The notes beneath the pieces are model-generated. The model was not told the DNA's origin. It made no database searches and saw only the letters and a list, made by a program, of their open reading frames with translations. From contig NZ_JAPVBJ010000012.1 of the NCBI RefSeq assembly GCF_026967985.1, forward strand, positions 1-64,000: a DNA stretch of 64,000 bases, read 5' to 3'. Positions 1-64,000 of the stretch are shown here, in pieces; positions within the stretch are counted from its first letter, which is position 1; each line of letters begins with the position of its first letter. This DNA comes from Modestobacter sp. VKM Ac-2984. Its GTDB lineage: Bacteria; Actinomycetota; Actinomycetes; Mycobacteriales; Geodermatophilaceae. Position numbers and translations under genes: made by a program.

Positions 1-710
<710 letters not shown>

Positions 711-770
711 CAGGGGCCCCGTCGTCGCGAGCTCCAGGTGAGCCGCGGGACGGGACCGGACAGTGCCTCC

Positions 771-801
771 GCGGCCGGTGACCCGATGGGTCACCGGCCG
801 C
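771..801 (+). terminator. strong hairpin, probable sigA terminator
   Basis: Perfect 14-bp stem (GCGGCCGGTGACCC at 771-784 with its complement at 788-801) and a 3-nt loop, 60 bp after the sigA stop. There is no T-tract, which is usual in high-GC actinobacteria. Confidence 0.7.
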
Positions 802-896
802 TGGCGTGTCCGGCGCCGGGAGCGTCCGCACCGCTCCCAACGGGTGACGGGACGGTGTACGACGGCACGCATCGGGTAGACGGCGTAACGTGGGCG

Positions 897-986
897 ATGT
901 CAGAACAGCAGCGGACCCACACACCGACAGCCGGTGACAGCACCACCAAGCACGTGTTCCATCCGGACCCAGTTCCGAACCAGTGA
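897..986 (+). CDS. possible leaderless small ORF, 29 aa, unrecognised
   Basis: An ATG at 897 follows a TAACGT hexamer (886-891) by 5 nt, close to the leaderless -10/start spacing seen at several genes in this window. The product would be 29 residues, hydrophilic, with no membrane segment and no known motif. It could be a translated small protein, an upstream ORF for the gene at 1150, or chance. Only the promoter-like spacing supports it. Confidence 0.2.
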   Translation: MSEQQRTHTPTAGDSTTKHVFHPDPVPNQ

Positions 987-1149
987 CGTCCCCTGCTGAC
1001 CCGCTCCATCCGCACCTCGAGTGTCACGGCCGCATCTCATTCGGCGAGTCCGTGCACAACAGGAGCCGGAACGGGAACACGAGGGGCCATCCTGGCGCTG
1101 TGCAGGAGGCCGATCCGCAGCCGCGGGTCCGTGCGGTAGAGAGCGAGTG

Positions 1150-1374
1150 ATGAGCCAGATGACCCAGACGCTGACGACGACCCCGCCCACCGAAGAACTC
1201 GTCGTTCCCTTCCACTGCGACCGTTGCGGTGCTCTGGCCAAGGTGCGCGTGGTCCTCCCGAGTGGGAGTGACCTCGTCTTCTGTGGACACCACGCACGTG
1301 AGTACGAGGACAAGCTCCGCGACATCGCAGCCGACATCATCGAGACCGACGGCGAGGCGCGCCTCTCCAACTGA
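1150..1374 (+). CDS. DUF7455-type small zinc-ribbon protein, 74 aa
   Basis: A 74-residue protein with a CDRCG pair near residue 22 and a CGHH pair about 25 residues later, a layout that suggests one bound zinc ion. The middle (AKVRVVLPSGSDLVFCGHHAREYEDKL, split here as AKVRVVLPSGSDL and FCGHHAREYEDKL) fits the DUF7455 family, found beside sigA in many actinobacteria. Its role is unknown. The ATG at 1150 is chosen because the conserved part begins soon after; a GTG directly before it (1147) is an equal alternative. Its likely terminator is the 15-bp hairpin at 1416-1474. Confidence 0.75.
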   Translation: MSQMTQTLTTTPPTEELVVPFHCDRCGALAKVRVVLPSGSDLVFCGHHAREYEDKLRDIAADIIETDGEARLSN

Positions 1375-1415
1375 GTGGGGCAACTATCGTCGCGCCAGCG
1401 ATGAAGCCCTCACCC

Positions 1416-1474
1416 GACGAAGCCGCCGACAGTCCGAACCCGCACCGCGGAGACGGGGAGTCGGCGGCTTCGTC
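1416..1474 (+). terminator. perfect 15-bp inverted repeat after the DUF7455 gene
   Basis: GACGAAGCCGCCGAC at 1416-1430 has its exact reverse complement at 1460-1474, with a 29-nt loop. It lies 41 bp past the stop at 1374 and before the ATG at 1521. Translating through it from the upstream ATG (1401) gives codons with many A/T third positions, unlike the rest of the next gene, which argues that it is non-coding. Confidence 0.6.
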
Positions 1475-1520
1475 GTCCTCAGGACCGGATGCCGGTCCCC
1501 CTCGAGCCGGAGATCGACCG

Positions 1521-3953
1521 ATGCCGCAGGAACCCCGCGGGGTCTCGGACACCGTGCGCCTGCAACCCGACGGCACCGTCGGCAGCAGCCGCCCGGGGCC
1601 CCCCGCACCGCCGGCCCCGCCCACCGCGGGGCCCGTGGATGCCGACGCATCGGTCGCGGCCGACCCGCCGGCACCCGCCGGCGCCGCTGAGGACACTGAG
1701 GCCCAGCAGCCCGCAGACGCCACAGAGACGACGGACGCCGCAGAGCCGTCGGACGCCGTGGAGCCCGCTAGCGCCCCACCGCCCGGGGACACCCCGCAGC
1801 CCGGGGACACCCCGCAGCCCGGGGACACCCCGCAGCCCGGGGACACCCAGGTGATCGGTCCGCCCGTCGACGGTGACGTCGCCCCGCCGCCCGCCGCACC
1901 GGGGCAGCCCCCGGTCACCTCGCCACCCGCACCGGTGGCTGAGACCACCTCGCCGGCCGACTCCCCGACCATCTCGGATGCCCCCGTGGCCGGGTCGGCG
2001 GTCGAGGACACCGCCGTCGTCACCCGGGTGGACTCCCCGCCCCCGGCACCCGGGACCGGTCCTGGCGACGGGGCGCGCCCGGCGCCCCCGGCCGGGTCCT
2101 CGTCCGCCGCCGACCAGGGCGGGCCCGGCGGACCGCCGCCGGCGGACCCCTCCTCCGGCGGGGACGCGAGTGGCGAGGGCCCTGCCTGGCGGCGACGCCG
2201 AGTGCTCGTCCCGGCGGCCGCGCTCCTCGCCCTGGGCGTCCTCTACGGCGCCGACCTGGCCCTCGCCGGCGGGGACGTGCCCCGCGGGACGGTCGTCGGT
2301 GGTGTCGACGTGGGCGGCCTCTCCCCCGCTGCCGCCGCGCAGCGGCTGGAGGGCGACCTGGCGCCCAAGGTCGCCGCGGACCACCCCGTGGTGGCCGACG
2401 ACGTGACGGGCGTGCTGCACCCGGCGACGGCCGGGATCGCCCTGGACGTGCCGGCCACCGTCGACGCCGTCGACGACCAGCCGCTCAACCCGTGGACCCG
2501 GTTCACCTCGCTGTTCGGCGACCGCGAGGTCGACGCCGTCCTCACCGGTGACGAGACCGCTCTGGCGGCGCAGGTCGACCAGCTGGCCGCCACCGTCGAC
2601 CGGGCGCCGGTCGACGCCACGATCACGATCAACGGCACCGAGCCGTCGATCGTGGAGCCGGTCGACGGCCGCACGCTCGACCGGGCCGGCGCCGCCGAGG
2701 CGATCACCGCGACGCTGGCCGCAGGTGGTGCGGTCGACGAGCCGATCGAACTGCCGGTCGACGTCACCGAGGTCCAGGTCCAGGCCGAGGAGGCCGAGCG
2801 GGTGCTGCAGGAGACGGTGACCCCGGCTCTCTCGGCGCCGGTCACCGTGGTCGGCCCCGACGGCCCGGAGTCCGTGGAGATCCCGGTCACCGCGATCGCC
2901 GCGTCGCTCACGTTCACCCCGCAGGAGGACGGCACCCTCGCCGCCGGCATCGACCCGGCTGCGCTCCAGGCGGAGGTGGGCGAGGACTTCGGCGTCTTCG
3001 GCTCCCCCGCCCAGGACGCCCGGTTCGAGGTCTCCGGGGACACGATCGCCATCGTCCCGTCGGTCGACGGCCAGGGCATCAACCCGGTCGAGCTGGCCGA
3101 CCAGCTGCTCCCGGTGCTCTCCGAGCCGGCCCCGCGCACGGTCACCGGCGTGCTCGGCCCGGTGCCGGCGTCCCTCACGACCGAGCAGGCGCAGGCGCTG
3201 GGGATCACCGAGAAGGTGAGCTCGTTCACCACCGAGTTCACCAACCAGGCCAGTGGTACGAACATCCGGGTCGTGGCAGAAGAGGTCGACGGTGCCCTCG
3301 TCCGGCCGGGCGAGACCTTCAGCCTCAACGGCTACACCGGTCCCCGCGGCACGGCGCAGGGCTACGTCCCGGCAGCGGTGATCAGCGGCGGTGAGCTGTC
3401 CCAGGCGGTGGGCGGTGGGATCAGCCAGTTCGCGACCACGATGTTCAACGCCGTGTTCTTCGCCGGGCTGGAGGACGTCTACCACAAGCCGCACAGCTTC
3501 TACATCAGCCGCTACCCGGCGGGACGCGAGGCCACGGTCTACGAGGGGCAGATCGACCTCAAGTGGCGCAATGACACCGACACCGGCATCTACGTCCAGA
3601 CCGAGTGGACCCCCAGCTCGCTGACGGTCACCTTCTGGGGCACGAAGTACTACGACATCGAGTCGATCAGCAGCGCGCGCCGCAACATCCGGGAGCCCGC
3701 CGTCCAGGAGAAGGTGGACGACGGCAACTGCATCCCGCAGTCCGGGGCGCGCGGCTTCGACATCACCGTGACCCGGGTGTTCCGGGACCTCGCCAGCGAG
3801 GCTGAGCTGCGTCGCGAGGACTTCGACACCCGCTACGCGGCCGAGGCGATCATCACCTGCGTGCCCCCGCCCGAGCCGCCCGCCGACCCGGCTGCCGACG
3901 CAGCAGCGGGCGGGACGGTGCCGACCACCCCGCCGCCGGCCCCGGCCGGCTGA
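1521..3953 (+). CDS. VanW family cell-wall protein with disordered N-terminus and one membrane anchor
   Basis: About 810 aa from the ATG at 1521, which has GGAG 8 nt upstream; an in-frame ATG at 1401 would add 40 residues but runs through a perfect hairpin. Residues 1-220 are Pro/Ala/Asp/Thr-rich and disordered, with PGDTPQ repeats. A single membrane segment follows (VLVPAAALLALGVLYG, about 228-248), then a region like the YoaR-type putative peptidoglycan-binding domain, then the VanW domain (about 565-700) with RPGETFSLNGYTGPR and GGGISQFATTMFNAVF. Family members are cell-envelope proteins of poorly known function, named after a vancomycin-resistance accessory protein. The long tail probably stays in the cytoplasm with the catalytic or binding part outside. 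No resistance genes are nearby. Confidence 0.85.
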   Translation: MPQEPRGVSDTVRLQPDGTVGSSRPGPPAPPAPPTAGPVDADASVAADPPAPAGAAEDTEAQQPADATETTDAAEPSDAVEPASAPPPGDTPQPGDTPQPGDTPQPGDTQVIGPPVDGDVAPPPAAPGQPPVTSPPAPVAETTSPADSPTISDAPVAGSAVEDTAVVTRVDSPPPAPGTGPGDGARPAPPAGSSSAADQGGPGGPPPADPSSGGDASGEGPAWRRRRVLVPAAALLALGVLYGADLALAGGDVPRGTVVGGVDVGGLSPAAAAQRLEGDLAPKVAADHPVVADDVTGVLHPATAGIALDVPATVDAVDDQPLNPWTRFTSLFGDREVDAVLTGDETALAAQVDQLAATVDRAPVDATITINGTEPSIVEPVDGRTLDRAGAAEAITATLAAGGAVDEPIELPVDVTEVQVQAEEAERVLQETVTPALSAPVTVVGPDGPESVEIPVTAIAASLTFTPQEDGTLAAGIDPAALQAEVGEDFGVFGSPAQDARFEVSGDTIAIVPSVDGQGINPVELADQLLPVLSEPAPRTVTGVLGPVPASLTTEQAQALGITEKVSSFTTEFTNQASGTNIRVVAEEVDGALVRPGETFSLNGYTGPRGTAQGYVPAAVISGGELSQAVGGGISQFATTMFNAVFFAGLEDVYHKPHSFYISRYPAGREATVYEGQIDLKWRNDTDTGIYVQTEWTPSSLTVTFWGTKYYDIESISSARRNIREPAVQEKVDDGNCIPQSGARGFDITVTRVFRDLASEAELRREDFDTRYAAEAIITCVPPPEPPADPAADAAAGGTVPTTPPPAPAG
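1782..1850 (+). repeat. 18-bp tandem repeat encoding PGDTPQ
   Basis: Three identical 18-bp units (1782-1799, 1800-1817, 1818-1835) plus a partial fourth, in frame in the disordered N-terminal region of the VanW protein. Exact unit identity suggests recent slippage and variable copy number. Confidence 0.85.
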
Positions 3954-3997
3954 CGCCGGAGGACGGACGCCGAGGGACCGGGGACATCCCGGCCGTG

Positions 3998-4003
3998 CAC
4001 ACT
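3998..4003 (+). promoter_or_regulatory. -10-like hexamer CACACT, leaderless start at 4010
   Basis: CACACT lies exactly 6 nt before the GTG at 4010. The same geometry (second base A, sixth base T, 6 nt, start codon) recurs at eight other genes here. Confidence 0.5.
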
Positions 4004-4009
4004 GGACCC

Positions 4010-5095
4010 GTGGCCTCCGTCGTCCGTCGCAGCTCAGCGGAGCGCGCAGGCGAACGGGAGGCCGACGCCACCGACCCGGCACCGGCCACCGACCAGCCCA
4101 CCGAGCAGGAGCCCGGGCGCACCGACAGACCGCCCCGGCGGGGGCTGGCCGCCCGGCTGCCGACGTTCCTGCGGGTGCCGCTCCAGGTGCTCGGCCGCAC
4201 GCTGGCCAAGGCCTGGAACGACCGGATCCTGGGGCTGTCGGCGGAGGCGGCCTTCTGGCAGATCCTCTCGATCCCCCCGCTGCTCATCGGCTTGCTGGGC
4301 TCGCTGGGCTACCTCAGCTCCTGGATCGGCACGGCCCCGGTGGCCCAGATCGAGGCCGAGCTGCTCAGCGCCGCGACCGAGGCGCTGACCCCTCGGGTGG
4401 TGAACGAGCTGGTCCAACCGACGCTCGACGACATCCTCGGGCCGGGTCGGCTGGACATCGTGAGCCTCGGCTTCGTGGTCTCACTGTGGGCCGGTTCCTC
4501 GGCCACGGCGACGTTCCTCAACACCGTCGTCATCGCCTACGACCAGCGGGACGTGCGGGGGCCGATCCGTACCCGGTTGATGGCGCTGTGGCTGTTCGTC
4601 ATCGGCCTGGTGCTCGCCGTGCTGACCCTGCCGCTGCTGGTGCTGGGCCGGGGCACCCTGGTGCAGCTCATGCCCACCGAGTGGCAGGACACCGCCACGC
4701 TGCTGGTCAACGCCGTGTACTGGCCGTTGGTGGTGATCGCCCTGGTCCTGGGACTGACCAGCTTCTACCACGTCATCCTGCCGCGACGGCTCCCCTGGAC
4801 CAGGCACCTGCTCGGCGGGTGCTTCGCGGTCGCCTTCTTCATCGGCGCCGCGGTGTTGCTGCGCAGCTACGTGGCCGACATCCTCACCGTGGCCCTGCCC
4901 TACGGTGCGCTGGCCGCACCGATCGCGGCGCTGCTGTTCTGCTTCCTGCTCGGGATGTCGCTGCTCCTGGGCGCCGAGCTGAACGCCACCATCGAGGCGT
5001 GGTGGCCGGCTCCGCGCCCCCGGCACGACCAGCGCCGGCAGCGCCGGCGGGCGGCGAAGATCGAGCTCGAGGCGCAGAAGCTCGGCCTGCGGTAG
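4010..5095 (+). CDS. YihY/BrkB family integral membrane protein (first of two)
   Basis: About 361 aa from the GTG at 4010, which fits a leaderless promoter; a GTG at 3995 would add five residues. A charged, Pro-rich N-terminus (about 60 residues) precedes the YihY/BrkB core, with LSAEAAFWQILSIPPLLIGL as first membrane segment and about six membrane helices. The family was once called ribonuclease BN, but that assignment has been withdrawn; its function is unknown and a transport or envelope role is assumed. The C-terminus is basic (RRQRRRAAK). A second, distinct member is at 54780-55757. Confidence 0.85.
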   Translation: MASVVRRSSAERAGEREADATDPAPATDQPTEQEPGRTDRPPRRGLAARLPTFLRVPLQVLGRTLAKAWNDRILGLSAEAAFWQILSIPPLLIGLLGSLGYLSSWIGTAPVAQIEAELLSAATEALTPRVVNELVQPTLDDILGPGRLDIVSLGFVVSLWAGSSATATFLNTVVIAYDQRDVRGPIRTRLMALWLFVIGLVLAVLTLPLLVLGRGTLVQLMPTEWQDTATLLVNAVYWPLVVIALVLGLTSFYHVILPRRLPWTRHLLGGCFAVAFFIGAAVLLRSYVADILTVALPYGALAAPIAALLFCFLLGMSLLLGAELNATIEAWWPAPRPRHDQRRQRRRAAKIELEAQKLGLR

Positions 5096-5107
5096 CCGGC
5101 CCTCGAA

Positions 5108-5335
5108 TCACTTCTTGAGCTGGTTGTAGACCTCCTTGCAGGCCGGGCACACCGGGCTGCCGGGCTTGGGGGTCTTGGTCACCGGGAAGACCTCGCCGCA
5201 CAGCGCCTCGACCATCGTCCCCATGACCGCGCTCTCGGCGATCCTGTTCTTCTTGACGTAGTGGAAGACCTCGTTGGCGTTGCCGGTGTCGGACTCGCGG
5301 ACGTCCGGGCGCTCGAGGATGTCGGCGCTGCTCAT
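5108..5335 (-). CDS. DUF3039 domain protein, 75 aa
   Basis: A 75-residue protein. The core EVFHYVKKNRIAESAVMGT, then ALCGEVF and CPACKEVYNQL, is the DUF3039 pattern of actinobacteria. Three cysteines (ALCGE and CPAC) with the upstream His (FHYV) could bind zinc, as proposed for this family. The ATG at 5335 has GAGGGAG about 6 nt upstream. It ends 12 bp from the stop of the convergent YihY gene and diverges from psuG. Function unknown. Confidence 0.85.
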   Translation of the reverse strand: MSSADILERPDVRESDTGNANEVFHYVKKNRIAESAVMGTMVEALCGEVFPVTKTPKPGSPVCPACKEVYNQLKK

Positions 5336-5394
5336 GAGCTGCTCCCTCAGTTCTCGGTTTCGGGCCGGGATCCGGTCCGTGACGGGCTGCCCAC

Positions 5395-5400
5395 CATGAT
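5395..5400 (+). promoter_or_regulatory. -10-like hexamer CATGAT, leaderless start of psuG
   Basis: CATGAT is followed by exactly 6 nt and the GTG start at 5407; no ribosome binding site precedes the start. Confidence 0.45.
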
Positions 5401-5406
5401 GGCAGG

Positions 5407-6333
5407 GTGCCGAGCTCCCCCATCAGTCCGTCCGTCCTCTCCCCCGAGGTGGCCGACGCGCTCATCGCCGGCCGGCCGGTGGTGGCACTGGAGAGCACGC
5501 TGCTGGCGCACGGCCTGCCCCGCCCGCAGAACCGGGCGGCGGCCGACCAGGTCGAGAACGCCGTCCGCGCCGGTGGCGCCGTCCCGGCAACCATCGCCGT
5601 AGTGGACGGCGTGCCCCACGTCGGGCTGACCGCGGCGCAGGTGGACCGGGTGTGCGCCGACCCGGAGCTCGCCAAGCTCGGCGTCCGTGACCTGCCGGTC
5701 GCGCTGGCGCTGGGGCACAGCGGCGCGACCACGGTCTCCAGCACCGCCCTGCTCGCCGCCCGCGCCGGGATCGGCGTCTTCGCCACCGGCGGGCTCGGCG
5801 GGGTGCACCGGCACGCCGCGGAGACCTTCGACGAGTCCGCGGACCTGGTGGCTCTGGCCCGCACCTCACTGGTCGTCGTCTGCGCCGGGGTCAAGTCGAT
5901 CCTCGACGTCCCGGCGACGCTGGAGCGGCTGGAGTCCCTGTCGGTCACCGTCGTCGGCTGGCGCACGAACCGGTTCCCCGGCTTCTACGTCACCGACTCC
6001 GGCTCCCCGGTCGACTGGTCGGTGGCCTCCGCCGGCGAAGCGGCCCGGGTGTTCGCCGCCCGCCGCGAGCTCGTGCCCGGCGCGGTGGTGGTGGCCAACC
6101 CGCTCCCGGTCGACGAACAGCTGGACACCGAGCTGCACGACCGGGTGATCGCCGACGCGCTGGCTGCGGCGGACGCCGCCGGCGCACGGGGCAAGGACGT
6201 CACGCCGTTCGTCCTGGGACACCTGCACGATGCCAGCGGCGGCGCGAGCCTGGAGGTCAACGTGCGACTGGTGCTGCGCAACGCCGAACTGGCCGGTCAG
6301 ATCGCGGCCGAGCTCGCCGCGCTCGCCGGCTGA
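5407..6333 (+). CDS. psuG: pseudouridine-5'-phosphate glycosidase PsuG
   Basis: A 308-aa protein, the family's usual length. It opens with VVALESTLLAHGLPRPQN, followed by GAVPATIAVVDGVPHVGL and FATGGLGGVHR, all typical of the PsuG fold, and ends with NVRLVLRNAELAGQIA. PsuG reversibly splits pseudouridine 5'-phosphate into uracil and ribose 5-phosphate in the cytoplasm, using a Mn ion and a catalytic lysine (probably in GVKSILD). The next gene, 8 bp on, encodes the kinase that makes its substrate, so the two form a complete pseudouridine degradation operon, likely serving breakdown of RNA-derived nucleosides. Confidence 0.9.
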   Translation: MPSSPISPSVLSPEVADALIAGRPVVALESTLLAHGLPRPQNRAAADQVENAVRAGGAVPATIAVVDGVPHVGLTAAQVDRVCADPELAKLGVRDLPVALALGHSGATTVSSTALLAARAGIGVFATGGLGGVHRHAAETFDESADLVALARTSLVVVCAGVKSILDVPATLERLESLSVTVVGWRTNRFPGFYVTDSGSPVDWSVASAGEAARVFAARRELVPGAVVVANPLPVDEQLDTELHDRVIADALAAADAAGARGKDVTPFVLGHLHDASGGASLEVNVRLVLRNAELAGQIAAELAALAG

Positions 6334-6341
6334 ACCCGGCC

Positions 6342-7226
6342 GTGACCGCTCCCCCGGTGGTCGTCGTGGGCGACGTCTGCACCGACGTCGTCGTGCTGCT
6401 CGCCGGTCCGCCGGCACCGGGATCGGATCGGCCGGCGTCGATCAGCACGCGGGGAGGCGGCGCCGGGGCGAACGTGGCCGCACACCTGGCAGCGCTCGGC
6501 ACGCCGGTGCTGCTCGCCGGCTGCGTGGGCGCCGACGTCGCCGGGGAGTCGCTGTGCCGTGAGCTGGCGGCCGCGGGAGTGGACCTCGCGGTGCGTGCGG
6601 TGGACGCGGCGTCGACCGGGACGGTCATCAGCCTGGTGGAGCCGGGCGGGGAACGGAGCATGCTGGCCGATCGCGGCGCCAACCTGGCGCTGCGGCCCGC
6701 CGACGTGCCGCCTCCCGTACCCGGCGGGCACCTGCACCTGTCGGGCTACACGCTGCTGGACGCCGCTCCGCGCGCCGCCGGGCTGGCGGCGCTGGCGGCC
6801 GCGCAGCTCGCCGGCTGCACGACCTCGGTCGACCCGGCCTCGATCGGCCCGCTGACCGGTCACGGGGTCGACCGGTGGCTCGCCGACACCGCGGCGGTGA
6901 CGCTGCTGCTGCCCAACGCCGACGAGGCCCGGCTGCTGACCGGGTGCACCGACCCGGAGGCGGCCGCGCGGGAGCTGGCGGCCCGGTACCGGGTGGTGGT
7001 GGTCAGCCTGGGCGCCGACGGTGCGCTGTGGGCGGCCGGCGAGCTGCTCGTGCACCGGCCGGCGCACGCGGCGACGGTGGTGGACACCACGGGCGCCGGT
7101 GACGCCCTCACCGCCGGGGTGCTCGCGGCGTGGACGGCCGCAGGCGGAACTCCGGACCCGGCAGCTGCCCTGGAGGCCGGGCTGGCCCGGGCCGCCACCG
7201 TGGTGGGACGGCCCGGCGCCCGCTGA
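6342..7226 (+). CDS. psuK: PfkB-family kinase, probable pseudouridine kinase PsuK
   Basis: A 294-aa ribokinase-family protein. The N-terminal GGGAGANVAAHLAALG is the PfkB substrate-binding signature and DTTGAGDALTAGVLAAW near residue 250 holds the catalytic Asp and anion hole. The family phosphorylates sugars and nucleosides; specificity for pseudouridine is inferred from the position 8 bp after psuG, with no own promoter visible. The GTG at 6342 is used because it leaves the first beta strand (VVVVGDVCTD) complete. A different nucleoside or sugar is possible. Confidence 0.8.
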   Translation: MTAPPVVVVGDVCTDVVVLLAGPPAPGSDRPASISTRGGGAGANVAAHLAALGTPVLLAGCVGADVAGESLCRELAAAGVDLAVRAVDAASTGTVISLVEPGGERSMLADRGANLALRPADVPPPVPGGHLHLSGYTLLDAAPRAAGLAALAAAQLAGCTTSVDPASIGPLTGHGVDRWLADTAAVTLLLPNADEARLLTGCTDPEAAARELAARYRVVVVSLGADGALWAAGELLVHRPAHAATVVDTTGAGDALTAGVLAAWTAAGGTPDPAAALEAGLARAATVVGRPGAR

Positions 7227-7227
7227 C

Positions 7228-7563
7228 TCACATGTCGATGACGCGGGCCTTGCTGCTGCCGGACTCCAGGATCCGGTCCGGCGCCGGTGGCCGGTAGCGG
7301 TTCATGTCGATCTTCTTCCTCGGCGGCCGGTCGTTGGCCATGACCACGGCGACCCACGGCAGCACCGTGCCGAGGACGGCGAAGACCGCCATCAACCAGA
7401 TGGAGTAGGTGTACGTCATCGCGGCGAGGACGAGGCTGATGCCACGGATGGCCATCGTGATCGCGTAGCGCTTCTTGCGAGCGGCGTGCTGGTCGACCTG
7501 GCTGGGCTCGGCCTCGGTGATGAGGACCGGCTCGTTGCGGCTGCTGGACTGGCTGGAGGCCAC
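7228..7563 (-). CDS. DUF3099 domain membrane protein, 111 aa
   Basis: About 111 aa. The pattern EPVLITEAEPSQVDQHAARK, then KRYAITMAIRGI and two closely spaced membrane helices (about 40-58 and 58-77), matches DUF3099, a small actinobacterial membrane protein of unknown function. The GTG at 7563 was chosen because the family begins shortly before the VLIT segment; the frame stays open much further upstream without meaningful sequence. The C-terminus carries a basic, proline-rich tail. The gene converges on psuK with a 1-bp gap. Confidence 0.75.
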   Translation of the reverse strand: MASSQSSSRNEPVLITEAEPSQVDQHAARKKRYAITMAIRGISLVLAAMTYTYSIWLMAVFAVLGTVLPWVAVVMANDRPPRKKIDMNRYRPPAPDRILESGSSKARVIDM

Positions 7564-7724
7564 GGACGCCCTTCCCTGGACCGGCCGGGGGAAGGGCGGC
7601 GGTGGTCGGCTGGATCGCGCGTCTGGGTGTTTCGACCGGCCCCCGGAGCCCCCGGCTCCTGGGTCCCATGGTGCCACTCGATCGTGCGCGATGCAGCGGT
7701 CCGGCGAGCCGTCCGTGCGGGGCC

Positions 7725-8324
7725 TCAGTCGCTGCCGGCCTTCGCGCCGCGGGCCTCCTTGGCGGCCTGCTTGGCAGCCTGCTTGACGCTGCGCACCTCC
7801 GCCAGCGACACCGGGTCGGTGATGTCGGCGACCGACCGGCGCGACCCCTCCTGGCCGTAGTCGCCGGCGGCCTCCCGCCAGCCCGGCGGGGTGACGCCGC
7901 ACTGCTTGCCCAGCAGCGCCAGGAAGATGGCTGCCTTCTGGGCGCCGAACCCGGGCAGCTCTCGCAGCCGGCGGAGCAGGGTGGCGCCGTCGGGCGCGTC
8001 GGCCCAGACGGCGTCGGCCCGGCCGTCGTACCGCTCGACCAGCGCCCGGGCGAGCTCCTGGGTGCGGCCGGCCATCGACCCGGGGTAGCGGTGCACCGCC
8101 GGCGGGCCGGCGAAGTGCCGCTGCAGCACCTCGGGGTCGCACTCGGCCAGCTGGGCCGCCGACAGCGTCTGCACGCCCATCCGGTCGGCCAGCAGCCGCG
8201 GCCCGGCGAAGGCCCGCTCCATCGGGAACTGCTGGTCCAGCAGCATGCCGATCAGCAGTGCGAGCGGGTCGCGGCTGAGCAGCTCGTCGGCGGCGTCGTC
8301 CTGGGCGATGCGGATCGTCGGCAC
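7725..8324 (-). CDS. HhH-GPD type base excision DNA repair protein, 199 aa
   Basis: A 199-aa protein starting at a GTG. The first 45 residues contain DDAADELLSRDPLALLIGML and LLDQQFPMERAF, followed by a helix-hairpin-helix (LRELPGFGAQKAAIFLALLG) typical of the HhH-GPD glycosylase superfamily, which removes damaged bases. The actinobacterial subfamily is short and without an iron-sulfur cluster: no cysteine cluster is seen here. The C-terminus is Lys/Ala-rich. Two damaged copies of its 5' end lie upstream at 8444-8583 and 10474-10547. Substrate unknown. Confidence 0.85.
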   Translation of the reverse strand: MPTIRIAQDDAADELLSRDPLALLIGMLLDQQFPMERAFAGPRLLADRMGVQTLSAAQLAECDPEVLQRHFAGPPAVHRYPGSMAGRTQELARALVERYDGRADAVWADAPDGATLLRRLRELPGFGAQKAAIFLALLGKQCGVTPPGWREAAGDYGQEGSRRSVADITDPVSLAEVRSVKQAAKQAAKEARGAKAGSD

Positions 8325-8443
8325 GGCGAAGATGGTGCCGTATCGCGATCCTGATGCATTCGCCCGCAGCAGCGACGAGCGAGGTCGAACTCGCCGTCGC
8401 CAGGTACCTGGGGCTCTGACAGCGGCCCGAGCTCCTAGCGGAT

Positions 8444-8583
8444 CCGGGCGCCGGCGAAGGCGACGCTCTCACCGCTTCGTCCACGCATGTCCTGGTCCAG
8501 CAACTGCCGATCAGCAGAGCGCGCGGGTCGCGGCTGAGCAGCTCGTCGGCGGCGTCGTCCTGGGTGATCCGGATCGTCGGCAC
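8444..8583 (-). pseudogene. broken duplicate of the 5' end of the HhH-GPD gene
   Basis: From a GTG at 8583 the reading matches the intact gene (start 8324) almost base for base over about 60 bp: DDAADELLSRDPRALLIG. One base is then missing, shifting the frame to SCWTRTC, and similarity continues only in patches (CGGCGAAGGC). The similarity also extends about 20 bp upstream of the start. It is a truncated, frameshifted copy in tandem orientation with the live gene. The rest of the 8325-8731 interval has no recognisable gene. Confidence 0.8.
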
Positions 8584-8731
8584 GCCTGAGACGGTGCCGT
8601 GCCCCGGTCCGGGTGCGATCGGCTGCCGCAGCGCGGTCCGTCGATGGACGGCGCACTCGACGGACGCCAACGGGACGTGACGGCAGTCGGCGCTGATAGC
8701 ACCCTCCTCGACCGGGAGGTGGTCAGTACAC

Positions 8732-9340
8732 CTAGAGCCCCCGCGACAACCGCTCGAGCAGGCCGTCCAACTGCGCTTCCCGCTCCCGCTCGGCCAGTTC
8801 CCCCAGGGGGCCCTGCAGGCAGAGCACAGCGAACCCGTGCACCGCCGCCCAGCAGGTGACGTCGGCGCCGGGACGTCGCTCGGCGGGCAGCACACCGGTC
8901 GCGACGAGCTCGTCGAGCACGGTGGAGAGCACTCCGTAGGGGCCCTCCCCCGGTGCGCCGTCCTCCGGCCGGGCACAGGCGAAGGCCGTGGTGAAGAGCC
9001 CCGGCTCGGCGAGCGCGAAGCGCACGTACTCCCGGCCCACCGCCCGCAGCCGCGCGGACGCCGGCTCACCGTTGTCGTCCTGGGGGAGGTCGGCCAGCCG
9101 GTCGCGCATCCTCTGCTCCAGTTCGGCCATGCCTCGCTCGGAGACCTCCGCGAGCAGGTCGTCGCGGTCGGCGAAGTGGCGGTACGCCGCGTTGTGCGAG
9201 ACCCCGGTGCGGCGGGCGGCGTCGCGCAGCACGACGGCGTCGGCGCCTCCGGCGCGGGCCTGGTCGACGGCGGTGTCGATCAACGCGGCCCGCAGGTTGC
9301 CGTGGTGGTAGCGACGCGCGGCGCTGGGACCTTCGAGCAT
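8732..9340 (-). CDS. TetR/AcrR family transcriptional regulator
   Basis: About 202 aa. An N-terminal TetR helix-turn-helix is clear (YHHGNLRAALIDTAVDQA, then LRDAARRTGVSHNAAYRHF), followed by an all-helical ligand-binding part with a WAAVHGFAVLCLQGPL segment typical of the TetR_C_33 type. The ATG at 9340 is preceded by GACACT and 6 nt, the leaderless pattern used elsewhere here; an in-frame ATG at 9376 would add 12 residues. It diverges from a DUF4188 gene across a 100-bp region with two dyads, so it probably represses itself and that neighbour. Confidence 0.85.
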   Translation of the reverse strand: MLEGPSAARRYHHGNLRAALIDTAVDQARAGGADAVVLRDAARRTGVSHNAAYRHFADRDDLLAEVSERGMAELEQRMRDRLADLPQDDNGEPASARLRAVGREYVRFALAEPGLFTTAFACARPEDGAPGEGPYGVLSTVLDELVATGVLPAERRPGADVTCWAAVHGFAVLCLQGPLGELAEREREAQLDGLLERLSRGL

Positions 9341-9400
9341 GTTGACAGTGTCCACCTTGCGTGCTGGGGTGTCCATGTTGCCGATGTCCACATCATGTGG
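9341..9400. promoter_or_regulatory. TetR/DUF4188 divergent region with two dyads and a 17-bp direct repeat
   Basis: GTTGACAGTGTCCAC (9341-9355) is a near-perfect dyad overlapping the predicted TetR -10. CCACATCATGTGG (9388-9400) is a perfect dyad. CATGTTG-N4-TGTCCA occurs twice, at 9338-9354 and 9374-9390, 36 bp apart. These are candidate operators for the adjacent regulator. Confidence 0.5.
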
Positions 9401-9440
9401 CACCCCCGTCCGTCCGAGGCCCAACGACAGGAGAACCACG

Positions 9441-9947
9441 ATGAGCAGGACACCACTCGCCGGCCGGGTGACCGCCGAGGCGCCGCCCGGGACGGTCGCC
9501 TTCCTCATCGGCATGCGGATCAACCGACCGTGGAAGATCCGGCAGTGGCTGCCGGTCGCCACGGCGATGCCCCGGATGCTCCAGGAACTGGTCGCGCGCC
9601 CCGACCTCGGCCTTCTCGCCCACCGCACCTACCTCAGCGGGCGCACCGTGCTCACCGTCCAGTACTGGCGCAGCGCCGAAGACCTCGACCGCTACGCCCG
9701 CGCCCGCGACCAGGCCCACCTGCCCGCCTGGCGGGAGTTCAACCGGCGGGTCCGGGACAACGGCGATGTCGGCATCTTCCACGAGACGTACGTCCTGGAC
9801 CGCCACGAGACCGTCTACGTCAACATGCCAGCCGACTTCGGTCTCGGCGGCGCCACCGGCCTGGCGCCTCTGGCCGGCCGCGGACAGCGCGCGGCCCACC
9901 GGCTGGACCCATCGGTGCCCGACGTCCCCGCGGTCGCCCCCTGCTGA
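9441..9947 (+). CDS. DUF4188 domain protein (dimeric alpha-beta barrel type)
   Basis: About 168 aa from the ATG at 9441, with AGGAG 7-8 nt upstream. The core FLIGMRINRPWKIRQWLPV, LLAHRTYLSGRTVLTVQYWR and FHETYVLDRHETVYVNMP is the DUF4188 pattern, related to ferredoxin-like dimeric alpha-beta barrels and to haem-degrading or fatty-aldehyde-type monooxygenases. No reaction is established for this family. Its divergent TetR neighbour probably controls it, perhaps in response to a small hydrophobic ligand. Confidence 0.8.
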   Translation: MSRTPLAGRVTAEAPPGTVAFLIGMRINRPWKIRQWLPVATAMPRMLQELVARPDLGLLAHRTYLSGRTVLTVQYWRSAEDLDRYARARDQAHLPAWREFNRRVRDNGDVGIFHETYVLDRHETVYVNMPADFGLGGATGLAPLAGRGQRAAHRLDPSVPDVPAVAPC

Positions 9948-10051
9948 CCGGCGCCTGGTCGTCCGGTCGTCAGCCGTCTGGCCCTCCGCACGGAGGAGCC
10001 GGGACGCCGGGTCGTCCGCGAGGCGGAGGCCCTGGGGTCCGGACCCGCTGG

Positions 10052-10414
10052 TCAGGTCGGCTCGACCGTGTAGTGGATGGTCTGGGCGACGATCCAGCCG
10101 TTCTCGATGACGAAGGAGTCGGCGCCGTCCCTGACCCGGGCGTGGTCGCTCTCGGCGGTCCACTCCAGGAAGGCGAGCCGTCCGTCGACCAGCTCGGTGG
10201 TGTAGGTGTACGGCGCGTCGGAGAGCTCCTCGGCCAGCAGCCGCGCCAGTGCGCACACTCCGTCGTGGCCGCGGAACACGCCCCGCCGTTCCAGCACGAC
10301 ACAGTCGGGTGCGACGTTGCGGGCGATGTCGTCCTCGAGGCGGTGTTCACCGGCCAGCCGGAGATGATCGGCGAAGACCTCCTCCGTCGACCGCTTCCGC
10401 AGGTCGTCCTCCAT
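10052..10414 (-). CDS. SnoaL/NTF2-like small protein, 120 aa
   Basis: About 120 aa from the ATG at 10414. The order of short helices and a curved sheet (TEEVFADHLRLAGEHRLEDD, then PDCVVLERRGVFRGHDGV and WIVAQTIHYTVE) fits the SnoaL-like NTF2 superfamily, which includes small cyclases, isomerases and hydrolases as well as non-enzymatic binding proteins. I cannot assign a substrate. The frame is open 18 codons further upstream, but that stretch is basic and unlike the family. Confidence 0.65.
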   Translation of the reverse strand: MEDDLRKRSTEEVFADHLRLAGEHRLEDDIARNVAPDCVVLERRGVFRGHDGVCALARLLAEELSDAPYTYTTELVDGRLAFLEWTAESDHARVRDGADSFVIENGWIVAQTIHYTVEPT

Positions 10415-10473
10415 GAGCACTCCGCCCCCCGGCGTCACGATCACCACTGCCGCACGACTCCTGGACACCCATG

Positions 10474-10547
10474 GTGGTCCAGCAGCTCGCGATCAGCAGC
10501 GCCAGCTGGGCCCGACCGGGCAGCTGGTCGGACGTCGTCCGGGGCGT
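10474..10547 (-). pseudogene. short relic resembling the HhH-GPD gene start (third copy)
   Basis: Read on the minus strand, one frame gives LALLIASCWTT, matching ALLIGSCWTRT of the broken copy at 8444-8583 rather than ALLIGMLLDQ of the live gene. Over 25 bp (10475-10499) it matches the broken copy with about 3 differences and lacks the same base relative to the live gene. The rest is more diverged. It may be a second-generation duplicate; the short length leaves doubt. Confidence 0.5.
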
Positions 10548-10808
10548 CTCGACGCGGGCCGGATCAGGCCGGCCGTGCGGCCCGCCGTCAGGCGCGGCCC
10601 TCTCCGCGAGGAGTGGGTGCGGGCTGATCCGCGAGGGGACACCCCGGCAGCACCGACGTCAGCCAGGCGACGACCAGGCCGAGCACCTCCTGGTCCACGG
10701 GCCGGCGGATCTCCCGGCCAGCCCGCCAGGGACGGCGGTCCCGGCTGCCGGCGCAGGACGTGCGTGAGGTCCTGGACGAGGTGGGTCTCCACCGGTCCCG
10801 GCGCGGCG

Positions 10809-10829
10809 TTTCTTGACTTGTTCAAGGAA
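10809..10829 (+). promoter_or_regulatory. Fur-like operator upstream of furA
   Basis: CTTGA-CTTGT-TCAAG (10812-10826) is a perfect 5-bp-arm dyad, with further matching T/A pairs outside a single mismatch (TTTC...GGAA ends). It lies 11 bp before the predicted furA -10 (10837-10842), a position suited to autorepression by the Fur-type product. Confidence 0.6.
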
Positions 10830-10836
10830 GACAGGC

Positions 10837-10842
10837 CAGGAT
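10837..10842 (+). promoter_or_regulatory. -10-like hexamer CAGGAT, leaderless start of furA
   Basis: CAGGAT, 6 nt, GTG at 10849; no ribosome binding site is present. Confidence 0.5.
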
Positions 10843-10848
10843 CACCTC

Positions 10849-11325
10849 GTGCCCGACGCCGCCTCGCTCGAACGAGACCTGCGCGCCGTCGGTCTCCGGG
10901 TCACCCGCCCGCGTCTGGCCGTCCTGGACGCCGTGCACGCCCACCCGCACCTGGACACCGATGCCCTCATCGACGCCGCGCGCACTCGCCTGGACGCGGT
11001 CTCCCACCAGGCGGTCTACGACGTCCTGCGGGTGCTCACCGACCGCGGCCTCGTCCGGCGCATCCAGCCGCAGGGGTCGGTCGCCCGCTACGAGGCGCGC
11101 GTCGGCGACAACCACCACCACCTGGTCTGCCGTGAGTGCGGTGTGATCGTCGACGTCGACTGCGCCACCGGTGCGGCGCCGTGCCTGACGCCGTCCGGCG
11201 ATGCTCCACCCGACTTCGTCGTCGACGAGGCCGAGGTCATCTACTGGGGCCGGTGCCGCTCCTGCGCCACCGCATCGGCCGTCCCGTCCACCACCGCCCG
11301 TCCCGCAGAGAGAGGCAACCCGTGA
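10849..11325 (+). CDS. furA: Fur family regulator of the catalase-peroxidase (FurA/CatR type)
   Basis: About 158 aa from the GTG at 10849. An N-terminal winged helix ([39 protein letters not shown]) is followed by the metal-binding dimerisation part, with [17 protein letters not shown] and a final CRSC; the two CxxC pairs would hold structural zinc. Placement directly before katG, with a 4-bp GTGA overlap, is the arrangement of actinobacterial FurA/CatR, which represses the pair and is inactivated by peroxide. The dyad at 10809-10829 is the likely operator. It could respond to iron as well as peroxide. Confidence 0.9.
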
Positions 11326-13583
11326 CCGAACACGACAAGTCCCAGGTCAGCACGGCCGACTACGACAAGACCGAGGTCGCCAAGGCGCAGTCGGAGAGCA
11401 CCAGCGAGAGCGAGAACCCGGCGATCAAGGCGCCGGAGCCGGCCACCAACGGACGCCCCCGCACCACCCGCGACTGGTGGCCCAACCAGGTCGACGTCCA
11501 GGTGCTGAACAAGACCTCCAAGGACTCCGACCCGCTCGGCGCGGACTTCGACTACAAGGCCGCCGTGGCCACGCTCGACGTCGAGGCGGTCAAGCGCGAC
11601 GTCGTCGAGGTCATGCGCACCTCGCAGGACTGGTGGCCGGCCGACTGGGGCCACTACGGCCCGCTCTTCATCCGGATGTCCTGGCACTCCGCGGGCACCT
11701 ACCGCATCGCCGACGGCCGCGGAGGCGGCGGCGAGGGCGGGCAGCGCTTCGCCCCGCTGAACAGCTGGCCGGACAACGCCAACCTGGACAAGGCCCGCCG
11801 GCTGCTGCTGCCGGTCAAGCAGAAGTACGGCCGCACGCTCTCCTGGGCCGACCTGCTGGTGCTCGCCGGCAACGTCGCCCACGACGACATGGGCCTGAAG
11901 ACCTTCGGCTTTGCCTTCGGCCGCGCCGACAACTGGCAGCCCGGTGAGGTCTTCTGGGGGCCGGAGGACACCTGGCTCGGCGACGAGCGGTACGCCGATG
12001 ACGCCCCGCTGGACCTGGACGACGGCCACCTCGCCGCCGTCACCATGGGCCTGATCTACGTCAACCCGGAGGGCCCGCAGGGCAAGCCGGACCCGCTGGC
12101 GTCCGCCCACGACATCCGCGTCACCTTCAGCCGGATGGGCATGAACGACGAGGAGACCGTCGCGCTGATCGCCGGCGGCCACACCTTCGGCAAGACGCAC
12201 GGCGCGGGCAACCCCGAGCTGGTGGGCCCCGAGCCCGAGGGCTGCCCGGTGCACGGCAACGGCATCGGCTGGGTCAGCCAGTACGGCACCGGCAAGGGCG
12301 CCGACACCATCACCAGCGGCCTCGAGGGCGCATGGACGCCGACGCCGACGACCTGGGACAACACCTACTTCGAGATGCTGTTCAGCTACGACTGGGAGCT
12401 CACCGAGAGCCCGGCCGGCGCGAAGCAGTGGAAGCCGAAGAACCCCGAGGCGCAGGAGCTCGTCCCGGACGCGCACATCGAGGGCAAGAAGAGCGCCCCG
12501 ATGATGGCGACCACCGACCTCGCCCTCATGGCCGACCCGGGCTTCCGGGAGATCTCCGAGCGGTTCTACAACGACCCCGAGTACTTCGCCGACGCCTACG
12601 CCCGGGCGTGGTTCAAGCTGCTGCACCGCGACATGGGCCCGAAGAGCCGCTACGTCGGCCCGGACGTGCCGGCCGAGGAGCTCATCTGGCAGGACCCGGT
12701 CCCGGCCGTCGATCACGAGCTCGTGGGCGAGGCGGAGATCACCGACCTCAAGGCCCGTCTGCTCGACTCAGGGCTGACCGTGTCGCAGCTGGTGCACACC
12801 TCGTGGTCGGCGGCGGCGTCCTACCGCGGCACCGACAAGCGCGGTGGGGCCAACGGTGCGCGGCTCCGCCTGGAGCCGCAGGTCAACTGGGCGGCCAACC
12901 AGGGCGTCACCGACGTGCTGCCGGTGCTGGAGCAGGTGAAGAGCGCCTTCGAGTCGCAGACCGGCAAGCGGGTCTCGTTGGCCGACCTGATCGTGCTCGG
13001 TGGCACCGCGGCGGTGGAGAAGGCCGCGGCCGACGCCGGCGTGCAGCTCACCGTGCCGTTCTCCCCGGGTCGCACCGACGCCAGCCAGGAGCAGACCGAC
13101 GTCGAGAACTTCCGCTGGCTCGAGCCGCGGGCCGACGGCTTCCGCAACTACCTCCAGCCGGGTAGCAAGCTCGAGCCGGAGACGCTGCTGATCGACCGCG
13201 CCTACATGCTCGAGCTGACCGCGCGGGAGATGGTGGTGCTCCTCGGCGGCCTGCGGGTGCTCGGGGCCAACACCGGCGGCGTGCAGCACGGCGTGTTCAC
13301 CGACCGGCCGGGCGTCCTGTCGCAGGACTTCTTCCGCAACCTGCTGGACCTGGGCGTCCAGTGGCGTACCTCGGTGCAGGACGAGGACGTCTACGAGGGC
13401 CTGGACGCCGACGGGAACGTCGTCCGCACGGCGACCGCGGTGGACCTGGTGCTCAACTCCAACTCCATCCTGCGCGGCATCGTCGAGGTCTACTCGGGCG
13501 ACGACATGCAGGAGTCGTTCGCCCAGGACTTCGCCGCTGCCTGGGTGAAGGTCATGGAGCTCGACCGCTACGACCTGCGGTAG
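11322..13583 (+). CDS. katG: catalase-peroxidase KatG
   Basis: 753 aa from the GTG at 11322, which overlaps the furA stop by GTGA and has AGAGG 6 nt upstream. Distal haem residues are in [13 protein letters not shown] (Arg118, Trp121, His122); Tyr246 ([11 protein letters not shown]) and Met272 (SRMGMNDEE) complete the family's Met-Tyr-Trp adduct, and the proximal His287 is in [13 protein letters not shown]. Two peroxidase-like halves are present, the second catalytically silent. It destroys hydrogen peroxide and also acts as a peroxidase. The N-terminal 45 residues are a hydrophilic extension rich in Ser, Glu and Lys. A decayed duplicate of its last 36 codons lies at 16429-16539. Confidence 0.97.
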
Positions 13584-13595
13584 CCATCTCCACCC

Positions 13596-13632
13596 GGACG
13601 CCCCGGTCCGCCTCGTGCGGGCCGGGGCGTCC
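13596..13632 (+). terminator. katG terminator hairpin
   Basis: Perfect 11-bp stem (GGACGCCCCGG at 13596-13606 with its complement at 13622-13632), 12 bp past the katG stop. A near-copy stands at 16549-16585. Confidence 0.75.
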
Positions 13633-13683
13633 GCGCAGGTGCGAGGCCGAACTCAGTCAGCCCGGCCCAGCGAACCACGGACG

Positions 13684-14214
13684 TCAGTCGTCGTCGTTCT
13701 CGACGGCGGTGACGGTGAAGTCCCGGTCCAGGGCCACCTCGACGACCGTGCCGTCGTCGAGCTGCACCTGGGCCTCGTAACCGGCGTCGCCGTCGTCGGC
13801 GATCTCGACCTCGGTGACCGTGCCGCCGCCGGCCGCCTCGAGGGCCGCAGCGGCGGCCTCGTCACGATCACGGCCGGTGACCTGCTCGTCCTGATCGTCG
13901 GACTCGTCGCCATCGCGCTCGTCGCCGAGCACGGTGAAGTCCTCGTCGAGGTGGACGTCGACCTCGCCGCCGTCCTCGAGGGTGACCTCGACCTCGTAGT
14001 AGCCCTCCTCGTCGCCGACCTCGCCGTCGGTGACCGCACCTTCGCCGACGTGGGCGAGCGCGGCCTCACTGGCCTGCTCGAGGGCGTCGCCGGTGAGGGC
14101 GACGTCCGGGCGGTCGTCCTCGCCGTCGTTGACGGCCAGGGCGACGCCGCCGCCGCCGGCCAGCAGCGCCACGGTCGCGCCGCCGCCGATGATCCACCGG
14201 GTGGTCTTCCTCAT
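13684..14214 (-). CDS. secreted or anchored PepSY-domain protein, 176 aa
   Basis: A 176-aa acidic protein. Residues 1-28 are a signal or anchor (RWIIGGGATVALLAGGGGVA). Two PepSY-like repeats follow: QASEAALAHVGEGAVTDGEV with EGYYEVEVTLEDGGEVDVHL, and EAAAAALEAAGGGTVTEVEI with AGYEAQVQLDDGTVVEVAL. A linker of Asp/Glu/Gln separates them. PepSY domains are thought to inhibit proteases or modulate sensor activity outside the membrane. The ATG at 14214 has AGGAGGAG upstream. It diverges from a response regulator/kinase pair across paired 11-bp repeats, so it is probably both a target of that system and a modulator of its sensor. Confidence 0.85.
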   Translation of the reverse strand: MRKTTRWIIGGGATVALLAGGGGVALAVNDGEDDRPDVALTGDALEQASEAALAHVGEGAVTDGEVGDEEGYYEVEVTLEDGGEVDVHLDEDFTVLGDERDGDESDDQDEQVTGRDRDEAAAAALEAAGGGTVTEVEIADDGDAGYEAQVQLDDGTVVEVALDRDFTVTAVENDDD

Positions 14215-14276
14215 GTCTCCTCCTGGGATCTGTGGCAGCCCCGCATCGGGGCATGTCCCGAGTGTCGACCGGACCA

Positions 14277-14324
14277 GCTGAGGCGATGCTGAGAGCAGAC
14301 CACCCCTCTCAGCTGGTTCTCAGC
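14277..14324. promoter_or_regulatory. two inverted pairs of 11-bp-spaced half-sites (OmpR/PhoP-like boxes)
   Basis: GCTGAG at 14277 and 14288 form a direct repeat with 11-bp period; CTCAGC at 14308 and 14319 form a second one on the other strand. Written as TCTCAGC-N4-TCTCAGC, the second pair resembles the 7-mer direct repeat bound by PhoP-type regulators. The region lies between the PepSY gene and the response regulator. Confidence 0.65.
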
Positions 14325-14366
14325 ACGGACGTGGCAGAACGGAACCTGCCGGCGAGGAGGGTGGAC

Positions 14367-15044
14367 GTGCGGGTACTGGTGGTGGAGGACGAGGCGAACC
14401 TCGCGGCCGCCGTGGCCCGGGGGCTGCGCGCCGAGGGGTTCGGTGTCGATGTCGCGGGCGACGGGGTGACCGGCCTGCAGCGTGCACTGAGCGGCGGCCA
14501 CGCGGTGATCGTCCTGGACATCATGCTGCCGGGTCGTTCCGGCTATGACGTGCTGCGTGAACTGCGCGCACGCCAGGTGTGGACGCCGGTGCTGATGCTC
14601 ACGGCGAAGGACGGCGAGTACGACATCGCCGACGCGCTCGACCTCGGCGCCGACGACTACCTGACCAAGCCCTTCCCCTTCGTCGTGCTGGTCGCCCGGT
14701 TGCGCGCGCTGGCCCGCCGTGGGTCACCGGAGCGCCCGGCGCGGCTCGTCGTGGCGGACCTGGTCCTGGACACTGCCGCCCACAAGGCCTGGCGGGGGGA
14801 GACCGAGCTGGCGCTGACGGCCCGGGAGTTCGCGCTCCTGGAGCACCTGATGGGACGGGCCGGCGACGCGGTCCCGAAGTCCGAGCTGCTGAGCGAGGTC
14901 TGGGACGAGAACTTCGCCGGGGACCCCAACATCGTCGAGGTCTACATCGGCTACCTGCGGCGCAAGATCGACGCCCCCTTCGGGCGGAAGAGCATCGAGA
15001 CCGTGCGCGGCGTCGGCTACCGCATCGACGCCGCCGGCGGATGA
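14367..15044 (+). CDS. OmpR/PhoB family response regulator
   Basis: About 225 aa from the GTG at 14367, with GAGGAGG 6 nt upstream. The receiver domain has the acidic pocket in VLVVEDEAN, phospho-acceptor Asp51 in LDIMLPG, and the conserved Lys in LTKPF. A winged-helix output domain follows (LTAREFALLEHLMGRAGDAV, VEVYIGYLRRKID, RGVGYRID). It is co-transcribed with the sensor kinase through an ATGA overlap. The half-site pairs just upstream point to autoregulation and control of the divergent PepSY gene. The stimulus is unknown; related CseB/PhoP-type systems answer to envelope stress or metals. Confidence 0.92.
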   Translation: MRVLVVEDEANLAAAVARGLRAEGFGVDVAGDGVTGLQRALSGGHAVIVLDIMLPGRSGYDVLRELRARQVWTPVLMLTAKDGEYDIADALDLGADDYLTKPFPFVVLVARLRALARRGSPERPARLVVADLVLDTAAHKAWRGETELALTAREFALLEHLMGRAGDAVPKSELLSEVWDENFAGDPNIVEVYIGYLRRKIDAPFGRKSIETVRGVGYRIDAAGG

Positions 15045-16420
15045 TCGCCCGACGGCCGCCCGGCCGCACCGGGTGGGTCCGCCGCCGTTCCCTGCGCGCC
15101 CGGCTGACCGCGGCCGCGGTCGCGGTCGTCGTCGTGGCGATCTCGCTGTCCGCCGTCCTGCTCGTCGTCCGACTGGAGTCGGCGTTGGTCGGGGGCGTCG
15201 ATGAGGCCGCGCGCGACCGGGCCGAGCGCATCGCCGCGGCGATCGGCTCCGGCCGGTCGACGGAGTCGTTGCTCGCCGTCGGCGACGACGAGGTCGTCCA
15301 GGTCCTCGACGCCGACGGAGCCGTGCTGGCCTCCTCCGTCGGGGTGCCGGGCGGCCGGCCGCTGCTGACAGCGCCGGCGGACACCGGACCGGAGGTGGTC
15401 ACCCAGGACGGACTGGCGCTCCCCGGCGAGGAGGACGAGGTCTACCGGGTGTTCACCCTGCCGGCCCCCGCGCCAGACGGGGAACGGGTCGTCGTCCAGG
15501 TCGGGCTGCCGTTGGACGACGTCGAGGACAGCGTCGAGGAGCTGACCTCCGCGCTCACCATCGGCGCACCGGCGGTGGTCGCCGTCCTCGCCGTCCTGAC
15601 CTGGCTGCTGGCCGGGCGGGCGCTGCGCCCGGTCGAGGCGCTGCGCCGGGAAGCCGCCGACATCCCCGGCGATGCACTCGATCGGCGGCTCGCCGTACCT
15701 GCCGGCGGGGACGAGCTCGCCCGGCTGGCCGCCACCTTCAACGCCCTGCTCGGCCGGGCCGAGGGTGCGACCCGACGGCAGCGGGAGTTCGTCGCCGACG
15801 CCGCCCACGAGATCCGCAGCCCCCTGGCCTCCCTGCGCACCCAGCTGGAGGTCGCCGCACTGCACGACGACCCGTCCTGGCGGGACCAGCTCCCCGCCCT
15901 GACCGAGGACGCGCAGCGACTGTCCCGGCTGGTCGACGACCTCCTGCGGCTCGCCCGGATGGACGCCCGCGTCCCCCTCGCCCGCGACCAGGTCGACCTC
16001 GACGACCTCGTGCTGGAGGCGGCGGCGCGCGCCCGTCGGCACACCACGCTGCACGTCGACACGTCCGCGGTCTCCGCTGCCCGGGTCACCGGAGACCGGG
16101 ACGCGCTCGCGCGCGTCGTGCAGAACCTGCTCGACAACGCGCTGCGGCACGCCCGCACCACCGTGTCCGTCGGGCTGGTCGCCACCGACCGGGCGCTGCT
16201 CACCGTCGCCGACGACGGCCCGGGCATCCCCGTCGAGCAGCGTCAACGGGTGTTCGACCGCTTCACCCGCCTCGACGACGCCCGCAGTCGCGATGTCGGC
16301 GGGACGGGCCTGGGTCTGGCGATCGTCCGCGACGTCGTCCGGCAGCACGGCGGCGAGGTCCACGTCGAGGACGCCGCGCCCGGCGCCCGGTTGGTCGTCC
16401 GGCTCCCAGTCACCGGCTGA
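15041..16420 (+). CDS. membrane sensor histidine kinase
   Basis: 459 aa from the ATG at 15041, overlapping the regulator stop. Layout: basic N-terminus, membrane helix at about 25-45 (AAAVAVVVVAISLSAVLLVV), extracellular domain of about 120 residues, second helix near 170-190 (APAVVAVLAVLTWLLAG), HAMP, HisKA with phospho-acceptor His256 (DAAHEIRSPLASL), and HATPase with N box NLLDNALRHA, G1 DDGPGIP and G2 GTGLGLAIV. It senses an extracytoplasmic cue and phosphorylates the preceding response regulator. The gene ends 8 bp before the decayed katG fragment. Confidence 0.92.
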   Translation: MIARRPPGRTGWVRRRSLRARLTAAAVAVVVVAISLSAVLLVVRLESALVGGVDEAARDRAERIAAAIGSGRSTESLLAVGDDEVVQVLDADGAVLASSVGVPGGRPLLTAPADTGPEVVTQDGLALPGEEDEVYRVFTLPAPAPDGERVVVQVGLPLDDVEDSVEELTSALTIGAPAVVAVLAVLTWLLAGRALRPVEALRREAADIPGDALDRRLAVPAGGDELARLAATFNALLGRAEGATRRQREFVADAAHEIRSPLASLRTQLEVAALHDDPSWRDQLPALTEDAQRLSRLVDDLLRLARMDARVPLARDQVDLDDLVLEAAARARRHTTLHVDTSAVSAARVTGDRDALARVVQNLLDNALRHARTTVSVGLVATDRALLTVADDGPGIPVEQRQRVFDRFTRLDDARSRDVGGTGLGLAIVRDVVRQHGGEVHVEDAAPGARLVVRLPVTG

Positions 16421-16428
16421 CCGGACCA

Positions 16429-16539
16429 CGCGGCATCGTCGAGGTCCACTCGGCCGATGACGCCCAGGAGCTGGTCGTGCAGGACTCCATCACCGCCTGG
16501 GTCACGGCCACGGAGCCCGACCGCTTCGAACTGCGGTGA
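16429..16539 (+). pseudogene. relic of a second katG 3' end (36 codons plus stop)
   Basis: In frame this reads RGIVEVHSADDAQELVVQ and so on to PDRFELR, then TGA. It aligns without gaps to the last 36 residues of KatG ([18 protein letters not shown] ... DRYDLR), with 21 identities by my count. No katG sequence remains 5' of it; the kinase stop lies 8 bp upstream. It is followed, as in katG, by a nearly identical hairpin. It has no start codon of its own. Confidence 0.85.
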
Positions 16540-16548
16540 CCGCGACCC

Positions 16549-16585
16549 GGACGCCCCGGCCGGCCTCGTGCGGGCCGGGACGTCC
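16549..16585 (+). terminator. near-copy of the katG terminator, now behind the histidine kinase
   Basis: GGACGCCCCGG (16549-16559) pairs with CCGGGACGTCC (16575-16585) with one mismatch. The flanks and loop (CCTCGTGCGGGCCGG) match the katG terminator almost exactly. It probably now terminates the response regulator/kinase operon. Confidence 0.7.
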
Positions 16586-16620
16586 GCGCCTTCACGGTCA
16601 GGTGCCGGCGGGCACGCCCC

Positions 16621-17517
16621 TCACCACTCCACGACCACGTCGAACGTCTGCCCCCCGTCGACGGACTCGACGAGGGCCTCGGCGGTGGCCACGACGACCC
16701 GGGGGACGCCGTCCTCGCCGACCGCCAGCGCCACCGCCTGCGGCGCAGACCCCAGCCGAGCTCCCTGGCGCCAGGTGACACCGCCGTCGCTGCTGGTCCA
16801 GACGACGCCGGAGGGGTCCACCCCGGCGACCTCGGCGTCCGCCCCGGCCCAGTCCACCACCTGGAGGAGCGGGGCGTCGTCCACCAGGGCCCACGTCCCG
16901 CCGCCGTCCGTGGAACGGAGCAGCCCCTGGGCCGTCGTGGCGAGCACCAGCTCCCCGGTCGGCGACGCCGTGAGCGTGTGCGGCTCGGTCGGGATGGTCA
17001 CCTCCTCCCAGGTCGTGCCGTCGCTGCTGCGCACGAGCGTGCCGTCGTAGCCCAGGACGCCGGCGGCGCTGGTGGTGAGGGCATGGAAGTCCGACTGGCC
17101 CTGCCGGGACACCGGGCTCCAGGTCCGACCGCCGTCGGTCGACTCGATCAACCCCATGGGCTGAGGGAGGTCGACGGTCCGGCCGGGGTGGCCGGAGGCG
17201 AGGAAGTGCCCGGGCCCGGCGACCGTGAACCCCATCAGGTCCATGACCGGGCTGACCAGTGCAGCTGATCCCCCGTCGACCACCTCGAACAGGCCCTCGT
17301 GCGTCGCGACGAACAGCGCGTCGTCGGCCGGGTCGATCCCCACTCCGTGCACGTGGCTGATCTCCGCGGACGACGTGGCAGGCGCCGGCGGAGCCGCGCC
17401 CGACTGCGGCGTCCCCGACGTGCAGGCCGCCAGCAGGACCGCGACGGGCAGCAGGACGGCGGGCGCGCTCCGTCGGCGGAGGCTCGGGACGGGGCGGGGC
17501 TGGATCGGTGGTGTCAC
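16621..17517 (-). CDS. BNR-repeat lipoprotein, F510_1955 glycosylhydrolase-like family
   Basis: 298 aa. A lipoprotein signal ends in LLAACTSG (Cys near 32). The mature part opens with ISHVHGVGIDPADDALFVAT and carries repeated SxDGGxTW motifs (STDGGRTWSP, STDGGGTWAL, SSDGGVTWRQ, SVDGGQTFDV), the Asp-box/BNR pattern of beta propellers. NCBI groups such proteins as F510_1955 family glycosylhydrolases, but no substrate is shown and sialidase residues are not evident. Neighbours are DUF305 proteins, with which this family often travels in copper- or metal-related islands, so a metal-stress role is a reasonable guess. Confidence 0.75.
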   Translation of the reverse strand: MTPPIQPRPVPSLRRRSAPAVLLPVAVLLAACTSGTPQSGAAPPAPATSSAEISHVHGVGIDPADDALFVATHEGLFEVVDGGSAALVSPVMDLMGFTVAGPGHFLASGHPGRTVDLPQPMGLIESTDGGRTWSPVSRQGQSDFHALTTSAAGVLGYDGTLVRSSDGTTWEEVTIPTEPHTLTASPTGELVLATTAQGLLRSTDGGGTWALVDDAPLLQVVDWAGADAEVAGVDPSGVVWTSSDGGVTWRQGARLGSAPQAVALAVGEDGVPRVVVATAEALVESVDGGQTFDVVVEW

Positions 17518-17559
17518 AGCTGTGCTCCTTCTTCTTCGTGGTCCACGAGGTGACTCGGG

Positions 17560-18225
17560 TCAGCCGCCCAGCTCGGTGAGCAACTGCTCCATCTCCTCGA
17601 TCTCCCGTGTCTGCGTCTGGCTGATGGCGCGGGCGAGGTCGATGACCGCGGGGTCGCGGCCGTCCTCGACCTCCGTCTGCGCCATCTCGACGGCGCCCTC
17701 GTGGTGCTCCACCATGGCCTCGAGCCACCTGCGGTCGAACTCCGGTCCGGCGGCGGGCATCTGCCCCATCCCCATGTCGCTGCCCATCGCCCCGGACCCG
17801 TGGTCCATGCCGTCCATGCCGTCCATGCCGTCCATGCCGTCCATGCCGTCCATGCCGTCCATGCCGTCCATGTGGCCGGACTCCGGGAGGGGCTCGCCCC
17901 ATTCCTCGAGCCAGCCCGCCATGAGGTCGATCTCCGGGCTCTGAGCCGCTTCGATGCGCTCGGCCAGGGTGACGACCCGGGAGTCGGAGGCGCGGTCGAT
18001 GGCGCCCTCGGCCATCATCAGCGCGCCCTGGTGGTGCGGGATCATCTCCCGGGCGAAGGCGATGTCGGCGTCGTTGTGCGCCGCGTCTGCGTCGAGGGGG
18101 CTCTCGGCGGCCGAGCTGCCGCCGACGGCGGCCGGGTCGGTTGCGGCCGAGCAGCCGACGAGGACGGCGGCGGCAGCCGCCAGCCCCCCGGCGAGGCGGG
18201 CGAATCGAGCGTTGGTGCGGGTCAT
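17560..18225 (-). CDS. DUF305 lipoprotein with an MDG tandem repeat
   Basis: 221 aa. A lipoprotein-type signal ends in VLVGCSAA (Cys near 25). The DUF305 core, a ferritin-like helical fold, has the pairs DIAFAREMIPHHQGALMMAE and FDRRWLEAMVEHHEGAVEMA. Between them is a Met/Asp-rich loop of HMDG, MDG x7 and MDHG, continuing as GAMGSDMGMGQM, rich in potential copper-binding Met and His side chains. DUF305 proteins are common beside copper export genes and are thought to bind metal outside the membrane; no enzyme activity is known. It lies 42 bp upstream of the BNR lipoprotein and probably shares its transcript. Confidence 0.85.
   Translation of the reverse strand: MTRTNARFARLAGGLAAAAAVLVGCSAATDPAAVGGSSAAESPLDADAAHNDADIAFAREMIPHHQGALMMAEGAIDRASDSRVVTLAERIEAAQSPEIDLMAGWLEEWGEPLPESGHMDGMDGMDGMDGMDGMDGMDGMDHGSGAMGSDMGMGQMPAAGPEFDRRWLEAMVEHHEGAVEMAQTEVEDGRDPAVIDLARAISQTQTREIEEMEQLLTELGG
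17803..17874 (-). repeat. 9-bp tandem repeat encoding Met-Asp-Gly
   Basis: Seven identical 9-bp units (plus-strand GTCCATGCC) from 17803 to 17865 and one altered unit to 17874. Perfect identity, including third positions, suggests recent expansion and likely length variation between strains. Confidence 0.9.
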
Positions 18226-18311
18226 GCTGGGTCTCCTGTCCTGAGGGATGCGGGCATGCGTGCGAGACCCCGGAGCAGCGTGGGCTGTCGGGGTGGGCGC
18301 AGCAGTTCGGC

Positions 18312-18746
18312 CTAGATCCGCAGGAGACAGAGCTCGGCGAGGTCAGGTGGTCGGGGCTGCCACGACCACCCGGTCGTCCGGTGAGGAGAGCTGGGCGATC
18401 CGCGGACGAGCCGAGCCGCCAGGCCGCGGAGCCGGGCCAGCGCGCCCACGACCGTCAGCCCGGCCAGCAGGACCGCGAGACAGACAGCCAGGACGTGCCC
18501 GTCGTGCCACGGGGCGAGCGACCCAGTGACCCCCGCCTCGTCAGCCCCCTGCGGGGCTGCGTGGTGATGGCCGGGCATCGCAGCGGCGACGGCGACCTGG
18601 GCCGCCGCTGCCGGGACGTCCGCGGAGGCAGTCAGCGCGTGCGTGACGGACGCGTGCTCCAGGGACGGGCCCACCGTCGTGCACTGGACCCCGTGCACGC
18701 CGAAGACCGCCGCGAGCAGCAGCAGCGCCGTCCAGACCCGTCGCAC
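18312..18746 (-). CDS. small membrane protein with a histidine cluster, DUF6153-like
   Basis: About 144 aa from the GTG at 18746, with GGGGAGG 8 nt upstream. A hydrophobic N-terminus (WTALLLLAAVFGVHGVQC), a periplasmic loop with MPGHHHAAP, and a second helix (LAVCLAVLLAGLTVVGALARL) are visible, with a basic, Trp-containing tail. Layout and position fit the small actinobacterial family DUF6153. The HHH and Met residues could bind metal. Function unknown; it diverges from a DUF305 membrane protein and precedes the DUF305 lipoprotein on the same strand. Confidence 0.6.
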   Translation of the reverse strand: MRRVWTALLLLAAVFGVHGVQCTTVGPSLEHASVTHALTASADVPAAAAQVAVAAAMPGHHHAAPQGADEAGVTGSLAPWHDGHVLAVCLAVLLAGLTVVGALARLRGLAARLVRGSPSSPHRTTGWSWQPRPPDLAELCLLRI

Positions 18747-18944
18747 CCCGACCACCTCCCCCACCAGACGGTACGACGGCCGCCCGTACGTGCCGAGCGA
18801 GCGCGCCGATCGCCGTCCAGGGGCAGGTCGGAGCTGTCCGCCGAGCATGCCGGCGGCTCGTTTGCCCGGACGTCCGTACGGGCACGCGGCCATGCGAGCA
18901 CGCGCACGGACCCCTCCCATCGACGACAGGACGGAAACCCGGAC

Positions 18945-19565
18945 ATGGCCACGCAGAAGGACGTCAAGGGCACCGAGCAGGAGAACGGCGGCGGGATGTC
19001 GCACCAGACGAAGATGTACCTGCGCTTCGGCGCCATGATCCTGACGGCCATGGTGGTCATGTACTGGACCATGTTCGCCTCCACCTGGGAGTGGAGCCAC
19101 GTCCAGTTCAGCGAGAGCCGCGTCCTCATGGCGCTCACCATGGGCGGCACCATGGGGCTGGTCATGCTGGCCTGGATGCTCAACATGTACAAGGACATGA
19201 AGGGCAACATCGCGATCGTGGCGGTGAGCCTGCTGCTGCTGGGCGGCGGCATCGCCCTCGACCGCAGCCAGGTCACCGTGGACGACGTGAACTGGATGCA
19301 GGCCATGATCCCGCACCACTCACTGGCCATCACCCGCTCCGAGCGCGCCGACATCGACGACATCCGCGTGTGCCAGCTCGCCGTCGACATCATCGTCGCC
19401 CAGGAGAAGGAGATCGCCGAGATGGAGTGGCTCATCGAGGACATCGAGGAGAACGGCGAGGCCGAGACGCTGGAGGAGGCGCTGGCCCGACCCGTCCCCG
19501 AGTTCGACGGCTCCGCCCTGCGGGACTGCCAGGACCTGCCCACGTCGGGGTCCGACCAGCCCTGA
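18945..19565 (+). CDS. DUF305 family membrane protein
   Basis: 206 aa. A cytoplasmic N-terminus of about 25 residues is followed by three membrane helices (GAMILTAMVVMYWTMFAS, LMALTMGGTMGLVMLAWML, NIAIVAVSLLLLGGGIAL) and a DUF305 domain (VNWMQAMIPHHSLAITRSER, later AQEKEIAEMEWLIEDI). Unlike the lipoprotein at 17560 it has one DUF305 half and membrane anchors. The MIPHH motif is the family's candidate metal site. The ATG at 18945 was used because the protein begins with a normal polar segment. Likely part of an envelope metal-handling cluster. Confidence 0.85.
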   Translation: MATQKDVKGTEQENGGGMSHQTKMYLRFGAMILTAMVVMYWTMFASTWEWSHVQFSESRVLMALTMGGTMGLVMLAWMLNMYKDMKGNIAIVAVSLLLLGGGIALDRSQVTVDDVNWMQAMIPHHSLAITRSERADIDDIRVCQLAVDIIVAQEKEIAEMEWLIEDIEENGEAETLEEALARPVPEFDGSALRDCQDLPTSGSDQP

Positions 19566-19595
19566 TCGGCTCCTGAAGTCCGACCCGGGACCGGG

Positions 19596-20360
19596 CTAGA
19601 GGGCCAGCAGCAGGGCCGTGAAGGCGATGCAGGCGCCCCCGAGCAGGGGGAAGTGGGCCCGCCCGGACCCGGGCAGCTGCTGCTTGAGACTGGTCAGGAC
19701 GATCGATCCGGCCAGCAGCGCGGAGAAGACGCGCACCGCCGCATCGCCCAGGTCGACCGTGGCGCCGATCCCCCACCCCACCAGGACGGCCGCGGCCAGG
19801 ACCCATCGGCCCACCCGGTCGTAGGCGCGCGGGTCCTGGTCGCGCAGCGCGACCTCCCCGACGAGGTACCGGGCGGACAGGGCGACCGTGTAGAGGGCCA
19901 GCTCGGTCGGCCCGGGGCGCACCTGGTGCACGAGCAGGTAGCCGGCGAAGAGGTTGAACACCAGGTACAGCGCGCCGCTCGCCCAGAACGGCCACGGGGT
20001 CGGGACGCCGCCCCGCTGCCGCTGCTCCCGGGCGTCCTGGTCCTGGGCCCAGTCGAGCACCGCGTAGTACAGCAGCAGCCCGGCCAGCGCCACGAGGAAC
20101 GCTCGGTCGGCCAGCAGCCCGAGCAGCCCTTGCGATGTACCAGTCGGAGCCCCCGCGGCCGGCTGCGCCAGGTCGGGGAGCAGCCGGGCGAAGACGTAGG
20201 CGATCGCCAGTCCGCCGGCGAGCGACTGGAACCGGGCTGACCCGGGCGACACCCGCCGACGCATCTGCGGCACGAGCACCTGCACGAGCACCAGGGCGCC
20301 GGCGGCTGCCAGGGCGGCGAGCGGCACGCCGCTCCCGGTCGCCTGGGCAGCGGTCACCAT
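19596..20360 (-). CDS. integral membrane protein, ZIP-like
   Basis: 254 aa with about eight hydrophobic helices. Helix 2 reads GGLAIAYVFARLLPDL, which resembles the ZIP transporter helix with its Phe/His-Leu-Leu-Pro pattern, and eight helices fit ZIP topology. The histidines used by true ZIP transporters are largely missing, so transport of zinc or another metal is only a guess. It lies next to DUF305 genes, converging on one of them, which supports a metal theme. No known motif otherwise. Confidence 0.5.
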   Translation of the reverse strand: MVTAAQATGSGVPLAALAAAGALVLVQVLVPQMRRRVSPGSARFQSLAGGLAIAYVFARLLPDLAQPAAGAPTGTSQGLLGLLADRAFLVALAGLLLYYAVLDWAQDQDAREQRQRGGVPTPWPFWASGALYLVFNLFAGYLLVHQVRPGPTELALYTVALSARYLVGEVALRDQDPRAYDRVGRWVLAAAVLVGWGIGATVDLGDAAVRVFSALLAGSIVLTSLKQQLPGSGRAHFPLLGGACIAFTALLLAL

Positions 20361-20514
20361 CGGGCGGGGCTCGCTCCGACGTGCGGACGGGCCCCGCCCG
20401 GTGGGTACGCCGGGACGGCACGGAGCTCTGGCACCCCGGCAGTCTCTCGCATGAGGATGCGGGCGGATCCTCCTGCCCGGCGGCGGTCGGCCGCCGCCGG
20501 GTCCGGGGGCCGGA

Positions 20515-21882
20515 TCAGCCGGCGGGGATGGTCAACTGCTGACCGACCTGGATGAGGTTCGGGTTGGGCCCGATGGTGGCGCGGTTGGCCTCGTAGATCT
20601 CCCGCCAGGTCGCGCTGTAGCCCGACGCGATCGAGCCCAGCGTGTCGCCGGGCTGCACGACGTAGGCCGTCGACCCGCTGGCGGGCGGAGCCGGCGTACC
20701 ACCGCCACCCCCGCCGGAGCCGCCGCCGGTACCGGGGATGGTGAGCCGCTGACCGACCTGGATGACGTTCGGGTTGGGCCCGATGGTGGCGCGGTTGGCC
20801 TCGTAGATCTCCCGCCAGGTCGCGCCGTAGCCCGACGCGATCGAGCCCAGCGTGTCGCCGGGCTGCACGACGTAGGTCGTCGACTCGCTGGCGGGCGGAG
20901 CCGGCGTACCACCGCCACCGCCACCGCCACCGGAGCCGCCGCCGGCACCGGGGATGGTCAGCCGCTGACCGACCTGGAGCATGTTCGGGTCCGGGCCGAT
21001 GGTGGCGCGGTTGGCCTGGTAGATCTCCTGCCACGTCGCGCTGTACCCCGCCGCGATCGAGCTCAGCGTGTCACCGGGCTGCACCACGTAGGTGCCGCTG
21101 TGGCCCGACCCGGAGGGGAACGCGCGGCCCGCCGGGTCGGTGAAGGTGTAGCCGCGGGAGGCGTAGTAGGAGATGACGTCGTCCAGCGCGGCCACGGTGT
21201 TCTGCCGGTAGCCGCCCCCGTCGTGCATGAGCACGATCGGGTGTGCGCTGCGCGGCGACGTGGCGCGGTCGATGATCTGCTGCTGGAACGACGGGCTCCA
21301 GCTCGCCGGGGTCGACCAGTCGCGGGTGTCCAGCGACCAGTCGGCGACGGTCATCCCCCGCTCCCAGGCCAGGCCGGCGATCGCCGGATCGTGGTGGATG
21401 CCGAACGGCCCGCGGAAGAAGCACGGTTCCGTCCCGACGGCGTCCACGACCGTCTGCGTCGCCCGCTCGATCTGGGCGGTCCGGGCCGCCGGGGTGAGCT
21501 GGCTGAGGTCGGGGTGCGACCAGGTGTGGTTCCCGATGGCGTGCCCCTCGTCGACGATCCGCTGCACCAGGTCCGGGTGCGCGGCGGCCTGGTCCCCGCG
21601 CACGAAGAACGTGGCCTTGACGCCGTTGGCCCGCAGCACGTCCAGCACGTCCGGGGTGTTCTGCGGCAGCGGTCCGTCGTCGAACGTCAGCGCGACGGTG
21701 CGCTCGGCCGTGGCCGGCGTGGTGTCCAGGACGGTGCGGATCGGGGCCGGGCACTCGGCCGCCTGCGCAGCGTCGCCGCTGAGCGCCTGACCGGTGCAGA
21801 GCAGGGCCCCCGCGCCGACCACGGCTGCCAGCCGGGCCCCCCATCGCCGTCCGTCGGTCGTCGTCGCATCGATCGCGTGCAC
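20515..21882 (-). CDS. secreted polysaccharide deacetylase with three C-terminal LysM domains
   Basis: 455 aa from the GTG at 21882 with GAGGAGG upstream. A signal peptide (about 1-42) precedes a NodB/CE4 deacetylase domain (about 60-245): TVALTFDDGP (catalytic Asp and metal Asp), GHAIGNHTWSHPDLSQL (metal His pair), RGPFGIHHD, and MHDGGGYRQNT. Three LysM domains follow, each of the form TYVVQPGDTL with YEANRATIGPNPNVIQVGQ, separated by Gly/Ala/Pro-Ser linkers. The protein should bind peptidoglycan and remove acetyl groups from wall glycan. LysM 2 and 3 are almost identical at DNA level, evidence of recent duplication. Confidence 0.92.
   Translation of the reverse strand: MHAIDATTTDGRRWGARLAAVVGAGALLCTGQALSGDAAQAAECPAPIRTVLDTTPATAERTVALTFDDGPLPQNTPDVLDVLRANGVKATFFVRGDQAAAHPDLVQRIVDEGHAIGNHTWSHPDLSQLTPAARTAQIERATQTVVDAVGTEPCFFRGPFGIHHDPAIAGLAWERGMTVADWSLDTRDWSTPASWSPSFQQQIIDRATSPRSAHPIVLMHDGGGYRQNTVAALDDVISYYASRGYTFTDPAGRAFPSGSGHSGTYVVQPGDTLSSIAAGYSATWQEIYQANRATIGPDPNMLQVGQRLTIPGAGGGSGGGGGGGGTPAPPASESTTYVVQPGDTLGSIASGYGATWREIYEANRATIGPNPNVIQVGQRLTIPGTGGGSGGGGGGTPAPPASGSTAYVVQPGDTLGSIASGYSATWREIYEANRATIGPNPNLIQVGQQLTIPAG
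20530..21090 (-). repeat. three LysM-linker repeats, two nearly identical at DNA level
   Basis: Units at about 20530-20705, 20740-20915 and 20950-21090. The first two differ at only a handful of bases over about 175 bp; the third, nearest the deacetylase domain, is more diverged. Confidence 0.85.
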
Positions 21883-22033
21883 GCTGTTGCCTCCTCGTGA
21901 TCACGGTGCTCACGAACTGGCAGAGCCGTTCCACACGTCCAGGGAAACGAATCAGCACCGGACGCATCGTCACGAGACCGTCACCGCCGCCCGTCGCCTG
22001 CGCCGCCGGCCCACCGGCGCAGGCGGACCCGCG

Positions 22034-22987
22034 TTAGTGCGTCCCGTTCTCGCTGGCGGGTTGCTCGCGGCGGTGCAGCGTGAGGGCCAGGACGGCCACG
22101 ACCACGGCGCCGACGGCGAGCCCGAGGAGGGCGCTGCCGAGGGTGTTGACCAGCCATCCCACGACCGACCCGAGCGCCCCGGTCGCCTCTGCAGCCGCCT
22201 CCTCCAGGTGGTGCACGGCGTCGTAGAGGAACGTCAGGCCCAGCTCGTCGGTGCCGACCAGCAGGATGTGCCCGCCGACCCACAGCATCGCGGCGGTCCC
22301 GACCACGGTGAGCGCGCTGAGCAGCTTCGGCATCCCCTTGACCAACCCGCGGCCGAACCGGGCGAGGCCCTTCCGGGGCAGCTGGGACAGGCGCAGTCCG
22401 ACGTCGTCCATCTTCACGATCAGGCCGACGACGCCGTACACCAGCACCGTGATCCCGAGCGCGACGACGGCCAGGATGATCGCCCGCGACCAGAAGCCCT
22501 GGTCGACCACCTCGTTCAGCGAGATGACCATGATCTCGGCCGACAGGATGAAGTCGGTGCGCACCGCCCCGGACACGATGGTCTTCTCGTCCGGCAGTGC
22601 GTCCTCGACCGTGGCGTGGGTCTCCTCGTGCGGCCTCAGCCGGTGCCAGATCTTCTCCGCCCCCTCGTAGCAGAGGTAGGCCCCACCGACCATCAGGATC
22701 GGGGTGAGGAGGAAGGGCAGGAACTCGCTGAGCAGCAGCACCGCGGGCAGGATGATCAGCAGCTTGTTGCGCAGCGACCCGAGGGCGATCTTCCGGATGA
22801 TCGGCAGCTCGCGGTCGGCGTTCAGCCCGTGCACGTACTGCGGCGTGACCGCGGTGTCGTCGACGACGACACCGGCCGCCTTCATGCTGGCGCGCCCGGC
22901 TGCCGCCCCGATGTCGTCGATCGAGGCGGCTGCGGCGCGCGCCAGCACGGCCACGTCGTCGAGGAGAGCTACGAGTCCACCCGCCAC
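22034..22987 (-). CDS. DUF808 (YedI) family membrane protein
   Basis: 317 aa from the GTG at 22987. The opening GGLVALLDDVAVLARAAAAS and IDDIGAAAGRASMKAAGVVV, then DDTAVTPQYVHGL and LPIIRKIALGSLRNKL, is the DUF808 signature, followed by about seven membrane helices (LLIILPAVLLLSEFLPFLL, PILMVGGAYLCYEGAEK and others). The family is widespread and unstudied; the resemblance to exporter-like proteins is weak. A C-terminal helix, LLGLAVGAVVVAVLAL, ends near the stop. No operon partner. Confidence 0.9.
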   Translation of the reverse strand: MAGGLVALLDDVAVLARAAAASIDDIGAAAGRASMKAAGVVVDDTAVTPQYVHGLNADRELPIIRKIALGSLRNKLLIILPAVLLLSEFLPFLLTPILMVGGAYLCYEGAEKIWHRLRPHEETHATVEDALPDEKTIVSGAVRTDFILSAEIMVISLNEVVDQGFWSRAIILAVVALGITVLVYGVVGLIVKMDDVGLRLSQLPRKGLARFGRGLVKGMPKLLSALTVVGTAAMLWVGGHILLVGTDELGLTFLYDAVHHLEEAAAEATGALGSVVGWLVNTLGSALLGLAVGAVVVAVLALTLHRREQPASENGTH

Positions 22988-23164
22988 GGGAGGTCCTTCC
23001 GGTCGGTTGGCACGCGTGTGCCGTCTGGGTCGTCATGGTGGCCGGTCCGGCCGCGCCGTGCACGGGCGCCGGTGCTCCGGGCCGCAAGGAGTGTGGGGCA
23101 CGCACCCCCGGCAGCCCAGCCGACGCTCGGCACACCCCCGCCCCGGCCGGGGCGGACCGTCGGT

Positions 23165-23170
23165 CAGGAT
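23165..23170 (+). promoter_or_regulatory. -10-like hexamer CAGGAT, leaderless start of dtd
   Basis: CAGGAT, 6 nt, GTG at 23177, the same hexamer and spacing as furA. Confidence 0.45.
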
Positions 23171-23176
23171 CGTGCC

Positions 23177-23608
23177 GTGCGTGCGGTGGTGACCCGGGTC
23201 AGCCAGGCGTCGGTGACGGTGGTCGGCGAGGTCGTCGGCGCCATCGGCGCAGGCCTGCTGGCCCTGGTCGGGGTCGGCCGGGACGACGACGCCGACCGGG
23301 CACGGGCGATGGCCAGGAAGCTGCACGAGCTCCGGGTGTTCCCCACCGACGACGGCGCCCGCTCCGTCGGCGACCTGGGCCTGCCGGTGCTCGTGGTCAG
23401 CCAGTTCACCCTCTACGCCGACACCCGCAAGGGCCGCCGTCCGTCCTGGGCGGACGCCGCCCCGGGCGAGTTGGCCGAGCCGCTGGTCGAGGAGGTGGTG
23501 GCCGACCTGCGCCGGCGCGGCACGGAGGTCGCCACCGGACGGTTCGGGGTGCGGATGGCGGTCGCCTCGGTGAACGAGGGCCCGATGACCTTGCAGCTGG
23601 ACGTCTAG
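23177..23608 (+). CDS. dtd: D-aminoacyl-tRNA deacylase
   Basis: 143 aa, the standard length. It opens with RAVVTRVSQASVTVVGEVVG and has the two active-site motifs LVVSQFTLYAD and NEGPMT (usually N-x-GPVT/MT). The enzyme removes D-amino acids wrongly attached to tRNA, and glycine from tRNA-Ala, acting as a homodimer in the cytoplasm. The GTG at 23177 fits a leaderless start and leaves the first beta strand intact. It stands alone upstream of sigB. Confidence 0.95.
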   Translation: MRAVVTRVSQASVTVVGEVVGAIGAGLLALVGVGRDDDADRARAMARKLHELRVFPTDDGARSVGDLGLPVLVVSQFTLYADTRKGRRPSWADAAPGELAEPLVEEVVADLRRRGTEVATGRFGVRMAVASVNEGPMTLQLDV

Positions 23609-23692
23609 GCCCCCAGGTCGGGGGGTACCACTCCGTCGTCACCCGCTCGCGGAGCGCCGCACCTGGACGTTGCCTGTGAGTTGGTCCGCCTC

Positions 23693-23718
23693 GGAACACC
23701 GACCCACCCGGGTCCGTT
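23693..23718 (+). promoter_or_regulatory. candidate ECF-sigma promoter of sigB (GGAAC-N17-CGTT)
   Basis: GGAAC at 23693-23697 and CGTT at 23715-23718 are 17 nt apart, a spacing used by SigE/SigH/SigR-type factors. It lies about 140 bp before the sigB start. Mycobacterial sigB is known to be driven by such factors. Confidence 0.45.
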
Positions 23719-23856
23719 GCACACGATGTACCACACGGACAGAACGGCCGGAGAGCCACCCGGTGACACCGGGCCGACGCTCCGACCTCGACCGGGGTGC
23801 ACCGCACATCGACGACGCGGCGCATCCGGACCCCGAAGCAAGGACGAAGACTCATC

Positions 23857-24840
23857 GTGACCGTGCTGCAGTCCTCCCCCACCGACACCCTCGAGGTGCG
23901 CTCCCCGCGCCGTGCCCCGGACACCAGTGGCCTGGTGTCGACGGACCTGGTGCGCGTCTACCTCAACACCATCGGCAAGACCGCGCTGCTGACCGCCGAG
24001 CAGGAGGTCGAGCTGGCCAAGCGGATCGAGGCCGGGCTCTACGCCGACCGCCTGCTGGGCGAGCGGCAGCTGACCCCCGCGCTCAAGCGGGACTACAAGC
24101 TGCTGGCCGCTGACGGCAAGGCGGCCAAGGCCCACCTGCTGGAGGCCAACCTGCGCCTGGTCGTCTCGGTGGCCAAGCGCTACACCGGCCACGGCATGAC
24201 GTTCCTGGACCTGATCCAGGAGGGCAACGTCGGGCTCATCCGGGCCGTCGAGAAGTTCGACTACACCAAGGGCTTCAAGTTCTCGACCTACGCGACGTGG
24301 TGGATCCGTCAGGCCATCACCCGGGCCATGGCCGACTCCGGCCGGACGATCCGGCTGCCCGTCCACCTGGCCGAGCAGGTCAACAAGGTGGTGCGCACCC
24401 GCCGCCGGATCCACCAGGAGCTGGAGCGCGAGCCCACCGCCGAGGAGCTCGGTCTCGAGCTCGACCTGACGCCCGAGCGGATCACCGAGCTGCTGGAGTA
24501 CTCCCGCGACCTGGTCTCCCTCGACCAGACCGTCGGTGCCGACGAGGAGTCCCGGCTCGGTGACTTCATCGAGGACGCCGACGCCGCGGTCGCCGAGGAC
24601 GCCGTCGCCTTCCAGATGATGAAGGGCGACGTGCGCAACGTCCTGAAGACCCTGGAGGACCGCGAGCGGGACGTCGTCATCATGCGGTTCGGCCTGGACG
24701 GCGAGCAGCCCCGGACCCTGGAGCAGATCGGCAAGCGCTTCGGGCTCTCCCGCGAGCGGGTCCGCCAGATCGAGCGCGAGACGATGACCAAGCTGCGTGC
24801 CCCCCAGCGCGCCGACGCCCTCCGGGACTACCTCGGCTGA
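23857..24840 (+). CDS. sigB: principal-like sigma factor SigB (group 2)
   Basis: 327 aa. It begins with a short N-terminus and region 1.2 ([20 protein letters not shown]), followed by region 2 ([38 protein letters not shown]), region 3 and region 4 ([20 protein letters not shown]). The lack of a long acidic N-terminal region and the length match mycobacterial SigB. Group 2 factors support stress and stationary-phase transcription. The GTG at 23857 is used because region 1.2 starts soon after. An ECF-type promoter candidate lies upstream and a bidirectional terminator downstream. The core region is almost identical to the sigA fragment at 1-710. Confidence 0.9.
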
Positions 24841-24858
24841 CGTCTCGACGGAACGGCC

Positions 24859-24893
24859 GAGAGCCCGCCACCCCATCGGGGCGGCGGGCTCTC
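24859..24893. terminator. bidirectional terminator between sigB and the acetyltransferase gene
   Basis: GAGAGCCCGCC (24859-24869) pairs perfectly with 24883-24893, and CCCC/GGGG extends the stem. It sits between two convergent stops (24840 and 24898). Confidence 0.8.
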
Positions 24894-24897
24894 GTCA

Positions 24898-27594
24898 TCA
24901 CACGCCAGGCCGGAACATGCGGCGCGGGCCGGCGTCGACGCGGGCCGTCGGCTGGCCGATCCGGACCGTGGCGCCGGCGACCACCAGCGACCGGCCGCCG
25001 TGCCACGCGTCCGCGGGGCCGACGATCACCGGCTCCAGGGTGAGCGACAGCACCTCTGGCAGGTCGTCGCCGAGCCGGGCGACCCGCAGCAGCAGGTCCT
25101 CCAGCGCGGCGGTGTCGACCGGGGCGCTCCCCCGGTAGCCGTTCAGCAGCGGCCAGGCCCGGGGTCCGCGGACGAGCTCGGCGGCGTCCAGGTCGGTCAG
25201 CGGCAGCGTGCGGTAGGCCCGGTCGCCGAGCAGGTCGGTGGCCACGCCGCCCACCCCGAAGCTCACCAGCGCGCCGAACGACGGGTCGTCGACGATGTCC
25301 ACCACGGTGGCCACCCCCGGCGCCGCCTGCTCCTGGACGATCACCGGGTCACCGGCCGGGATGGCGGCGAACGCGCTGCGCACGTCCTCGGCGTCGGCCA
25401 GGTCGAACCGCATGCCGCCGAGGTCGCGGCGGTCCCGCAGCCACGGCGCCGTCGACTTCAGCACGACGGGGTAGCCGATCTCCTCGGCAGCGGCGACGGC
25501 CGCTTCGGCGTCCTCGACCCGGCGGGTGCCGAGCATCGGCACCCCGTAGGCGCCCAGCAGCGCCATCGTCTCCTCGTCGGAGAGGGCACGGCCCTCCGGC
25601 GCCGCGGCGAGCGTGGACTCCACCACCTCCCGGGCGGCGGCCTCGTCGATGCCGCCGAGCTCCGGGACGACGCCGAGGGGGCGCCGCCGCCAGCGGGCGT
25701 ACTCGCTGATCTTCGCCAGCGCCATGACGGCGCGTTCCGGGGTGGAGAACGACGGCACCGAGCCGCGGCCCGGCATGCCGTGCTCGTCCCGGATGACCAG
25801 CTCCGCGGGGATCCCCTCGCTGGACAGGAAGTTCGCCACCAGCGGCTTCTCCGCCGTGCGGGAGACCTCTCGGAGCACCCGACCGAAGGGCTGCTCCCCC
25901 TGCAGCAGCGGCGGCAGAAAGACCGCGACCACCGAGTCGACGCCCTCGTCGTCCAGCGCGGCCTGCAGCGCGGCCCGGAAGTCCTCCGGCGCGGCCTGGG
26001 TGCCGATGTCCACCGGCCGCTCGTGCGCCAACTCCAGCCCCTGCTCCAGGACGGCGTCGGCGACGAGCACCCCCATGGCGGTGGAGTTGCCGACGATGGC
26101 GACCCGGTCACCGGCCGGCAGCGGCTGGTGCGCCAGCAGGGTGCCGACGTCGAAGAGCTGGGCGAGCGTCTCGACCCGGATGACGCCGGCGGAGGCGAAC
26201 AGCGCGGCCACCGACTGCTCGGGGACGGCGACGCTGGTGCCGGCCAGTCCGGCGGTCATGCTCACGTGCCGGCCGCTCTTGACCGCCACCACCGGCTTGG
26301 TGCGGCCGACCCCGCGCGCGAGCCGGGCGAACTTGCGGGGGTTGCCGAAGCTCTCCAGGTGCAGCAGCACGACCTCGGTGCCGGGGTCGCTGGCCCAGTA
26401 CTGCAGCATGTCGTTGCCGCTGACGTCGGCCCGGTTGCCCGCGGAGACGAAGCTGGACAGCCCGATCCCCCGGGCCCGGGCGCGCTCCAGCAGCGCCACC
26501 CCGAGCGCACCGGACTGGGCGAAGAAGCCCACCCGCCCCCGGCCGGGCACGTCGGGGGCCAGGCTGGCGTTGAGCCGCACGTCCGGGTCGGTGTTCACGA
26601 TGCCCAGGCAGTTGGGCCCGACCACCCGCATCCCGGACGCCCGGGCCGAGGCGACCAGGGCCCGCTCGGCGGCCCGCCCCTCGGGCCCGGTCTCCCCGAA
26701 GCCGCCGGAGATGACCACGAGCCCGCGCACGTTCTTGCGCCGGCAGGCCTCGACCACCGCGGCCACCTCGTCGGCGGGCACGGCCAGGACCGCGAGGTCG
26801 ACGTCGTCGGGGATGGCCTCGATGGAGGCGTGCGCCGGCACGCCGCGGACGTGCCGCACCGCCGGGTTGACCGGGTAGATCGGCCCGTCGAACCCGTACT
26901 CGAGCAGGTTGTGCAGCACCGCGTGGCCGACCTTGGCCGGGTCGTTGCTGGCGCCCACGACCGCCACCGAGCCGGGGTTGAGCAGCCGGCCGATGGAGCG
27001 GGACTCGCTGCGCTGCTCGCGCTCGTGCGCCACGGCCAGGGACTGCTCGGTGGGCGCGATCGGGAAGGTCAGGTGCACCACGCCGTCCTCGTAGGACCGC
27101 TTGGCCGAGTAGCCGGCGTCGAGGAAGACCCGCACCATCTGGCTGTTCTGGCTGAGCACCTCGGCGACGAACCGCTTGATCCCCCGCTCCCGGGCAGCCG
27201 CGGCCAGGTGCTCCAGCAGCACCGACCCGAGCCCGCGCCGCTGGTGGGCGTCCTCGATCAGGAAGGCGACCTCGGCGTCGTCGGTGCCCGGGTAGCGGTC
27301 GTACCGGCCGACGCCGACCAGCCGGTCGCCCAGCAGCACCACGAACGCCACCCGGGCGTCGTGGTCGACGTGGGTGAAGCGGTGCAGGTCCTTGTCCGAC
27401 AGCCGCCGCATCGGCCCGAAGAACCGGTAGTAGCGGGTCTGGTCGGAGCTGCGGTCCATCAACCCGACGATCCCGTCGGCGTCCTCGGGGGTGATCGGGC
27501 GCAGGTGCACGGTGCCGCCGTCGGCGGCCACGACGTCGGCCTCCCAGTGCGGGGGCGGGGGCGGCGGCACGGTCAGTTCCTCACCGGCGGTCAC
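24898..27594 (-). CDS. GNAT acetyltransferase fused to an ADP-forming acyl-CoA synthetase-like protein (PatA type)
   Basis: 898 aa from a GTG with GGGAGGA upstream. Residues about 20-180 are a GNAT domain (VHLRPITPEDADGIVGLMDR, then RRGLGSVLLEHLAAAA). After it comes a CoA-binding Rossmann domain (GRLLNPGSVAVVGASNDPAK), two succinyl-CoA ligase-like domains (GFFAQSGALGVALLERA) and an ATP-grasp part (GVPMLGTRRVEDAEAAVAAA, VVLKSTAPWLRDRRDLGG). This GNAT-first order is that of Streptomyces PatA-type lysine acetyltransferases, which acetylate and inactivate acyl-CoA synthetases. The synthetase-like part probably senses CoA derivatives. The neighbour acuC encodes a deacetylase that could reverse it. 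Confidence 0.88.
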   Translation of the reverse strand: MTAGEELTVPPPPPPHWEADVVAADGGTVHLRPITPEDADGIVGLMDRSSDQTRYYRFFGPMRRLSDKDLHRFTHVDHDARVAFVVLLGDRLVGVGRYDRYPGTDDAEVAFLIEDAHQRRGLGSVLLEHLAAAARERGIKRFVAEVLSQNSQMVRVFLDAGYSAKRSYEDGVVHLTFPIAPTEQSLAVAHEREQRSESRSIGRLLNPGSVAVVGASNDPAKVGHAVLHNLLEYGFDGPIYPVNPAVRHVRGVPAHASIEAIPDDVDLAVLAVPADEVAAVVEACRRKNVRGLVVISGGFGETGPEGRAAERALVASARASGMRVVGPNCLGIVNTDPDVRLNASLAPDVPGRGRVGFFAQSGALGVALLERARARGIGLSSFVSAGNRADVSGNDMLQYWASDPGTEVVLLHLESFGNPRKFARLARGVGRTKPVVAVKSGRHVSMTAGLAGTSVAVPEQSVAALFASAGVIRVETLAQLFDVGTLLAHQPLPAGDRVAIVGNSTAMGVLVADAVLEQGLELAHERPVDIGTQAAPEDFRAALQAALDDEGVDSVVAVFLPPLLQGEQPFGRVLREVSRTAEKPLVANFLSSEGIPAELVIRDEHGMPGRGSVPSFSTPERAVMALAKISEYARWRRRPLGVVPELGGIDEAAAREVVESTLAAAPEGRALSDEETMALLGAYGVPMLGTRRVEDAEAAVAAAEEIGYPVVLKSTAPWLRDRRDLGGMRFDLADAEDVRSAFAAIPAGDPVIVQEQAAPGVATVVDIVDDPSFGALVSFGVGGVATDLLGDRAYRTLPLTDLDAAELVRGPRAWPLLNGYRGSAPVDTAALEDLLLRVARLGDDLPEVLSLTLEPVIVGPADAWHGGRSLVVAGATVRIGQPTARVDAGPRRMFRPGV

Positions 27595-27610
27595 TGGTCC
27601 TCCCGGCCGT

Positions 27611-27653
27611 CCAGCAGGGGCCCGCCACGAGCTCGCGAGTGGCGGGGGGCTGG
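27611..27653 (-). terminator. hairpin between acuC and the acetyltransferase gene
   Basis: CCCGCCAC/GTGGCGGG (27621-27628 and 27639-27646) with outer CCAGC/GCTGG arms. It lies in the 66-bp gap between the two same-strand genes and could end or attenuate acuC transcription. Confidence 0.5.
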
Positions 27654-27660
27654 ATGGTCC

Positions 27661-28845
27661 TTAATCACGGGGGTCGTCCGGGTCGAGTCCGAAGTAGGGG
27701 AAGGCGGCGGTACGGGTGCGCAGGACGGCGCGGTCGACCCGGTTCTCGGTGAACGGGTCCCAGCGGTGGAAGCCCACGTAGCCGCCCTCGGTCATCGAGC
27801 CCGGTGGCGGCGTGCGCAGGCCCCGCCGCCGGACGTCGTCCTGCCAGCTCTGCGGGATCTCGGTGTCCGGCGCCAGCCGGTCGCCGCCGGCCTCGGCGAG
27901 GAGGTGGGTCCAGGCGCGCGGCACGCAGCGGACCAAGCCGTAGCCCCCGCCGCCCAGGGCGATCCACCGGCCGTCGCACACCTCGTGCGCCAGGTCGTGC
28001 ACGGCGCGGTAGGAGGCCCGCTGCCCGTCGACGGTCAGCCCGAGGTCGGCCAGTGGGTCCTCGTGGTGGGCGTCGCAGCCGCACTGGGTGATCAGGATCT
28101 GCGGCTGGAACGCCCGCACCACGCTGGGCACCACGGCGGTGAACGCCCGCAGCCACCCCGAGTCGTCGGTGCCGTTGGGCAGCGCCAGGTTCACCGCGCT
28201 GCCCAGCGCCTTCTTCGGGTCGCCGGTCTCCTCGGGGAAGCCGGTGCCCGGGAAGATCGTGAGCGGGGTCTGGTGGATGCTGACGGTGAGCACCCGGGGG
28301 TCGTCGTAGAAGGCGGCCTGGACGCCGTCGCCGTGGTGCACGTCCAGGTCGACGTAGGCGATCCGCTCCCAGCCCTGGCCCAGCAGCCAGGCGATCGCCA
28401 CCGCGGCGTCGTTGAAGACACAGAAGCCCGAGGCCTGGCCGCGCATGGCGTGGTGGAGACCCCCGGCGATGTTGACCGCGTGCTGGGCCCGGCCGCTGGA
28501 GACCAGCTCCGCGGCGAGCACGCTGCCGCCGGTGATCAGGGCCGCCGCCTCGTACATGCCGGGGAACACCGGGTTGTCCGGGGTGCCCAGGCCGTGGCCG
28601 GCGCCGTACGGGTCGTCCGGGGCGCGGCGGACGGCCTCCAGGTAGGCCGGGTCGTGCACCAGCGTGAGCAGGTCCGGGCCGGCCGGCTCCGGCTGCACCA
28701 CCTCGATCCGCGGGGAGGCGAGGACGCCGAGGGAGTCGGCCAGCCGCATGGTCAGGTCCAGCCGCACCGGGTGCATGGGGTGGTCGCCGCCCATGGTGTA
28801 GCCGAGCAGGGCGTCGTCCCAGACCACGGTCACGGCGTCGCTCAC
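27661..28845 (-). CDS. acuC: AcuC, histone-deacetylase-family protein deacetylase
   Basis: 394 aa from a GTG with GGAGGGG upstream. Class I deacetylase-fold motifs are present: [15 protein letters not shown] near the N-terminus, [19 protein letters not shown], the zinc-site segment [19 protein letters not shown], and [19 protein letters not shown]. Family AcuC removes acetyl groups from acetyl-CoA synthetase, restoring activity and linking acetate use to cell state. It is transcribed toward the PatA-type acetyltransferase gene on the same strand, which gives a reversible acetylation pair. Divergent from the IdeR-type regulator. Confidence 0.92.
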
Positions 28846-29038
28846 GGACGCCCCTCCGGGTGCGCCCGGCCGGGGCGGGGCGCTGCGGTGCTCCTCGTCG
28901 AGCGGGCGAGCTCCATCACCGGCCCGACGCTACCGCTGCGGCCCGGGCAGCGCGCCCACCGGACCCGTCCCGGCGGAGATCCACCCGTCGAGTGGCTCCT
29001 GCCTCGTAAGATCGGTGGAACCTGACGGAGGAGTGGAC

Positions 29039-29764
29039 GTGAACGACCTCATCGACACCACGGAGATGTACCTCCGGACCATCTTCGAGCTGGAGGAAGA
29101 GGGGATCGTCCCGCTGCGGGCCCGGATCGCCGAGCGCCTGCACCAGAGCGGCCCGACCGTGAGCCAGACGGTGGCCCGGATGGAGCGGGACGGGCTCCTC
29201 TCCGTCCAGGGCGACCGGCATCTCCAGCTCTCCGACGAAGGCCGTGAGCTCGCCACGGCCGTGATGCGCAAGCACCGGCTGGCCGAGTGCCTGCTCGTGG
29301 ACGTCATCGGCCTGGACTACGCCGACGTCCACGAGGAGGCCTGCCGCTGGGAGCACGTGATGAGCGAGGCGGTGGAACGCAAGCTGCTCAGCCTGCTCGG
29401 CAACCCCACGGTCTCGCCGTTCGGCAACCCGATCCCCGGCCTGGACGCCCTCGGTGGCGACACCTCGGCGGTCCTGGACGCCCTGACCCTGCTCTCGACG
29501 AGCGCGACCCCCGAGGGCCGGCAGGTCGTCGTCCGGCGGATCAGCGAGCAGTTGCAGGAGGACGCCCCGCTGCTGCGCTCGCTGGCCGACCAGGGGGTGC
29601 GGCCGGGCTCGACGGTCACCGCCACGCTGACCAACGGCACGGTGCTGGTCGACGGGGTCGCCCTGCAGCCCGGGGTCGCCCAGCACGTGTTCGTCAGCGC
29701 GGTCGAGGAGGAGCTGTCCCCGGCCGAGGCAGCCGAGGTCACCGAGGCCACCGCCGGCGTCTGA
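29039..29764 (+). CDS. ideR: iron-dependent repressor of the DtxR/IdeR family
   Basis: 241 aa from the GTG at 29039, with GGAGGAG about 6 nt upstream. The start is confirmed by numbering: all DtxR/IdeR metal ligands fall at their usual positions, Met10, His79, Glu83, His98, Cys102, Glu105 and His106 ([20 protein letters not shown]). An N-terminal winged helix ([20 protein letters not shown]), a dimerisation domain and a C-terminal SH3-like part follow. With Fe(II) bound it would repress iron uptake genes and may activate storage. A manganese-type MntR is less likely, because both full metal sites and the SH3 part are present. No own-target box was found by eye. Confidence 0.9.
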
Positions 29765-29787
29765 CCTCCCTGCCACATCGCGCGCTC

Positions 29788-29822
29788 GAGAGCCGCGGCC
29801 CCTTCCCGGGGCCGCGGCTCTC
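29788..29822 (+). terminator. terminator after the IdeR-type gene
   Basis: Perfect 15-bp stem (29788-29802 and 29808-29822, starting GAGAGCCGCGG) with a 5-nt loop, 23 bp past the stop. Confidence 0.8.
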
Positions 29823-29929
29823 GTCGTCCCGGGGACGGCACCGGGTCCTTCGCCGGGCTCATGAGCTCGGGCAGGCAGCTCACTAGGCTGCGGTGCGCCC
29901 CTTCCGGACGCGCAGAGAGAAGGCCCCCG

Positions 29930-32011
29930 GTGAGCGACACCGCAGCTCCCGTCGAGCAGAGCGACGACACCCCGCCCAGCCCGTTCCACCGGATCGCGGA
30001 CTTCATCGCCCTCCCCCGGCTCAGCGGCCTGGCCCTCTCCCCCGACGGCCGTCGGCTCGTCACCTCGGTGGCCACGCTGGACGCCGAGGGCAAGAAGTGG
30101 CAGTCCGCGCTCTGGGAGGTCGACCCGACCGGTCAGCGGGACGCCCGCCGGCTGACCCGCGGCGCGACCGGTGAGTCCGCCCCGGTGTTCACCCCCGACG
30201 GCGACGTGCTGTTCACCTCGACCCGGCCCGACCCGGCCGCGCCCGAGGGCGGCGGCGACCCGAAGCCGGCGCTGTGGGCGCTGCCGGCCGACGGCGGCGA
30301 GGCCCGGCTGGTGCTGAAGCGCAGCTCCGGCGTGTCCGGCGTCGCCGTGGCCGCGGACACCGGCGACGTGGTCGTCGTCGCCAGCACGATGCCCGGCGCC
30401 GCGGACGCCGAGGCCGACGAGGAGCGCCGCACCCGGCGCAAGGACGCCGGGGTCAGCGCACTGCTGCACGAGAGCTACCCGGTGCGCTACTGGGACCACG
30501 ACCTGGGGCCGGCGGTGCCGCACCTGTTCTGGATCGGCGCGCTGCCGGCGGAGGACGTCGCCGGCAGTGCACCGACCACCCCGCAGTGGCGGGACCTGAC
30601 CCCGGACGCCGGCCCGCCGCTGGGCTCGGGCACCGACCTGGCCGTCTCCCCCGACGGCCGGTTCGTGGCGCGCAGCGAGGAGGTGCCCGACGGCCCGGCC
30701 GGACGGCGGTCACGGCTGCTGCTCATCGAGGTGGCGACCGGGGAGACCCGGGTGCTCGTCGACGACCCGCAGGCCGACGTCTCCGCCGCCCGGTTCTCCC
30801 CCGACTCCGGGCGGGTGGTCTGCGCGCGGGAGTCCGCCTCCACCTACGCCGAGCCGCCGGACCACACGCTGCTGCTGGTCGAGGTCGCCACCGCCGAGAC
30901 CCGCGAGCTGACCCCCGGGTTCGACCGCTGGCCGAGCGCGCCGCAGTTCTCCGCCGACGGCACGGCCGTGTACTTCCTGGCCGACGACGACGGTCGGCAC
31001 GCGGTCTACCGGGTGTCGTTGGACGGCGGCACCCCGGCGCGGCTGACCGACCAGGGCGCCTACAGCGACCTGCAGGTCGCCCGGGACGGCAGCGCGCTGT
31101 ACGCGCTGCGCTCGGGGTACGACACCCCGCCGGTGCCGGTGCGGCTGGACCCGCAGGCGCCCGGGCAGGACCCGGCTGCGTTGCCCAACCCGGGCACGAT
31201 CAGCAGCTTCCCGGGGACGCTGCGCGAACTGGACGCCACCGCCGCCGACGGCACCCGGGTCCAGTCGTGGCTGGTGCTCCCCGAGGGCGCCGACGCGGCG
31301 AGCCCGGCGCCGCTGGTGCTGTGGGTGCACGGCGGCCCGCTGATGAGCTGGAACTCCTGGTCCTGGCGCTGGACGCCGTGGGTGCTGGCCGCCCGGGGGT
31401 ACGCCGTGCTGCTGCCCAACCCGGCGTTGTCGCAGGGGTTCGGCCAGGACTTCGTCCGCCGCGGCTGGGGCGAGTGGGGTGACGCCCCCTACACCGACCT
31501 GATGGCGGCGGTGGACGCCGCGGAGGCGCTCCCGGAGATCGACCAGACCCGGACGGCGGCGATGGGCGGCTCGTTCGGCGGCTACATGGCCAACTGGATC
31601 GCCACCCAGACCGACCGCTTCCGGGCGATCGTCACCCACGCCAGCCTGTGGCACCTGGACGCGTTCACGGGAGCGACCGATGCCTCGTACTACTGGGAGA
31701 AGGAGTTCGGGGACCCGCTGACCGAGCCGAAGCGGTACGAGCAGAACTCCCCGCACCGCTACGCCGACGCGATCCGGACGCCGATGCTGGTCATCCACGG
31801 CGACAAGGACTACCGGGTGCCGATCGGCGAGGGGCTGCGGCTCTGGTACGACCTGCAGAAGCGCGGGGTCCCGTCGAAGTTCCTGTACTTCCCGGACGAG
31901 AACCACTGGGTGCTCACGCCGGGGAACGCGGCGGTCTGGTACGAGACCGTGCTGGCGTTCCTGGCCGAGCACGTGCTGGGCGAGGAGTGGCGGCGCCCCG
32001 AGCTGGTCTGA
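29930..32011 (+). CDS. S9 family serine peptidase (prolyl oligopeptidase/acylaminoacyl peptidase type)
   Basis: About 693 aa from the GTG at 29930; GAGAGAAGG lies upstream. An N-terminal beta-propeller region (LSPDGRRLVTSVATLDAEGK, FTPDGDVLFTSTRPD, SPDGRFVARSEEVPDG) is followed by an alpha/beta hydrolase domain: oxyanion segment LVLWVHGGPLMSWNSW, nucleophile Ser548 in MGGSFGGYMANWI, Asp region VIHGDKDYRVP and His in DENHWVLT. The propeller should restrict substrates to peptides. No signal peptide is seen, so it is cytoplasmic. Exact specificity cannot be read from the sequence. Confidence 0.9.
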   Translation: MSDTAAPVEQSDDTPPSPFHRIADFIALPRLSGLALSPDGRRLVTSVATLDAEGKKWQSALWEVDPTGQRDARRLTRGATGESAPVFTPDGDVLFTSTRPDPAAPEGGGDPKPALWALPADGGEARLVLKRSSGVSGVAVAADTGDVVVVASTMPGAADAEADEERRTRRKDAGVSALLHESYPVRYWDHDLGPAVPHLFWIGALPAEDVAGSAPTTPQWRDLTPDAGPPLGSGTDLAVSPDGRFVARSEEVPDGPAGRRSRLLLIEVATGETRVLVDDPQADVSAARFSPDSGRVVCARESASTYAEPPDHTLLLVEVATAETRELTPGFDRWPSAPQFSADGTAVYFLADDDGRHAVYRVSLDGGTPARLTDQGAYSDLQVARDGSALYALRSGYDTPPVPVRLDPQAPGQDPAALPNPGTISSFPGTLRELDATAADGTRVQSWLVLPEGADAASPAPLVLWVHGGPLMSWNSWSWRWTPWVLAARGYAVLLPNPALSQGFGQDFVRRGWGEWGDAPYTDLMAAVDAAEALPEIDQTRTAAMGGSFGGYMANWIATQTDRFRAIVTHASLWHLDAFTGATDASYYWEKEFGDPLTEPKRYEQNSPHRYADAIRTPMLVIHGDKDYRVPIGEGLRLWYDLQKRGVPSKFLYFPDENHWVLTPGNAAVWYETVLAFLAEHVLGEEWRRPELV

Positions 32012-32034
32012 GGCCGTGCGACCGGTCCGCCGCG

Positions 32035-33153
32035 TCACCACCGGGCGTCGAGCGGCCCGGTCGCCTGCCGGATCAGCCGGCGCATCTCCGCCGGGCTCAG
32101 GCATGCGTCCAGGGCTGAGCGCAGCAGCCCGGCGAAGGTGTAGCTGGGCTCGCTGTGCAGGGCTCGCTCCAGCGCGACGTTGGCCAGCGCCCCGTCACCG
32201 CGCACCCATGCACTGACCGCCAGCAGGGTCGCCGGCGCCGCGTCCAGCGGCGCCGGCGACCGACGGGTCAGCTCGGTCCAGACCACCTCGGCGGCGGCCG
32301 CCGCGTCCCCCAGGGAGAGCGTGAGAGCCCGGTCCCGCAGGTCGTGGTCGCGCAGGCCCCAGGCCAGCCGGGCCACCTCCCGGTCCGACAGCCGCCCACC
32401 CCGTACCTCGGGACCGGCGGCCTCGACCGCCGCCCGCACCGCCGCCCAGCCCTCCTCGACCAGGACGTCCCAGCCCAGCTCCGCCGTGCGCCGGGCCAGC
32501 TCGTCGCCCACCTCGTCGCAGGCCCGGGCCATCGCCTCCGCCGCCAGGAAGCCGACCGGTGCGATCCGCCGGGCCAGCGCGGCGCGTTCGTCCTCCACCA
32601 GCCGCCCGTCGACCACGCTCGCCGCGGCCAGCTCACTGGTCCCGGCCGGCAGCGGGGTGCCTGCCTCCGGTGCGCAGCACGCGGCCGTGCAGTCGTAGGA
32701 CCACCAGCGGTCCCGGCGGACCAGGAGCGCCTCACGGAGCGGCACGCCCACGGCATCCAGCGCGAGCACGACCTCATGGGCCAAGTCCCGATGAGCCAGG
32801 TCCCGATGAGACAGGTCCCGATGAGCCAGGTCCAGGTGGTCCAGGTGGGGGGCGTCGAGCGGACCGACCGGCACAGCGGCCTCGTCCGCGGCCTCGGAGA
32901 CGACCACCAGCAACGCTGCACCCGGCCGGTCGGTGAGCAGCGAGCGCACCAGACCGGAGACGACCTGCCGGCGGTGCTCGGGCGGCGGCAGGTCGACCCG
33001 GGCGGTGAGGCCCAGCCGCCGGCCCTGCGGCCCACGCAGGCTCACCAGCACCAGCGACTCACGGGGCCGGAAGCCGAGCAGGTGTGGCAGCGCCGCGACC
33101 ACCTCCCCGGGCTCGGAGAGGCGGACGGTCAGGGGCTGCTGGGGGTCGGCCAT
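32035..33153 (-). CDS. DUF4192 domain protein with an inserted LAHRD repeat
   Basis: About 372 aa from the ATG at 33153. The start VRLSEPGEVVAALPHLLGFR, then PRESLVLVSLRG, and the C-terminal ALLAVSAWVRGDGALANVAL are the DUF4192 pattern of actinobacteria, of unknown function. Between residues about 105 and 130 a tandem insert reads LAHRD, LSHRD, LAHRD, LAHE, a pentapeptide-like repeat not typical of the family. The stop is 24 bp from the convergent S9 peptidase stop. Frames extending further upstream are open but unlike any protein. Confidence 0.85.
   Translation of the reverse strand: MADPQQPLTVRLSEPGEVVAALPHLLGFRPRESLVLVSLRGPQGRRLGLTARVDLPPPEHRRQVVSGLVRSLLTDRPGAALLVVVSEAADEAAVPVGPLDAPHLDHLDLAHRDLSHRDLAHRDLAHEVVLALDAVGVPLREALLVRRDRWWSYDCTAACCAPEAGTPLPAGTSELAAASVVDGRLVEDERAALARRIAPVGFLAAEAMARACDEVGDELARRTAELGWDVLVEEGWAAVRAAVEAAGPEVRGGRLSDREVARLAWGLRDHDLRDRALTLSLGDAAAAAEVVWTELTRRSPAPLDAAPATLLAVSAWVRGDGALANVALERALHSEPSYTFAGLLRSALDACLSPAEMRRLIRQATGPLDARW
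32776..32835 (-). repeat. 15-bp tandem repeat within the DUF4192 gene
   Basis: Four 15-bp units (32776-32790, 32791-32805, 32806-32820, 32821-32835) of the type ATGAGCCAGGTCCCG, differing at one to three bases. They encode a five-residue repeat in frame. Confidence 0.85.
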
Positions 33154-33305
33154 GGGCTCGACCCTGGGGCGCCCGGCCCCGGTCGGGACCCGCGGGACCG
33201 AGGTTGTGGACGACGGTGGTGGCTGTGGACGGGGACCGGCCGGGCGCGCACCCCCCGCGGCACCCTCCGGGCATGCAGCGCACCCGGACGGCTCCCCCGC
33301 AGGCG

Positions 33306-33599
33306 TCAGACCTCGTACTGGACCGCCGAGCGGCTGGCCAGGATCGGCTTCACGTGCTCGGCGATGACCGCGAGGTGCCGGGGGTCGGCGGCGTAGGCGC
33401 GGAACGCCTCGACGTCGGGGAAGTCGGCCACCAGGGCGGCGTGGGCGTTGCCCTCGACCAGCCCGGCGTCCGGCCCCACGGCGAACGACGTCATGCCGCC
33501 GACCTCCTGCGGCAGGCGGCGCAGGGCGGCCAGGGTCGCCTCCCGGGTCTGCGGAGAGGTGTCCTCGGTCCAGGTGAACAGCACGACGTGGCGCAGCAT
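33306..33599 (-). CDS. Dabb family (stress-responsive alpha/beta barrel) protein
   Basis: 97 aa. It opens with LRHVVLFTWTEDTSPQTREA, then VGPDAGLVEGNAHAALVADF and HVKPILASRSAVQYEV. These are the strands and helix of the Dabb domain, a small ferredoxin-like dimer found in plant and bacterial stress proteins; some members are polyketide cyclases. No catalytic residue can be named here. It stands alone between DUF4192 and a divergent glycan operon. Confidence 0.85.
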   Translation of the reverse strand: MLRHVVLFTWTEDTSPQTREATLAALRRLPQEVGGMTSFAVGPDAGLVEGNAHAALVADFPDVEAFRAYAADPRHLAVIAEHVKPILASRSAVQYEV

Positions 33600-33651
33600 G
33601 AGCGCACCCTGCCAGGCCGGTCCGGGCAGCAGCCAGTCCAGGGGCCCTCGT

Positions 33652-33657
33652 TACAGT
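33652..33657 (+). promoter_or_regulatory. -10-like hexamer TACAGT, leaderless start of the glycan operon
   Basis: TACAGT, exactly 6 nt, ATG at 33664. The same hexamer and spacing precede the SDR gene at 52028. Confidence 0.6.
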
Positions 33658-33663
33658 CCGGTC

Positions 33664-34938
33664 ATGGGACGGTCGTTGCGGATTGCACTGCTGTCCTACC
33701 GCAGCAAGCCGCACAGCGGCGGGCAGGGCGTCTACGTCCGGGCCCTGTCCCGGGAGCTGTGCGAGCTGGGACACCGGGTCGAGGTGCTCAGCGGGCAGCC
33801 CTACCCCGAGCTGGCCGACGGCGTGCCGCTCACCCGGGTGCCCAGCCTGGACCTCTACCGCGAGCCCGACCCGTTCCGGACGCCGCGGCCCAGCGAGTTC
33901 ACCAGCCCGATCGACGTGGCCGAGTGGCTGGCCATGTGCACGGCGGGCTTCCCCGAGCCGCTCACCTTCAGCCTGCGTGCCGCCCGGGTGCTGGGGCGCC
34001 GCACCACGGAGTTCGACCTGGTGCACGACAACCAGTCGCTGGGCTACGGGCTGCTGCAGCTGCGCCGCCGGGGGCTGCCGACCGTCGCCACGGTGCACCA
34101 CCCGGTCGCCATCGACCGCGACCTCGAGCTCGCCGCGGAGACCCGGCTGCGCCGGCGGCTGACGCTGCGTCGCTGGTACGGGTTCACCACCATGCAGGCC
34201 CGGGTCGCTCAGCGGCTCGACGGCCTGACCACCGTCTCCGACAGCTCCTGCCGGGACATCACCCGGCACATGGGCGTCCCGGCTGCCGGCATCGAGGTCA
34301 TCCCGGTCGGCATCGACCCGGAGGTGTTCCGACCGCCGGCGGAGCCGGCTGCCCGGGAGACCGCCCGGATCGTGGTGACGACCAGCGCCGACGTCCCGCT
34401 GAAGGGCCTGGTCCACCTGCTGGAGGCGCTGGCCAAGCTGCGCACGGAACAGGACGTGCGTCTCACCGTGATCGGCACGGCCCGTCCCGGCGGTCCCGCG
34501 GCCGAGGCGCTGGACCGGCTGAGCCTGGCCGACGCGGCGCACTTCACCGGTTCGATCCCGACCGAGGAGCTGGTCCGGCTGCTGCAGACCGCCACCGTGG
34601 TGGCCGTCCCGTCGCTGTACGAGGGGTTCTCGCTGCCGGCGGTGGAGGCGATGGCCTGCGGCACGCCGCTGGTCACGACCGACGCGGGTGCCCTGCCGGA
34701 GGTCGTCGGCTCGCACGCCGGGGTGCAGGTGCCCGCGGGCGACGTCGGCCGCCTGGCCGAGGCGCTGCGGCTGGTCCTGGACCGCGCGTCGCTGCGGGAC
34801 CAGCTGGGCCGGGCGGGGCGGGCCCGGGTGCTCAGCTCCTACACCTGGCGGCGCACCGCCGAGCGCACGGCCGAGTGGTACGGCGAGGTGCTGGACCGCC
34901 GGGCGGCCACCGACACCCCGGGGAGCGGCCGGTGCTGA
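33664..34938 (+). CDS. glycosyltransferase family 4
   Basis: 424 aa. An N-terminal Rossmann half begins RIALLSYRSKPHSGGQGVYV (glycine-rich acceptor loop), and the donor-binding half has TTSADVPLKGLVHLLEALAK and LYEGFSLPAVEAMACGTPLV, the GT4 E-x7-E pattern. GT4 enzymes retain the anomeric configuration when moving sugars from nucleotide donors to glycans, lipids or small molecules. Its stop overlaps the next start by 7 bp, and it leads a five-gene operon with a methyltransferase, a cyclase-like protein and two GT2 enzymes. Substrate unknown. Confidence 0.9.
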   Translation: MGRSLRIALLSYRSKPHSGGQGVYVRALSRELCELGHRVEVLSGQPYPELADGVPLTRVPSLDLYREPDPFRTPRPSEFTSPIDVAEWLAMCTAGFPEPLTFSLRAARVLGRRTTEFDLVHDNQSLGYGLLQLRRRGLPTVATVHHPVAIDRDLELAAETRLRRRLTLRRWYGFTTMQARVAQRLDGLTTVSDSSCRDITRHMGVPAAGIEVIPVGIDPEVFRPPAEPAARETARIVVTTSADVPLKGLVHLLEALAKLRTEQDVRLTVIGTARPGGPAAEALDRLSLADAAHFTGSIPTEELVRLLQTATVVAVPSLYEGFSLPAVEAMACGTPLVTTDAGALPEVVGSHAGVQVPAGDVGRLAEALRLVLDRASLRDQLGRAGRARVLSSYTWRRTAERTAEWYGEVLDRRAATDTPGSGRC

Positions 34939-35705
34939 CCGTCGACTACGACCTGCTCGACGTCCGGCCGGGCATGCGGGTCCTGGACCTGGGGTGCGGC
35001 GAGGGCCGACACGCGTTCGAGGCCTACCGGCGCGGGGCGTCGGTGCTCGCGGTCGACTGGGGGCAGCAGGAGGTGGCCACCACCGCCGAGTGGCTGGGTG
35101 CGATCGCTGCCGCCGGCGAGGCACCGGCGGGTGCGTCGGCCGGGGTGGCGCGCGGCGACCTGCGTGCCCTGCCGGTGCCCGATGCGAGCGTCGACCGGGT
35201 GATCGCCTCGGAGGTGCTCGAGCACATCGTCGACGACCGCACGGCCCTGGCCGAGATCGCCCGGGTGCTCAAGCCCGGTGGGCGGGTCGCCGTCAGCGTG
35301 CCCCGGTACGGCCCCGAGCGGATCTGCTGGGCGCTGTCGGACAGCTACCACGCCAACGAGGGCGGCCACATCCGCATCTACCGGGGTGACCAGCTGTGGG
35401 AACGGCTCGCCGCCGCCGGGCTGCGACCGACCGACACCCACCACGCCCACGCCCTGCACGCCCCGTTCTGGTGGCTCAAGTGCGCGGTCGGGGTCGACCG
35501 GGACACCGCACTGGTCCGCGCCTACCACCGGCTGCTGGTCTGGGACCTCATGCACCGCCCCTGGCTGACCCGCACCGCCGAGCGGCTGCTGGACCCGGTG
35601 TTCGGCAAGAGCCTGGTGCTCTACGCCGACAAGCCGGCGTCCACCGCCGGCGAGACGGCTGCAGGTGGGACGGCCGCCGCCGACGGGGCCCTCGCGAGTG
35701 CCTGA
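34932..35705 (+). CDS. class I SAM-dependent methyltransferase
   Basis: 257 aa from a GTG at 34932 overlapping the GT4 gene. SAM-binding motif I is MRVLDLGCGEGRHAFEA; a motif II Asp (VLAVDWG) and VIASEVLEHIVDDR with RVLKPGGRVAVSVPRYGPE complete the Methyltransf_11 pattern. The C-terminal half (HAPFWWLKCAVGVDRD, LLVWDLMHRPWLTRTAERLL) is aromatic-rich and could bind a lipid or cyclic substrate. Tight coupling to the GT4 and cyclase-like genes indicates a shared pathway. The last 20 residues are Ala/Gly/Thr-rich and poorly conserved in appearance. Confidence 0.9.
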   Translation: MLTVDYDLLDVRPGMRVLDLGCGEGRHAFEAYRRGASVLAVDWGQQEVATTAEWLGAIAAAGEAPAGASAGVARGDLRALPVPDASVDRVIASEVLEHIVDDRTALAEIARVLKPGGRVAVSVPRYGPERICWALSDSYHANEGGHIRIYRGDQLWERLAAAGLRPTDTHHAHALHAPFWWLKCAVGVDRDTALVRAYHRLLVWDLMHRPWLTRTAERLLDPVFGKSLVLYADKPASTAGETAAGGTAAADGALASA

Positions 35706-36756
35706 GGCCGCACCGGCGCTGCCCGAGGTCCCCGGCGTGCTCACCGCCGACCAGGTGCGCCAGACCGTGGCGGCGATCGCCGCCGAGCAGTCCGCCGACG
35801 GTGCCCTGCCCTGGTTCTGCGGTGGCCAGCTGGACGCCTGGGACTCCGTCGAGGCGGCGATGGCGCTGGACGTCGGCGGGGAGCACGACCGGGCCGTCGC
35901 CGCCTACGCCTGGCTGGCCGGGCGACAGCGCGCCGACGGCTCCTGGGCCGCGGAGTACCGGGACGGCGCCGCCACGGACCCCGGGGCGGAGAGCAACCAC
36001 GCCGGCTACCTCGCCGTGGGCCTCTGGCACTCCTGGCTGAGCACCGGCGACGCCGGGGTGGTCGACCGGCTGTGGCCCACGGTGCGCCGGGCACTCGACC
36101 TCGTGACGAGGATGCAGCTGGCCGACGGGGCGATCGGCTGGGCGCTGCGCCCGGACGGCACACCCGACGACACGGCGCTGCTCACCGGGAACGCGAGCCT
36201 GTTCCAGGCGCTGCGTGCCGGGATCGCCCTGGCCGACCTGGTCGGTGCGGCCCAGCCGGACTGGGAGCTGGCCGCCGCCGACCTCGGCCGGGCGCTGCGG
36301 GACCGGCCCGAAGCGTTCGCCGACCGGTCGCGGTACTCGATGGACTGGTACTACCCGGTGCTGGCCGGTGCGCTCACCGGCGTGGCGGCCGAGGCCCGGC
36401 TGGCCGCGGGCTGGGACACCTTTGTCGTCCCCGGGCTGGGGGTGCGGTGCGTCGCCGACCGGCCGTGGGTGACCGGCGCGGAGACCTGCGAGCTGGCGCT
36501 GGCGCTGGCCGCGGCCGGCCGGCCGGCCGACGCGATCGAGCAGCTGGCCGCCATGCAGCACCTGCGGGCCGAGGACGGCTCGTACTGGACCGGCCTGGTG
36601 TACGCCGACGACGCCCGCTGGCCGGTCGAGCGCACCACCTGGACGGCGGCGGCGGTGGTGCTGGCCGCGGACGCCATCGCCGGCACCGGCCCGGCCGCCG
36701 CGCTGTTCGCCGACCCGGCCGCGCTGGACCGGTCCGTGACGGAGGCGCTGCGTTGA
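35698..36756 (+). CDS. prenyltransferase/squalene-cyclase-like alpha-alpha barrel protein
   Basis: 352 aa from a GTG at 35698 overlapping the methyltransferase stop. Repeated helical hairpins with QSADGALPWFCGGQLDAWDS, QRADGSWAAEYRDG, MQLADGAIGWALRPDG and LRAEDGSYWTGLVY are the QW-like repeats of the terpenoid cyclase/prenyltransferase fold. It is about half the length of squalene-hopene cyclase and lacks a DxDD motif, so cyclase chemistry is doubtful. It may bind a polyprenyl or steroid-like group or be non-catalytic. Located in the middle of the glycosyltransferase operon. Confidence 0.8.
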   Translation: MPEAAPALPEVPGVLTADQVRQTVAAIAAEQSADGALPWFCGGQLDAWDSVEAAMALDVGGEHDRAVAAYAWLAGRQRADGSWAAEYRDGAATDPGAESNHAGYLAVGLWHSWLSTGDAGVVDRLWPTVRRALDLVTRMQLADGAIGWALRPDGTPDDTALLTGNASLFQALRAGIALADLVGAAQPDWELAAADLGRALRDRPEAFADRSRYSMDWYYPVLAGALTGVAAEARLAAGWDTFVVPGLGVRCVADRPWVTGAETCELALALAAAGRPADAIEQLAAMQHLRAEDGSYWTGLVYADDARWPVERTTWTAAAVVLAADAIAGTGPAAALFADPAALDRSVTEALR

Positions 36757-36773
36757 CGCCTCGCCCGGTCGGG

Positions 36774-36779
36774 CACGAT
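36774..36779 (+). promoter_or_regulatory. -10-like hexamer CACGAT before the first GT2 gene
   Basis: CACGAT, 6 nt, GTG at 36786. It may be an internal promoter, or the gene may be read from a TTG at 36753 with GGAGG 7 nt upstream. Confidence 0.35.
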
Positions 36780-36785
36780 CACCAG

Positions 36786-37643
36786 GTGCACACAGACCTC
36801 AGCAGCAGCGCCTCCGCGGTGACCTGCGTGGTCGCCAGCCGCAACCGCCGCGACGACCTGCTGGCCAGCCTCCCCCGGCACGAGGCGCCGGTGGTGCTGG
36901 TCGACAACGCCTCCACCGACGACACGGTGGCCGCGGTCCGGGCCGCGCACCCGGAGGTCACCGTCGTGCCCCTGGAGCGCAACACCGGCGCCGTCGCCCG
37001 CACCCTCGGCGTCGCCCGCGCGGGCACGCCGTTCGTGGCCTTCACCGACGACGACTCCTGGTGGGCGCCGGGCGACCTGGCGCGCGGGGTCGAGATCATG
37101 CGCGCGCACCCGCGGCTGGGGCTGCTGGCCGCCCGGATCCTGGTGGGCTCCGCCGAGGAGCTCGACCCCGTCTGCACCGAGATGGCCGACAGCCCGCTGG
37201 GCACCGAGCCCGACCTGCCGGGCCCGTCGCTGCTCGGGTTCGTCGCCTGCGCCGCACTGGTGCGCACCGAGGCGTTCACCGCCGTCGGCGGCTTCGACCG
37301 GGTCGTGCGCTTCCCCGGCGAGGAGGAGCGGCTGGCGCTGGACCTGGCCGCGGCCGGCTGGGGGCTGGCCTACGTCGACGAGGTCACCGTGCACCACCAC
37401 CCCTCCACCCACCGGGAGGCCAGCAGCGCCCGGCAGGCGGGCATCTGGCGCAGCCGGGTCCTCACCGCCCTCATGCGCTACCCGCTCCGCGACGTCGCCG
37501 GCCAGCTGGTCCGGGTGGTGCGCGCCGGACGCCCGGGCTGGCGGGGACTCGCCGGGGCGGTCCCCCGGGTCCCCGCCGCCCTGCGGAACCGGCGGGTGCT
37601 CCCCCGGCACGTGATGGCCGGGGTCCGGGAGCTGGGGGCATGA
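36786..37643 (+). CDS. glycosyltransferase family 2 (first of two)
   Basis: 285 aa from the GTG at 36786. An alternative TTG at 36753 overlaps the previous stop (TTGA), has a good ribosome binding site and would add 11 residues. GT2 features: TCVVASRNRRDDLLASLP, VVLVDNASTDDTVAAVRA (nucleotide-binding Asp), FVAFTDDDSWWAPGDL (DxD metal motif) and GGFDRVVRFPGEEERLALDL with ED-type catalytic acid. The C-terminal region is basic and amphipathic. It adds a sugar with inversion. The following gene encodes a close relative. Confidence 0.88.
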   Translation: MHTDLSSSASAVTCVVASRNRRDDLLASLPRHEAPVVLVDNASTDDTVAAVRAAHPEVTVVPLERNTGAVARTLGVARAGTPFVAFTDDDSWWAPGDLARGVEIMRAHPRLGLLAARILVGSAEELDPVCTEMADSPLGTEPDLPGPSLLGFVACAALVRTEAFTAVGGFDRVVRFPGEEERLALDLAAAGWGLAYVDEVTVHHHPSTHREASSARQAGIWRSRVLTALMRYPLRDVAGQLVRVVRAGRPGWRGLAGAVPRVPAALRNRRVLPRHVMAGVRELGA

Positions 37644-38566
37644 CGAGCGGAGCTGCGGCCGCAGCCGGCGGCCCCGACCCACGCGTCGCCGTCGTCGTGA
37701 TCACCCACGACCGCCGGGACGAGCTGCTGCTGGCGCTGTCCCGGCTGCGGGAGCTGCCCGAGCAGCCGCAGGTGGTCGTCGTCGACAACGGCTCGACCGA
37801 CGGCACCGCCGAGGCGGTCCGCACCCGACACCCCTGGGTCGAGCTGATCGCCAGCCCGGAGAACCTGGGCGCGGTCGGCCGCAACCTGGGCGTGGCCCGG
37901 CTGGACACCCCCTACGTCGCCTTCTGCGATGACGACACCTGGTGGGACCCGGGTTCGCTGCGCGCCGCCGCCGACGCGCTCGAGGCCCACCCCCGGCTGG
38001 CCGTCGTCACCGCCCGGATCCTGGTCGAGCCCGGCGGCGTCGAGGACCCGATCGTCGCCGAGCTGCGCGACTCCCCGGTCGTCGGCGCCGACTGGCTGCC
38101 CGGGCCCGCGCTGGGCAGCTTCCTGGCCGGTGCCAGCGTGCTGCGACGGGAGGCGTTCACCGAGGTCGGCGGCTTCTCCGAACGGCTGTGGCTGGGCGGG
38201 GAGGAGGAGCTCATGGCCGGTGACCTGGCCGCGGCGGACTGGGAGCTCTGCTACCTGCCGACGATCGCCATCCACCACCAGGCCAGCACCGCCCGCGACC
38301 CGCACCAGCGCAGGCAGGACGGCATCCGCAACACGCTGTGGACGACGTGGCTGCGCCGGCCGTTCCGGCCCGCGCTGCGCCGCACCGTGCACCTGCTGCG
38401 CACCGTCCCGCGCGACCGGGTGACCGCCCGGGGGCTGCTCGCCGCCGTCCGTGGGCTGCCCTGGGTGCTGCGCGAGCGACGGGTCCTCCCCCCGCACGCG
38501 GAGGCGCGGTTCGCCGCCCTGGAGCACGCCCAGCGCAGCTCCACCGCCCGCCGCTACGTGAGCTGA
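37640..38566 (+). CDS. glycosyltransferase family 2 (second of two)
   Basis: 308 aa from the ATG at 37640, overlapping the previous stop by ATGA. Motifs parallel the preceding gene: VAVVVITHDRRDELLLALSR, VVVVDNGSTDGTAEAVR, YVAFCDDDTWWDPGSL and GGFSERLWLGGEEELMAGDL. The two proteins are clearly paralogues from a tandem duplication, so they may add two sugars in turn. It ends the operon; the next gene converges 16 bp away. Acceptor and sugar are unknown. Confidence 0.9.
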   Translation: MTSGAAAAAGGPDPRVAVVVITHDRRDELLLALSRLRELPEQPQVVVVDNGSTDGTAEAVRTRHPWVELIASPENLGAVGRNLGVARLDTPYVAFCDDDTWWDPGSLRAAADALEAHPRLAVVTARILVEPGGVEDPIVAELRDSPVVGADWLPGPALGSFLAGASVLRREAFTEVGGFSERLWLGGEEELMAGDLAAADWELCYLPTIAIHHQASTARDPHQRRQDGIRNTLWTTWLRRPFRPALRRTVHLLRTVPRDRVTARGLLAAVRGLPWVLRERRVLPPHAEARFAALEHAQRSSTARRYVS

Positions 38567-38582
38567 GCGGCGCCCCGGCCGT

Positions 38583-39191
38583 TCAGCTCTGCCGGGCCGG
38601 TGCGGCCTCGGGCTGCTGGTCCTCCGGGGAGCCGCGCCGGGAGACGAGGTAGAAGGCGGCCAGCACGCCGACGAGGACGACCACGACCACGGCCGTCCTC
38701 GCCGACGACCACGACGGCATGGCCGGGTCGACGACGTCGGTGGACTGCAGCCCGTCGGCCAGCGCCACCACCGCGCCGGACCAGTCACCCTCGACGATCG
38801 CGGGCTCGACGTCCTCGCTCATCAGGGCCTCGACGGCGTCCGGCTGCAACGTCGACGCGTCCCCGACCCACCACTCGTACTCGGCCTCGTCGGTCGCGAC
38901 GGCCAGCAGCACCTCCTCGTCGCCGAGCTCGGACTCCGTCGCGGTCAGCTCGGCCCAGTCGGCGTCGTCCTCCTCGCCGTCGAAGGAGGGGACGAAGACG
39001 ACGGACAGTTCGATCCCGGTCTGGGAGACCAGTTCGGCCACGGCGTCCTCGGCCGCCGCGGCGTCCGCCCCCAGCACGCCGGCCTCGTCGGTGATCGGTG
39101 CGTCGAGCGCGACCGGCTGCGCTGCCATCGCCGTCCCTGCGGGCAGCAGCCCGGCGATCAGGAGGACCAACAACGCGATTCGCGTGCGCAC
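38583..39191 (-). CDS. TPM-domain membrane-anchored protein
   Basis: About 202 aa from a GTG at 39191, with GAGG 8 nt upstream; the GTG at 39197 is an alternative. A signal peptide (RIALLVLLIAGLLPAGTAMA) precedes a TPM domain (PITDEAGVLGADAAAAEDAV, ELSVVFVPSFDGEEDDADW, EVLLAVATDEAEYEWWVGD), and a C-terminal membrane helix (TAVVVVVLVGVLAAFYLVS) ends the protein. TPM domains occur in YgcG and thylakoid Psb32-type proteins and are linked to acid phosphatase or photosystem repair; bacterial roles are unclear. The domain faces outside. Confidence 0.85.
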   Translation of the reverse strand: MRTRIALLVLLIAGLLPAGTAMAAQPVALDAPITDEAGVLGADAAAAEDAVAELVSQTGIELSVVFVPSFDGEEDDADWAELTATESELGDEEVLLAVATDEAEYEWWVGDASTLQPDAVEALMSEDVEPAIVEGDWSGAVVALADGLQSTDVVDPAMPSWSSARTAVVVVVLVGVLAAFYLVSRRGSPEDQQPEAAPARQS

Positions 39192-39359
39192 ACACACTTC
39201 CTCTGGATAGACGGCCGGACGTCCTCGGTGGGGCGACGGCTCTGGCGCGGCCCGGGCGCGGGGGTGGCCGAACAGATCGCGCACCTCGTGGCGAGCATGT
39301 TCGCCGATGAGGTGCGCCGCACCGGGGAACAGACCATTCTGCCGACACGCGGGTTGGCC

Positions 39360-39416
39360 ACGCAATTGCGTCAGGGACCGCTCACAGATGGTGAGCACAA
39401 TGGCAGAAGAATTGTG
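39360..39416. other. A+T-richer interval with three dyads between the PPTase and TPM genes
   Basis: ACGCAATTGCGT (39360-39371) is a perfect palindrome. GCTCAC/GTGAGC (39380-39385, 39391-39396) and CACAAT/ATTGTG (39396-39401, 39411-39416) are perfect stems. They follow the PPTase stop (39424 side), so they may end its transcript or carry TPM gene control; I cannot separate these. Nothing else is visible in 39192-39423. Confidence 0.4.
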
Positions 39417-39423
39417 TCGCCGT

Positions 39424-40146
39424 TCACTCAGCGCCCGGTTGCGCGCCAGCGGCGGCCAGGTCGGGCAGCGCACGGACGACCGGTGCGCTCCCACCGGCGA
39501 CCGCGACCAGGACCCGCCGCGCCGGGTCGCACCAGTCGGTGAGGTACAGCCCGCGGTACCGGCTCACCGCCCGCCCAGCCCGGTCGCGGCGCTCGGTCAG
39601 CCGGGACAGGTCGACCCGCCCCATCCCGGCCAGCGTCGTCGTCCCGGTCTTCACCAGGCACTCCTTGCGCGCCCAGTGCCGGAGGGCGAGCAGCGGCGGG
39701 TCCACCGCCGACCGCACCTGTTGCTGCTCGGCGGGGGCCAGCCCGGGGAACCGTCCGGCTGCCTGACCCTCCGCCGGGAACTCCTCGACGTCCACGCCCA
39801 CCGGGCGCCAGGCGGCGGCGGCGACCACCGCACCCCGGCTGTGGGACCAGCTGACGTGCACGTCGGGGAGGTCCACGAGGGTCGGGCGCCCGTGCCCCGC
39901 CGTCCTGCAGTCGGTGCACCACTGGTGCACCGCCAGGTCGATGAGGGGCCGTCCGGTCAGCGCCGCAGCGCACCGGCGCACGAGCAGGTGCGCGGCGACG
40001 TAGGCGGCCCGGTCCGCGGGGTCCTCCAGCGCGGCGCTGCGCGCCCGTTCGGCAGCGCCGAGCAGGCCGACGTCGGCGCCGGCGAGGACCTCGTCCGGGC
40101 TGGCCACCACGACCAACGGCGCTCGACGCAGGCCCGTGCGCACCAT
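39424..40146 (-). CDS. 4'-phosphopantetheinyl transferase (Sfp type)
   Basis: 240 aa from the ATG at 40146, with GGAGG 6 nt upstream. The two superfamily motifs are present: PVGVDVEEF (Mg-binding Asp/Glu) and WARKECLVKTG (W-x3-KE-x3-K), preceded by VHVSWSHSRGAVV. The enzyme attaches the phosphopantetheine arm of CoA to a conserved serine of carrier domains. It diverges from the Pls-type synthetase gene, whose carrier domain (Ser587) is the obvious client; other carrier proteins are possible. Confidence 0.9.
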   Translation of the reverse strand: MVRTGLRRAPLVVVASPDEVLAGADVGLLGAAERARSAALEDPADRAAYVAAHLLVRRCAAALTGRPLIDLAVHQWCTDCRTAGHGRPTLVDLPDVHVSWSHSRGAVVAAAAWRPVGVDVEEFPAEGQAAGRFPGLAPAEQQQVRSAVDPPLLALRHWARKECLVKTGTTTLAGMGRVDLSRLTERRDRAGRAVSRYRGLYLTDWCDPARRVLVAVAGGSAPVVRALPDLAAAGAQPGAE

Positions 40147-40392
40147 CCCAGCCCTCCGATCTCCTTGCCAGGGCCGCCAGCACGACCCCTCACTCACCGG
40201 AGTCGGTTGACCGCAATGGGAATTTGTTCGCGTCTCTGTGTTTGGAAATTCCTCGACGGAGAGCACCCATTCGAACACAGTGCGTGAAAGTTGAACAAAG
40301 AACTGTGAGTTCACCCAGAACGGGTGGCATGACCCCGTGTTTCTCCTTAGCGTCGGTCGCAATTCCTGATTGTCAACTGTGAGAGCGAGTTC
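40147..40392. promoter_or_regulatory. A+T-rich divergent promoter region of the NRPS and PPTase genes
   Basis: About half A+T by my count over 40201-40392, against roughly a quarter in coding DNA around it. It has CACAGT/ACTGTG (40276-40281, 40302-40307) enclosing AGTT/AACT, and CACCC-N5-GGGTG (40312-40326). A TTGACC at 40207 could be a -35. The pattern suggests a regulated promoter. Confidence 0.55.
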
Positions 40393-43300
40393 ATGTCGAC
40401 GGAGAGCGAGAGCCAGGACTTCATCCCGGGCTTCACCACCCCCAGGGACCCGGGGGTCGACTCCGCGACCCGACGCTTCTCCTTCTCCCAGAACGTCGCG
40501 GGTGTCCCGCCTCGAGCGCAGCAGGACACCACCCGGCTGTCCCAGTTCTTCGAGCGGACGTGCGACGAGCACCCCTCGGCGACGGCGCTGGAGTGCGACG
40601 GCGAGCGACTGAGCTACGCCGACCTCGACCAGCGGGCCAACCGCCTGGCGCACCACCTGCTGGGGCTCGGCATCCGGTCCGGGGCCCGGGTCGGGATCCT
40701 GCTGGACCGCTCGGTGAACACCTACGTCGCCCTGCTCGCGGTGACGAAGACGGAAGCGACCTTCGTCCCGATCGACCCGGCGGCCCCGGCAGACCGGGTG
40801 CAGTTCCAGGCCGAGGACTCCGATCTCGCGCTGGTGGTCACCACCACCTCGTTCGCCGCGACCTGCAGCGGGCTCCCCTGCCCGCCGCTCTTCCTGGACG
40901 AGCTGGGCGGCGACCTCGCGGCCGCCCCGAGCTGGCGCCCTGACCTGGAGACCGGCGGCGACCCGGTCTGCTACATCATCTACACCTCGGGCTCCAGTGG
41001 CCGCCCCAAGGGCGTCGAGATCGCCCAGTCGAGCATCTGCAACTTCATCGGCATCGTGCCGGTCCTGTACGGCGTCGAGCCGACCGACCGGGTCTACCAG
41101 GGCATGACGATCGCCTTCGACTTCTCCATCGAGGAGATCTGGCCGACCTGGGCCGTGGGCGCGACCCTCGTCGCCGGCCCCACGGACGGACGCCGGGTCG
41201 GCTCGGGGCTGGCCGACTTCCTGGCCGAGCAGGAGATCACGATGATCTACTGCGTCCCCACCGTGCTGGCCACGCTGGACCGCACCCTCCCCCTGATCCG
41301 CACGGTGAACGTCGGCGGCGAGGCCTGCCCGCGGGAGCTCGTCGACCGTTGGGGCCCCGGTCGTCGCATCCTCAACACCTACGGCCCGACGGAGACCACC
41401 GTCACCTGCACGATGGCCGAGCTCTACCCCGGCAAGCCGGTGACGATCGGACGGCCGCTGCCGACCTACCGCGTCACCCTGCTGGACGACGAGCGCCGGC
41501 CGGTGGGCAACGGCGAGATCGGCGAGATCTGCGTCGGTGGCCCCGGGGTGGCACTCGGGTACGTCAACCGGCCCGACCTGACGGCCGACCGCTTCCTGCC
41601 CGACCCGCACGGCTTCCCCGGTGAGCGGCTGTACCGCACCGGTGACCTGGGGCGCTTCCTCCCCGACGGTGAGCTGGAGTACCTCGGCCGCGCGGACAGC
41701 GAGGTGAAGGTCCGCGGCCACCGCGTCGACCTCCAGGAGATCGAGGGCATGCTCCTGCAGCACGACCGGGTCACGGCCGCGGTCGTCACGCTGCTGCCGG
41801 CGCCGGAGAGCGGCGGCGAGCTCGCCGCCTACGTGATCCCCCGCCCCGGGGACGACACCGCAGACCTCGTCGCCGAGCTGCACGACCTGCTCCTGGAGCA
41901 GCTGCCGCCCTACATGGTCCCGGCCTTCCTCGACGTCGTCTCCACCATCCCGATGCTGCCGAGCGGCAAGGCCGACCGGAAGGCGCTGCCCGAGCCACAG
42001 GGCCCGCGCCTGATGCGGGACACCGGGGCGTACGTGGCCCCGGACTCCCCCACCGAGGCCTGGGTGGCCGGGATCTGGGAAGAGGCGTTCGGCCTGCCGG
42101 GCGGGTCCGTGTCGGTCGAGGCCAACTTCTTCGACGCGCTCGGTGGTCACTCGCTCCTGGCGGCGCGGATCATCTCCACGATGCGCTCCAGCGACCTGGG
42201 CGCCGGGTTGTCCATCCTCGAGCTCTACCGGCACCCGACGGTTCGCTCCCTCGCCGCACACCTGGAGGACGACGCCCGGTCCGGTGAGGCAGCCGCGGAG
42301 CCGCACCTGCGCCGCCCGGTGCAGTCCTCCCGCCGCCGGGTCGCCGCCTTCGGGTCGGCCCAGTTCGCCACCTTCTACGGCATCGTCCTGCTGTTCCTGT
42401 TCCCTGCCGCGCTGGTCTACGCGCTGAACGACGGGGAGCCCTCGGCTGCGCTGGTCGTCCAGCTGGCCTTCGCCCTGCCTGCGTTCTTCCTCCTCGTCCG
42501 CTGGGTGCTCCCGGTCGTCGGCTCACGGCTGCTGTCCCGGGGGCTGCAGCCCGGTGACCACCCGCTGTGGAGCTGGACCCACCTGCGGGTCTGGACCGTG
42601 CAGAAGCTCATGGTGATCTCCCCGCTGACGGTCCTGAGCGGATCCCCGTGGGCGGCCACCTACCTGCGGCTGGCCGGCGCACGGATCGACGACGACTGCC
42701 ACATCGGGACGTCGGAGATCAGCCTCCCGGCGATGCTGGACATCGGCCCGGGCGCGACCATCGGCTACGGCACCCAGCTGCACGGCCACCGGGTCGCCGA
42801 CGGCGTCCTCTCCCTCGGCGTCGTCTCCGTGGGTGCCCGCGCGACCCTCGGCTCGCAGTCGCTGCTGGAGGCCGGCTCGGCGGTCGAGGACGGCGGGGTC
42901 CTGCGTGAGCAGTCGCTGCTGCCCGCCGGTGAGATCGTCCCCGCCGGCGCGACCTGGGCCGGTTCACCGGCGCGGGCCTCGACCGAGCCCGCCGACCCGG
43001 TGCTCGGGTTGATGACCGGCTGCACCGCCGCGCCCACCACCTGGACGCGTCAGCTCCGGACCGGTTTCGCCGCGGGCATCACCCTCCTGGAGCTGCTGCC
43101 CTTCTTCGTGCTGCTCCCCGTGGTCGCGCTCGTCTGGTGGGTGCTGCTGACCTTCGGGCTGGGCGCTGGCCTCCTGGCCACGGCGCTCTCCGGCCCGGTC
43201 TTCGTGGCCGCCTCGTGTGCGCTCATCCTGGGCTGCCGCCGGCTGGCCCTCACGGAGACGCCGCCGGGCGTGCACCACCTGCGCTCCAAGCTGGGGCTGG

Positions 43301-44559
43301 AGAAGTGGCTGGGCGACAAGCTCCTCGAGATGAGCTTGATGCTCAACAACAGCATGTACGCGACGCTGTACACCTCCATCTGGCTGCGTGCGATGGGCAC
43401 CAAGGTCGGCCGCGGCGCCGAGGTCTCCACCATCGCGAACATCGACCCCGACCTGCTCACCCTGGGCGAGGGCAGCTTCGTGGCGGACATGGCCAGCGTC
43501 GGCAGCGCCACCTACGCCAACGGGCACGTGGCCTTCCAGGTCACCGAGGTCGGCGCCCGCGCCTTCGTCGGGAACGCCGCCTACATCCCCTCGGGTTCGC
43601 ACCTGGGTGACGGCTCGCTGATCGGTGTCCGGAGCGTGCCGCCGACCGGAGGCGTGCCGGCGGACAGCTCGTGGCTCGGCTCCCCGCCGATCAACCTGCC
43701 GCGCCGGGAGATGTACGAGAACTACACCGAGGCGGAGACCTTCACGCCCAGCCGCCGCCGGGTGCGTGCCCGCTACGCCATCGAGTTCCTGCGCATCGTG
43801 CTGCCCAGCTCGATCCTGGCCCTGGCCATGTTCGGCACGCTGTACGGCGCCTCGGTGCTCGCGGCGAACCAGGGCGTGCTCGTCACCGTGGTGGTGGCGC
43901 CGCTGATCGCGCTGCTCTCCAGCCTCGCCGTCGTGGTGGGGGTCGCACTGCTCAAGTGGGTCCTCGTCGGCCGGTACAAGACGCGGGTGGAGCCGCTGTG
44001 GAGCGGCTTCGTGCGCCGGACCGAGTTCGTCACCGGCATCTACGAGGCGGCCGCCGTCCCGGCGCTGCTGACCTGGCTGACCGGTACACCGCTGCTCGGC
44101 CCGCTGCTGCGGCTCTACGGGGCGAAGATCGGCCGGCGGACGCTGATCGACACCACCTACCTCACCGAGTTCGACCTGGTGACCCTGGGCGACGACGTCT
44201 CCGTGGGCACCAACGCCTCGCTGCAGACCCACCTCTTCGAGGACCGCGTGATGAAGATGGACCACGTCATCATCCGGGACCGGGCCAGCGTCGGGGACAA
44301 GTCCGTCGTCCTCTACGGCTCCACGGTGGAGGAGGACGCCACCATCGCCGACCTCTCCCTGGTCATGAAGGGCGAGGTGCTGCCGGCCGGCACCGCGTGG
44401 AGCGGCATCCCGGCCCAGAAGGTGGGCCGCGCCCCGGCCAGCACGCTGCCGGTCCGGGACGACCCGGCGCTCGACACCACTGCCCTCGACCCGGCGGTCG
44501 ACAACCCGACCACCGAGAGCCGGCAGCTCAGCACCGCGTCGAACAGCCGGGAGGCGTGA
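40393..44559 (+). CDS. Pls/PosA family nonribosomal peptide synthetase (A-T-membrane-LbH)
   Basis: 1388 aa. Residues 45-535 are an adenylation domain: A3 IYTSGSSGRPKGVEI (196-210), A4 AFDFSIEEIW, A5 NTYGPTETTVT (328-338), A7 YRTGDLG, A10 LPSGKADRKAL with Lys526. A carrier domain follows (FFDALGGHSLLAARII, phosphopantetheine Ser587). No condensation or thioesterase domain is seen. The rest has membrane helices (about 658-705 and later) and three segments with left-handed-beta-helix-like repeats. This is the layout of Pls-type synthetases such as poly-epsilon-lysine synthetase, which make isopeptide-linked amino acid polymers at the membrane. Glu at the A4 position (D-F-E) hints at a basic amino acid substrate, which is inference only. 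Confidence 0.88.
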   Translation: MSTESESQDFIPGFTTPRDPGVDSATRRFSFSQNVAGVPPRAQQDTTRLSQFFERTCDEHPSATALECDGERLSYADLDQRANRLAHHLLGLGIRSGARVGILLDRSVNTYVALLAVTKTEATFVPIDPAAPADRVQFQAEDSDLALVVTTTSFAATCSGLPCPPLFLDELGGDLAAAPSWRPDLETGGDPVCYIIYTSGSSGRPKGVEIAQSSICNFIGIVPVLYGVEPTDRVYQGMTIAFDFSIEEIWPTWAVGATLVAGPTDGRRVGSGLADFLAEQEITMIYCVPTVLATLDRTLPLIRTVNVGGEACPRELVDRWGPGRRILNTYGPTETTVTCTMAELYPGKPVTIGRPLPTYRVTLLDDERRPVGNGEIGEICVGGPGVALGYVNRPDLTADRFLPDPHGFPGERLYRTGDLGRFLPDGELEYLGRADSEVKVRGHRVDLQEIEGMLLQHDRVTAAVVTLLPAPESGGELAAYVIPRPGDDTADLVAELHDLLLEQLPPYMVPAFLDVVSTIPMLPSGKADRKALPEPQGPRLMRDTGAYVAPDSPTEAWVAGIWEEAFGLPGGSVSVEANFFDALGGHSLLAARIISTMRSSDLGAGLSILELYRHPTVRSLAAHLEDDARSGEAAAEPHLRRPVQSSRRRVAAFGSAQFATFYGIVLLFLFPAALVYALNDGEPSAALVVQLAFALPAFFLLVRWVLPVVGSRLLSRGLQPGDHPLWSWTHLRVWTVQKLMVISPLTVLSGSPWAATYLRLAGARIDDDCHIGTSEISLPAMLDIGPGATIGYGTQLHGHRVADGVLSLGVVSVGARATLGSQSLLEAGSAVEDGGVLREQSLLPAGEIVPAGATWAGSPARASTEPADPVLGLMTGCTAAPTTWTRQLRTGFAAGITLLELLPFFVLLPVVALVWWVLLTFGLGAGLLATALSGPVFVAASCALILGCRRLALTETPPGVHHLRSKLGLEKWLGDKLLEMSLMLNNSMYATLYTSIWLRAMGTKVGRGAEVSTIANIDPDLLTLGEGSFVADMASVGSATYANGHVAFQVTEVGARAFVGNAAYIPSGSHLGDGSLIGVRSVPPTGGVPADSSWLGSPPINLPRREMYENYTEAETFTPSRRRVRARYAIEFLRIVLPSSILALAMFGTLYGASVLAANQGVLVTVVVAPLIALLSSLAVVVGVALLKWVLVGRYKTRVEPLWSGFVRRTEFVTGIYEAAAVPALLTWLTGTPLLGPLLRLYGAKIGRRTLIDTTYLTEFDLVTLGDDVSVGTNASLQTHLFEDRVMKMDHVIIRDRASVGDKSVVLYGSTVEEDATIADLSLVMKGEVLPAGTAWSGIPAQKVGRAPASTLPVRDDPALDTTALDPAVDNPTTESRQLSTASNSREA

Positions 44560-44561
44560 CC

Positions 44562-45893
44562 GTGCCCCAGACCAGCGAGCACCAGAACATCGTGGCCCCA
44601 CTGCCCCCGGAACCCGGTGCCACCGTGGCGGCGCTGCCGCACAGCTGCGCACCGGCACCGGCCGGTGACGTCGCCGGCACCCCGGCCGAGGGCGCTCCGG
44701 CGACCCCGCGCCCCCGAGCACGTCTGATCGGGATCGATGCCGCTCGCGGCATCGCCCTCGTGGGCATGATGTCGGTGCACCTGATCCCCGCGGCCACCGA
44801 CGACGGCGACGTGTCGTTGGCGTGGCTGCTCTCCAACGGCAAGGCCTCGGCGCTGTTCGCCCTGCTCGCCGGCGTCGGCATCGCCTTCTCCACCGGTCGG
44901 CGCCGTCCGCCACGCGGTCTGGCCTGGCGGGCCGGCGCGCTGTCCCTGCTGACCCGGGCCGTGATCATCGCGGCGATCGGCCTCGCGCTCGGGTACGTCG
45001 TCGGCACCGGCGACGCCGCGGTGATCCTGGCCTACTACGGGGTGCTCTTCGCCCTGGCCATCCCGTTCCTGCGGCTGTCGACCCGCGGGCTGGTGGTGGC
45101 GGCGGCGCTCGCAGCGCTCGTCATGCCGCTGGTCAGCTATGGGCTGCGCCTCGAGCTGACCCCGGTCGCCGTGGCCAACCCGACGCTGACCGACCTGGTC
45201 ACCGACCCGCTGGGCCTGCTGCTCCAGCTGACCCTGACCGGGGTGTTCCCCGCCCTGGTCTGGATCGCCTACCTGCTGGCCGGGATGGCCGTCGGCCGGG
45301 CGGTGCTCGCCTCGCGGCGCGTCGTCAGCCAGATCACGCTGCTCGGCCTGGCGCTCGCCCTGGCCTCCAGCCTGCTGTCGATGCTGCTGCTGACCGTCGG
45401 CGGGCGGGGTGACCTCCTCCGCGCGGATGCCGTGCAGACCATGGACTTCGAGCTCTACCAGGAGACCCTGACCTGGGGGCCCTCGGGGACGACGCCGACG
45501 AACAGCCCGTGGTGGCTGGTGGCCACGGCGCCGCACAGCGGCAGCCCGCTGGACCTCGCCTTCACGATCGGGGTGGCGCTGGCCGTGCTGGGTGGGTGCC
45601 TGCTGCTCGGCCGGGGCCTGCAGCCGCTGCTGCGCCCGCTGGCCGCCGGCGGCAGCATGACGCTGACGCTCTACAGCGTCCACCTGCTGCTGGTGGCCGC
45701 ACCGATCCCCCGTGGCGTGCTGAACCTCGTCGTCCAGGTCGTCCTGCTGCTGACCTTCGCCCTGGTCTGGAACCGGAGCCACCTGCGCGGGCCGCTGGAG
45801 GAGCTCGTCTGGCGGGCGACCGACGCCGTGCGACGGAAGGTGCTGGGCTCACCGGGAGCGCACCGGGCACCGGCCACGACGGCCGGCAGCTGA
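44562..45893 (+). CDS. polytopic membrane protein, HGSNAT/DUF1624-DUF418-like acyltransferase fold
   Basis: 443 aa from the GTG at 44562, with GGGAGG 7 nt upstream, 2 bp after the NRPS stop. A Pro/Ala-rich N-terminus leads to RLIGIDAARGIALVGMMSVHLIP, the signature of DUF418/HGSNAT-type membrane acyltransferases (Asp and His in the first helix), then about ten helices and a final GSMTLTLYSVHLLL. Such proteins move acyl groups across membranes or acylate surface polymers. Co-transcription with the Pls-type synthetase suggests it modifies or exports the product. Confidence 0.8.
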   Translation: MPQTSEHQNIVAPLPPEPGATVAALPHSCAPAPAGDVAGTPAEGAPATPRPRARLIGIDAARGIALVGMMSVHLIPAATDDGDVSLAWLLSNGKASALFALLAGVGIAFSTGRRRPPRGLAWRAGALSLLTRAVIIAAIGLALGYVVGTGDAAVILAYYGVLFALAIPFLRLSTRGLVVAAALAALVMPLVSYGLRLELTPVAVANPTLTDLVTDPLGLLLQLTLTGVFPALVWIAYLLAGMAVGRAVLASRRVVSQITLLGLALALASSLLSMLLLTVGGRGDLLRADAVQTMDFELYQETLTWGPSGTTPTNSPWWLVATAPHSGSPLDLAFTIGVALAVLGGCLLLGRGLQPLLRPLAAGGSMTLTLYSVHLLLVAAPIPRGVLNLVVQVVLLLTFALVWNRSHLRGPLEELVWRATDAVRRKVLGSPGAHRAPATTAGS

Positions 45894-45895
45894 GC

Positions 45896-46600
45896 GTGTT
45901 CGGGCGTGGCGGTGACCGGCGGCTGGCGCTGGTCTACCGGGGCCCGGCCGCCACGGACGGGTGTCCGGAGGCGGTGGCCGAGGCGCTGGCGCGGAGCCGG
46001 TGGGACCTCGACGTCCGCTTCGTCGGGCCCAAGGAGCGGCTGGCCCTGGAACCGGCGGTGCTCGCCTCCGCCGTGCTCTACGCCCAGCCCGGCGGCGGTG
46101 AACTGAAGAAGGCGTGGCGCAAGCTCCGCAAGCAGGCCCCGGCGGTCCAGGAGTACGTCGCGGGTGGCGGCCGCTACCTCGGTTTCTGCCTGGGCGGCTA
46201 CCTCGCCGGGGAGACCCCCGGCTTCGGGCTCCTGCCCGGGGACGCCGACCAGTTCGTCTCCTCCCCCGGCGCGTGGCCGACCCACACCGACGACGCGGTG
46301 GCCACGGTGGTCTGGGACGGTCGCCGCCGCCAGGTGTTCTTCCAGGACGGCGCCTGGTTCGACCTCGACCCGACCCGCGGGCCGGCCGAGGTGCTGGCCA
46401 CCTACGAGAACGGGCTGCCCGCGGCCGTGGTCGCCCCCTTCGGCGCCGGCGCGGTCGGCGTCGTCGGGCCGCACCCCGAGGCGACCCCGGACTGGTTCAC
46501 CGACGTCGGGCTGCCCGTGCCCGCGGACCTGCGGGCCGACCTCACCCAGGACCTCGTCGACCGGGTGATGCGGATCGGTCAGGTCACCCCGACCCGCTGA
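45896..46600 (+). CDS. BPL-N domain protein, class I glutamine-amidotransferase-like
   Basis: 234 aa from a GTG at 45896, 2 bp after the previous stop. The middle VAGGGRYLGFCLGGYLAGET has a cysteine at the nucleophile elbow (GFCLGG), and a His near the end (VGPHPEATPDWF) fits a Cys-His pair. This is the BPL-N (biotin-protein-ligase N-terminal-like) type of amidotransferase fold, found alone in many actinobacteria. A hydrolytic or amide-transfer role on the NRPS product, such as cleavage or C-terminal amidation, is possible but unproven. Confidence 0.8.
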   Translation: MFGRGGDRRLALVYRGPAATDGCPEAVAEALARSRWDLDVRFVGPKERLALEPAVLASAVLYAQPGGGELKKAWRKLRKQAPAVQEYVAGGGRYLGFCLGGYLAGETPGFGLLPGDADQFVSSPGAWPTHTDDAVATVVWDGRRRQVFFQDGAWFDLDPTRGPAEVLATYENGLPAAVVAPFGAGAVGVVGPHPEATPDWFTDVGLPVPADLRADLTQDLVDRVMRIGQVTPTR

Positions 46601-46601
46601 A

Positions 46602-46651
46602 CACCGCAGGCCGCCGTGCGGAGCTCGCGCTCCCCACGGCGGCCTGCGGTG
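46602..46651. terminator. 17-bp-stem bidirectional terminator
   Basis: CACCGCAGGCCGCCGTG (46602-46618) pairs perfectly with 46635-46651. The loop holds a further GGAG/CTCC pairing. It lies between convergent genes ending at 46600 and 46673. Confidence 0.85.
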
Positions 46652-46672
46652 CTGGCGGGTCCTGCGGTCGGC

Positions 46673-47842
46673 TCAGCCCTCGTCGAGGAAGCCGGCCACG
46701 ATCGTGCCGAACTGCCCGGACCGGTTGTGGCCCACCCCGGCCGGGGCGACGAGCCGGGTGTTGAGGCCCTGAGCCGAGTACCACTGCTGCCCGGCCTGCG
46801 CGCCGTAGGGCCCGGAGAGTGCGTTGAACCCACCGCCGGCGCCGGTGTCCTGGGCACCGGTGTCCCAGCGCAGGGCGACCTTGCCCTTGACGTCGGCAGG
46901 GATGCTGGCCCGCGCCGCCGGCGCGCCACCGCCGCCGATGGCGATGACCCCACCGCCGCCGGACCAGAGCGCCGGGTGGGCGGGGAAGACGAAGCGGGTC
47001 GCCGCCTGCGCGCCCGAGGAGTAGCCGGCGAACCAGAGCTCACCCGCGCCGTACTGGGCCTTCGCGTCGGCGATCAGCGCCGCCAGGTACGTCGCGTACC
47101 CGGCGGCGTCCCCACGCTCCCAGCACTGACAGGAGCGGTTCGGGCTGAACGGCGCCACGAGCACCATGTTGCGCTCCCGGGCCACCGCGGCCAGCCCCTT
47201 CGACCCGCCGATGGCGTAGGACTGGGTCGGGTTCTCGACGCCGTACTCGCCGGTGCCGTCGGCGTACACCAGCAGGCCGATCGGCTTCGCCGGGTCGATG
47301 CCCTCGGCGAAGACCCGGTAGTCCGCGGTGTACCCCGCGGCGCTGAAGGACGTCGTCCGGTTGGTCAGGGGTGCCGTGGGCGCCGTGCGCGCCGGGGTGT
47401 CGGCGGCCGGGGCCGGGGCCGGAGCGGGTGCCGGAGCCGGAGCGGGGGCCGGAGCCGGAGCGGGGGCCGGGGCCGGAGCGGGGGCCGGGGCCGGGGCCGG
47501 GGTGCTGGCGACGGGGGCGGGGGCCGGGGCCGGAGCCTGGGCTGGGGCCGGGGCGGCCGTCGTGGGAGCCGGCGCCTGGGTGCGCTGACGGGCCCGGTCG
47601 GCGTGCCGGGGGGCCTTTTCGGCCCGGACCGCGTCGAGCTGGACCGCGGTCTCCGCCTGCGGCTGCTCGCTGCTCGCCGGCGAGGCGGCGGGCGTGGAGT
47701 CCGCGACGTTGGTGGCTCCGAACATGGCGCTCACGCACAGGAAGGCGGCGGCCACGCCGGCACGTGCCCGCCGCCCCCGGCGGGTGGTGAGGGCGGACAG
47801 GAAGCGGCTGCCACGGCCGCTCCGGGTGTGACGTCTGGACAA
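46673..47842 (-). CDS. secreted alpha/beta-hydrolase-like protein with a PA-repeat linker
   Basis: About 389 aa if the TTG at 47842 is the start (AGGG 8 nt upstream); a GTG at 47869 is an alternative. A signal-like region (RAGVAAAFLCVSAMFGATNV) is followed by a long Pro-Ala linker of about 60 residues and then a hydrolase domain: SFSAAGYTADYRVFAEGIDP, ELWFAGYSSGAQAATRFVF (nucleophile Ser in GYSSG) and VAPAGVGHNRSGQFG (candidate His). This resembles secreted feruloyl esterase or poly-ester hydrolase families, but I cannot choose one. PA linkers often span the cell wall, so it may be anchored or wall-passing. Confidence 0.7.
   Translation of the reverse strand: MSRRHTRSGRGSRFLSALTTRRGRRARAGVAAAFLCVSAMFGATNVADSTPAASPASSEQPQAETAVQLDAVRAEKAPRHADRARQRTQAPAPTTAAPAPAQAPAPAPAPVASTPAPAPAPAPAPAPAPAPAPAPAPAPAPAPAPAADTPARTAPTAPLTNRTTSFSAAGYTADYRVFAEGIDPAKPIGLLVYADGTGEYGVENPTQSYAIGGSKGLAAVARERNMVLVAPFSPNRSCQCWERGDAAGYATYLAALIADAKAQYGAGELWFAGYSSGAQAATRFVFPAHPALWSGGGGVIAIGGGGAPAARASIPADVKGKVALRWDTGAQDTGAGGGFNALSGPYGAQAGQQWYSAQGLNTRLVAPAGVGHNRSGQFGTIVAGFLDEG
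47397..47580 (-). repeat. Pro-Ala repeat coding region
   Basis: Low-complexity GCC/CCG-type codons encode alternating Pro and Ala within the esterase-like gene. Shorter units (GGGGCCGGAGCC types) repeat many times, so length is likely to vary. Confidence 0.8.
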
Positions 47843-47894
47843 GAAGAGACCCTTTCGAGCGTCCGCCACACGGGGTGCGGACGGGGTGCGGTGA

Positions 47895-47934
47895 TTACGG
47901 AACTGATCGTTACACGCACTTTGTGCATCCGTAA
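47895..47934 (-). promoter_or_regulatory. nested dyad upstream of the esterase-like gene
   Basis: TTACGGA (47895-47901) pairs with TCCGTAA (47928-47934); between them is GCAC-TTT-GTGC (47916-47926). On the minus strand TTACGG and TAACGA stand 16 nt apart as possible -35 and -10. The interval 47843-48105 otherwise holds only these signals. Confidence 0.4.
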
Positions 47935-48105
47935 GGTCACGCTCAGTCCACAGTTGGCTCATTCGTCACATGCGTCACGCCCGCCTCGGCCGTCGGTGTG
48001 CGCGAAGCCACCGACGGCCGAGAACAGCGGGTTGGCACCCGTTGCGCACAACCGGGACGATGGACGGCGACGGGAGGACCCGTCGTCCGTCTCGAAGGGG
48101 CAGTG

Positions 48106-49545
48106 ATGCACGCGGGTCGTCGACGGGCCGCGGCCGCTGCGCTCGCCGGAGCCGTGCTCCTCGCCGGCTGCACGACGGGCGGCTCCCCCGATCCCGAGCC
48201 CCCACCCACCGACGCCCCGGAGGCCGAGGGCTGGGCCGAGCCGTGGGCCGACCGGCCGGTGGTCGACCTGCGCTTCGACGTCGCCGAGGACCTGGAGACG
48301 GTCGCCGGTGAGGAGCGGGTGGTCTTCACCCCCGACCTGAACACCTGCGTGCTGGTCTTCCGCTCCTGGCCCAACAAGCCGGCCACCGCGCGGGCGGGCA
48401 GCGGGCTGACCGTGTCCGAGGTGCGGGTCGACGGCGAGCCGGCCGAGGCGCGCGACGTGCCGGCCGGGGCTCCCGAGAGCGCGCCCGCCGGCACCCTGCT
48501 GGAGGTGCCGCTGGCCGAGTGCGCGGACGCCGGCGACGAGATCACCGTCGACATCGAGTTCGAGGTGGAGCTCGGGCCCGACGTCAACGAGCGGGTCGGC
48601 ACCTCCACCGACGTCGACGCCGCCTGGTTCGCCACCGCATTCCCGCTGCTCGCCTGGGAGCGCGGGCGGGGATGGGACCGCAGCCCGGGCGTCGCCGTCG
48701 CCGGGGAGATGGCGGTGAGCGAGGACTTCGAGCTGGCCTCGCTGGAGGTGGTCGCGGACTCCCGGTACGAGGTGCTCGGCACCGGCGAGGCGGTCGGCAC
48801 CTCCGACGGGCCCGGCGACACCACGGTGCACGAGTTCACCGCCCCCTCGGTGCGGGACGTCGCGGTCACCGTCGGGGAGCTGGACGTGCAGTCGGCCGAG
48901 ATCGGCGGCGTCCGGGTCCACGTGGGCCTGGACGAGGGCGTGGCGGAGGCGACCACGGCAGAGTGGCTGGCCCAGCTCGAGGAGTCGATGGCAGCCCTCG
49001 TCGAGCTGCTGGGCCCCTTCCCCTACGACGACCTCTGGGTCTCGGTGCTGTCCAGCCAGACCAGCGGCATCGAGTTCCCCGGCGCGGTCCAGTTCGGCGA
49101 CGTGGACCCGGACTTCCGCCGGGCCCTGGTGACCCACGAGCTGGCGCACATGTGGTTCTACGGCCTGGTCGGCAACAACCAGGGCGTGCACCCCTGGCTG
49201 GACGAGTCGTTCGCCACCTTCGCGCAGATGGTCGTGCACGGCGAGGGCTCGGCCAGCATGGCCGACCTGCCCGGGTCCCGCCGGCACGGCGTGGGTGAGC
49301 CGATCCAGTACTGGGAGCAGTTCCGGCGGCCCAGCTCCGCCTACTACGACACGGTGTACATCGTCGGCGGGACGACCCTGGTGGACGCCCGGGCCCAGGT
49401 GGGCGCCGAGACGTTCGACGCGGCGCTGCGGGAGTACCTGCGCGCGAACGCCTGGTCGATCGCCACGCCGGAGGACGTCCAGGACGCCTTCGCCGAGTTC
49501 CCCGAGGTGCTCGACGAACTGGCGGAGGTCGGCGCACTGCCCTGA
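48106..49545 (+). CDS. M1 family metallopeptidase lipoprotein
   Basis: 479 aa from the ATG at 48106 (AAGGGG upstream). A lipoprotein signal ends in AVLLAGCTTG (Cys near 22). The catalytic domain has the gluzincin zinc site His344-Glu345-x2-His348 in VTHELAHMWFYGLVGN and the third ligand Glu367 in WLDESFATF, exactly the HExxH-x18-E spacing of M1 peptidases. The N-terminal half is a saddle-type beta domain. The GAMEN-type exopeptidase motif is only loosely represented (SGIEFPGAV), so an aminopeptidase or broader endopeptidase role is possible. It acts outside the membrane. Confidence 0.9.
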   Translation: MHAGRRRAAAAALAGAVLLAGCTTGGSPDPEPPPTDAPEAEGWAEPWADRPVVDLRFDVAEDLETVAGEERVVFTPDLNTCVLVFRSWPNKPATARAGSGLTVSEVRVDGEPAEARDVPAGAPESAPAGTLLEVPLAECADAGDEITVDIEFEVELGPDVNERVGTSTDVDAAWFATAFPLLAWERGRGWDRSPGVAVAGEMAVSEDFELASLEVVADSRYEVLGTGEAVGTSDGPGDTTVHEFTAPSVRDVAVTVGELDVQSAEIGGVRVHVGLDEGVAEATTAEWLAQLEESMAALVELLGPFPYDDLWVSVLSSQTSGIEFPGAVQFGDVDPDFRRALVTHELAHMWFYGLVGNNQGVHPWLDESFATFAQMVVHGEGSASMADLPGSRRHGVGEPIQYWEQFRRPSSAYYDTVYIVGGTTLVDARAQVGAETFDAALREYLRANAWSIATPEDVQDAFAEFPEVLDELAEVGALP

Positions 49546-49564
49546 TCGCCGTCCGGGCGCTGGT

Positions 49565-49897
49565 TCAGCGGGCGCAGGAGATGCAGGTGCGCGCGTGCGG
49601 ACGGGCAGCCAGCCGCTCCGGGGCGATCGGCCGGCCGCACTGGGCGCACCGGCCGTGCTCCCCCGCTGCGGCGCGGACCAGCGCCGCGTCGACGTCGGCC
49701 AGCCGGCTGCGCGCCTGGTCCAGCAGCGCCGCGACCTGCTGACGCTCGAAGGCGATGGTCGCGCCCTCCGGGTCGTGCTCGTCGTCGGCGTTGGACGACC
49801 GGGACGCGGCCACGACCTCGTCGAACTCCCGGGTCAGCGCGTCGATCTGCGCCAGCGTCTCGGCCCGGGTGCGGGTCAGGTCGTCGATCACCGTCAT
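49565..49897 (-). CDS. TraR/DksA family zinc-finger regulator
   Basis: 110 aa from the ATG at 49897. An N-terminal coiled coil (TRAETLAQIDALTREFDEVV, FERQQVAALLDQARSRLADV) is followed by a zinc finger CAQCG-x16-CISC. This is the DksA/TraR layout: such proteins enter the RNA polymerase secondary channel and alter transcription at sensitive promoters. The actinobacterial short form usually lacks the DxxDxA tip; here the tip reads SSNADDEHDPEGA, so effects on polymerase are uncertain. It lies near a methyltransferase gene on the same strand. Confidence 0.82.
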   Translation of the reverse strand: MTVIDDLTRTRAETLAQIDALTREFDEVVAASRSSNADDEHDPEGATIAFERQQVAALLDQARSRLADVDAALVRAAAGEHGRCAQCGRPIAPERLAARPHARTCISCAR

Positions 49898-49915
49898 CCC
49901 GTCATGGTCCAGCAC

Positions 49916-49965
49916 CCCCGCTCCGTCAGGAAGGCGTGCGCCCCGCTCCGTCAGGACGCCGTGCG
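49916..49965 (-). repeat. 25-bp tandem duplication across a stop codon
   Basis: Two 25-bp units (49916-49940 and 49941-49965), starting CCCCGCTCCGTCAGGA, differ at two bases. The second holds the stop of the methyltransferase gene (TCA at 49951-49953 in plus orientation); the first repeats it just downstream, giving a second in-register stop context. Confidence 0.8.
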
Positions 49966-50622
49966 CCGCAGCAGCCGCAGCGAGCCGGTGCCGGGCAGCT
50001 CGGTGAACTCCCCCGACCCCAGCACCCGCTGGTAGACCCCGAACGGGGCCTGCCCGCCGTCGGCCGGGTCGGGGAAGACGTCGTGCACGGCGAGCGTGCC
50101 GCCCACGGCGAGCTTGGACACCCAGGCGTCCTGGTCGCGGCGCGCGGACTCCTCGGTGTGGCTGCCGTCGAGGAACAGCAGCGCCAGCGGGGTCGACCAC
50201 AGCGGTGCCAGCACCTCCGACCGGGTGACGACGGCGACCACGACGTCCTCGGCGCCGGCGGCGGCGATGGTGCGCCGGAAGCCGGGGAGGGTGTCGATCC
50301 GGCCGACGAGCGGGTCGACCAGCGACGGGTCGTGGTACTCCCAGCCGGGCTGGTGCTCCTCCGACCCGCGGTGGTGGTCGACGGTGACCACCTGCCGGCC
50401 GGTCTCGCGGGCGGCGGCGGCCAGGTACAGCGCCGACTTGCCCTGCCAGCTGCCGATCTCCAGCAGCGGCCCGGGCACCTGGACCGCCCGCGCCGCGGCG
50501 TAGAGCGCCCGGCCCTCGTCCGATGGCATGAACCCGGGTGCGGCGGCCGCGGCGGCCAGCAGGTCGGCAGTCACCGCAGGAGCATCCCGCCCCCGGTTCC
50601 CGCGGGGGTCATCGGGTGGCAC
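49951..50622 (-). CDS. class I SAM-dependent methyltransferase (Methyltransf_24 type)
   Basis: Up to 223 aa from the GTG at 50622, overlapping the upstream YibE/F gene by 14 bp; the GTG at 50574 gives 207 aa and is nearly as likely, since neither has a clear ribosome binding site. Motif I is PLLEIGSWQGKSALYLAAAA, the acidic motif II is VVTVDHHRGSEEHQPGWEYH, and ALLFLDGSHTEES gives a metal-binding D-G-S-H type segment. The pattern fits cation-dependent Methyltransf_24 enzymes. No partner genes suggest a substrate. Confidence 0.82.
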   Translation of the reverse strand: MPPDDPRGNRGRDAPAVTADLLAAAAAAPGFMPSDEGRALYAAARAVQVPGPLLEIGSWQGKSALYLAAAARETGRQVVTVDHHRGSEEHQPGWEYHDPSLVDPLVGRIDTLPGFRRTIAAAGAEDVVVAVVTRSEVLAPLWSTPLALLFLDGSHTEESARRDQDAWVSKLAVGGTLAVHDVFPDPADGGQAPFGVYQRVLGSGEFTELPGTGSLRLLRRTAS

Positions 50623-51883
50623 CTTCGGTGCGGTCGTCCGGCAGCGCCGCCGCCGCGGGTGTCGCCGACGTCGCGGCCGCCGCCACCAGGGCCCCGATCA
50701 GCGTGGTCACCGGCACGGCGAGCACGAGGGCGATCCCGCCGACCAGCGTCCGGACGACCTCCTCACCGACCACCGAGCCGGTCAGCGTCGTCCAGAACGG
50801 GCGTTCGTAGATGTCGAAGAGGAGCAGCAGCGGCAACGCGGCGCCGGCGTAGGCGAAGACGATCGTGTAGATCGTCGAGGCGATGTGGTCGCGTCCGATC
50901 GCCATGCCGCGCTGGAACAGCTGCACCCAGCTCATCTCCGGCGAGACCTCGTGCAGCTGCCAGACCGCCGACGCCTGGGTGATGGTGACGTCGTTGAGGA
51001 TGCCCAGCCCGGCGACGACGAGGGCGGCCAGCACCAGGCCGGAGAAGTCCAGGGTCGGGTCGAACTGGAGCAGCTGCACGGCCTCCTCGTTGGCCAGGCC
51101 GGTGAGGTGCGCGGCGGCGACGGCGATCGTCCCGAGCACGGCGCTCAGCGCGAGCCCGAACAGGGTGCCCAGCAGCGCCGTCGTCGTCCGGGCGTTGAAG
51201 CCGTGGGCCAGGTACAGGACGACGTACATGATCGCCGAGGAGCCGACCAGGCTGATCCAGATCGGCGAGGAGCCGGCCAGCAGTCCGGGCAGCATGAACT
51301 GCAGCAGGATGAAGAACGCGAACCCCAAACCGAGCAGGGCGAGCAGCCCGCGCAACCGGGCCACGGCCCCCACCACCAGCGTGAACGCCAGCGCCAGGGT
51401 GATGATCGGGGTGCTGCGCGGGAAGTCCTGGAACTGGTACGAGACCTCCCCGGTCTCGATGCCGGGGTCCCGGTTGAGCACCAGCTCGTCGCCCACCTCG
51501 ATGCCCTCGGCCACGACCTCCGAGGAGAGCTCGACCTGCACGTACTCGCCGGAGCTGTCGCCCTCGGCGACGACCAGGACCGCCTGGGCACACACCTGCG
51601 CGGGGGCGCTGCCGGTCGCCGCGGCGCACTCGTAGGTCTCCAGCGAGACGATGGTCGCCTCCGGATACGTCGTCCCCGGCGGCTGGAACGACTCCGCCGC
51701 CCGCTGCGCCGCGGTCTGCTCGCTGCTGGGCCACAGCGCCACCAGGCCGACCAGCGTGGCGATGCCGACCGGCACCAGCACCAGCAGCATCAGCCGGACG
51801 GCGGTGCGGCGACGGGCGACCGCGGCGGGGTCGGGGGGGCGGACCTCGCCCTCGGGTCCGTGGACGTGGGAGTGGGCCGACAC
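50609..51883 (-). CDS. YibE/F family membrane protein
   Basis: 424 aa from a GTG at 51883. One N-terminal membrane helix (LMLLVLVPVGIATLVGLVAL), a soluble segment of about 100 residues (ECAAATGSAPAQVCAQAVLV, with the family's Cys pair), and about seven further helices (ITLALAFTLVVGAVARLRGL, ILNDVTITQASAVWQLHEVS among them) match YibE/F. The ILNDVTITQ segment is characteristic. Function is unknown; an envelope transport role is assumed. TAGCCT stands 6 nt before the start on the minus strand, fitting a leaderless promoter. Confidence 0.9.
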   Translation of the reverse strand: MSAHSHVHGPEGEVRPPDPAAVARRRTAVRLMLLVLVPVGIATLVGLVALWPSSEQTAAQRAAESFQPPGTTYPEATIVSLETYECAAATGSAPAQVCAQAVLVVAEGDSSGEYVQVELSSEVVAEGIEVGDELVLNRDPGIETGEVSYQFQDFPRSTPIITLALAFTLVVGAVARLRGLLALLGLGFAFFILLQFMLPGLLAGSSPIWISLVGSSAIMYVVLYLAHGFNARTTTALLGTLFGLALSAVLGTIAVAAAHLTGLANEEAVQLLQFDPTLDFSGLVLAALVVAGLGILNDVTITQASAVWQLHEVSPEMSWVQLFQRGMAIGRDHIASTIYTIVFAYAGAALPLLLLFDIYERPFWTTLTGSVVGEEVVRTLVGGIALVLAVPVTTLIGALVAAAATSATPAAAALPDDRTEGATR

Positions 51884-51889
51884 CCGGAC

Positions 51890-51895
51890 AGGCTA
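51890..51895 (-). promoter_or_regulatory. -10-like hexamer TAGCCT, leaderless start of yibE/F
   Basis: Minus-strand TAGCCT, 6 nt, GTG at 51883. Confidence 0.4.
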
Positions 51896-52015
51896 GGTGG
51901 CCGGTCGGCCGATCCCCGGCTTGACGCCGCGGACGGCGTCGTCGCGTCCGGCCGGCGGCGCCCTCGGCGTCCGCCTGCCCCCAGCCGGCGCCCTGCCGGC
52001 CGGGGAGTCGCTGCC

Positions 52016-52021
52016 TACAGT
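52016..52021 (+). promoter_or_regulatory. -10-like hexamer TACAGT, leaderless start of the SDR gene
   Basis: TACAGT, 6 nt, ATG at 52028; identical to the glycan operon promoter. Confidence 0.6.
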
Positions 52022-52027
52022 CGGGGC

Positions 52028-52915
52028 ATGGCCTCCTGGAGCACCGCCGACATCCCCGCGCAGACCGGCCGCACCGTCGTCGTGACCGGCGCGAACAGCG
52101 GCCTGGGGCTGGAGACCGCACGCGCTCTGGCCGTGGCCGGGGCCCGGGTGGTGCTGGCCGTGCGGGACACCACCCGCGGCACCGAGGCGGCGGCCGACCT
52201 GCCGGGCGAGGTGGAGGTGCGCCGGCTCGACCTGGCCGACCTGGCGTCGGTGCGCGAGTTCGCCGAGGCGTGGACCGGCGACCTCGACGTCCTGGTCAAC
52301 AACGCCGGGATCATGCAGGTGCCGGCCGGGCGCACCGCCGACGGCTTCGAGCTCCAGTTCGGCACGAACCACCTCGGGCACGCCGCGCTGACCATGCTGC
52401 TGCTGCCGCACGTGACCGACCGGGTGGTCACCGTCTCCTCGATGCTGCACCGGTCCGGGGAGATCGTGCTCGACGACCTGAACTGGGAACGCCGGACCTA
52501 CTCGGCCACCGGCGCCTACGCGCAGTCCAAGCTGGCCAACCTGCTGTTCACCCTGGAGCTGCAGCGTCGGCTCACCGCGGCCGGCTCGACGGTGCGTGCG
52601 CTGGCGGCCCACCCGGGCTGGGCGGCCACCAACCTGCAGGGCCGCACGGGCAACCGGGTGAAGGACGCCGCGATGGCGGTGGCCAACCGGGCCCTGGCCA
52701 CCAGTGCCCAGCAGGGTGCGCTGCCCACGCTGTTCGCCGCCGTCGCCGACCTGCCCGGTGCGGGCTTCGCCGGACCGGACGGCACCACCATGCGCGGCGC
52801 GCCGACGCTCGCCGGCCGCAGCCCCGCCGCCTCGGACCCGGTGCTGGCCGGCCGCCTGTGGGCCGCCTCCGCCGAGCTCACCGGCGTGGACCTCCCGACA
52901 CAGCTGCCGGCCTGA
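52028..52915 (+). CDS. short-chain dehydrogenase/reductase (SDR), retinol dehydrogenase-like
   Basis: 295 aa. Cofactor motif TVVVTGANSGLGLETARALA, then DVLVNNAGIMQVP, VTVSSMLHR (Ser), and the active-site YAQSKLANLLFTLEL (Tyr and Lys in the Y-x3-K pattern) are present. These are the classical SDR elements; the NADP-type segment VVLAVRDTTRG and the overall order resemble the WWOX/retinol dehydrogenase branch. Substrate unknown. Its last 38 bp overlap the end of the convergent MFS gene, so the two transcripts must collide or share terminators. Confidence 0.9.
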   Translation: MASWSTADIPAQTGRTVVVTGANSGLGLETARALAVAGARVVLAVRDTTRGTEAAADLPGEVEVRRLDLADLASVREFAEAWTGDLDVLVNNAGIMQVPAGRTADGFELQFGTNHLGHAALTMLLLPHVTDRVVTVSSMLHRSGEIVLDDLNWERRTYSATGAYAQSKLANLLFTLELQRRLTAAGSTVRALAAHPGWAATNLQGRTGNRVKDAAMAVANRALATSAQQGALPTLFAAVADLPGAGFAGPDGTTMRGAPTLAGRSPAASDPVLAGRLWAASAELTGVDLPTQLPA

Positions 52916-54029
52916 GCGCCGCCGGTTCAGCGGCCGGCGCCGCCGCGAGGACCAGGGCCGCAGCCACCACGAACGCGATCCGACTGCTGGTCGCGTCCGC
53001 GATCACGCCGAGCGCCAGGGCGCCGGCCGCCTGGCCCAGGGTGAGGCCGATGAACAGCACCGCCGCTGCCCTCGGTGCCGCGGCGGGGAGCCGGCGCCCA
53101 CCCCAGACGATGAGCACCCCGCTCAGCGCGACGTAGGCGGTGCCGAAGCCGGCCAGTGCGACCGCCACGGCGGCCGGCGCACCGGGCAGGGCGGCGAGCA
53201 GCAGGGTGGCCGCAGCCGCTGTCCCGGTCGAGCACAGCCAGGCACCGCGCAGACCGATCCGCAGCACCAGGTCGCCGCTCAGCCCGCCGATGAGGCCGGC
53301 ACCACCCAGCACGCACCACAGCAGACCGGTCGTGTCGTCGGGCAGTGCGCCGGCCCCGGTCATCAGATCCCGCCCGAACGTCCAGACGGCGGAACACCCC
53401 GCACCCGCAAGGACGGCGGCGACCAACGGCCGGACGAGGTCCCGCAGCGGCGCGTCGGGCCGGGTCTCCGGCGCGGTGGGCCAGTGGCTGGCCCGGTCGG
53501 CCCACACGGTGACCAGCACGGCCGCCACCGCGAACCCCGCCCAAGCCGGGCGCCAGGCATCGGGCACGGCGAGCACGAGGAGTCCACCGGCGACGACCCC
53601 GGCGCCGGTACCGCTGTTGACCAGGGCCTGCGCCCGCGGTTCGGCGTCCGGCCGCACGGTCGCCGCCACGGCAGCGACCAGTGCCGGGCTGGCCGCCCCC
53701 GCACCGCTGCCCGCGACGAGCGCGCCGACCGCCAGCACCGGGACCGACCAGGCGGCAGCCACCAGCAGCGACCCGAGCGCCGCCGTGCTCCCGGCCAGCC
53801 ACAGCGCCCACCGCGCGCGCCCCCGCCCGGCCAGCCGCTGGGCGACGAGGGCGGCGAGGCAGTAGGCGACGTAGCTCGCCGCGGCAATGGCGCCGGCGGT
53901 GCCCGGGGAGAGCCCGAACGCCGCGCGGAACTGCGGCAGGTAGAGGCCGAAGCCGAAGCGGGCCAACCCGTAGGTGACCGCGATGACCGCCAGCCCGGGC
54001 ACCACCAGGGCAGCCGGTCGGAGGGGCAC
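52878..54029 (-). CDS. MFS transporter, YbfB/YjiJ type
   Basis: About 383 aa from the GTG at 54029 (minus-strand TACAGT 5 nt upstream); an ATG at 54053 within the operator region is an alternative. About twelve hydrophobic helices are present, starting PGLAVIAVTYGLARFGFGLY, with the motif-A-like loop LAGRGRARWALW. YGLARFGFGLYLPQF is characteristic of YbfB/YjiJ-like MFS proteins, which export or import small molecules. The divergent TetR gene and two perfect operators between them indicate repression lifted by a substrate, as in many drug exporters. Confidence 0.85.
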   Translation of the reverse strand: MPLRPAALVVPGLAVIAVTYGLARFGFGLYLPQFRAAFGLSPGTAGAIAAASYVAYCLAALVAQRLAGRGRARWALWLAGSTAALGSLLVAAAWSVPVLAVGALVAGSGAGAASPALVAAVAATVRPDAEPRAQALVNSGTGAGVVAGGLLVLAVPDAWRPAWAGFAVAAVLVTVWADRASHWPTAPETRPDAPLRDLVRPLVAAVLAGAGCSAVWTFGRDLMTGAGALPDDTTGLLWCVLGGAGLIGGLSGDLVLRIGLRGAWLCSTGTAAAATLLLAALPGAPAAVAVALAGFGTAYVALSGVLIVWGGRRLPAAAPRAAAVLFIGLTLGQAAGALALGVIADATSSRIAFVVAAALVLAAAPAAEPAALRPAAVSGGPRR

Positions 54030-54038
54030 GGGCGACTG

Positions 54039-54067
54039 TAACGATCGTTTCATCATAACGATCGTTA
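54039..54067. promoter_or_regulatory. two perfect TetR operators AACGATCGTT, 17 bp apart
   Basis: AACGATCGTT occurs at 54040-54049 and 54057-54066, centre to centre 17 bp, in the shared region of the MFS and TetR genes. The second box touches the TetR -10 (54066-54071) and the first lies at the MFS -10 (minus strand TACAGT at 54040-54035). Confidence 0.8.
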
Positions 54068-54071
54068 CGAT
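54066..54071 (+). promoter_or_regulatory. -10-like hexamer TACGAT, leaderless start of the TetR gene
   Basis: TACGAT, 6 nt, ATG at 54078, overlapping the right operator box by one base. Confidence 0.6.
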
Positions 54072-54077
54072 AGGCCC

Positions 54078-54683
54078 ATGACACCGCGCGCCGCGACCCG
54101 GTCGGCTCGAGAGCGGCTGCTCGCCGCCGCCGGCGAGCTGTTCTACGAGTCCGGCATCGCCGCGACCGGGGTGGATGCGGTCCTGGCTCGCGCACAGGTG
54201 GCCCCGGCGACGATGTACGCGCACTTCGCCGGCAAGGACGGGCTGGTGGCGGCCTACCTGGAGCAGCGGTTCGAGGTGTGGCGACAGACCTGGGACGAGG
54301 TGCTCGCCGAACGCACCGAGCCGGTCGACCGCTTGCTGTCGCTCTTCGACGCCCTGGACCGGTACCGGGAGCGGGAGGGCAGTCGTCGCGGCTGCGGGTT
54401 CCTGGCGGCGGCCACCGAACTGCCGCCGGACCACCCGGGCCAGCCGTGGCTGCGGGCCGACTCCCGGTTGCTGACCGACCGACTGCGGGAGCTCGCCGTC
54501 GCCGCCGGTCTGGCCGACCCGGAGGAGGCCACCGCCACCCTGCTGCTCTGCTACGACGGCGCACTGGCCCGCTCGGCTCGGGAGTGGACCACCCCCGAGC
54601 TGCACGCCGGCGACCCGGTGCGGCGGGCACGCGACCTGGCCACCGCCTGGCTCGCCCAGCGAGGCCACGCCGTCGCACACTGA
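54078..54683 (+). CDS. TetR/AcrR family repressor of the MFS gene
   Basis: 201 aa. The N-terminal TetR helix-turn-helix is clear (RERLLAAAGELFYESGIAAT, VDAVLARAQVAPATMYAHFA), and the C-terminal part is helical, with a GCGFLAAATELPPDHPGQPW segment as in TetR_C_13-like proteins. It diverges from the MFS gene across two perfect AACGATCGTT boxes that also cover its own promoter, so it should repress both. The inducer is unknown but probably the transported compound. Confidence 0.9.
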   Translation: MTPRAATRSARERLLAAAGELFYESGIAATGVDAVLARAQVAPATMYAHFAGKDGLVAAYLEQRFEVWRQTWDEVLAERTEPVDRLLSLFDALDRYREREGSRRGCGFLAAATELPPDHPGQPWLRADSRLLTDRLRELAVAAGLADPEEATATLLLCYDGALARSAREWTTPELHAGDPVRRARDLATAWLAQRGHAVAH

Positions 54684-54779
54684 GCCACGCGCCCCACCAC
54701 GGCCGAGGGGCGACGACCGGGACTGCCGTCCTCAGCTCCACGTGGTGCGACCACCCGGGGGTCGTGATGCACTGCCGCG

Positions 54780-55757
54780 GTGTCCGTTGTCGAGAAGCTC
54801 GACCGGCTGCAGCGCCGGCGCCGTGCGGCTGGGTTCCCGATCGCCGTCGTCTACAAGTACGTGGACGACTCCGGTCCGTACCTCTCCGCGCTGATCACCT
54901 ACTACGCCTTCGTCTCACTGTTCCCACTGCTGCTGCTGTTCTCGACGATCCTGAGCAACGTCCTCGTCGACAACCCCGAACTGCAGCAGCAGCTGCTCGA
55001 CTCGGCGGTGAGCCAGTTCCCGGTGGTCGGCGAACAACTCGGTGAGCCGCGGGGCCTCAGCGGCGGCGTCCTCGGGGTGATCGTCGGCATCCTCGGCTCC
55101 CTCTACGGCGCCCTCGGCGTCGCCCAGGCGATCCAGTACGCGATGAACACCGCCTGGGCGGTGCCGCGCAACAGCCGGCCCAACCCGTTCCTCGCCCGCG
55201 GGCTGAGCCTGCTGCTGGTCGCCACCGCCGGGCTCGCCGTGATCGGGACGACCGCCCTGGCCACCTTCTCCGCCGGCCACGCCGGTTCGATGGGCGGGGG
55301 GTCCCGGGTCCTGACCGTGCTCGGGTCGGTGCTGATCAACGCCGCCGTCTTCGTGTTCGCCTTCCGACTGGCCACCGCCCGCCCCCTGACGGTCCGCCAG
55401 GTGCTCCCGGGAGCGTTCCTCGCCGCGGTGCTGTGGCAGCTGCTGCAGACCTTCGGGGTCACCTACGTCAGCCGGGTCATGACCACGGCGAGCGCCACGA
55501 ACGGCGTCTTCGCCCTGGTCCTCGGCCTGCTCGCGTTCCTGTACCTGGCCGCGGTGGTCGGCGTCCTGTGCGTGGAGATCAACGTGGTGCGGGTCAACCG
55601 GCTCTGGCCGCGGGCGTTGCTCACCCCGTTCACCGACGACGTCGACCTCACCCCCGGCGACCGGCGGAGCTACACCGGCATGGCGCAGGCCCAGCGGACC
55701 AAGGGCTTCGAGACGGTGCACGTCACCTTCGACCCACCCGATCGCAGCGCGGACTGA
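54780..55757 (+). CDS. YihY/BrkB family membrane protein (second of two)
   Basis: 325 aa. The start VEKLDRLQRRRRAAGFPIAV, then SGPYLSALITYYAFVSLFPL, LLFSTILSNVLV, and later FAFRLATARPLTVRQVLPGA, are the YihY/BrkB core with about six membrane helices. It differs from the paralogue at 4010 in its short N-terminus and its VVKY-type opening, and is closer to the common actinobacterial form. Function unknown. The GTG at 54780 is used because the frame is blocked soon upstream. Confidence 0.85.
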   Translation: MSVVEKLDRLQRRRRAAGFPIAVVYKYVDDSGPYLSALITYYAFVSLFPLLLLFSTILSNVLVDNPELQQQLLDSAVSQFPVVGEQLGEPRGLSGGVLGVIVGILGSLYGALGVAQAIQYAMNTAWAVPRNSRPNPFLARGLSLLLVATAGLAVIGTTALATFSAGHAGSMGGGSRVLTVLGSVLINAAVFVFAFRLATARPLTVRQVLPGAFLAAVLWQLLQTFGVTYVSRVMTTASATNGVFALVLGLLAFLYLAAVVGVLCVEINVVRVNRLWPRALLTPFTDDVDLTPGDRRSYTGMAQAQRTKGFETVHVTFDPPDRSAD

Positions 55758-55782
55758 GCGACCTGCCCGGCGCGGAGAGAAC

Positions 55783-55864
55783 TTCCAGCGACGGCTGGAA
55801 CATTTCTCCATCGGAGGCGTTTACTCTGGCACGCGCCTGAGGTAATCTCCAGTTGCCGCTGGAG
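55783..55864 (+). promoter_or_regulatory. two YTCCAG-N6-CTGGAR dyads around the hsp20 promoter
   Basis: TTCCAG-N6-CTGGAA at 55783-55800 and CTCCAG-N6-CTGGAG at 55847-55864 share one 18-bp consensus, centres 64 bp apart. TTACTC (55821) and TAATCT (55843) stand 16 nt apart as -35 and -10, so the second dyad overlaps the -10 and start point. The pattern differs from the HspR HAIR element. Confidence 0.7.
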
Positions 55865-55925
55865 GTTCACCAGAGGCGGCGACATCAGAACATCGGACCA
55901 GCACGACATCCGGAGGTACGCAGCC

Positions 55926-56411
55926 ATGATGCTGACTTCCTACGACCCCTTCGCCGCGACGTCCGCCGCCTTCCGCGCGCTGGACCAGCTGACCGGCCGA
56001 TCCGGCACCACCACCGCCCGGCCACTCGCCGGCATGCCGATGGACGCCTACCGGGTGGGCGACAACTTCGTGGCCCACTTCGACCTGCCCGGCGTCGACC
56101 CGGGCTCGATCGACCTGTCGGTCGAGGGCACCACGCTGACCATCAGCGCCGAGCGGTCGGTGCCGCAGATCGAGAACGCGCAGTGGCAGGTCGCCGAGCG
56201 CCCGTTCGGCAGCTACACCCGGCAGCTGGTGCTGGGCCGCAGCCTGGACACCGACCGGCTCGAGGCGAGCTACCACGACGGCGTGCTCACCGTGAGCATC
56301 CCGGTCGCCGAGAAGGCCAAGGCCCGCAAGATCACCGTGACCCGGGCAGACACCCCGGCCGCGGTGGAGGCGCACACCATCGAGGGCGAGAAGCCGGCCG
56401 TCGACAGCTGA
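55926..56411 (+). CDS. Hsp20/alpha-crystallin small heat shock protein
   Basis: 161 aa from the first of two ATGs at 55926, with GGAGG upstream. The alpha-crystallin domain is clear: MDAYRVGDNFVAHFDLPGVD, LSVEGTTLTISAERSVPQ, FGSYTRQLVLGRSLDTDRLE and HDGVLTVSIPVAEKAK. Small heat shock proteins form oligomers that hold unfolding proteins for other chaperones. Two matching dyads flank the promoter, and the next gene encodes a MerR-type protein, so the pair is likely a self-contained stress operon. Confidence 0.92.
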   Translation: MMLTSYDPFAATSAAFRALDQLTGRSGTTTARPLAGMPMDAYRVGDNFVAHFDLPGVDPGSIDLSVEGTTLTISAERSVPQIENAQWQVAERPFGSYTRQLVLGRSLDTDRLEASYHDGVLTVSIPVAEKAKARKITVTRADTPAAVEAHTIEGEKPAVDS

Positions 56412-56424
56412 TCGACAGCAACCC

Positions 56425-56457
56425 GGGAGGGGCGGGACCCACGGTCCCGCCCCTCCC
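56425..56457 (+). terminator. strong hairpin inside the hsp20-merR operon
   Basis: GGGAGGGGCGGGACC (56425-56439) pairs perfectly with 56443-56457, loop 3 nt, 13 bp after the hsp20 stop and 19 bp before the next start. It should end most transcripts and let a fraction through. Confidence 0.75.
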
Positions 56458-56476
56458 GTCGTCTTCCGGAGGACCG

Positions 56477-56821
56477 ATGAGCACCGACCCGCTGCAGCCC
56501 CTGGACGACCCCGACCACCCGGTGCTCACCATGAGCCAGGCCGCCGACCTGCTCGGCGTCCAGGCGGCGTTCCTGCGCAGCCTGGACTCGTCGGGCGTGC
56601 TGCACCCGCACCGCTCCCCCGGCGGCCACCGCCGCTACTCCCGGCACCAGCTCCAGGTGGCCGCCCGGGTGCGGGTGCTGCTGGACGACGGCCACCTGCT
56701 CGGCTCGGCCCAGGTCATCGTGCAACTGCAGGACGACCTGGCCGAGGCCGTCGCCGACGCCGAGCACGCCCGCGACGAACGGGACGCCGTCCGCCAGGAG
56801 CTCCGCGACCAGCGCCGCTGA
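56477..56821 (+). CDS. MerR-type helix-turn-helix regulator (HspR-like), 114 aa
   Basis: 114 aa from the ATG at 56477, with CGGAGGA upstream. The winged-helix part reads PVLTMSQAADLLGVQAAFLR, then HRSPGGHRRYSRHQL, the MerR pattern; a C-terminal coiled coil follows (QDDLAEAVADAEHARDERDA). The N-terminal layout and neighbourhood match HspR-type repressors of chaperone genes, though HspR normally follows dnaK. It is the best candidate to bind the two YTCCAG-N6-CTGGAR dyads upstream of hsp20, closing a feedback loop. Confidence 0.85.
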   Translation: MSTDPLQPLDDPDHPVLTMSQAADLLGVQAAFLRSLDSSGVLHPHRSPGGHRRYSRHQLQVAARVRVLLDDGHLLGSAQVIVQLQDDLAEAVADAEHARDERDAVRQELRDQRR

Positions 56822-56831
56822 GCGAGCCGGG

Positions 56832-57770
56832 TCAGGGCTCCAGCACCAGCTTGCGGTGGGCGAAGGAGGTCTGCCGCGCCCAGACCGCGGCCACGTCGGC
56901 CAGCGGTGCCCGCTCCACCTCCACCGCGATCCGCCCGTCCGCGGCGTGCCCGGTCAGCTCGGCCCAGCCCCGGGCGACGACGTCCGGCGGCACGTGCCGG
57001 GTGGTGTAGCCGAGCAGGTCGACCATCGCCTCCCGGAACCCGCCCGCGGCCACCTCCACCGCCGGTGCCGCCGAGTGGCCGATCTGCACGTGCCGCATCC
57101 CCCGCCGGGCAGCGGCCATCGCCGCCAGCGCCGGCTCACCCCAGACGGGGTCGATGGTCACGTCGACCCCGCCGTCGGCCGCCACCCGGATCCGCTCCGT
57201 CATCGCGGCGACGGACTCGTCACCGGCGAGCTCGACGGTGGCGTCGGCGCCCAGGCCGGCCAGCCGCCGCAGCGACTCCCCGTCCCGGGCCACGGCGACC
57301 ACCCGGCCGGCACCGAGCACCTTCGCCGCCTGGACGGCGATCGTGCCCAGCACCCCACTGGCCCCCAGCACCAGCACCGTCTCTCCCGGCTGCAGCCGGG
57401 CCCGCCACTGCAGCGGCAGCCACGCCGCCAGCCCGGCGATGCCCAGGGCGACCGCGAGCCCGTCGTCGAGCCCGTCAGGCACGTCGAACAGCGCGTCGGC
57501 CGGCACCAGCGTGCGCTGCGCCATCGAGCCGAACGGCGCCACGCAGCCGTTGAAGTAGACCCGCCGTCCCTCGACCGTGCCGACCCCCTCCCGCCCGGCG
57601 ACCGAGGGGAACGGGGGCTTGGTCACGAAGGCGCCGGCGGCGGTGGCGACGTCGACCGGGTTGACCCCCGCCACCCGGACGTCCACGACCACCTGCCCCG
57701 GGCCGGCGACCGGCTCGTCGAACGAGGCGAAGGTGGGGGTGCCGGGCCCGGTGAGCACTGCTGCGTCCAT
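56832..57770 (-). CDS. zinc-free quinone oxidoreductase-type MDR protein
   Basis: 312 aa. Medium-chain dehydrogenase/reductase features: GVNPVDVATAAGAFV, PSVAGREGVGTVEGRRVY, and the nucleotide-binding ETVLVLGASGVLGTIAVQAA, with GADATVELAG later. No zinc ligand set is seen, so it belongs with the QOR/enoyl-reductase branch that reduces quinones or enones with NADPH. It converges with the MerR-type gene. Substrate unknown. Confidence 0.88.
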   Translation of the reverse strand: MDAAVLTGPGTPTFASFDEPVAGPGQVVVDVRVAGVNPVDVATAAGAFVTKPPFPSVAGREGVGTVEGRRVYFNGCVAPFGSMAQRTLVPADALFDVPDGLDDGLAVALGIAGLAAWLPLQWRARLQPGETVLVLGASGVLGTIAVQAAKVLGAGRVVAVARDGESLRRLAGLGADATVELAGDESVAAMTERIRVAADGGVDVTIDPVWGEPALAAMAAARRGMRHVQIGHSAAPAVEVAAGGFREAMVDLLGYTTRHVPPDVVARGWAELTGHAADGRIAVEVERAPLADVAAVWARQTSFAHRKLVLEP

Positions 57771-57810
57771 CCCTCGACGCTAGGCGAGCGGGGGCCGAGC
57801 CGCTCCGTGC

Positions 57811-58761
57811 CTACACCACGGCCGGGAGCAGCAACAACAGAGTGGGGACGAGGAGCAGCGCGACGGCGCTGCTCAGCGCCGCCCAGCGTGCCCGAGCGGG
57901 CAGCGGGTCCGCGGGGGCGAGCAGCCGCCGCACCCGGACCGCGACCGGTCCCCCGGTGACCGCGAGCGCCCCGTCGGGCACCTGACCCCCCGCTCCTCCG
58001 GCGGCGGCCACGATCGCGACGGCGAGGGTGCGCCGCGGGTCCGGCCCGGACAGCGACCGCAGGGCGACGTCGTCGGCGCGCATCTCCACCAGGTCGCGGA
58101 CCCCGTCGTGCGCCCGGTCGGCCGCCGGCAGCACCGGCAGCGCCGCCCGCCAGGCGACGAAGGGCAGCAGCAGCAGGTGGTGGTGCTCGCGCAGGTGCGC
58201 CCGCTCGTGCGCGACGACGGCGTCCAACTGGGCGCCGTCCAGCTCGGCCACCATCCCGGAGGAGAGCACCAGCAGCGGGCGGGCGCCGGGGATGCAGAAG
58301 GCCACCGGGGCGGGGTGGTCGAGCAGCAACGTCTCCCCCGCCGACGCCCTCTCCGCCGGGACGCCACCCGGCCGGACGAGCAGTTCCAGCAGCGCACGGT
58401 GCCGCCGCCGGGTGCGCGCGGTGCGGACGCCGGAGAGCGCGAGCACCCCCAGCAGCTCCACCGCCAGCACCGCGGCGAGGGTCTGGGCGACCCAGTGGTC
58501 ACCGCGGACCGGCTCGGTGCTGGGCTGCCAGGTCACCCAGTGCCACCACGCCTCGGGCAGCGAGTGCCCCCAGGGGGCGAGCCCGTGCACCAGCAGCGCC
58601 CCGATGATCGACAGGCCGCCGGCCAGCCCGATCGCCTGCCAGCAGACCAGCGCCGCGAGCGGGTCCCGCCGGGGCCAGCGCGCCCGGGCCAGCGCCGCCG
58701 GCACCGGCCAGGCGAGCAGCGCCGCGAGCACGCCGAGCGCGACTGCGGTCGCCGGGAGCAC
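57811..58761 (-). CDS. M56 family membrane metallopeptidase (BlaR1-like sensor)
   Basis: 316 aa with four or five membrane helices and the zinc site HERAHLREHHH in a cytoplasmic loop. The C-terminus ends after a last helix (SSAVALLLVPTLLLLLPAVV) without a penicillin-binding sensor domain, as in actinobacterial BlaR homologues. Family members cleave their partner BlaI repressor on receiving a signal. The blaI gene lies 2 bp upstream on the same strand, giving a complete pair. The signal need not be an antibiotic; the adjacent cydAB suggests a respiratory or redox cue. Confidence 0.88.
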   Translation of the reverse strand: MLPATAVALGVLAALLAWPVPAALARARWPRRDPLAALVCWQAIGLAGGLSIIGALLVHGLAPWGHSLPEAWWHWVTWQPSTEPVRGDHWVAQTLAAVLAVELLGVLALSGVRTARTRRRHRALLELLVRPGGVPAERASAGETLLLDHPAPVAFCIPGARPLLVLSSGMVAELDGAQLDAVVAHERAHLREHHHLLLLPFVAWRAALPVLPAADRAHDGVRDLVEMRADDVALRSLSGPDPRRTLAVAIVAAAGGAGGQVPDGALAVTGGPVAVRVRRLLAPADPLPARARWAALSSAVALLLVPTLLLLLPAVV

Positions 58762-58763
58762 GC

Positions 58764-59141
58764 TCAGCGGGCGCCGGCGGCGTCCGAGCCGGCCCCGTCC
58801 CCGCCGGCGAGCAGGGCGCGCAGCATCGCGGCGTCCTCGGCGTCGACGCTGCCGACGAACCGGGCGAGCGCCGCCTGCCGGTCACCCGCCTGGCCGAGCA
58901 CCTCGTGCATGAGCTCGGCCGCGTGCGCCTCGCGGGTGGCTCGGGGGGCGAAGCGCCGGGGGCGCTGGTCGTCGTGGACGACGAACCCCTTCTGCTCCAG
59001 CCGGCTCAGCACCGTGTGCACCGTGGTCAGCGCGAGCCCGCGGTCGGCGAGCTCCCGCTGGAGCTCCGTGGCGCTCACCGGACCGGCGGCCGCCCACAGC
59101 CGGTCCATGAGTGTGCGCTCCAACTCACCAAGTGAGGCCAT
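58764..59141 (-). CDS. blaI: BlaI/MecI/CopY family repressor
   Basis: 125 aa from the ATG at 59141, with GGAGGG upstream. A winged helix opens it (LGELERTLMDRLWAAAGPVS, TELQRELADRGLALTTVHTV, LSRLEQKGFVVHD), followed by a helical dimerisation and proteolysis region, the BlaI layout. Two dyads TTCTACG-AGG-CGTAGAA and TTCTACG-AGG-TGTAGAA lie in the divergent region before cydA, so it probably represses both its own pair and the cytochrome bd genes. Confidence 0.9.
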   Translation of the reverse strand: MASLGELERTLMDRLWAAAGPVSATELQRELADRGLALTTVHTVLSRLEQKGFVVHDDQRPRRFAPRATREAHAAELMHEVLGQAGDRQAALARFVGSVDAEDAAMLRALLAGGDGAGSDAAGAR

Positions 59142-59201
59142 TGGTCCCTCCTCTGTCCGGCGTCTCACAACCGATGGTCTCTGCGGGTCGTGGACGAGAA
59201 G

Positions 59202-59240
59202 TTCTACGAGGCGTAGAAATGAGTTCTACGAGGTGTAGAA
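59202..59240. promoter_or_regulatory. two BlaI-type dyads upstream of cydA
   Basis: TTCTACGAGGCGTAGAA at 59202-59218 is a perfect 7-bp-arm dyad; TTCTACGAGGTGTAGAA at 59224-59240 has one mismatch. Centres are 22 bp apart, in the 139-bp blaI-cydA divergent region and 40 bp before the cydA start. Confidence 0.8.
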
Positions 59241-59280
59241 GACTACGCGCCGATCGTACGAGGCAGGGAGGCACCAAGCC

Positions 59281-60846
59281 GTGGACGTCCTGGACGTAGC
59301 GCGCTGGCAGTTCGGGATCACCACCGTCTACCACTTCCTGATGGTCCCGCTGACCATCGGGCTCGGGATCCTGCTCGTGGTCATGCACACGATGTGGGTG
59401 CGGACGGACAAGCCCGAGTGGCTCCGGATGACCCGCTTCTGGGGCCGGATCTACCTGATCAACTTCGTCCTCGGAGTGGCCACCGGGCTGGTCCAGGAGT
59501 TCCAGTTCGGTCTGGCCTGGAGCGCCTACAGCCGCTTCGTCGGCGACGTCTTCGGGTCGTTGCTGGCACTGGAGGCGCTGCTGGCCTTCTTCCTCGAGTC
59601 GACCTTCCTCGGCCTGTGGATCTTCGGCTGGGGCCGGATCCCGAAGAAGGTGCACCTCGCCGCGCTCTGGGCAGCGGTGATCGGCTCGATCGTCAGCGCG
59701 TACTTCATCATCGCGGCCAACTCCTGGATGCAGCACCCGGTCGGGGTCGTGACCGACGACGCCACCGGCCGGCCGGAGCAGGTCGACTTCCTCGCCGTCC
59801 TCAGCAACAACACCGCGCTGGCCGCGTTCAGCCACACCATCGTCGGCGCGCTGATGGTGGCCGCCGCGCTGCTGGTCGGCATCGGCCTGTGGCACCTGCG
59901 CAAGCGCCGGCTGGCCGGCGCCTCCCCCGAGGACGTCGACCACGCCGTGTGGCGCCGCTCGGTGCGGATCGGCGGCTACGCCTCCCTCATCGCGTTCGTG
60001 CTGGTCGCGATCACCGGGGACTACCAGGCCAAGCTCATGTACCAGCAGCAGCCGTTGAAGATGTCCTCGGCCGAGGCGCTCTGCGAGACCGAGGCGCCGG
60101 CGCCGTTCTCGGTCTTCGCCTTCGGCAAGCTGGGCAGCAACGAGTGCGACGACGTCCACTCCTGGACCGTCCCGGCCCTGCTTTCCTACCTGGCGCACGG
60201 TGACTTCGAGACCGCGGTGCCCGGGGTCAACCAGCTGCAGGAGGAGTACGCGGCGGCCTACGGGGCGACCTACCCCGACGACCCGTCCTTCGGGGACAAG
60301 GCCGGCGAGCCGATCGACTACACGCCGCTGCTGGCGGTCACCTACTGGAACTTCCGGCTGATGATCGGCATGGGCATGCTCTCGGCCGGGGTGGCGGCCT
60401 ACGCACTGTGGGCCACCCGCCGGGGCCGGGTGCCGACGTCGAAGATCGGCGTCTACGGCGCGCTGCTCGCGGTGGGCGCGCCGTTCGTCGCCAACGCCGC
60501 CGGGTGGATCTTCACCGAGATGGGCCGTCAGCCCTTCGTCGTCTACCCGAACCCGGACGTGCCGCGCGAGGACCAGGTCTACTTCTTCACCGCGCAGGCC
60601 GTCTCCCCCGGCATCAGCGCCGCCGAGGTCTGGACGTCGCTGATCACCCTGACGCTCGTGTACGGCGCCCTGGCCGTGGTGGAGCTCTGGCTGATCGTGA
60701 ACTTCGTCCGCCGCGGGGTGACCACCAGCGACGGTGCCCCGACCCCGGGCCACACCCCTGACGGCGATCCGGACTCCGACGTGACCCCCGGGAGCGCGAG
60801 CACCCGGCGGCCCGAGGACGACGGCGTCCTCTCCTTCGCGTACTGA
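59281..60846 (+). CDS. cydA: cytochrome bd ubiquinol oxidase subunit I
   Basis: 521 aa from a GTG with GGGAGG 7 nt upstream. Haem ligand regions are present: TVYHFLMVPLTIGLG (His19-type ligand for haem b595), FQFGLAWSAYSRFVG, and NFRLMIGMGMLSAGVA with GRQPF near the end. The Q loop is short. With CydB it forms a membrane oxidase that takes electrons from quinol and reduces oxygen to water with high affinity, without proton pumping. It heads the cydA-cydB-cydDC operon behind two BlaI-type dyads. Confidence 0.95.
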   Translation: MDVLDVARWQFGITTVYHFLMVPLTIGLGILLVVMHTMWVRTDKPEWLRMTRFWGRIYLINFVLGVATGLVQEFQFGLAWSAYSRFVGDVFGSLLALEALLAFFLESTFLGLWIFGWGRIPKKVHLAALWAAVIGSIVSAYFIIAANSWMQHPVGVVTDDATGRPEQVDFLAVLSNNTALAAFSHTIVGALMVAAALLVGIGLWHLRKRRLAGASPEDVDHAVWRRSVRIGGYASLIAFVLVAITGDYQAKLMYQQQPLKMSSAEALCETEAPAPFSVFAFGKLGSNECDDVHSWTVPALLSYLAHGDFETAVPGVNQLQEEYAAAYGATYPDDPSFGDKAGEPIDYTPLLAVTYWNFRLMIGMGMLSAGVAAYALWATRRGRVPTSKIGVYGALLAVGAPFVANAAGWIFTEMGRQPFVVYPNPDVPREDQVYFFTAQAVSPGISAAEVWTSLITLTLVYGALAVVELWLIVNFVRRGVTTSDGAPTPGHTPDGDPDSDVTPGSASTRRPEDDGVLSFAY

Positions 60847-60873
60847 CCCGGCCCGAGACAGAGAGACACGGAC

Positions 60874-61899
60874 ATGGACCTGCAGACACTCTGGTTCGCC
60901 GCGGTCGCGGTGCTCTGGACCGGCTTCCTCCTGCTGGAGGGCTTCGACTTCGGCGTCGCCGCCCTGCTCCCGGTGATCGGCCGCAAGCCCGCCGACCGGC
61001 ACCTGATGCTGCGCAGCATCGGCCCGCTCTGGGACGGCAACGAGGTCTGGCTGATCACCGCCGCCGGCGCGGTCTTCGCTGCCTTCCCCGGCTGGTACGC
61101 CACCTGGCTGCCGGCGCTGTACCTGCCGTTCGTGCTGGTGCTCTTCGGCCTGATCATCCGGGCCGTGGCCTTCGAGTGGCGGCACTCGCACCACACCGCG
61201 CAGTGGGACAGCACCTGGACCAACGTGATCACCGCCGGCTCACTGATCGCCGCGCTCGGCATCGGCGCGGCGCTGGGCGGCACCACGCTGGGCCTGCCGA
61301 TCGACGGCGACGGCGTCCGGGTCGGCGGCGCCTTCGCCGGCGTGACCTGGTCGGCGCTGCTGGGCGGGGTCGCCGTGCTGGCGTACTCGATGGTGCACGG
61401 TGCCGTCTTCCTGGCGCTGAAGACCGAGGGTCCGGTGCGGCTGGCCGCGCGCGCCTTCGCCCGCCGCTGGTCGCTCGTCGCCGCGCTGCCGCTGCTGGCC
61501 TGGGCCGGTCTGGTGCAGCTGCGCGAGGGCACCGCCGTCACCGCGGTGCTGTGGCTGGTCGCCGCGCTGGCGGTGCTGGTCGCCTGGGCGAGCATCCGGG
61601 TCGACCGGGAGGGCCCGGCCTTCACCGCCTGGGCCGTCGTCATGCTCGCCTCGGCGGCGACGATCTTCGGCGCCGTCTACCCGGTGGTCGTCGTCTCCTC
61701 GATCGACCCGGCCTTCGACGTCACCATCGCCGAGGCCTCGGTCAGCGACTACACGCTGACCGTGATGACCTGGGCCGCCGGCGTCGGGCTGCCCGTGGTG
61801 CTGGGCTACCAGGCCTGGACCTACTGGGTCTTCCGCAAGCGGCTGACCGCCGACCCGGAGACCCCGCAGACCGCCGCCGAGGAGCAGGTGAGCGCATGA
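60874..61899 (+). CDS. cydB: cytochrome bd ubiquinol oxidase subunit II
   Basis: 341 aa from the ATG at 60874. EGFDFGVAALLP near residue 25, then SIGPLWDGNEVWLITAAGAV and FPGWYATWLPALYLPFVLVL, are CydB hallmarks, with about eight membrane helices in total. It is the partner subunit of CydA and stabilises the haem b595/d site. Its stop overlaps the cydDC start by ATGA, so all three genes are translationally coupled. Confidence 0.94.
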   Translation: MDLQTLWFAAVAVLWTGFLLLEGFDFGVAALLPVIGRKPADRHLMLRSIGPLWDGNEVWLITAAGAVFAAFPGWYATWLPALYLPFVLVLFGLIIRAVAFEWRHSHHTAQWDSTWTNVITAGSLIAALGIGAALGGTTLGLPIDGDGVRVGGAFAGVTWSALLGGVAVLAYSMVHGAVFLALKTEGPVRLAARAFARRWSLVAALPLLAWAGLVQLREGTAVTAVLWLVAALAVLVAWASIRVDREGPAFTAWAVVMLASAATIFGAVYPVVVVSSIDPAFDVTIAEASVSDYTLTVMTWAAGVGLPVVLGYQAWTYWVFRKRLTADPETPQTAAEEQVSA

Positions 61900-64000
61900 C
61901 CCCGCCTGACAGCCACCACAATGGCCATTTTGGTGGTGCAGAGCGGGGGCGGGGGCCGCTGGGGGCGCTCGCCGGGGTGCCCGGGCTGACCGGGGCGCTG
62001 GTGCGGGCCGCAGTCGCCGCGCTCGGGCAGACCGTCGGCGTCGTCCTGCTGGCGGCCGGGCTGGCCCGCGCCGTCGCGGACGTCGCCGACGGCGCCACCC
62101 CCGGGACGTCGCTGCTCGTGGCGCTGCTCGGCGTCGGGATCCGCGCGGCCGCCGGCGGGCTGGGCAGCGTGCTGGCCACCCGGGACGCCCGGCGGGCCGA
62201 GGACACGCTGCGCCGCCGGCTGCTGACGCGGCTGCTCGACGGCGAGGGTGAGGCGGTCGCCGCCGCCGGCGGCAGCGGGCCGGCAGCGGTGCTGGCCACC
62301 ACCCGGCTGCACGACCTGGGCCCGGCGCTGGCCACCTACCTGCCGGCGCTCGCCCAGACGATCGTCGTCCCGCCGGTGCTGCTGGTCGTCCTGGGGGTGA
62401 CCGACTGGCTCTCCGCGCTGCTGGTGGCGCTCACCCTGCCGCTGGTGCCGCTGTTCATGGCACTGGTCGGGCTGCACACCCGGGACCGGACCGTCGAGGC
62501 GGCCCGGGCGCTGGACCGGATCGCCGGCCACGTCGCCGAGCTGGTCCGCGGCCTGCCGGTGCTGGTCGGGCTGGGCCGCGCCGCCGACCAGCTCTCGACC
62601 CTGGCCGACCTCGGCGAGACCCACCGCCGGCGCACGCTGGCCACCCTGCGGATCGCCTTCCTCTCCTCCCTGGTCCTCGAGGTGCTGGCCACCCTGTCGG
62701 TCGCGCTGGTCGCGGTGACCGTCGGCGTGCGGCTGGTGCACGGGGACATCGGCCTGGACGTCGGCCTGCTCGCCCTGCTGCTCGCCCCGGAGGCGTTCGC
62801 GCCGCTGCGGGCGCTGGGCTCGGCGCACCACGCCTCCGAGGACGCCGCCGAGGCCGCCGCCGCCGCGCGTGCGGTGCTCGCCGCCCCCGCCCCCCGGCCG
62901 GTGCTGAGCGCGACCCCGGCCGGACAGCTGCGCGGGATCACCGTCGACGGGCTCACCGTCGCCTTCCCCGGCCGCGACCTGCCCGCCGTCGACGGCGCCT
63001 CGTTCGAGGTGGCACCGGGTGAGCTGGTGGCCCTGCGCGGGCCGAGCGGGTCCGGCAAGTCCACCGTGCTCGCCGTCCTGGCCGGGCAGCTCCTCGACGG
63101 GGCGACCGCGCAGGTCGACGGGGTGGTGCTGCGGCCCGACGACGTCGCCGTCGTCCCCCAGTTCCCGCACACCGTCGCCGACACCGTCCTCGATGAACTG
63201 CGCCGGCACGCCGGGGACGTGCCGGAGGAGTCGGCCACCGACCTGGCCGACACCGCGCTGGCCTGGCTGGACGCCGGCCACCTGCGCGAGCGCGCCTGCC
63301 GCACCCTCTCCCCCGGCGAGCTGCAGCGGGTTGCGCTGGCCCGGGCGCTGGTCCGGGTGCAGCGGGGGGCCCGGGTGCTGCTGCTCGACGAGCCGACGGC
63401 GTCGCTGGACGCGGCGAGCACCGCGCAGGTCGCCGAGCTGCTGGTCCGGCTGCGCGGGTCGCTGTGCACCGTGCTGGTCACCCACTCACCGGCGCTGGCC
63501 GCCCTCGCCGACCGGACCGTCGAGCTCGCCGGCCGCACCGCACTCCCACCGCTCACCAGCGTCCCCGCCCCCGCGCGCACGGGGACCGCTGACGCCGGTG
63601 CGCTGCCGGCCGCCGTCGCCGAGCCCGCAGCCGCGCCCGAGGCGGACCGTGGCACGGCAGGACTCGGCTGGCCGCGGCGCGCCGTGCTGAAGGCGGTCGC
63701 CGCCGGCACCGCCTCCAGCGCCTTCGGCGTCGCGCTGACCGCGGTCTCGGGCTGGCTGATCGTCCGGGCCGCCGAGCAGCCGCCGATCCTCACCCTGATG
63801 GTGGCGATCGTCGCCGTCCGGGCATCAGGACTGGGCCGGGCACTGCTGCGCTGGCTGGAGCGGCTGGCCGGCCACGACGCCGCCTTCCAGCTGGCGTCGG
63901 GCACCCGACTGCAGGTGTGGCGCGCCCTGGTCGCGCAGGGCCCGGCCGCCGACCGCACCCCCGGCCGGGCCCTGGCCCGGGTCGTCGGGGACGTCGGCCT
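61896..64000 (+). CDS. cydDC: thiol reductant ABC exporter CydDC fusion, 3' truncated by window end
   Basis: Reading is open from the ATG at 61896 to the window end. Residues 1-330 are the CydD membrane domain, then an ATPase with Walker A GPSGSGKST (about 382), signature LSPGELQRVALARAL and Walker B VLLLDEPTASLD. From about residue 590 a second membrane domain begins (AVLKAVAAGTASSAFGVALT, VSGWLIVRAAEQPP), matching CydC, so both halves are fused, as in other actinobacteria. The complex exports cysteine and glutathione and is needed to assemble cytochrome bd. The second ATPase lies outside the window. Confidence 0.9.
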   Translation, partial: MTPPDSHHNGHFGGAERGRGPLGALAGVPGLTGALVRAAVAALGQTVGVVLLAAGLARAVADVADGATPGTSLLVALLGVGIRAAAGGLGSVLATRDARRAEDTLRRRLLTRLLDGEGEAVAAAGGSGPAAVLATTRLHDLGPALATYLPALAQTIVVPPVLLVVLGVTDWLSALLVALTLPLVPLFMALVGLHTRDRTVEAARALDRIAGHVAELVRGLPVLVGLGRAADQLSTLADLGETHRRRTLATLRIAFLSSLVLEVLATLSVALVAVTVGVRLVHGDIGLDVGLLALLLAPEAFAPLRALGSAHHASEDAAEAAAAARAVLAAPAPRPVLSATPAGQLRGITVDGLTVAFPGRDLPAVDGASFEVAPGELVALRGPSGSGKSTVLAVLAGQLLDGATAQVDGVVLRPDDVAVVPQFPHTVADTVLDELRRHAGDVPEESATDLADTALAWLDAGHLRERACRTLSPGELQRVALARALVRVQRGARVLLLDEPTASLDAASTAQVAELLVRLRGSLCTVLVTHSPALAALADRTVELAGRTALPPLTSVPAPARTGTADAGALPAAVAEPAAAPEADRGTAGLGWPRRAVLKAVAAGTASSAFGVALTAVSGWLIVRAAEQPPILTLMVAIVAVRASGLGRALLRWLERLAGHDAAFQLASGTRLQVWRALVAQGPAADRTPGRALARVVGDVG
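61913..61936 (+). other. 24-bp near-perfect palindrome at the 5' end of cydDC
   Basis: CCACCACAATGG (61913-61924) and CCATTTTGGTGG (61925-61936) pair with one mismatch. It lies within codons 6-14 (SHHNGHFGG) and is A+T-richer than its surroundings. It could be an operator or an mRNA structure near the start. Confidence 0.45.

Follow-up and report, generated by a model that had tools for sequence, protein, structure and literature searches.

Polycationic amino acid homopolymers serve as food preservatives and have been studied as delivery agents; to our knowledge, how their chain length is limited and how producers survive their own polymer are largely open questions. Pls of Streptomyces albulus, the poly-ε-lysine synthetase, consists of adenylation (A) and carrier (T) domains followed by three pairs of transmembrane helices with tandem domains, belongs to family TIGR02353, and is encoded in an operon with the peptidase gene pldII (PMC8117764). 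PDAPs, the β-poly-L-diaminopropionate synthetase of S. albulus PD-1, is a single open reading frame reported as 4338 bp (PMC4668381), and the γ-poly-diaminobutyrate synthetases are reported to lie in clusters (pldA-dat-ask and pddA-D) that have dat and ask genes of their own. PosA, the δ-poly-L-ornithine synthetase of Acinetobacter baumannii, is described in PMC10522769 as a single-gene operon with the adenylation pocket DMEHNGTVSK; the same paper gives pocket position 2 as Phe in diaminopropionate (Dap) and diaminobutyrate (Dab) synthetases, Met in the ornithine enzyme and Ala in the lysine enzymes.

The window analysed here, 64,000 nucleotides of Modestobacter sp. VKM Ac-2984 (contig NZ_JAPVBJ010000012.1), encodes a 1388-amino acid protein that scores 559.9 bits against TIGR02353, "Pls/PosA family" (curated cut-off 423.1); judged by its sequence it is a member of that known family, as the initial annotation had it. 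The features of the locus are:

39424..40146, minus strand: 4'-phosphopantetheinyl transferase (PPTase), divergently transcribed (PF01648)
40147..40392: divergent intergenic region between PPTase and synthetase, with probable promoters
40393..44559, plus strand: Pls/PosA-family synthetase, 1388 aa (TIGR02353, Pfam domains)
40549..41970, plus strand: adenylation domain, residues 53-526 (PF00501, PF13193)
42061..42264, plus strand: carrier (T) domain (PF00550), with the Ser587 codon at 42151-42153
42409..44415, plus strand: membrane/polymerisation region (TIGR02353 span, hydropathy, predicted model)
44556..45893, plus strand: HGSNAT/TmAT-type polytopic acyltransferase, 445 aa (PF07786)
45896..46600, plus strand: BPL_N protein, 234 aa (PF09825)
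48106..49545, plus strand: M1 metallopeptidase, likely member of the set (PF01433)

The synthetase has A and T domains, six transmembrane helices and three tandem domains, an arrangement shared with Pls. Its AMP-binding domain matches PF00501 at E 2.3e-74, AMP-binding_C, PP-binding and Hexapep are also matched, and no condensation or thioesterase family was found in it in the Pfam search at E 0.001; the carrier serine, Ser587, sits in a GGHS motif. The hydrophobic segments fall by hydropathy into three groups (residues 652–702, 901–954 and 1129–1184), and in the predicted model of residues 622–1388 (pLDDT 86.7) short strands of the beta-helix type follow each helical pair. The domain content described by the initial annotation is confirmed. 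Taken one at a time, the tandem domains have hexapeptide acyltransferases and γ-carbonic anhydrases as their profile and fold matches, while Foldseek TM-scores across the whole 622–1388 model are low (0.08–0.16 among the matches listed). The third beta-helix domain has an invariant His1280 in the motif QTHLF.DR, which is kept in 18 of 18 aligned sequences, and the C-terminal part of the protein is 29–33% identical to four poly-lysine-type sequences. PDAPs, which was compared by its description only, is likewise a single open reading frame of similar size with Phe reported at pocket position 2, and PosA bears the same NCBIfam family name.

The genes downstream of the synthetase are tightly packed, as had been claimed: the GTG start of the acyltransferase gene overlaps the synthetase stop codon, and the BPL_N gene starts 2 nt past the acyltransferase stop. 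Many 4-base overlaps between genes of the set are also seen elsewhere (gene starts and neighbours were taken from a simple gene caller, and the profiles were seeded with the window proteins). Of the 77 related loci whose downstream sequence is long enough, 65 have BPL_N, 45 HGSNAT, 26 M1 and 11 a PPTase, where a neighbour was counted at 100 bits (150 for the PPTase) within 9 kb of the synthetase; this count leaves aside L033–L040 and L159 (repeats) and 8 loci with less than 6 kb downstream, and includes L097, L103 and L137, which have no pocket reading. The loci were chosen by likeness to the window enzyme, and the counts are therefore not a random sample. Among 39 genomes (its own and relatives), BPL_N occurs in 11 of the 11 that have the window type of synthetase, one copy being cut by a contig end, and in none of the 28 that do not; the genome scan covered the best 80 of 124 relatives, the most similar first. 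This linkage across several actinobacterial families rules out an isolated or chance grouping of genes, and it bears out the association of the BPL_N and HGSNAT genes with the synthetase on which the initial annotation staked its reading. That annotation also called the combination unfamiliar, which stands insofar as no description of a BPL_N/HGSNAT set was found among the literature matches listed (subscription papers and supplements being outside their scope), but the set is not peculiar to this genome; it is apparently common to many related bacteria and unstudied. BPL_N, HGSNAT and M1 are all missing at 10 of the 77 loci, so the accessory set is dispensable, and of six genomes from across the class that carry this BPL_N, one (G261) shows no synthetase in the 14 kb covered.

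Two changes to the membership of the set follow from these maps. The set had been taken to end at 46600, which leaves out the M1 peptidase gene that recurs with it; in Modestobacter this gene is three genes from the synthetase, with HGSNAT, BPL_N and an oppositely oriented gene between, and elsewhere it adjoins BPL_N or HGSNAT. A divergent PPTase is indeed present (28.8 bits against PF01648, ACPS; cut-off 25), but the 11 loci that have one are all in the Geodermatophilaceae, and the enzyme is a local addition and not a core part. The TPM-domain gene at 38586-39191 and the gene at 46676-47755 each recur in 12 loci, Geodermatophilaceae in the maps, and were excluded because such recurrence fits shared gene order.

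The adenylation pocket, read by alignment, is DFEYNGTVTK, and its class DFEY.GTVTK is common to 82 distinct sequences (one of them DFEF). Where PosA holds the diamine (PMC10522769), the window pocket retains Asp, Glu and Thr together with a residue bearing a hydroxyl group, in keeping with a small diamino acid as monomer. The poly-lysine-type synthetases, in contrast, have DAESIGTVVK, whose reading as a lysine pocket rests on gene context and on the Ala at position 2 given in PMC10522769. In a quick tree, built without two DIWQSTATNK sequences, with long branches flagged and with the window-type rows forming no single clean clade, 13 DAES-type enzymes are separate, and the dat-linked DFECLSAVTK enzymes nest inside the larger Phe-type group to which the window enzyme belongs. 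An ε-poly-lysine cluster was rejected on pocket and tree, and lysine, which had been listed among the candidate monomers, is made unlikely by Phe at position 2, where the lysine enzymes have Ala (PMC10522769).

There is close to an even chance that the monomer is Dap or Dab, in which case the synthetase would be of the PDAP/PDAB type and its accessory set one that has not been reported. The position-2 Phe is the residue reported for such enzymes (PMC10522769), and the γ-poly-Dab synthetases share the larger tree group with the window enzyme; among the loci set alongside those clusters, L184 and L187 have an HGSNAT-type gene nearby, as the window does. The DFECLSAVTK genes differ from it: Dat adjoins 3 of 3, and none of the three has BPL_N in its map. 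The PDAP producer PD-1 is now placed in S. noursei, a species with a clade member (L146) that has BPL_N adjoining, although, unlike in the window, no HGSNAT or M1 was seen alongside. Strain S. noursei A-2-1 has two TIGR02353 genes; as one of them is poly-lysine-type, elimination leaves the other, with the pocket DFEYVGTVTK, as the presumed PDAP synthetase gene. Its open frame before the stop is, however, 4266 bp and differs from the reported 4338 bp, length being the sole point on which it was compared with PD-1. A further point against Dap or Dab is that, with the cuts applied, nothing in the window genome matched SbnB, Dat or ornithine-cyclodeaminase, leaving it without a recognised route to either. 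Ornithine is therefore still a candidate, and δ-poly-ornithine, the PosA product, is a possible if rather less expected outcome. The window pocket is identical to that of PosA at 7 of 10 positions, Asn299 included, but PMC10522769 reports Met and not Phe at position 2 for the ornithine enzyme. Thirteen related clusters contain a gene for an arginine-dihydrolase/dimethylargininase-like (guanidino) enzyme, which also keeps ornithine in play. Among solved structures this enzyme is best matched by Sll1336 and Alr4995, known as the arginine dihydrolases ArgZ and AgrE. However, the window cluster has no such gene and neither do 65 of the 77 loci, and the NCBIfam models that fit the enzyme best, dimethylargininase (212 bits where 300 are required) and then arginine dihydrolase (146 where 450 are required), all stay below cut-off, so it might make citrulline instead. 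Moreover, SbnB is likewise unmatched at 1e-60 in S. noursei A-2-1, with its DFEYVGTVTK member and two ornithine-cyclodeaminase-family genes, which makes a missing SbnB weak evidence against Dap.

The BPL_N protein scores 49.4 bits against PF09825 (cut-off 24.2) and has a Cys98-His193-Glu195 triad; Cys-His-Glu is kept in 91 of 92 copies. We know of no assigned role for the BPL_N domain, which is known from fungal biotin ligase. The model (pLDDT 91) predicts a class-I glutaminase-like fold, with the glutaminase subunits PdxT and HisH as best structural matches and γ-glutamyl peptidase 1 at rank 48; identity to the matches discussed is low (10–19%). Class-I-glutaminase-fold hydrolases, of which cyanophycinase is one and γ-glutamyl peptidase another, thus appear alike to it in predicted fold at low identity. 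Extra copies in other families bear Tat-like export leaders, while 73 of the 92 copies have no hydrophobic leader. Fold, triad and Tat-like leaders together favour a hydrolase that attacks the polymer both inside and outside the membrane, and the initial annotation's term "amidotransferase-like" may mislead as to function, because this family includes exported copies. A genuine glutaminase or glutamine amidotransferase, supplying ammonia for monomer making or for amidation of monomer or polymer end, would suit the closest structures and the complete triad, yet we consider it improbable: exported copies would presumably have neither ATP nor a partner from the cytosol, the maps, in which most neighbour families are unannotated, revealed no obvious synthase-like gene beside the synthetases, and amidotransferase sequences were matched by profile without significance (best E 0.061). 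That BPL_N is instead a thioesterase-like cysteine hydrolase, off-loading or editing carrier-bound chains, would fit the many leaderless copies and a synthetase with no thioesterase match, as would the gene order in 40 of 82 loci (a count that omits L185 as well), where BPL_N directly follows the synthetase. We judge this unlikely, since exported copies could not reach a cytosolic carrier and BPL_N does not adjoin 12 of 13 poly-lysine-type synthetases; the exception is L136, where it is flanked by one gene of the window type and one of the poly-lysine type. In addition, recombinant Pls by itself is reported in PMC9606270 to form C-terminal esters in vitro, which indicates off-loading without a partner.

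The acyltransferase scores 40 bits against HGSNAT_cat (PF07786, cut-off 22). The motifs listed for the TmAT superfamily in PMC12423673 (DxxR, a His after 10 residues, FxxxxG, a TMH3 Arg and a TMH9 Tyr) are each present in 46–48 of 49 HGSNAT-type sequences. No PDB sequence was matched at E 1, so the class rests on Pfam and these motifs; the protein has the motifs of an HGSNAT-type member of that superfamily, and acetyl transfer is its putative activity. The M1 peptidase (PF01433) has the zinc motif HExxH...E in 44 of 44 sequences and, read by eye, a lipoprotein-like signal, LLAGC. An M1 gene is immediately downstream in 13 of 13 poly-lysine-type loci, which matches the pldII operon (PMC8117764) and suggests that PldII too is an M1 peptidase; the window protein, a predicted exported zinc peptidase near a Pls-type gene as PldII is, probably belongs to the set.

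It seems somewhat probable that the cluster makes and processes a short homopolymer, positively charged and built from a small diamino acid (Dap, Dab or ornithine), and we infer substrate, polymer and the activity of each accessory enzyme as follows. The PPTase would arm the carrier domain, the adenylation domain would load the diamino acid monomer, and the membrane region with its three acyltransferase-like beta-helix domains would join the monomers and probably pass the chain across the membrane. BPL_N, as a cysteine hydrolase, would cut the polymer or free stalled chains in the cytosol, and the exported copies of other genera would do the same cutting outside the cell. The HGSNAT-type protein would acetylate free amines of the polymer after its export, passing acetyl groups through the membrane, and outside the cell the M1 peptidase would trim or clear polymer, as PldII is reported to degrade poly-ε-lysine; the initial annotation's acylated or trimmed product is thus plausible. 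We tentatively suggest, as a possibility short of an even chance, that BPL_N represents a new family of polycation-specific cysteine isopeptidases, a cytosolic and Tat-exported pair, which together with N-acetylation of the exported polymer by the HGSNAT-type protein serves self-protection and tailoring. If so, this would be the first role proposed for the BPL_N domain in bacteria among the literature matches listed, and would give the domain a first substrate. It would also provide self-protection and tailoring for a class of polymers in which neither off-loading nor immunity is well understood, with BPL_N, the HGSNAT-type protein and M1 as named candidates for chain-length control and self-survival. 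Many actinobacteria, Micromonospora and Geodermatophilus among them, are possible producers.

The window set consists of a PPTase gene, a Pls/PosA-type synthetase gene, and genes for an HGSNAT-type membrane acyltransferase and a BPL_N protein, to which an M1 peptidase gene (48106-49545) probably belongs. The initial annotation had placed the first four of these, and domain and family matches at their coordinates bear out all four positions; the divergent pair is:

39424-40146, minus strand, PPTase, divergent from the synthetase gene
40393-44559, plus strand, Pls/PosA synthetase of 1388 amino acids with adenylation, carrier and hexapeptide domains, above the TIGR02353 cut-off

The start of the HGSNAT-type gene overlaps the stop of the synthetase gene, and 2 nt separate the HGSNAT-type gene's stop from the start of BPL_N; in a scan of its own genome the synthetase is the only protein that passes the TIGR02353 cut-off. 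We consider that the set probably represents a polycation polymer cluster with processing enzymes. The synthetase family is already known, and the window enzyme is in a large branch of it with a recurring processing set (BPL_N, HGSNAT and M1), a description of which was not found in our literature search. The set is flanked by genes for a TPM-domain protein (38586-39191, minus strand) and a proline/alanine-rich protein with no Pfam match (46676-47755, minus strand), both of which recur among close kin.

Relatives were taken as the best 80 of 124 from the genome scan, and the closest named genomes among them are Modestobacter. With the window and loci from further genomes added and repeats removed there are 85 distinct loci, 77 of which have at least 6 kb of downstream sequence. 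Near the synthetase in these 77 are BPL_N in 65 (at least two copies in 20), HGSNAT in 45, M1 in 26, a guanidino-enzyme in 12 and PPTase in 11; BPL_N, HGSNAT and M1 are all absent in 10. Scored in 82 loci, the next same-strand gene after the synthetase is BPL_N (40), HGSNAT (14), the guanidino-enzyme (11) or M1 (one), the remainder having some other gene or an opposite-strand gene there. A full-length window-type synthetase is present in 10 of 39 genomes (its own and 38 relatives), and in an eleventh, G004, HGSNAT and BPL_N lie next to a synthetase whose end is truncated where the contig stops. With G004 counted, BPL_N matches at 1e-5 in 11/11 genomes with this synthetase type and in 0/28 others. 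A class-wide sample of 296 genomes has window-type BPL_N in six, five of which carry the synthetase type; in the sixth, G261 (locus L221, BPL_N at 6592-7236), the synthetase is absent within the 14 kb taken. The synthetase scoring in this sample took two candidates per genome, so another copy may exist elsewhere. Geodermatophilus africanus and G. siccatus (L084 and L085, with L082 and L141) have two synthetase copies each, one of which in each species lies with HGSNAT and has no BPL_N nearby.

The ten-residue adenylation pocket is DFEY.GTVTK (one DFEF) in 92 of 111 sequences, 82 once repeats are removed, and DFEYNGTVTK in the window. The other 19 are DAES.GTVVK (13), DFECLSAVTK (three), DIWQSTATNK (two) and DALLVGGIMK (one). 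The 13 poly-lysine-type (DAES) sequences form a separate branch in the tree, 12 have no BPL_N beside them, and all 13 have an M1 gene directly downstream, in agreement with the pls-peptidase operon reported in PMC8117764. The DFECLSAVTK enzymes fall inside the larger Phe-type group, and next to each of their three genes is a Dat-family gene (family checked for one), which fits the reported pldA-dat-ask order. Streptomyces pinistramenti carries, on one strand (L136, 9956-20537), a window-type synthetase with BPL_N and, directly after it, a poly-lysine-type synthetase with M1. The DALLVGGIMK protein (L114, 1009-4983) is a very divergent second family member in Nocardia transvalensis, with no Glu at position 3, and the planctomycete Singulisphaera acidiphila has a DFEFIGTVTK enzyme (L149, 10157-13882) that groups beside Dab-type enzymes.

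The monomer could be diaminopropionate (Dap), diaminobutyrate (Dab) or ornithine. According to PMC10522769, pocket position 2 is Phe in the synthetases of the Dap and Dab polymers (PDAP and PDAB), Met in PosA and Ala in Pls, and Asp, Glu, Thr and Ser are pocket contacts; the window residues at these contact positions are D243, E247, T329 and T338. The PosA and window pockets are identical at seven of ten positions. Streptomyces albulus, including the reported PDAP producer PD-1, has been reclassified as S. noursei, and since the two TIGR02353 genes of S. noursei A-2-1 are one poly-lysine-type and one DFEYVGTVTK gene, the latter is by elimination likely the counterpart of the PDAP synthetase described in PMC4668381; the gene there is 4338 bp and the A-2-1 frame 4266 bp, a mismatch that leaves the equation short of proof. 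Against Dap and Dab, searches of the window genome found no match to the monomer-supply families SbnB (1e-20) and Dat (1e-40) or to ornithine cyclodeaminase (1e-10). Among 50 of an initial 65 genomes with related synthetases, SbnB is present at 1e-60 in 18 and Dat at 1e-90 in 32. A different TIGR02353 form occurs in G015 (C221, L010), G011 (C207, L011) and G333 (C110, L186), where frames of 850-885 amino acids contain the complete membrane region and seem to leave no room for an adenylation domain. Two of these genomes, G015 and G333, carry an SbnB-family gene on the same contig, and the short form may represent a system devoted to a Dap polymer.

A point for ornithine is the guanidino-enzyme gene found in 13 related clusters. 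Its best solved-structure matches, Sll1336 and Alr4995 (known as ArgZ and AgrE), are arginine dihydrolases, and the asparagine of FTAN/YTAN, a mark of dihydrolases, is kept in 13/13. The enzyme could instead make citrulline, because the one member compared with NCBIfam is nearest to a dimethylargininase model at 212 bits (cut-off 300); arginine dihydrolase scores lower, at 146 bits (cut-off 450), and no match reaches its cut-off.

Hydropathy places the membrane segments of the synthetase in three groups. In a model of residues 622-1388 (pLDDT 86.7) each helical pair is followed by a beta-helix-type domain, and by profile and fold search these match, domain by domain, hexapeptide acyltransferases and gamma-carbonic anhydrases. 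Of the three loops inspected only that of the third domain keeps a histidine (QTHLF.DR), in 18/18 sequences including four poly-lysine-type enzymes. Hexapeptide-type acyltransferases usually function as trimers whose active sites lie at the subunit interfaces, so a single chain with three such domains may by analogy form a built-in trimer with a single working site at His1280.

All but one of the 92 BPL_N copies have the Cys-His-Glu triad, and a fold search with a BPL_N model (pLDDT 91) matches PdxT and HisH, with gamma-glutamyl peptidase lower in the list. Nineteen of the 92 have a hydrophobic leader, with a twin-arginine-like pattern in 17 by a loose test of our own rather than a trained predictor; 16 of these leader-bearing copies are encoded downstream of HGSNAT, in clusters from Micromonosporaceae, Pseudonocardiaceae and Nocardiaceae, and the window has the leaderless form only. 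Because the enzyme thus seems to be used inside and outside the cell, the reading we prefer is a hydrolase with a substrate on both membrane sides, the polymer being the obvious candidate.

The M1 protein has a lipoprotein-like signal and its zinc motif is kept in 44/44 copies. By gene position its counterpart may be PldII, which PMC9223678 describes as an extracytoplasmic, endo-type aminopeptidase coupled to pls and required for self-protection; the accessible text of that paper does not name the M1 family.

HGSNAT acetylates an amine. In the HGSNAT-type proteins each residue named for the TmAT superfamily in PMC12423673 is present in 46-48 of 49, and TmAT proteins are described there as transferring acyl groups to acceptors outside the cytosol. 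From such acceptors and the amine acetylation, a natural guess is that the window protein would N-acetylate the exported polymer. Of the three dat-linked DFECLSAVTK synthetases, two also have an HGSNAT-type gene nearby (L184, 14129-15355; L187, 12858-14087), which suggests that poly-Dab-type clusters have this tailoring step in common.
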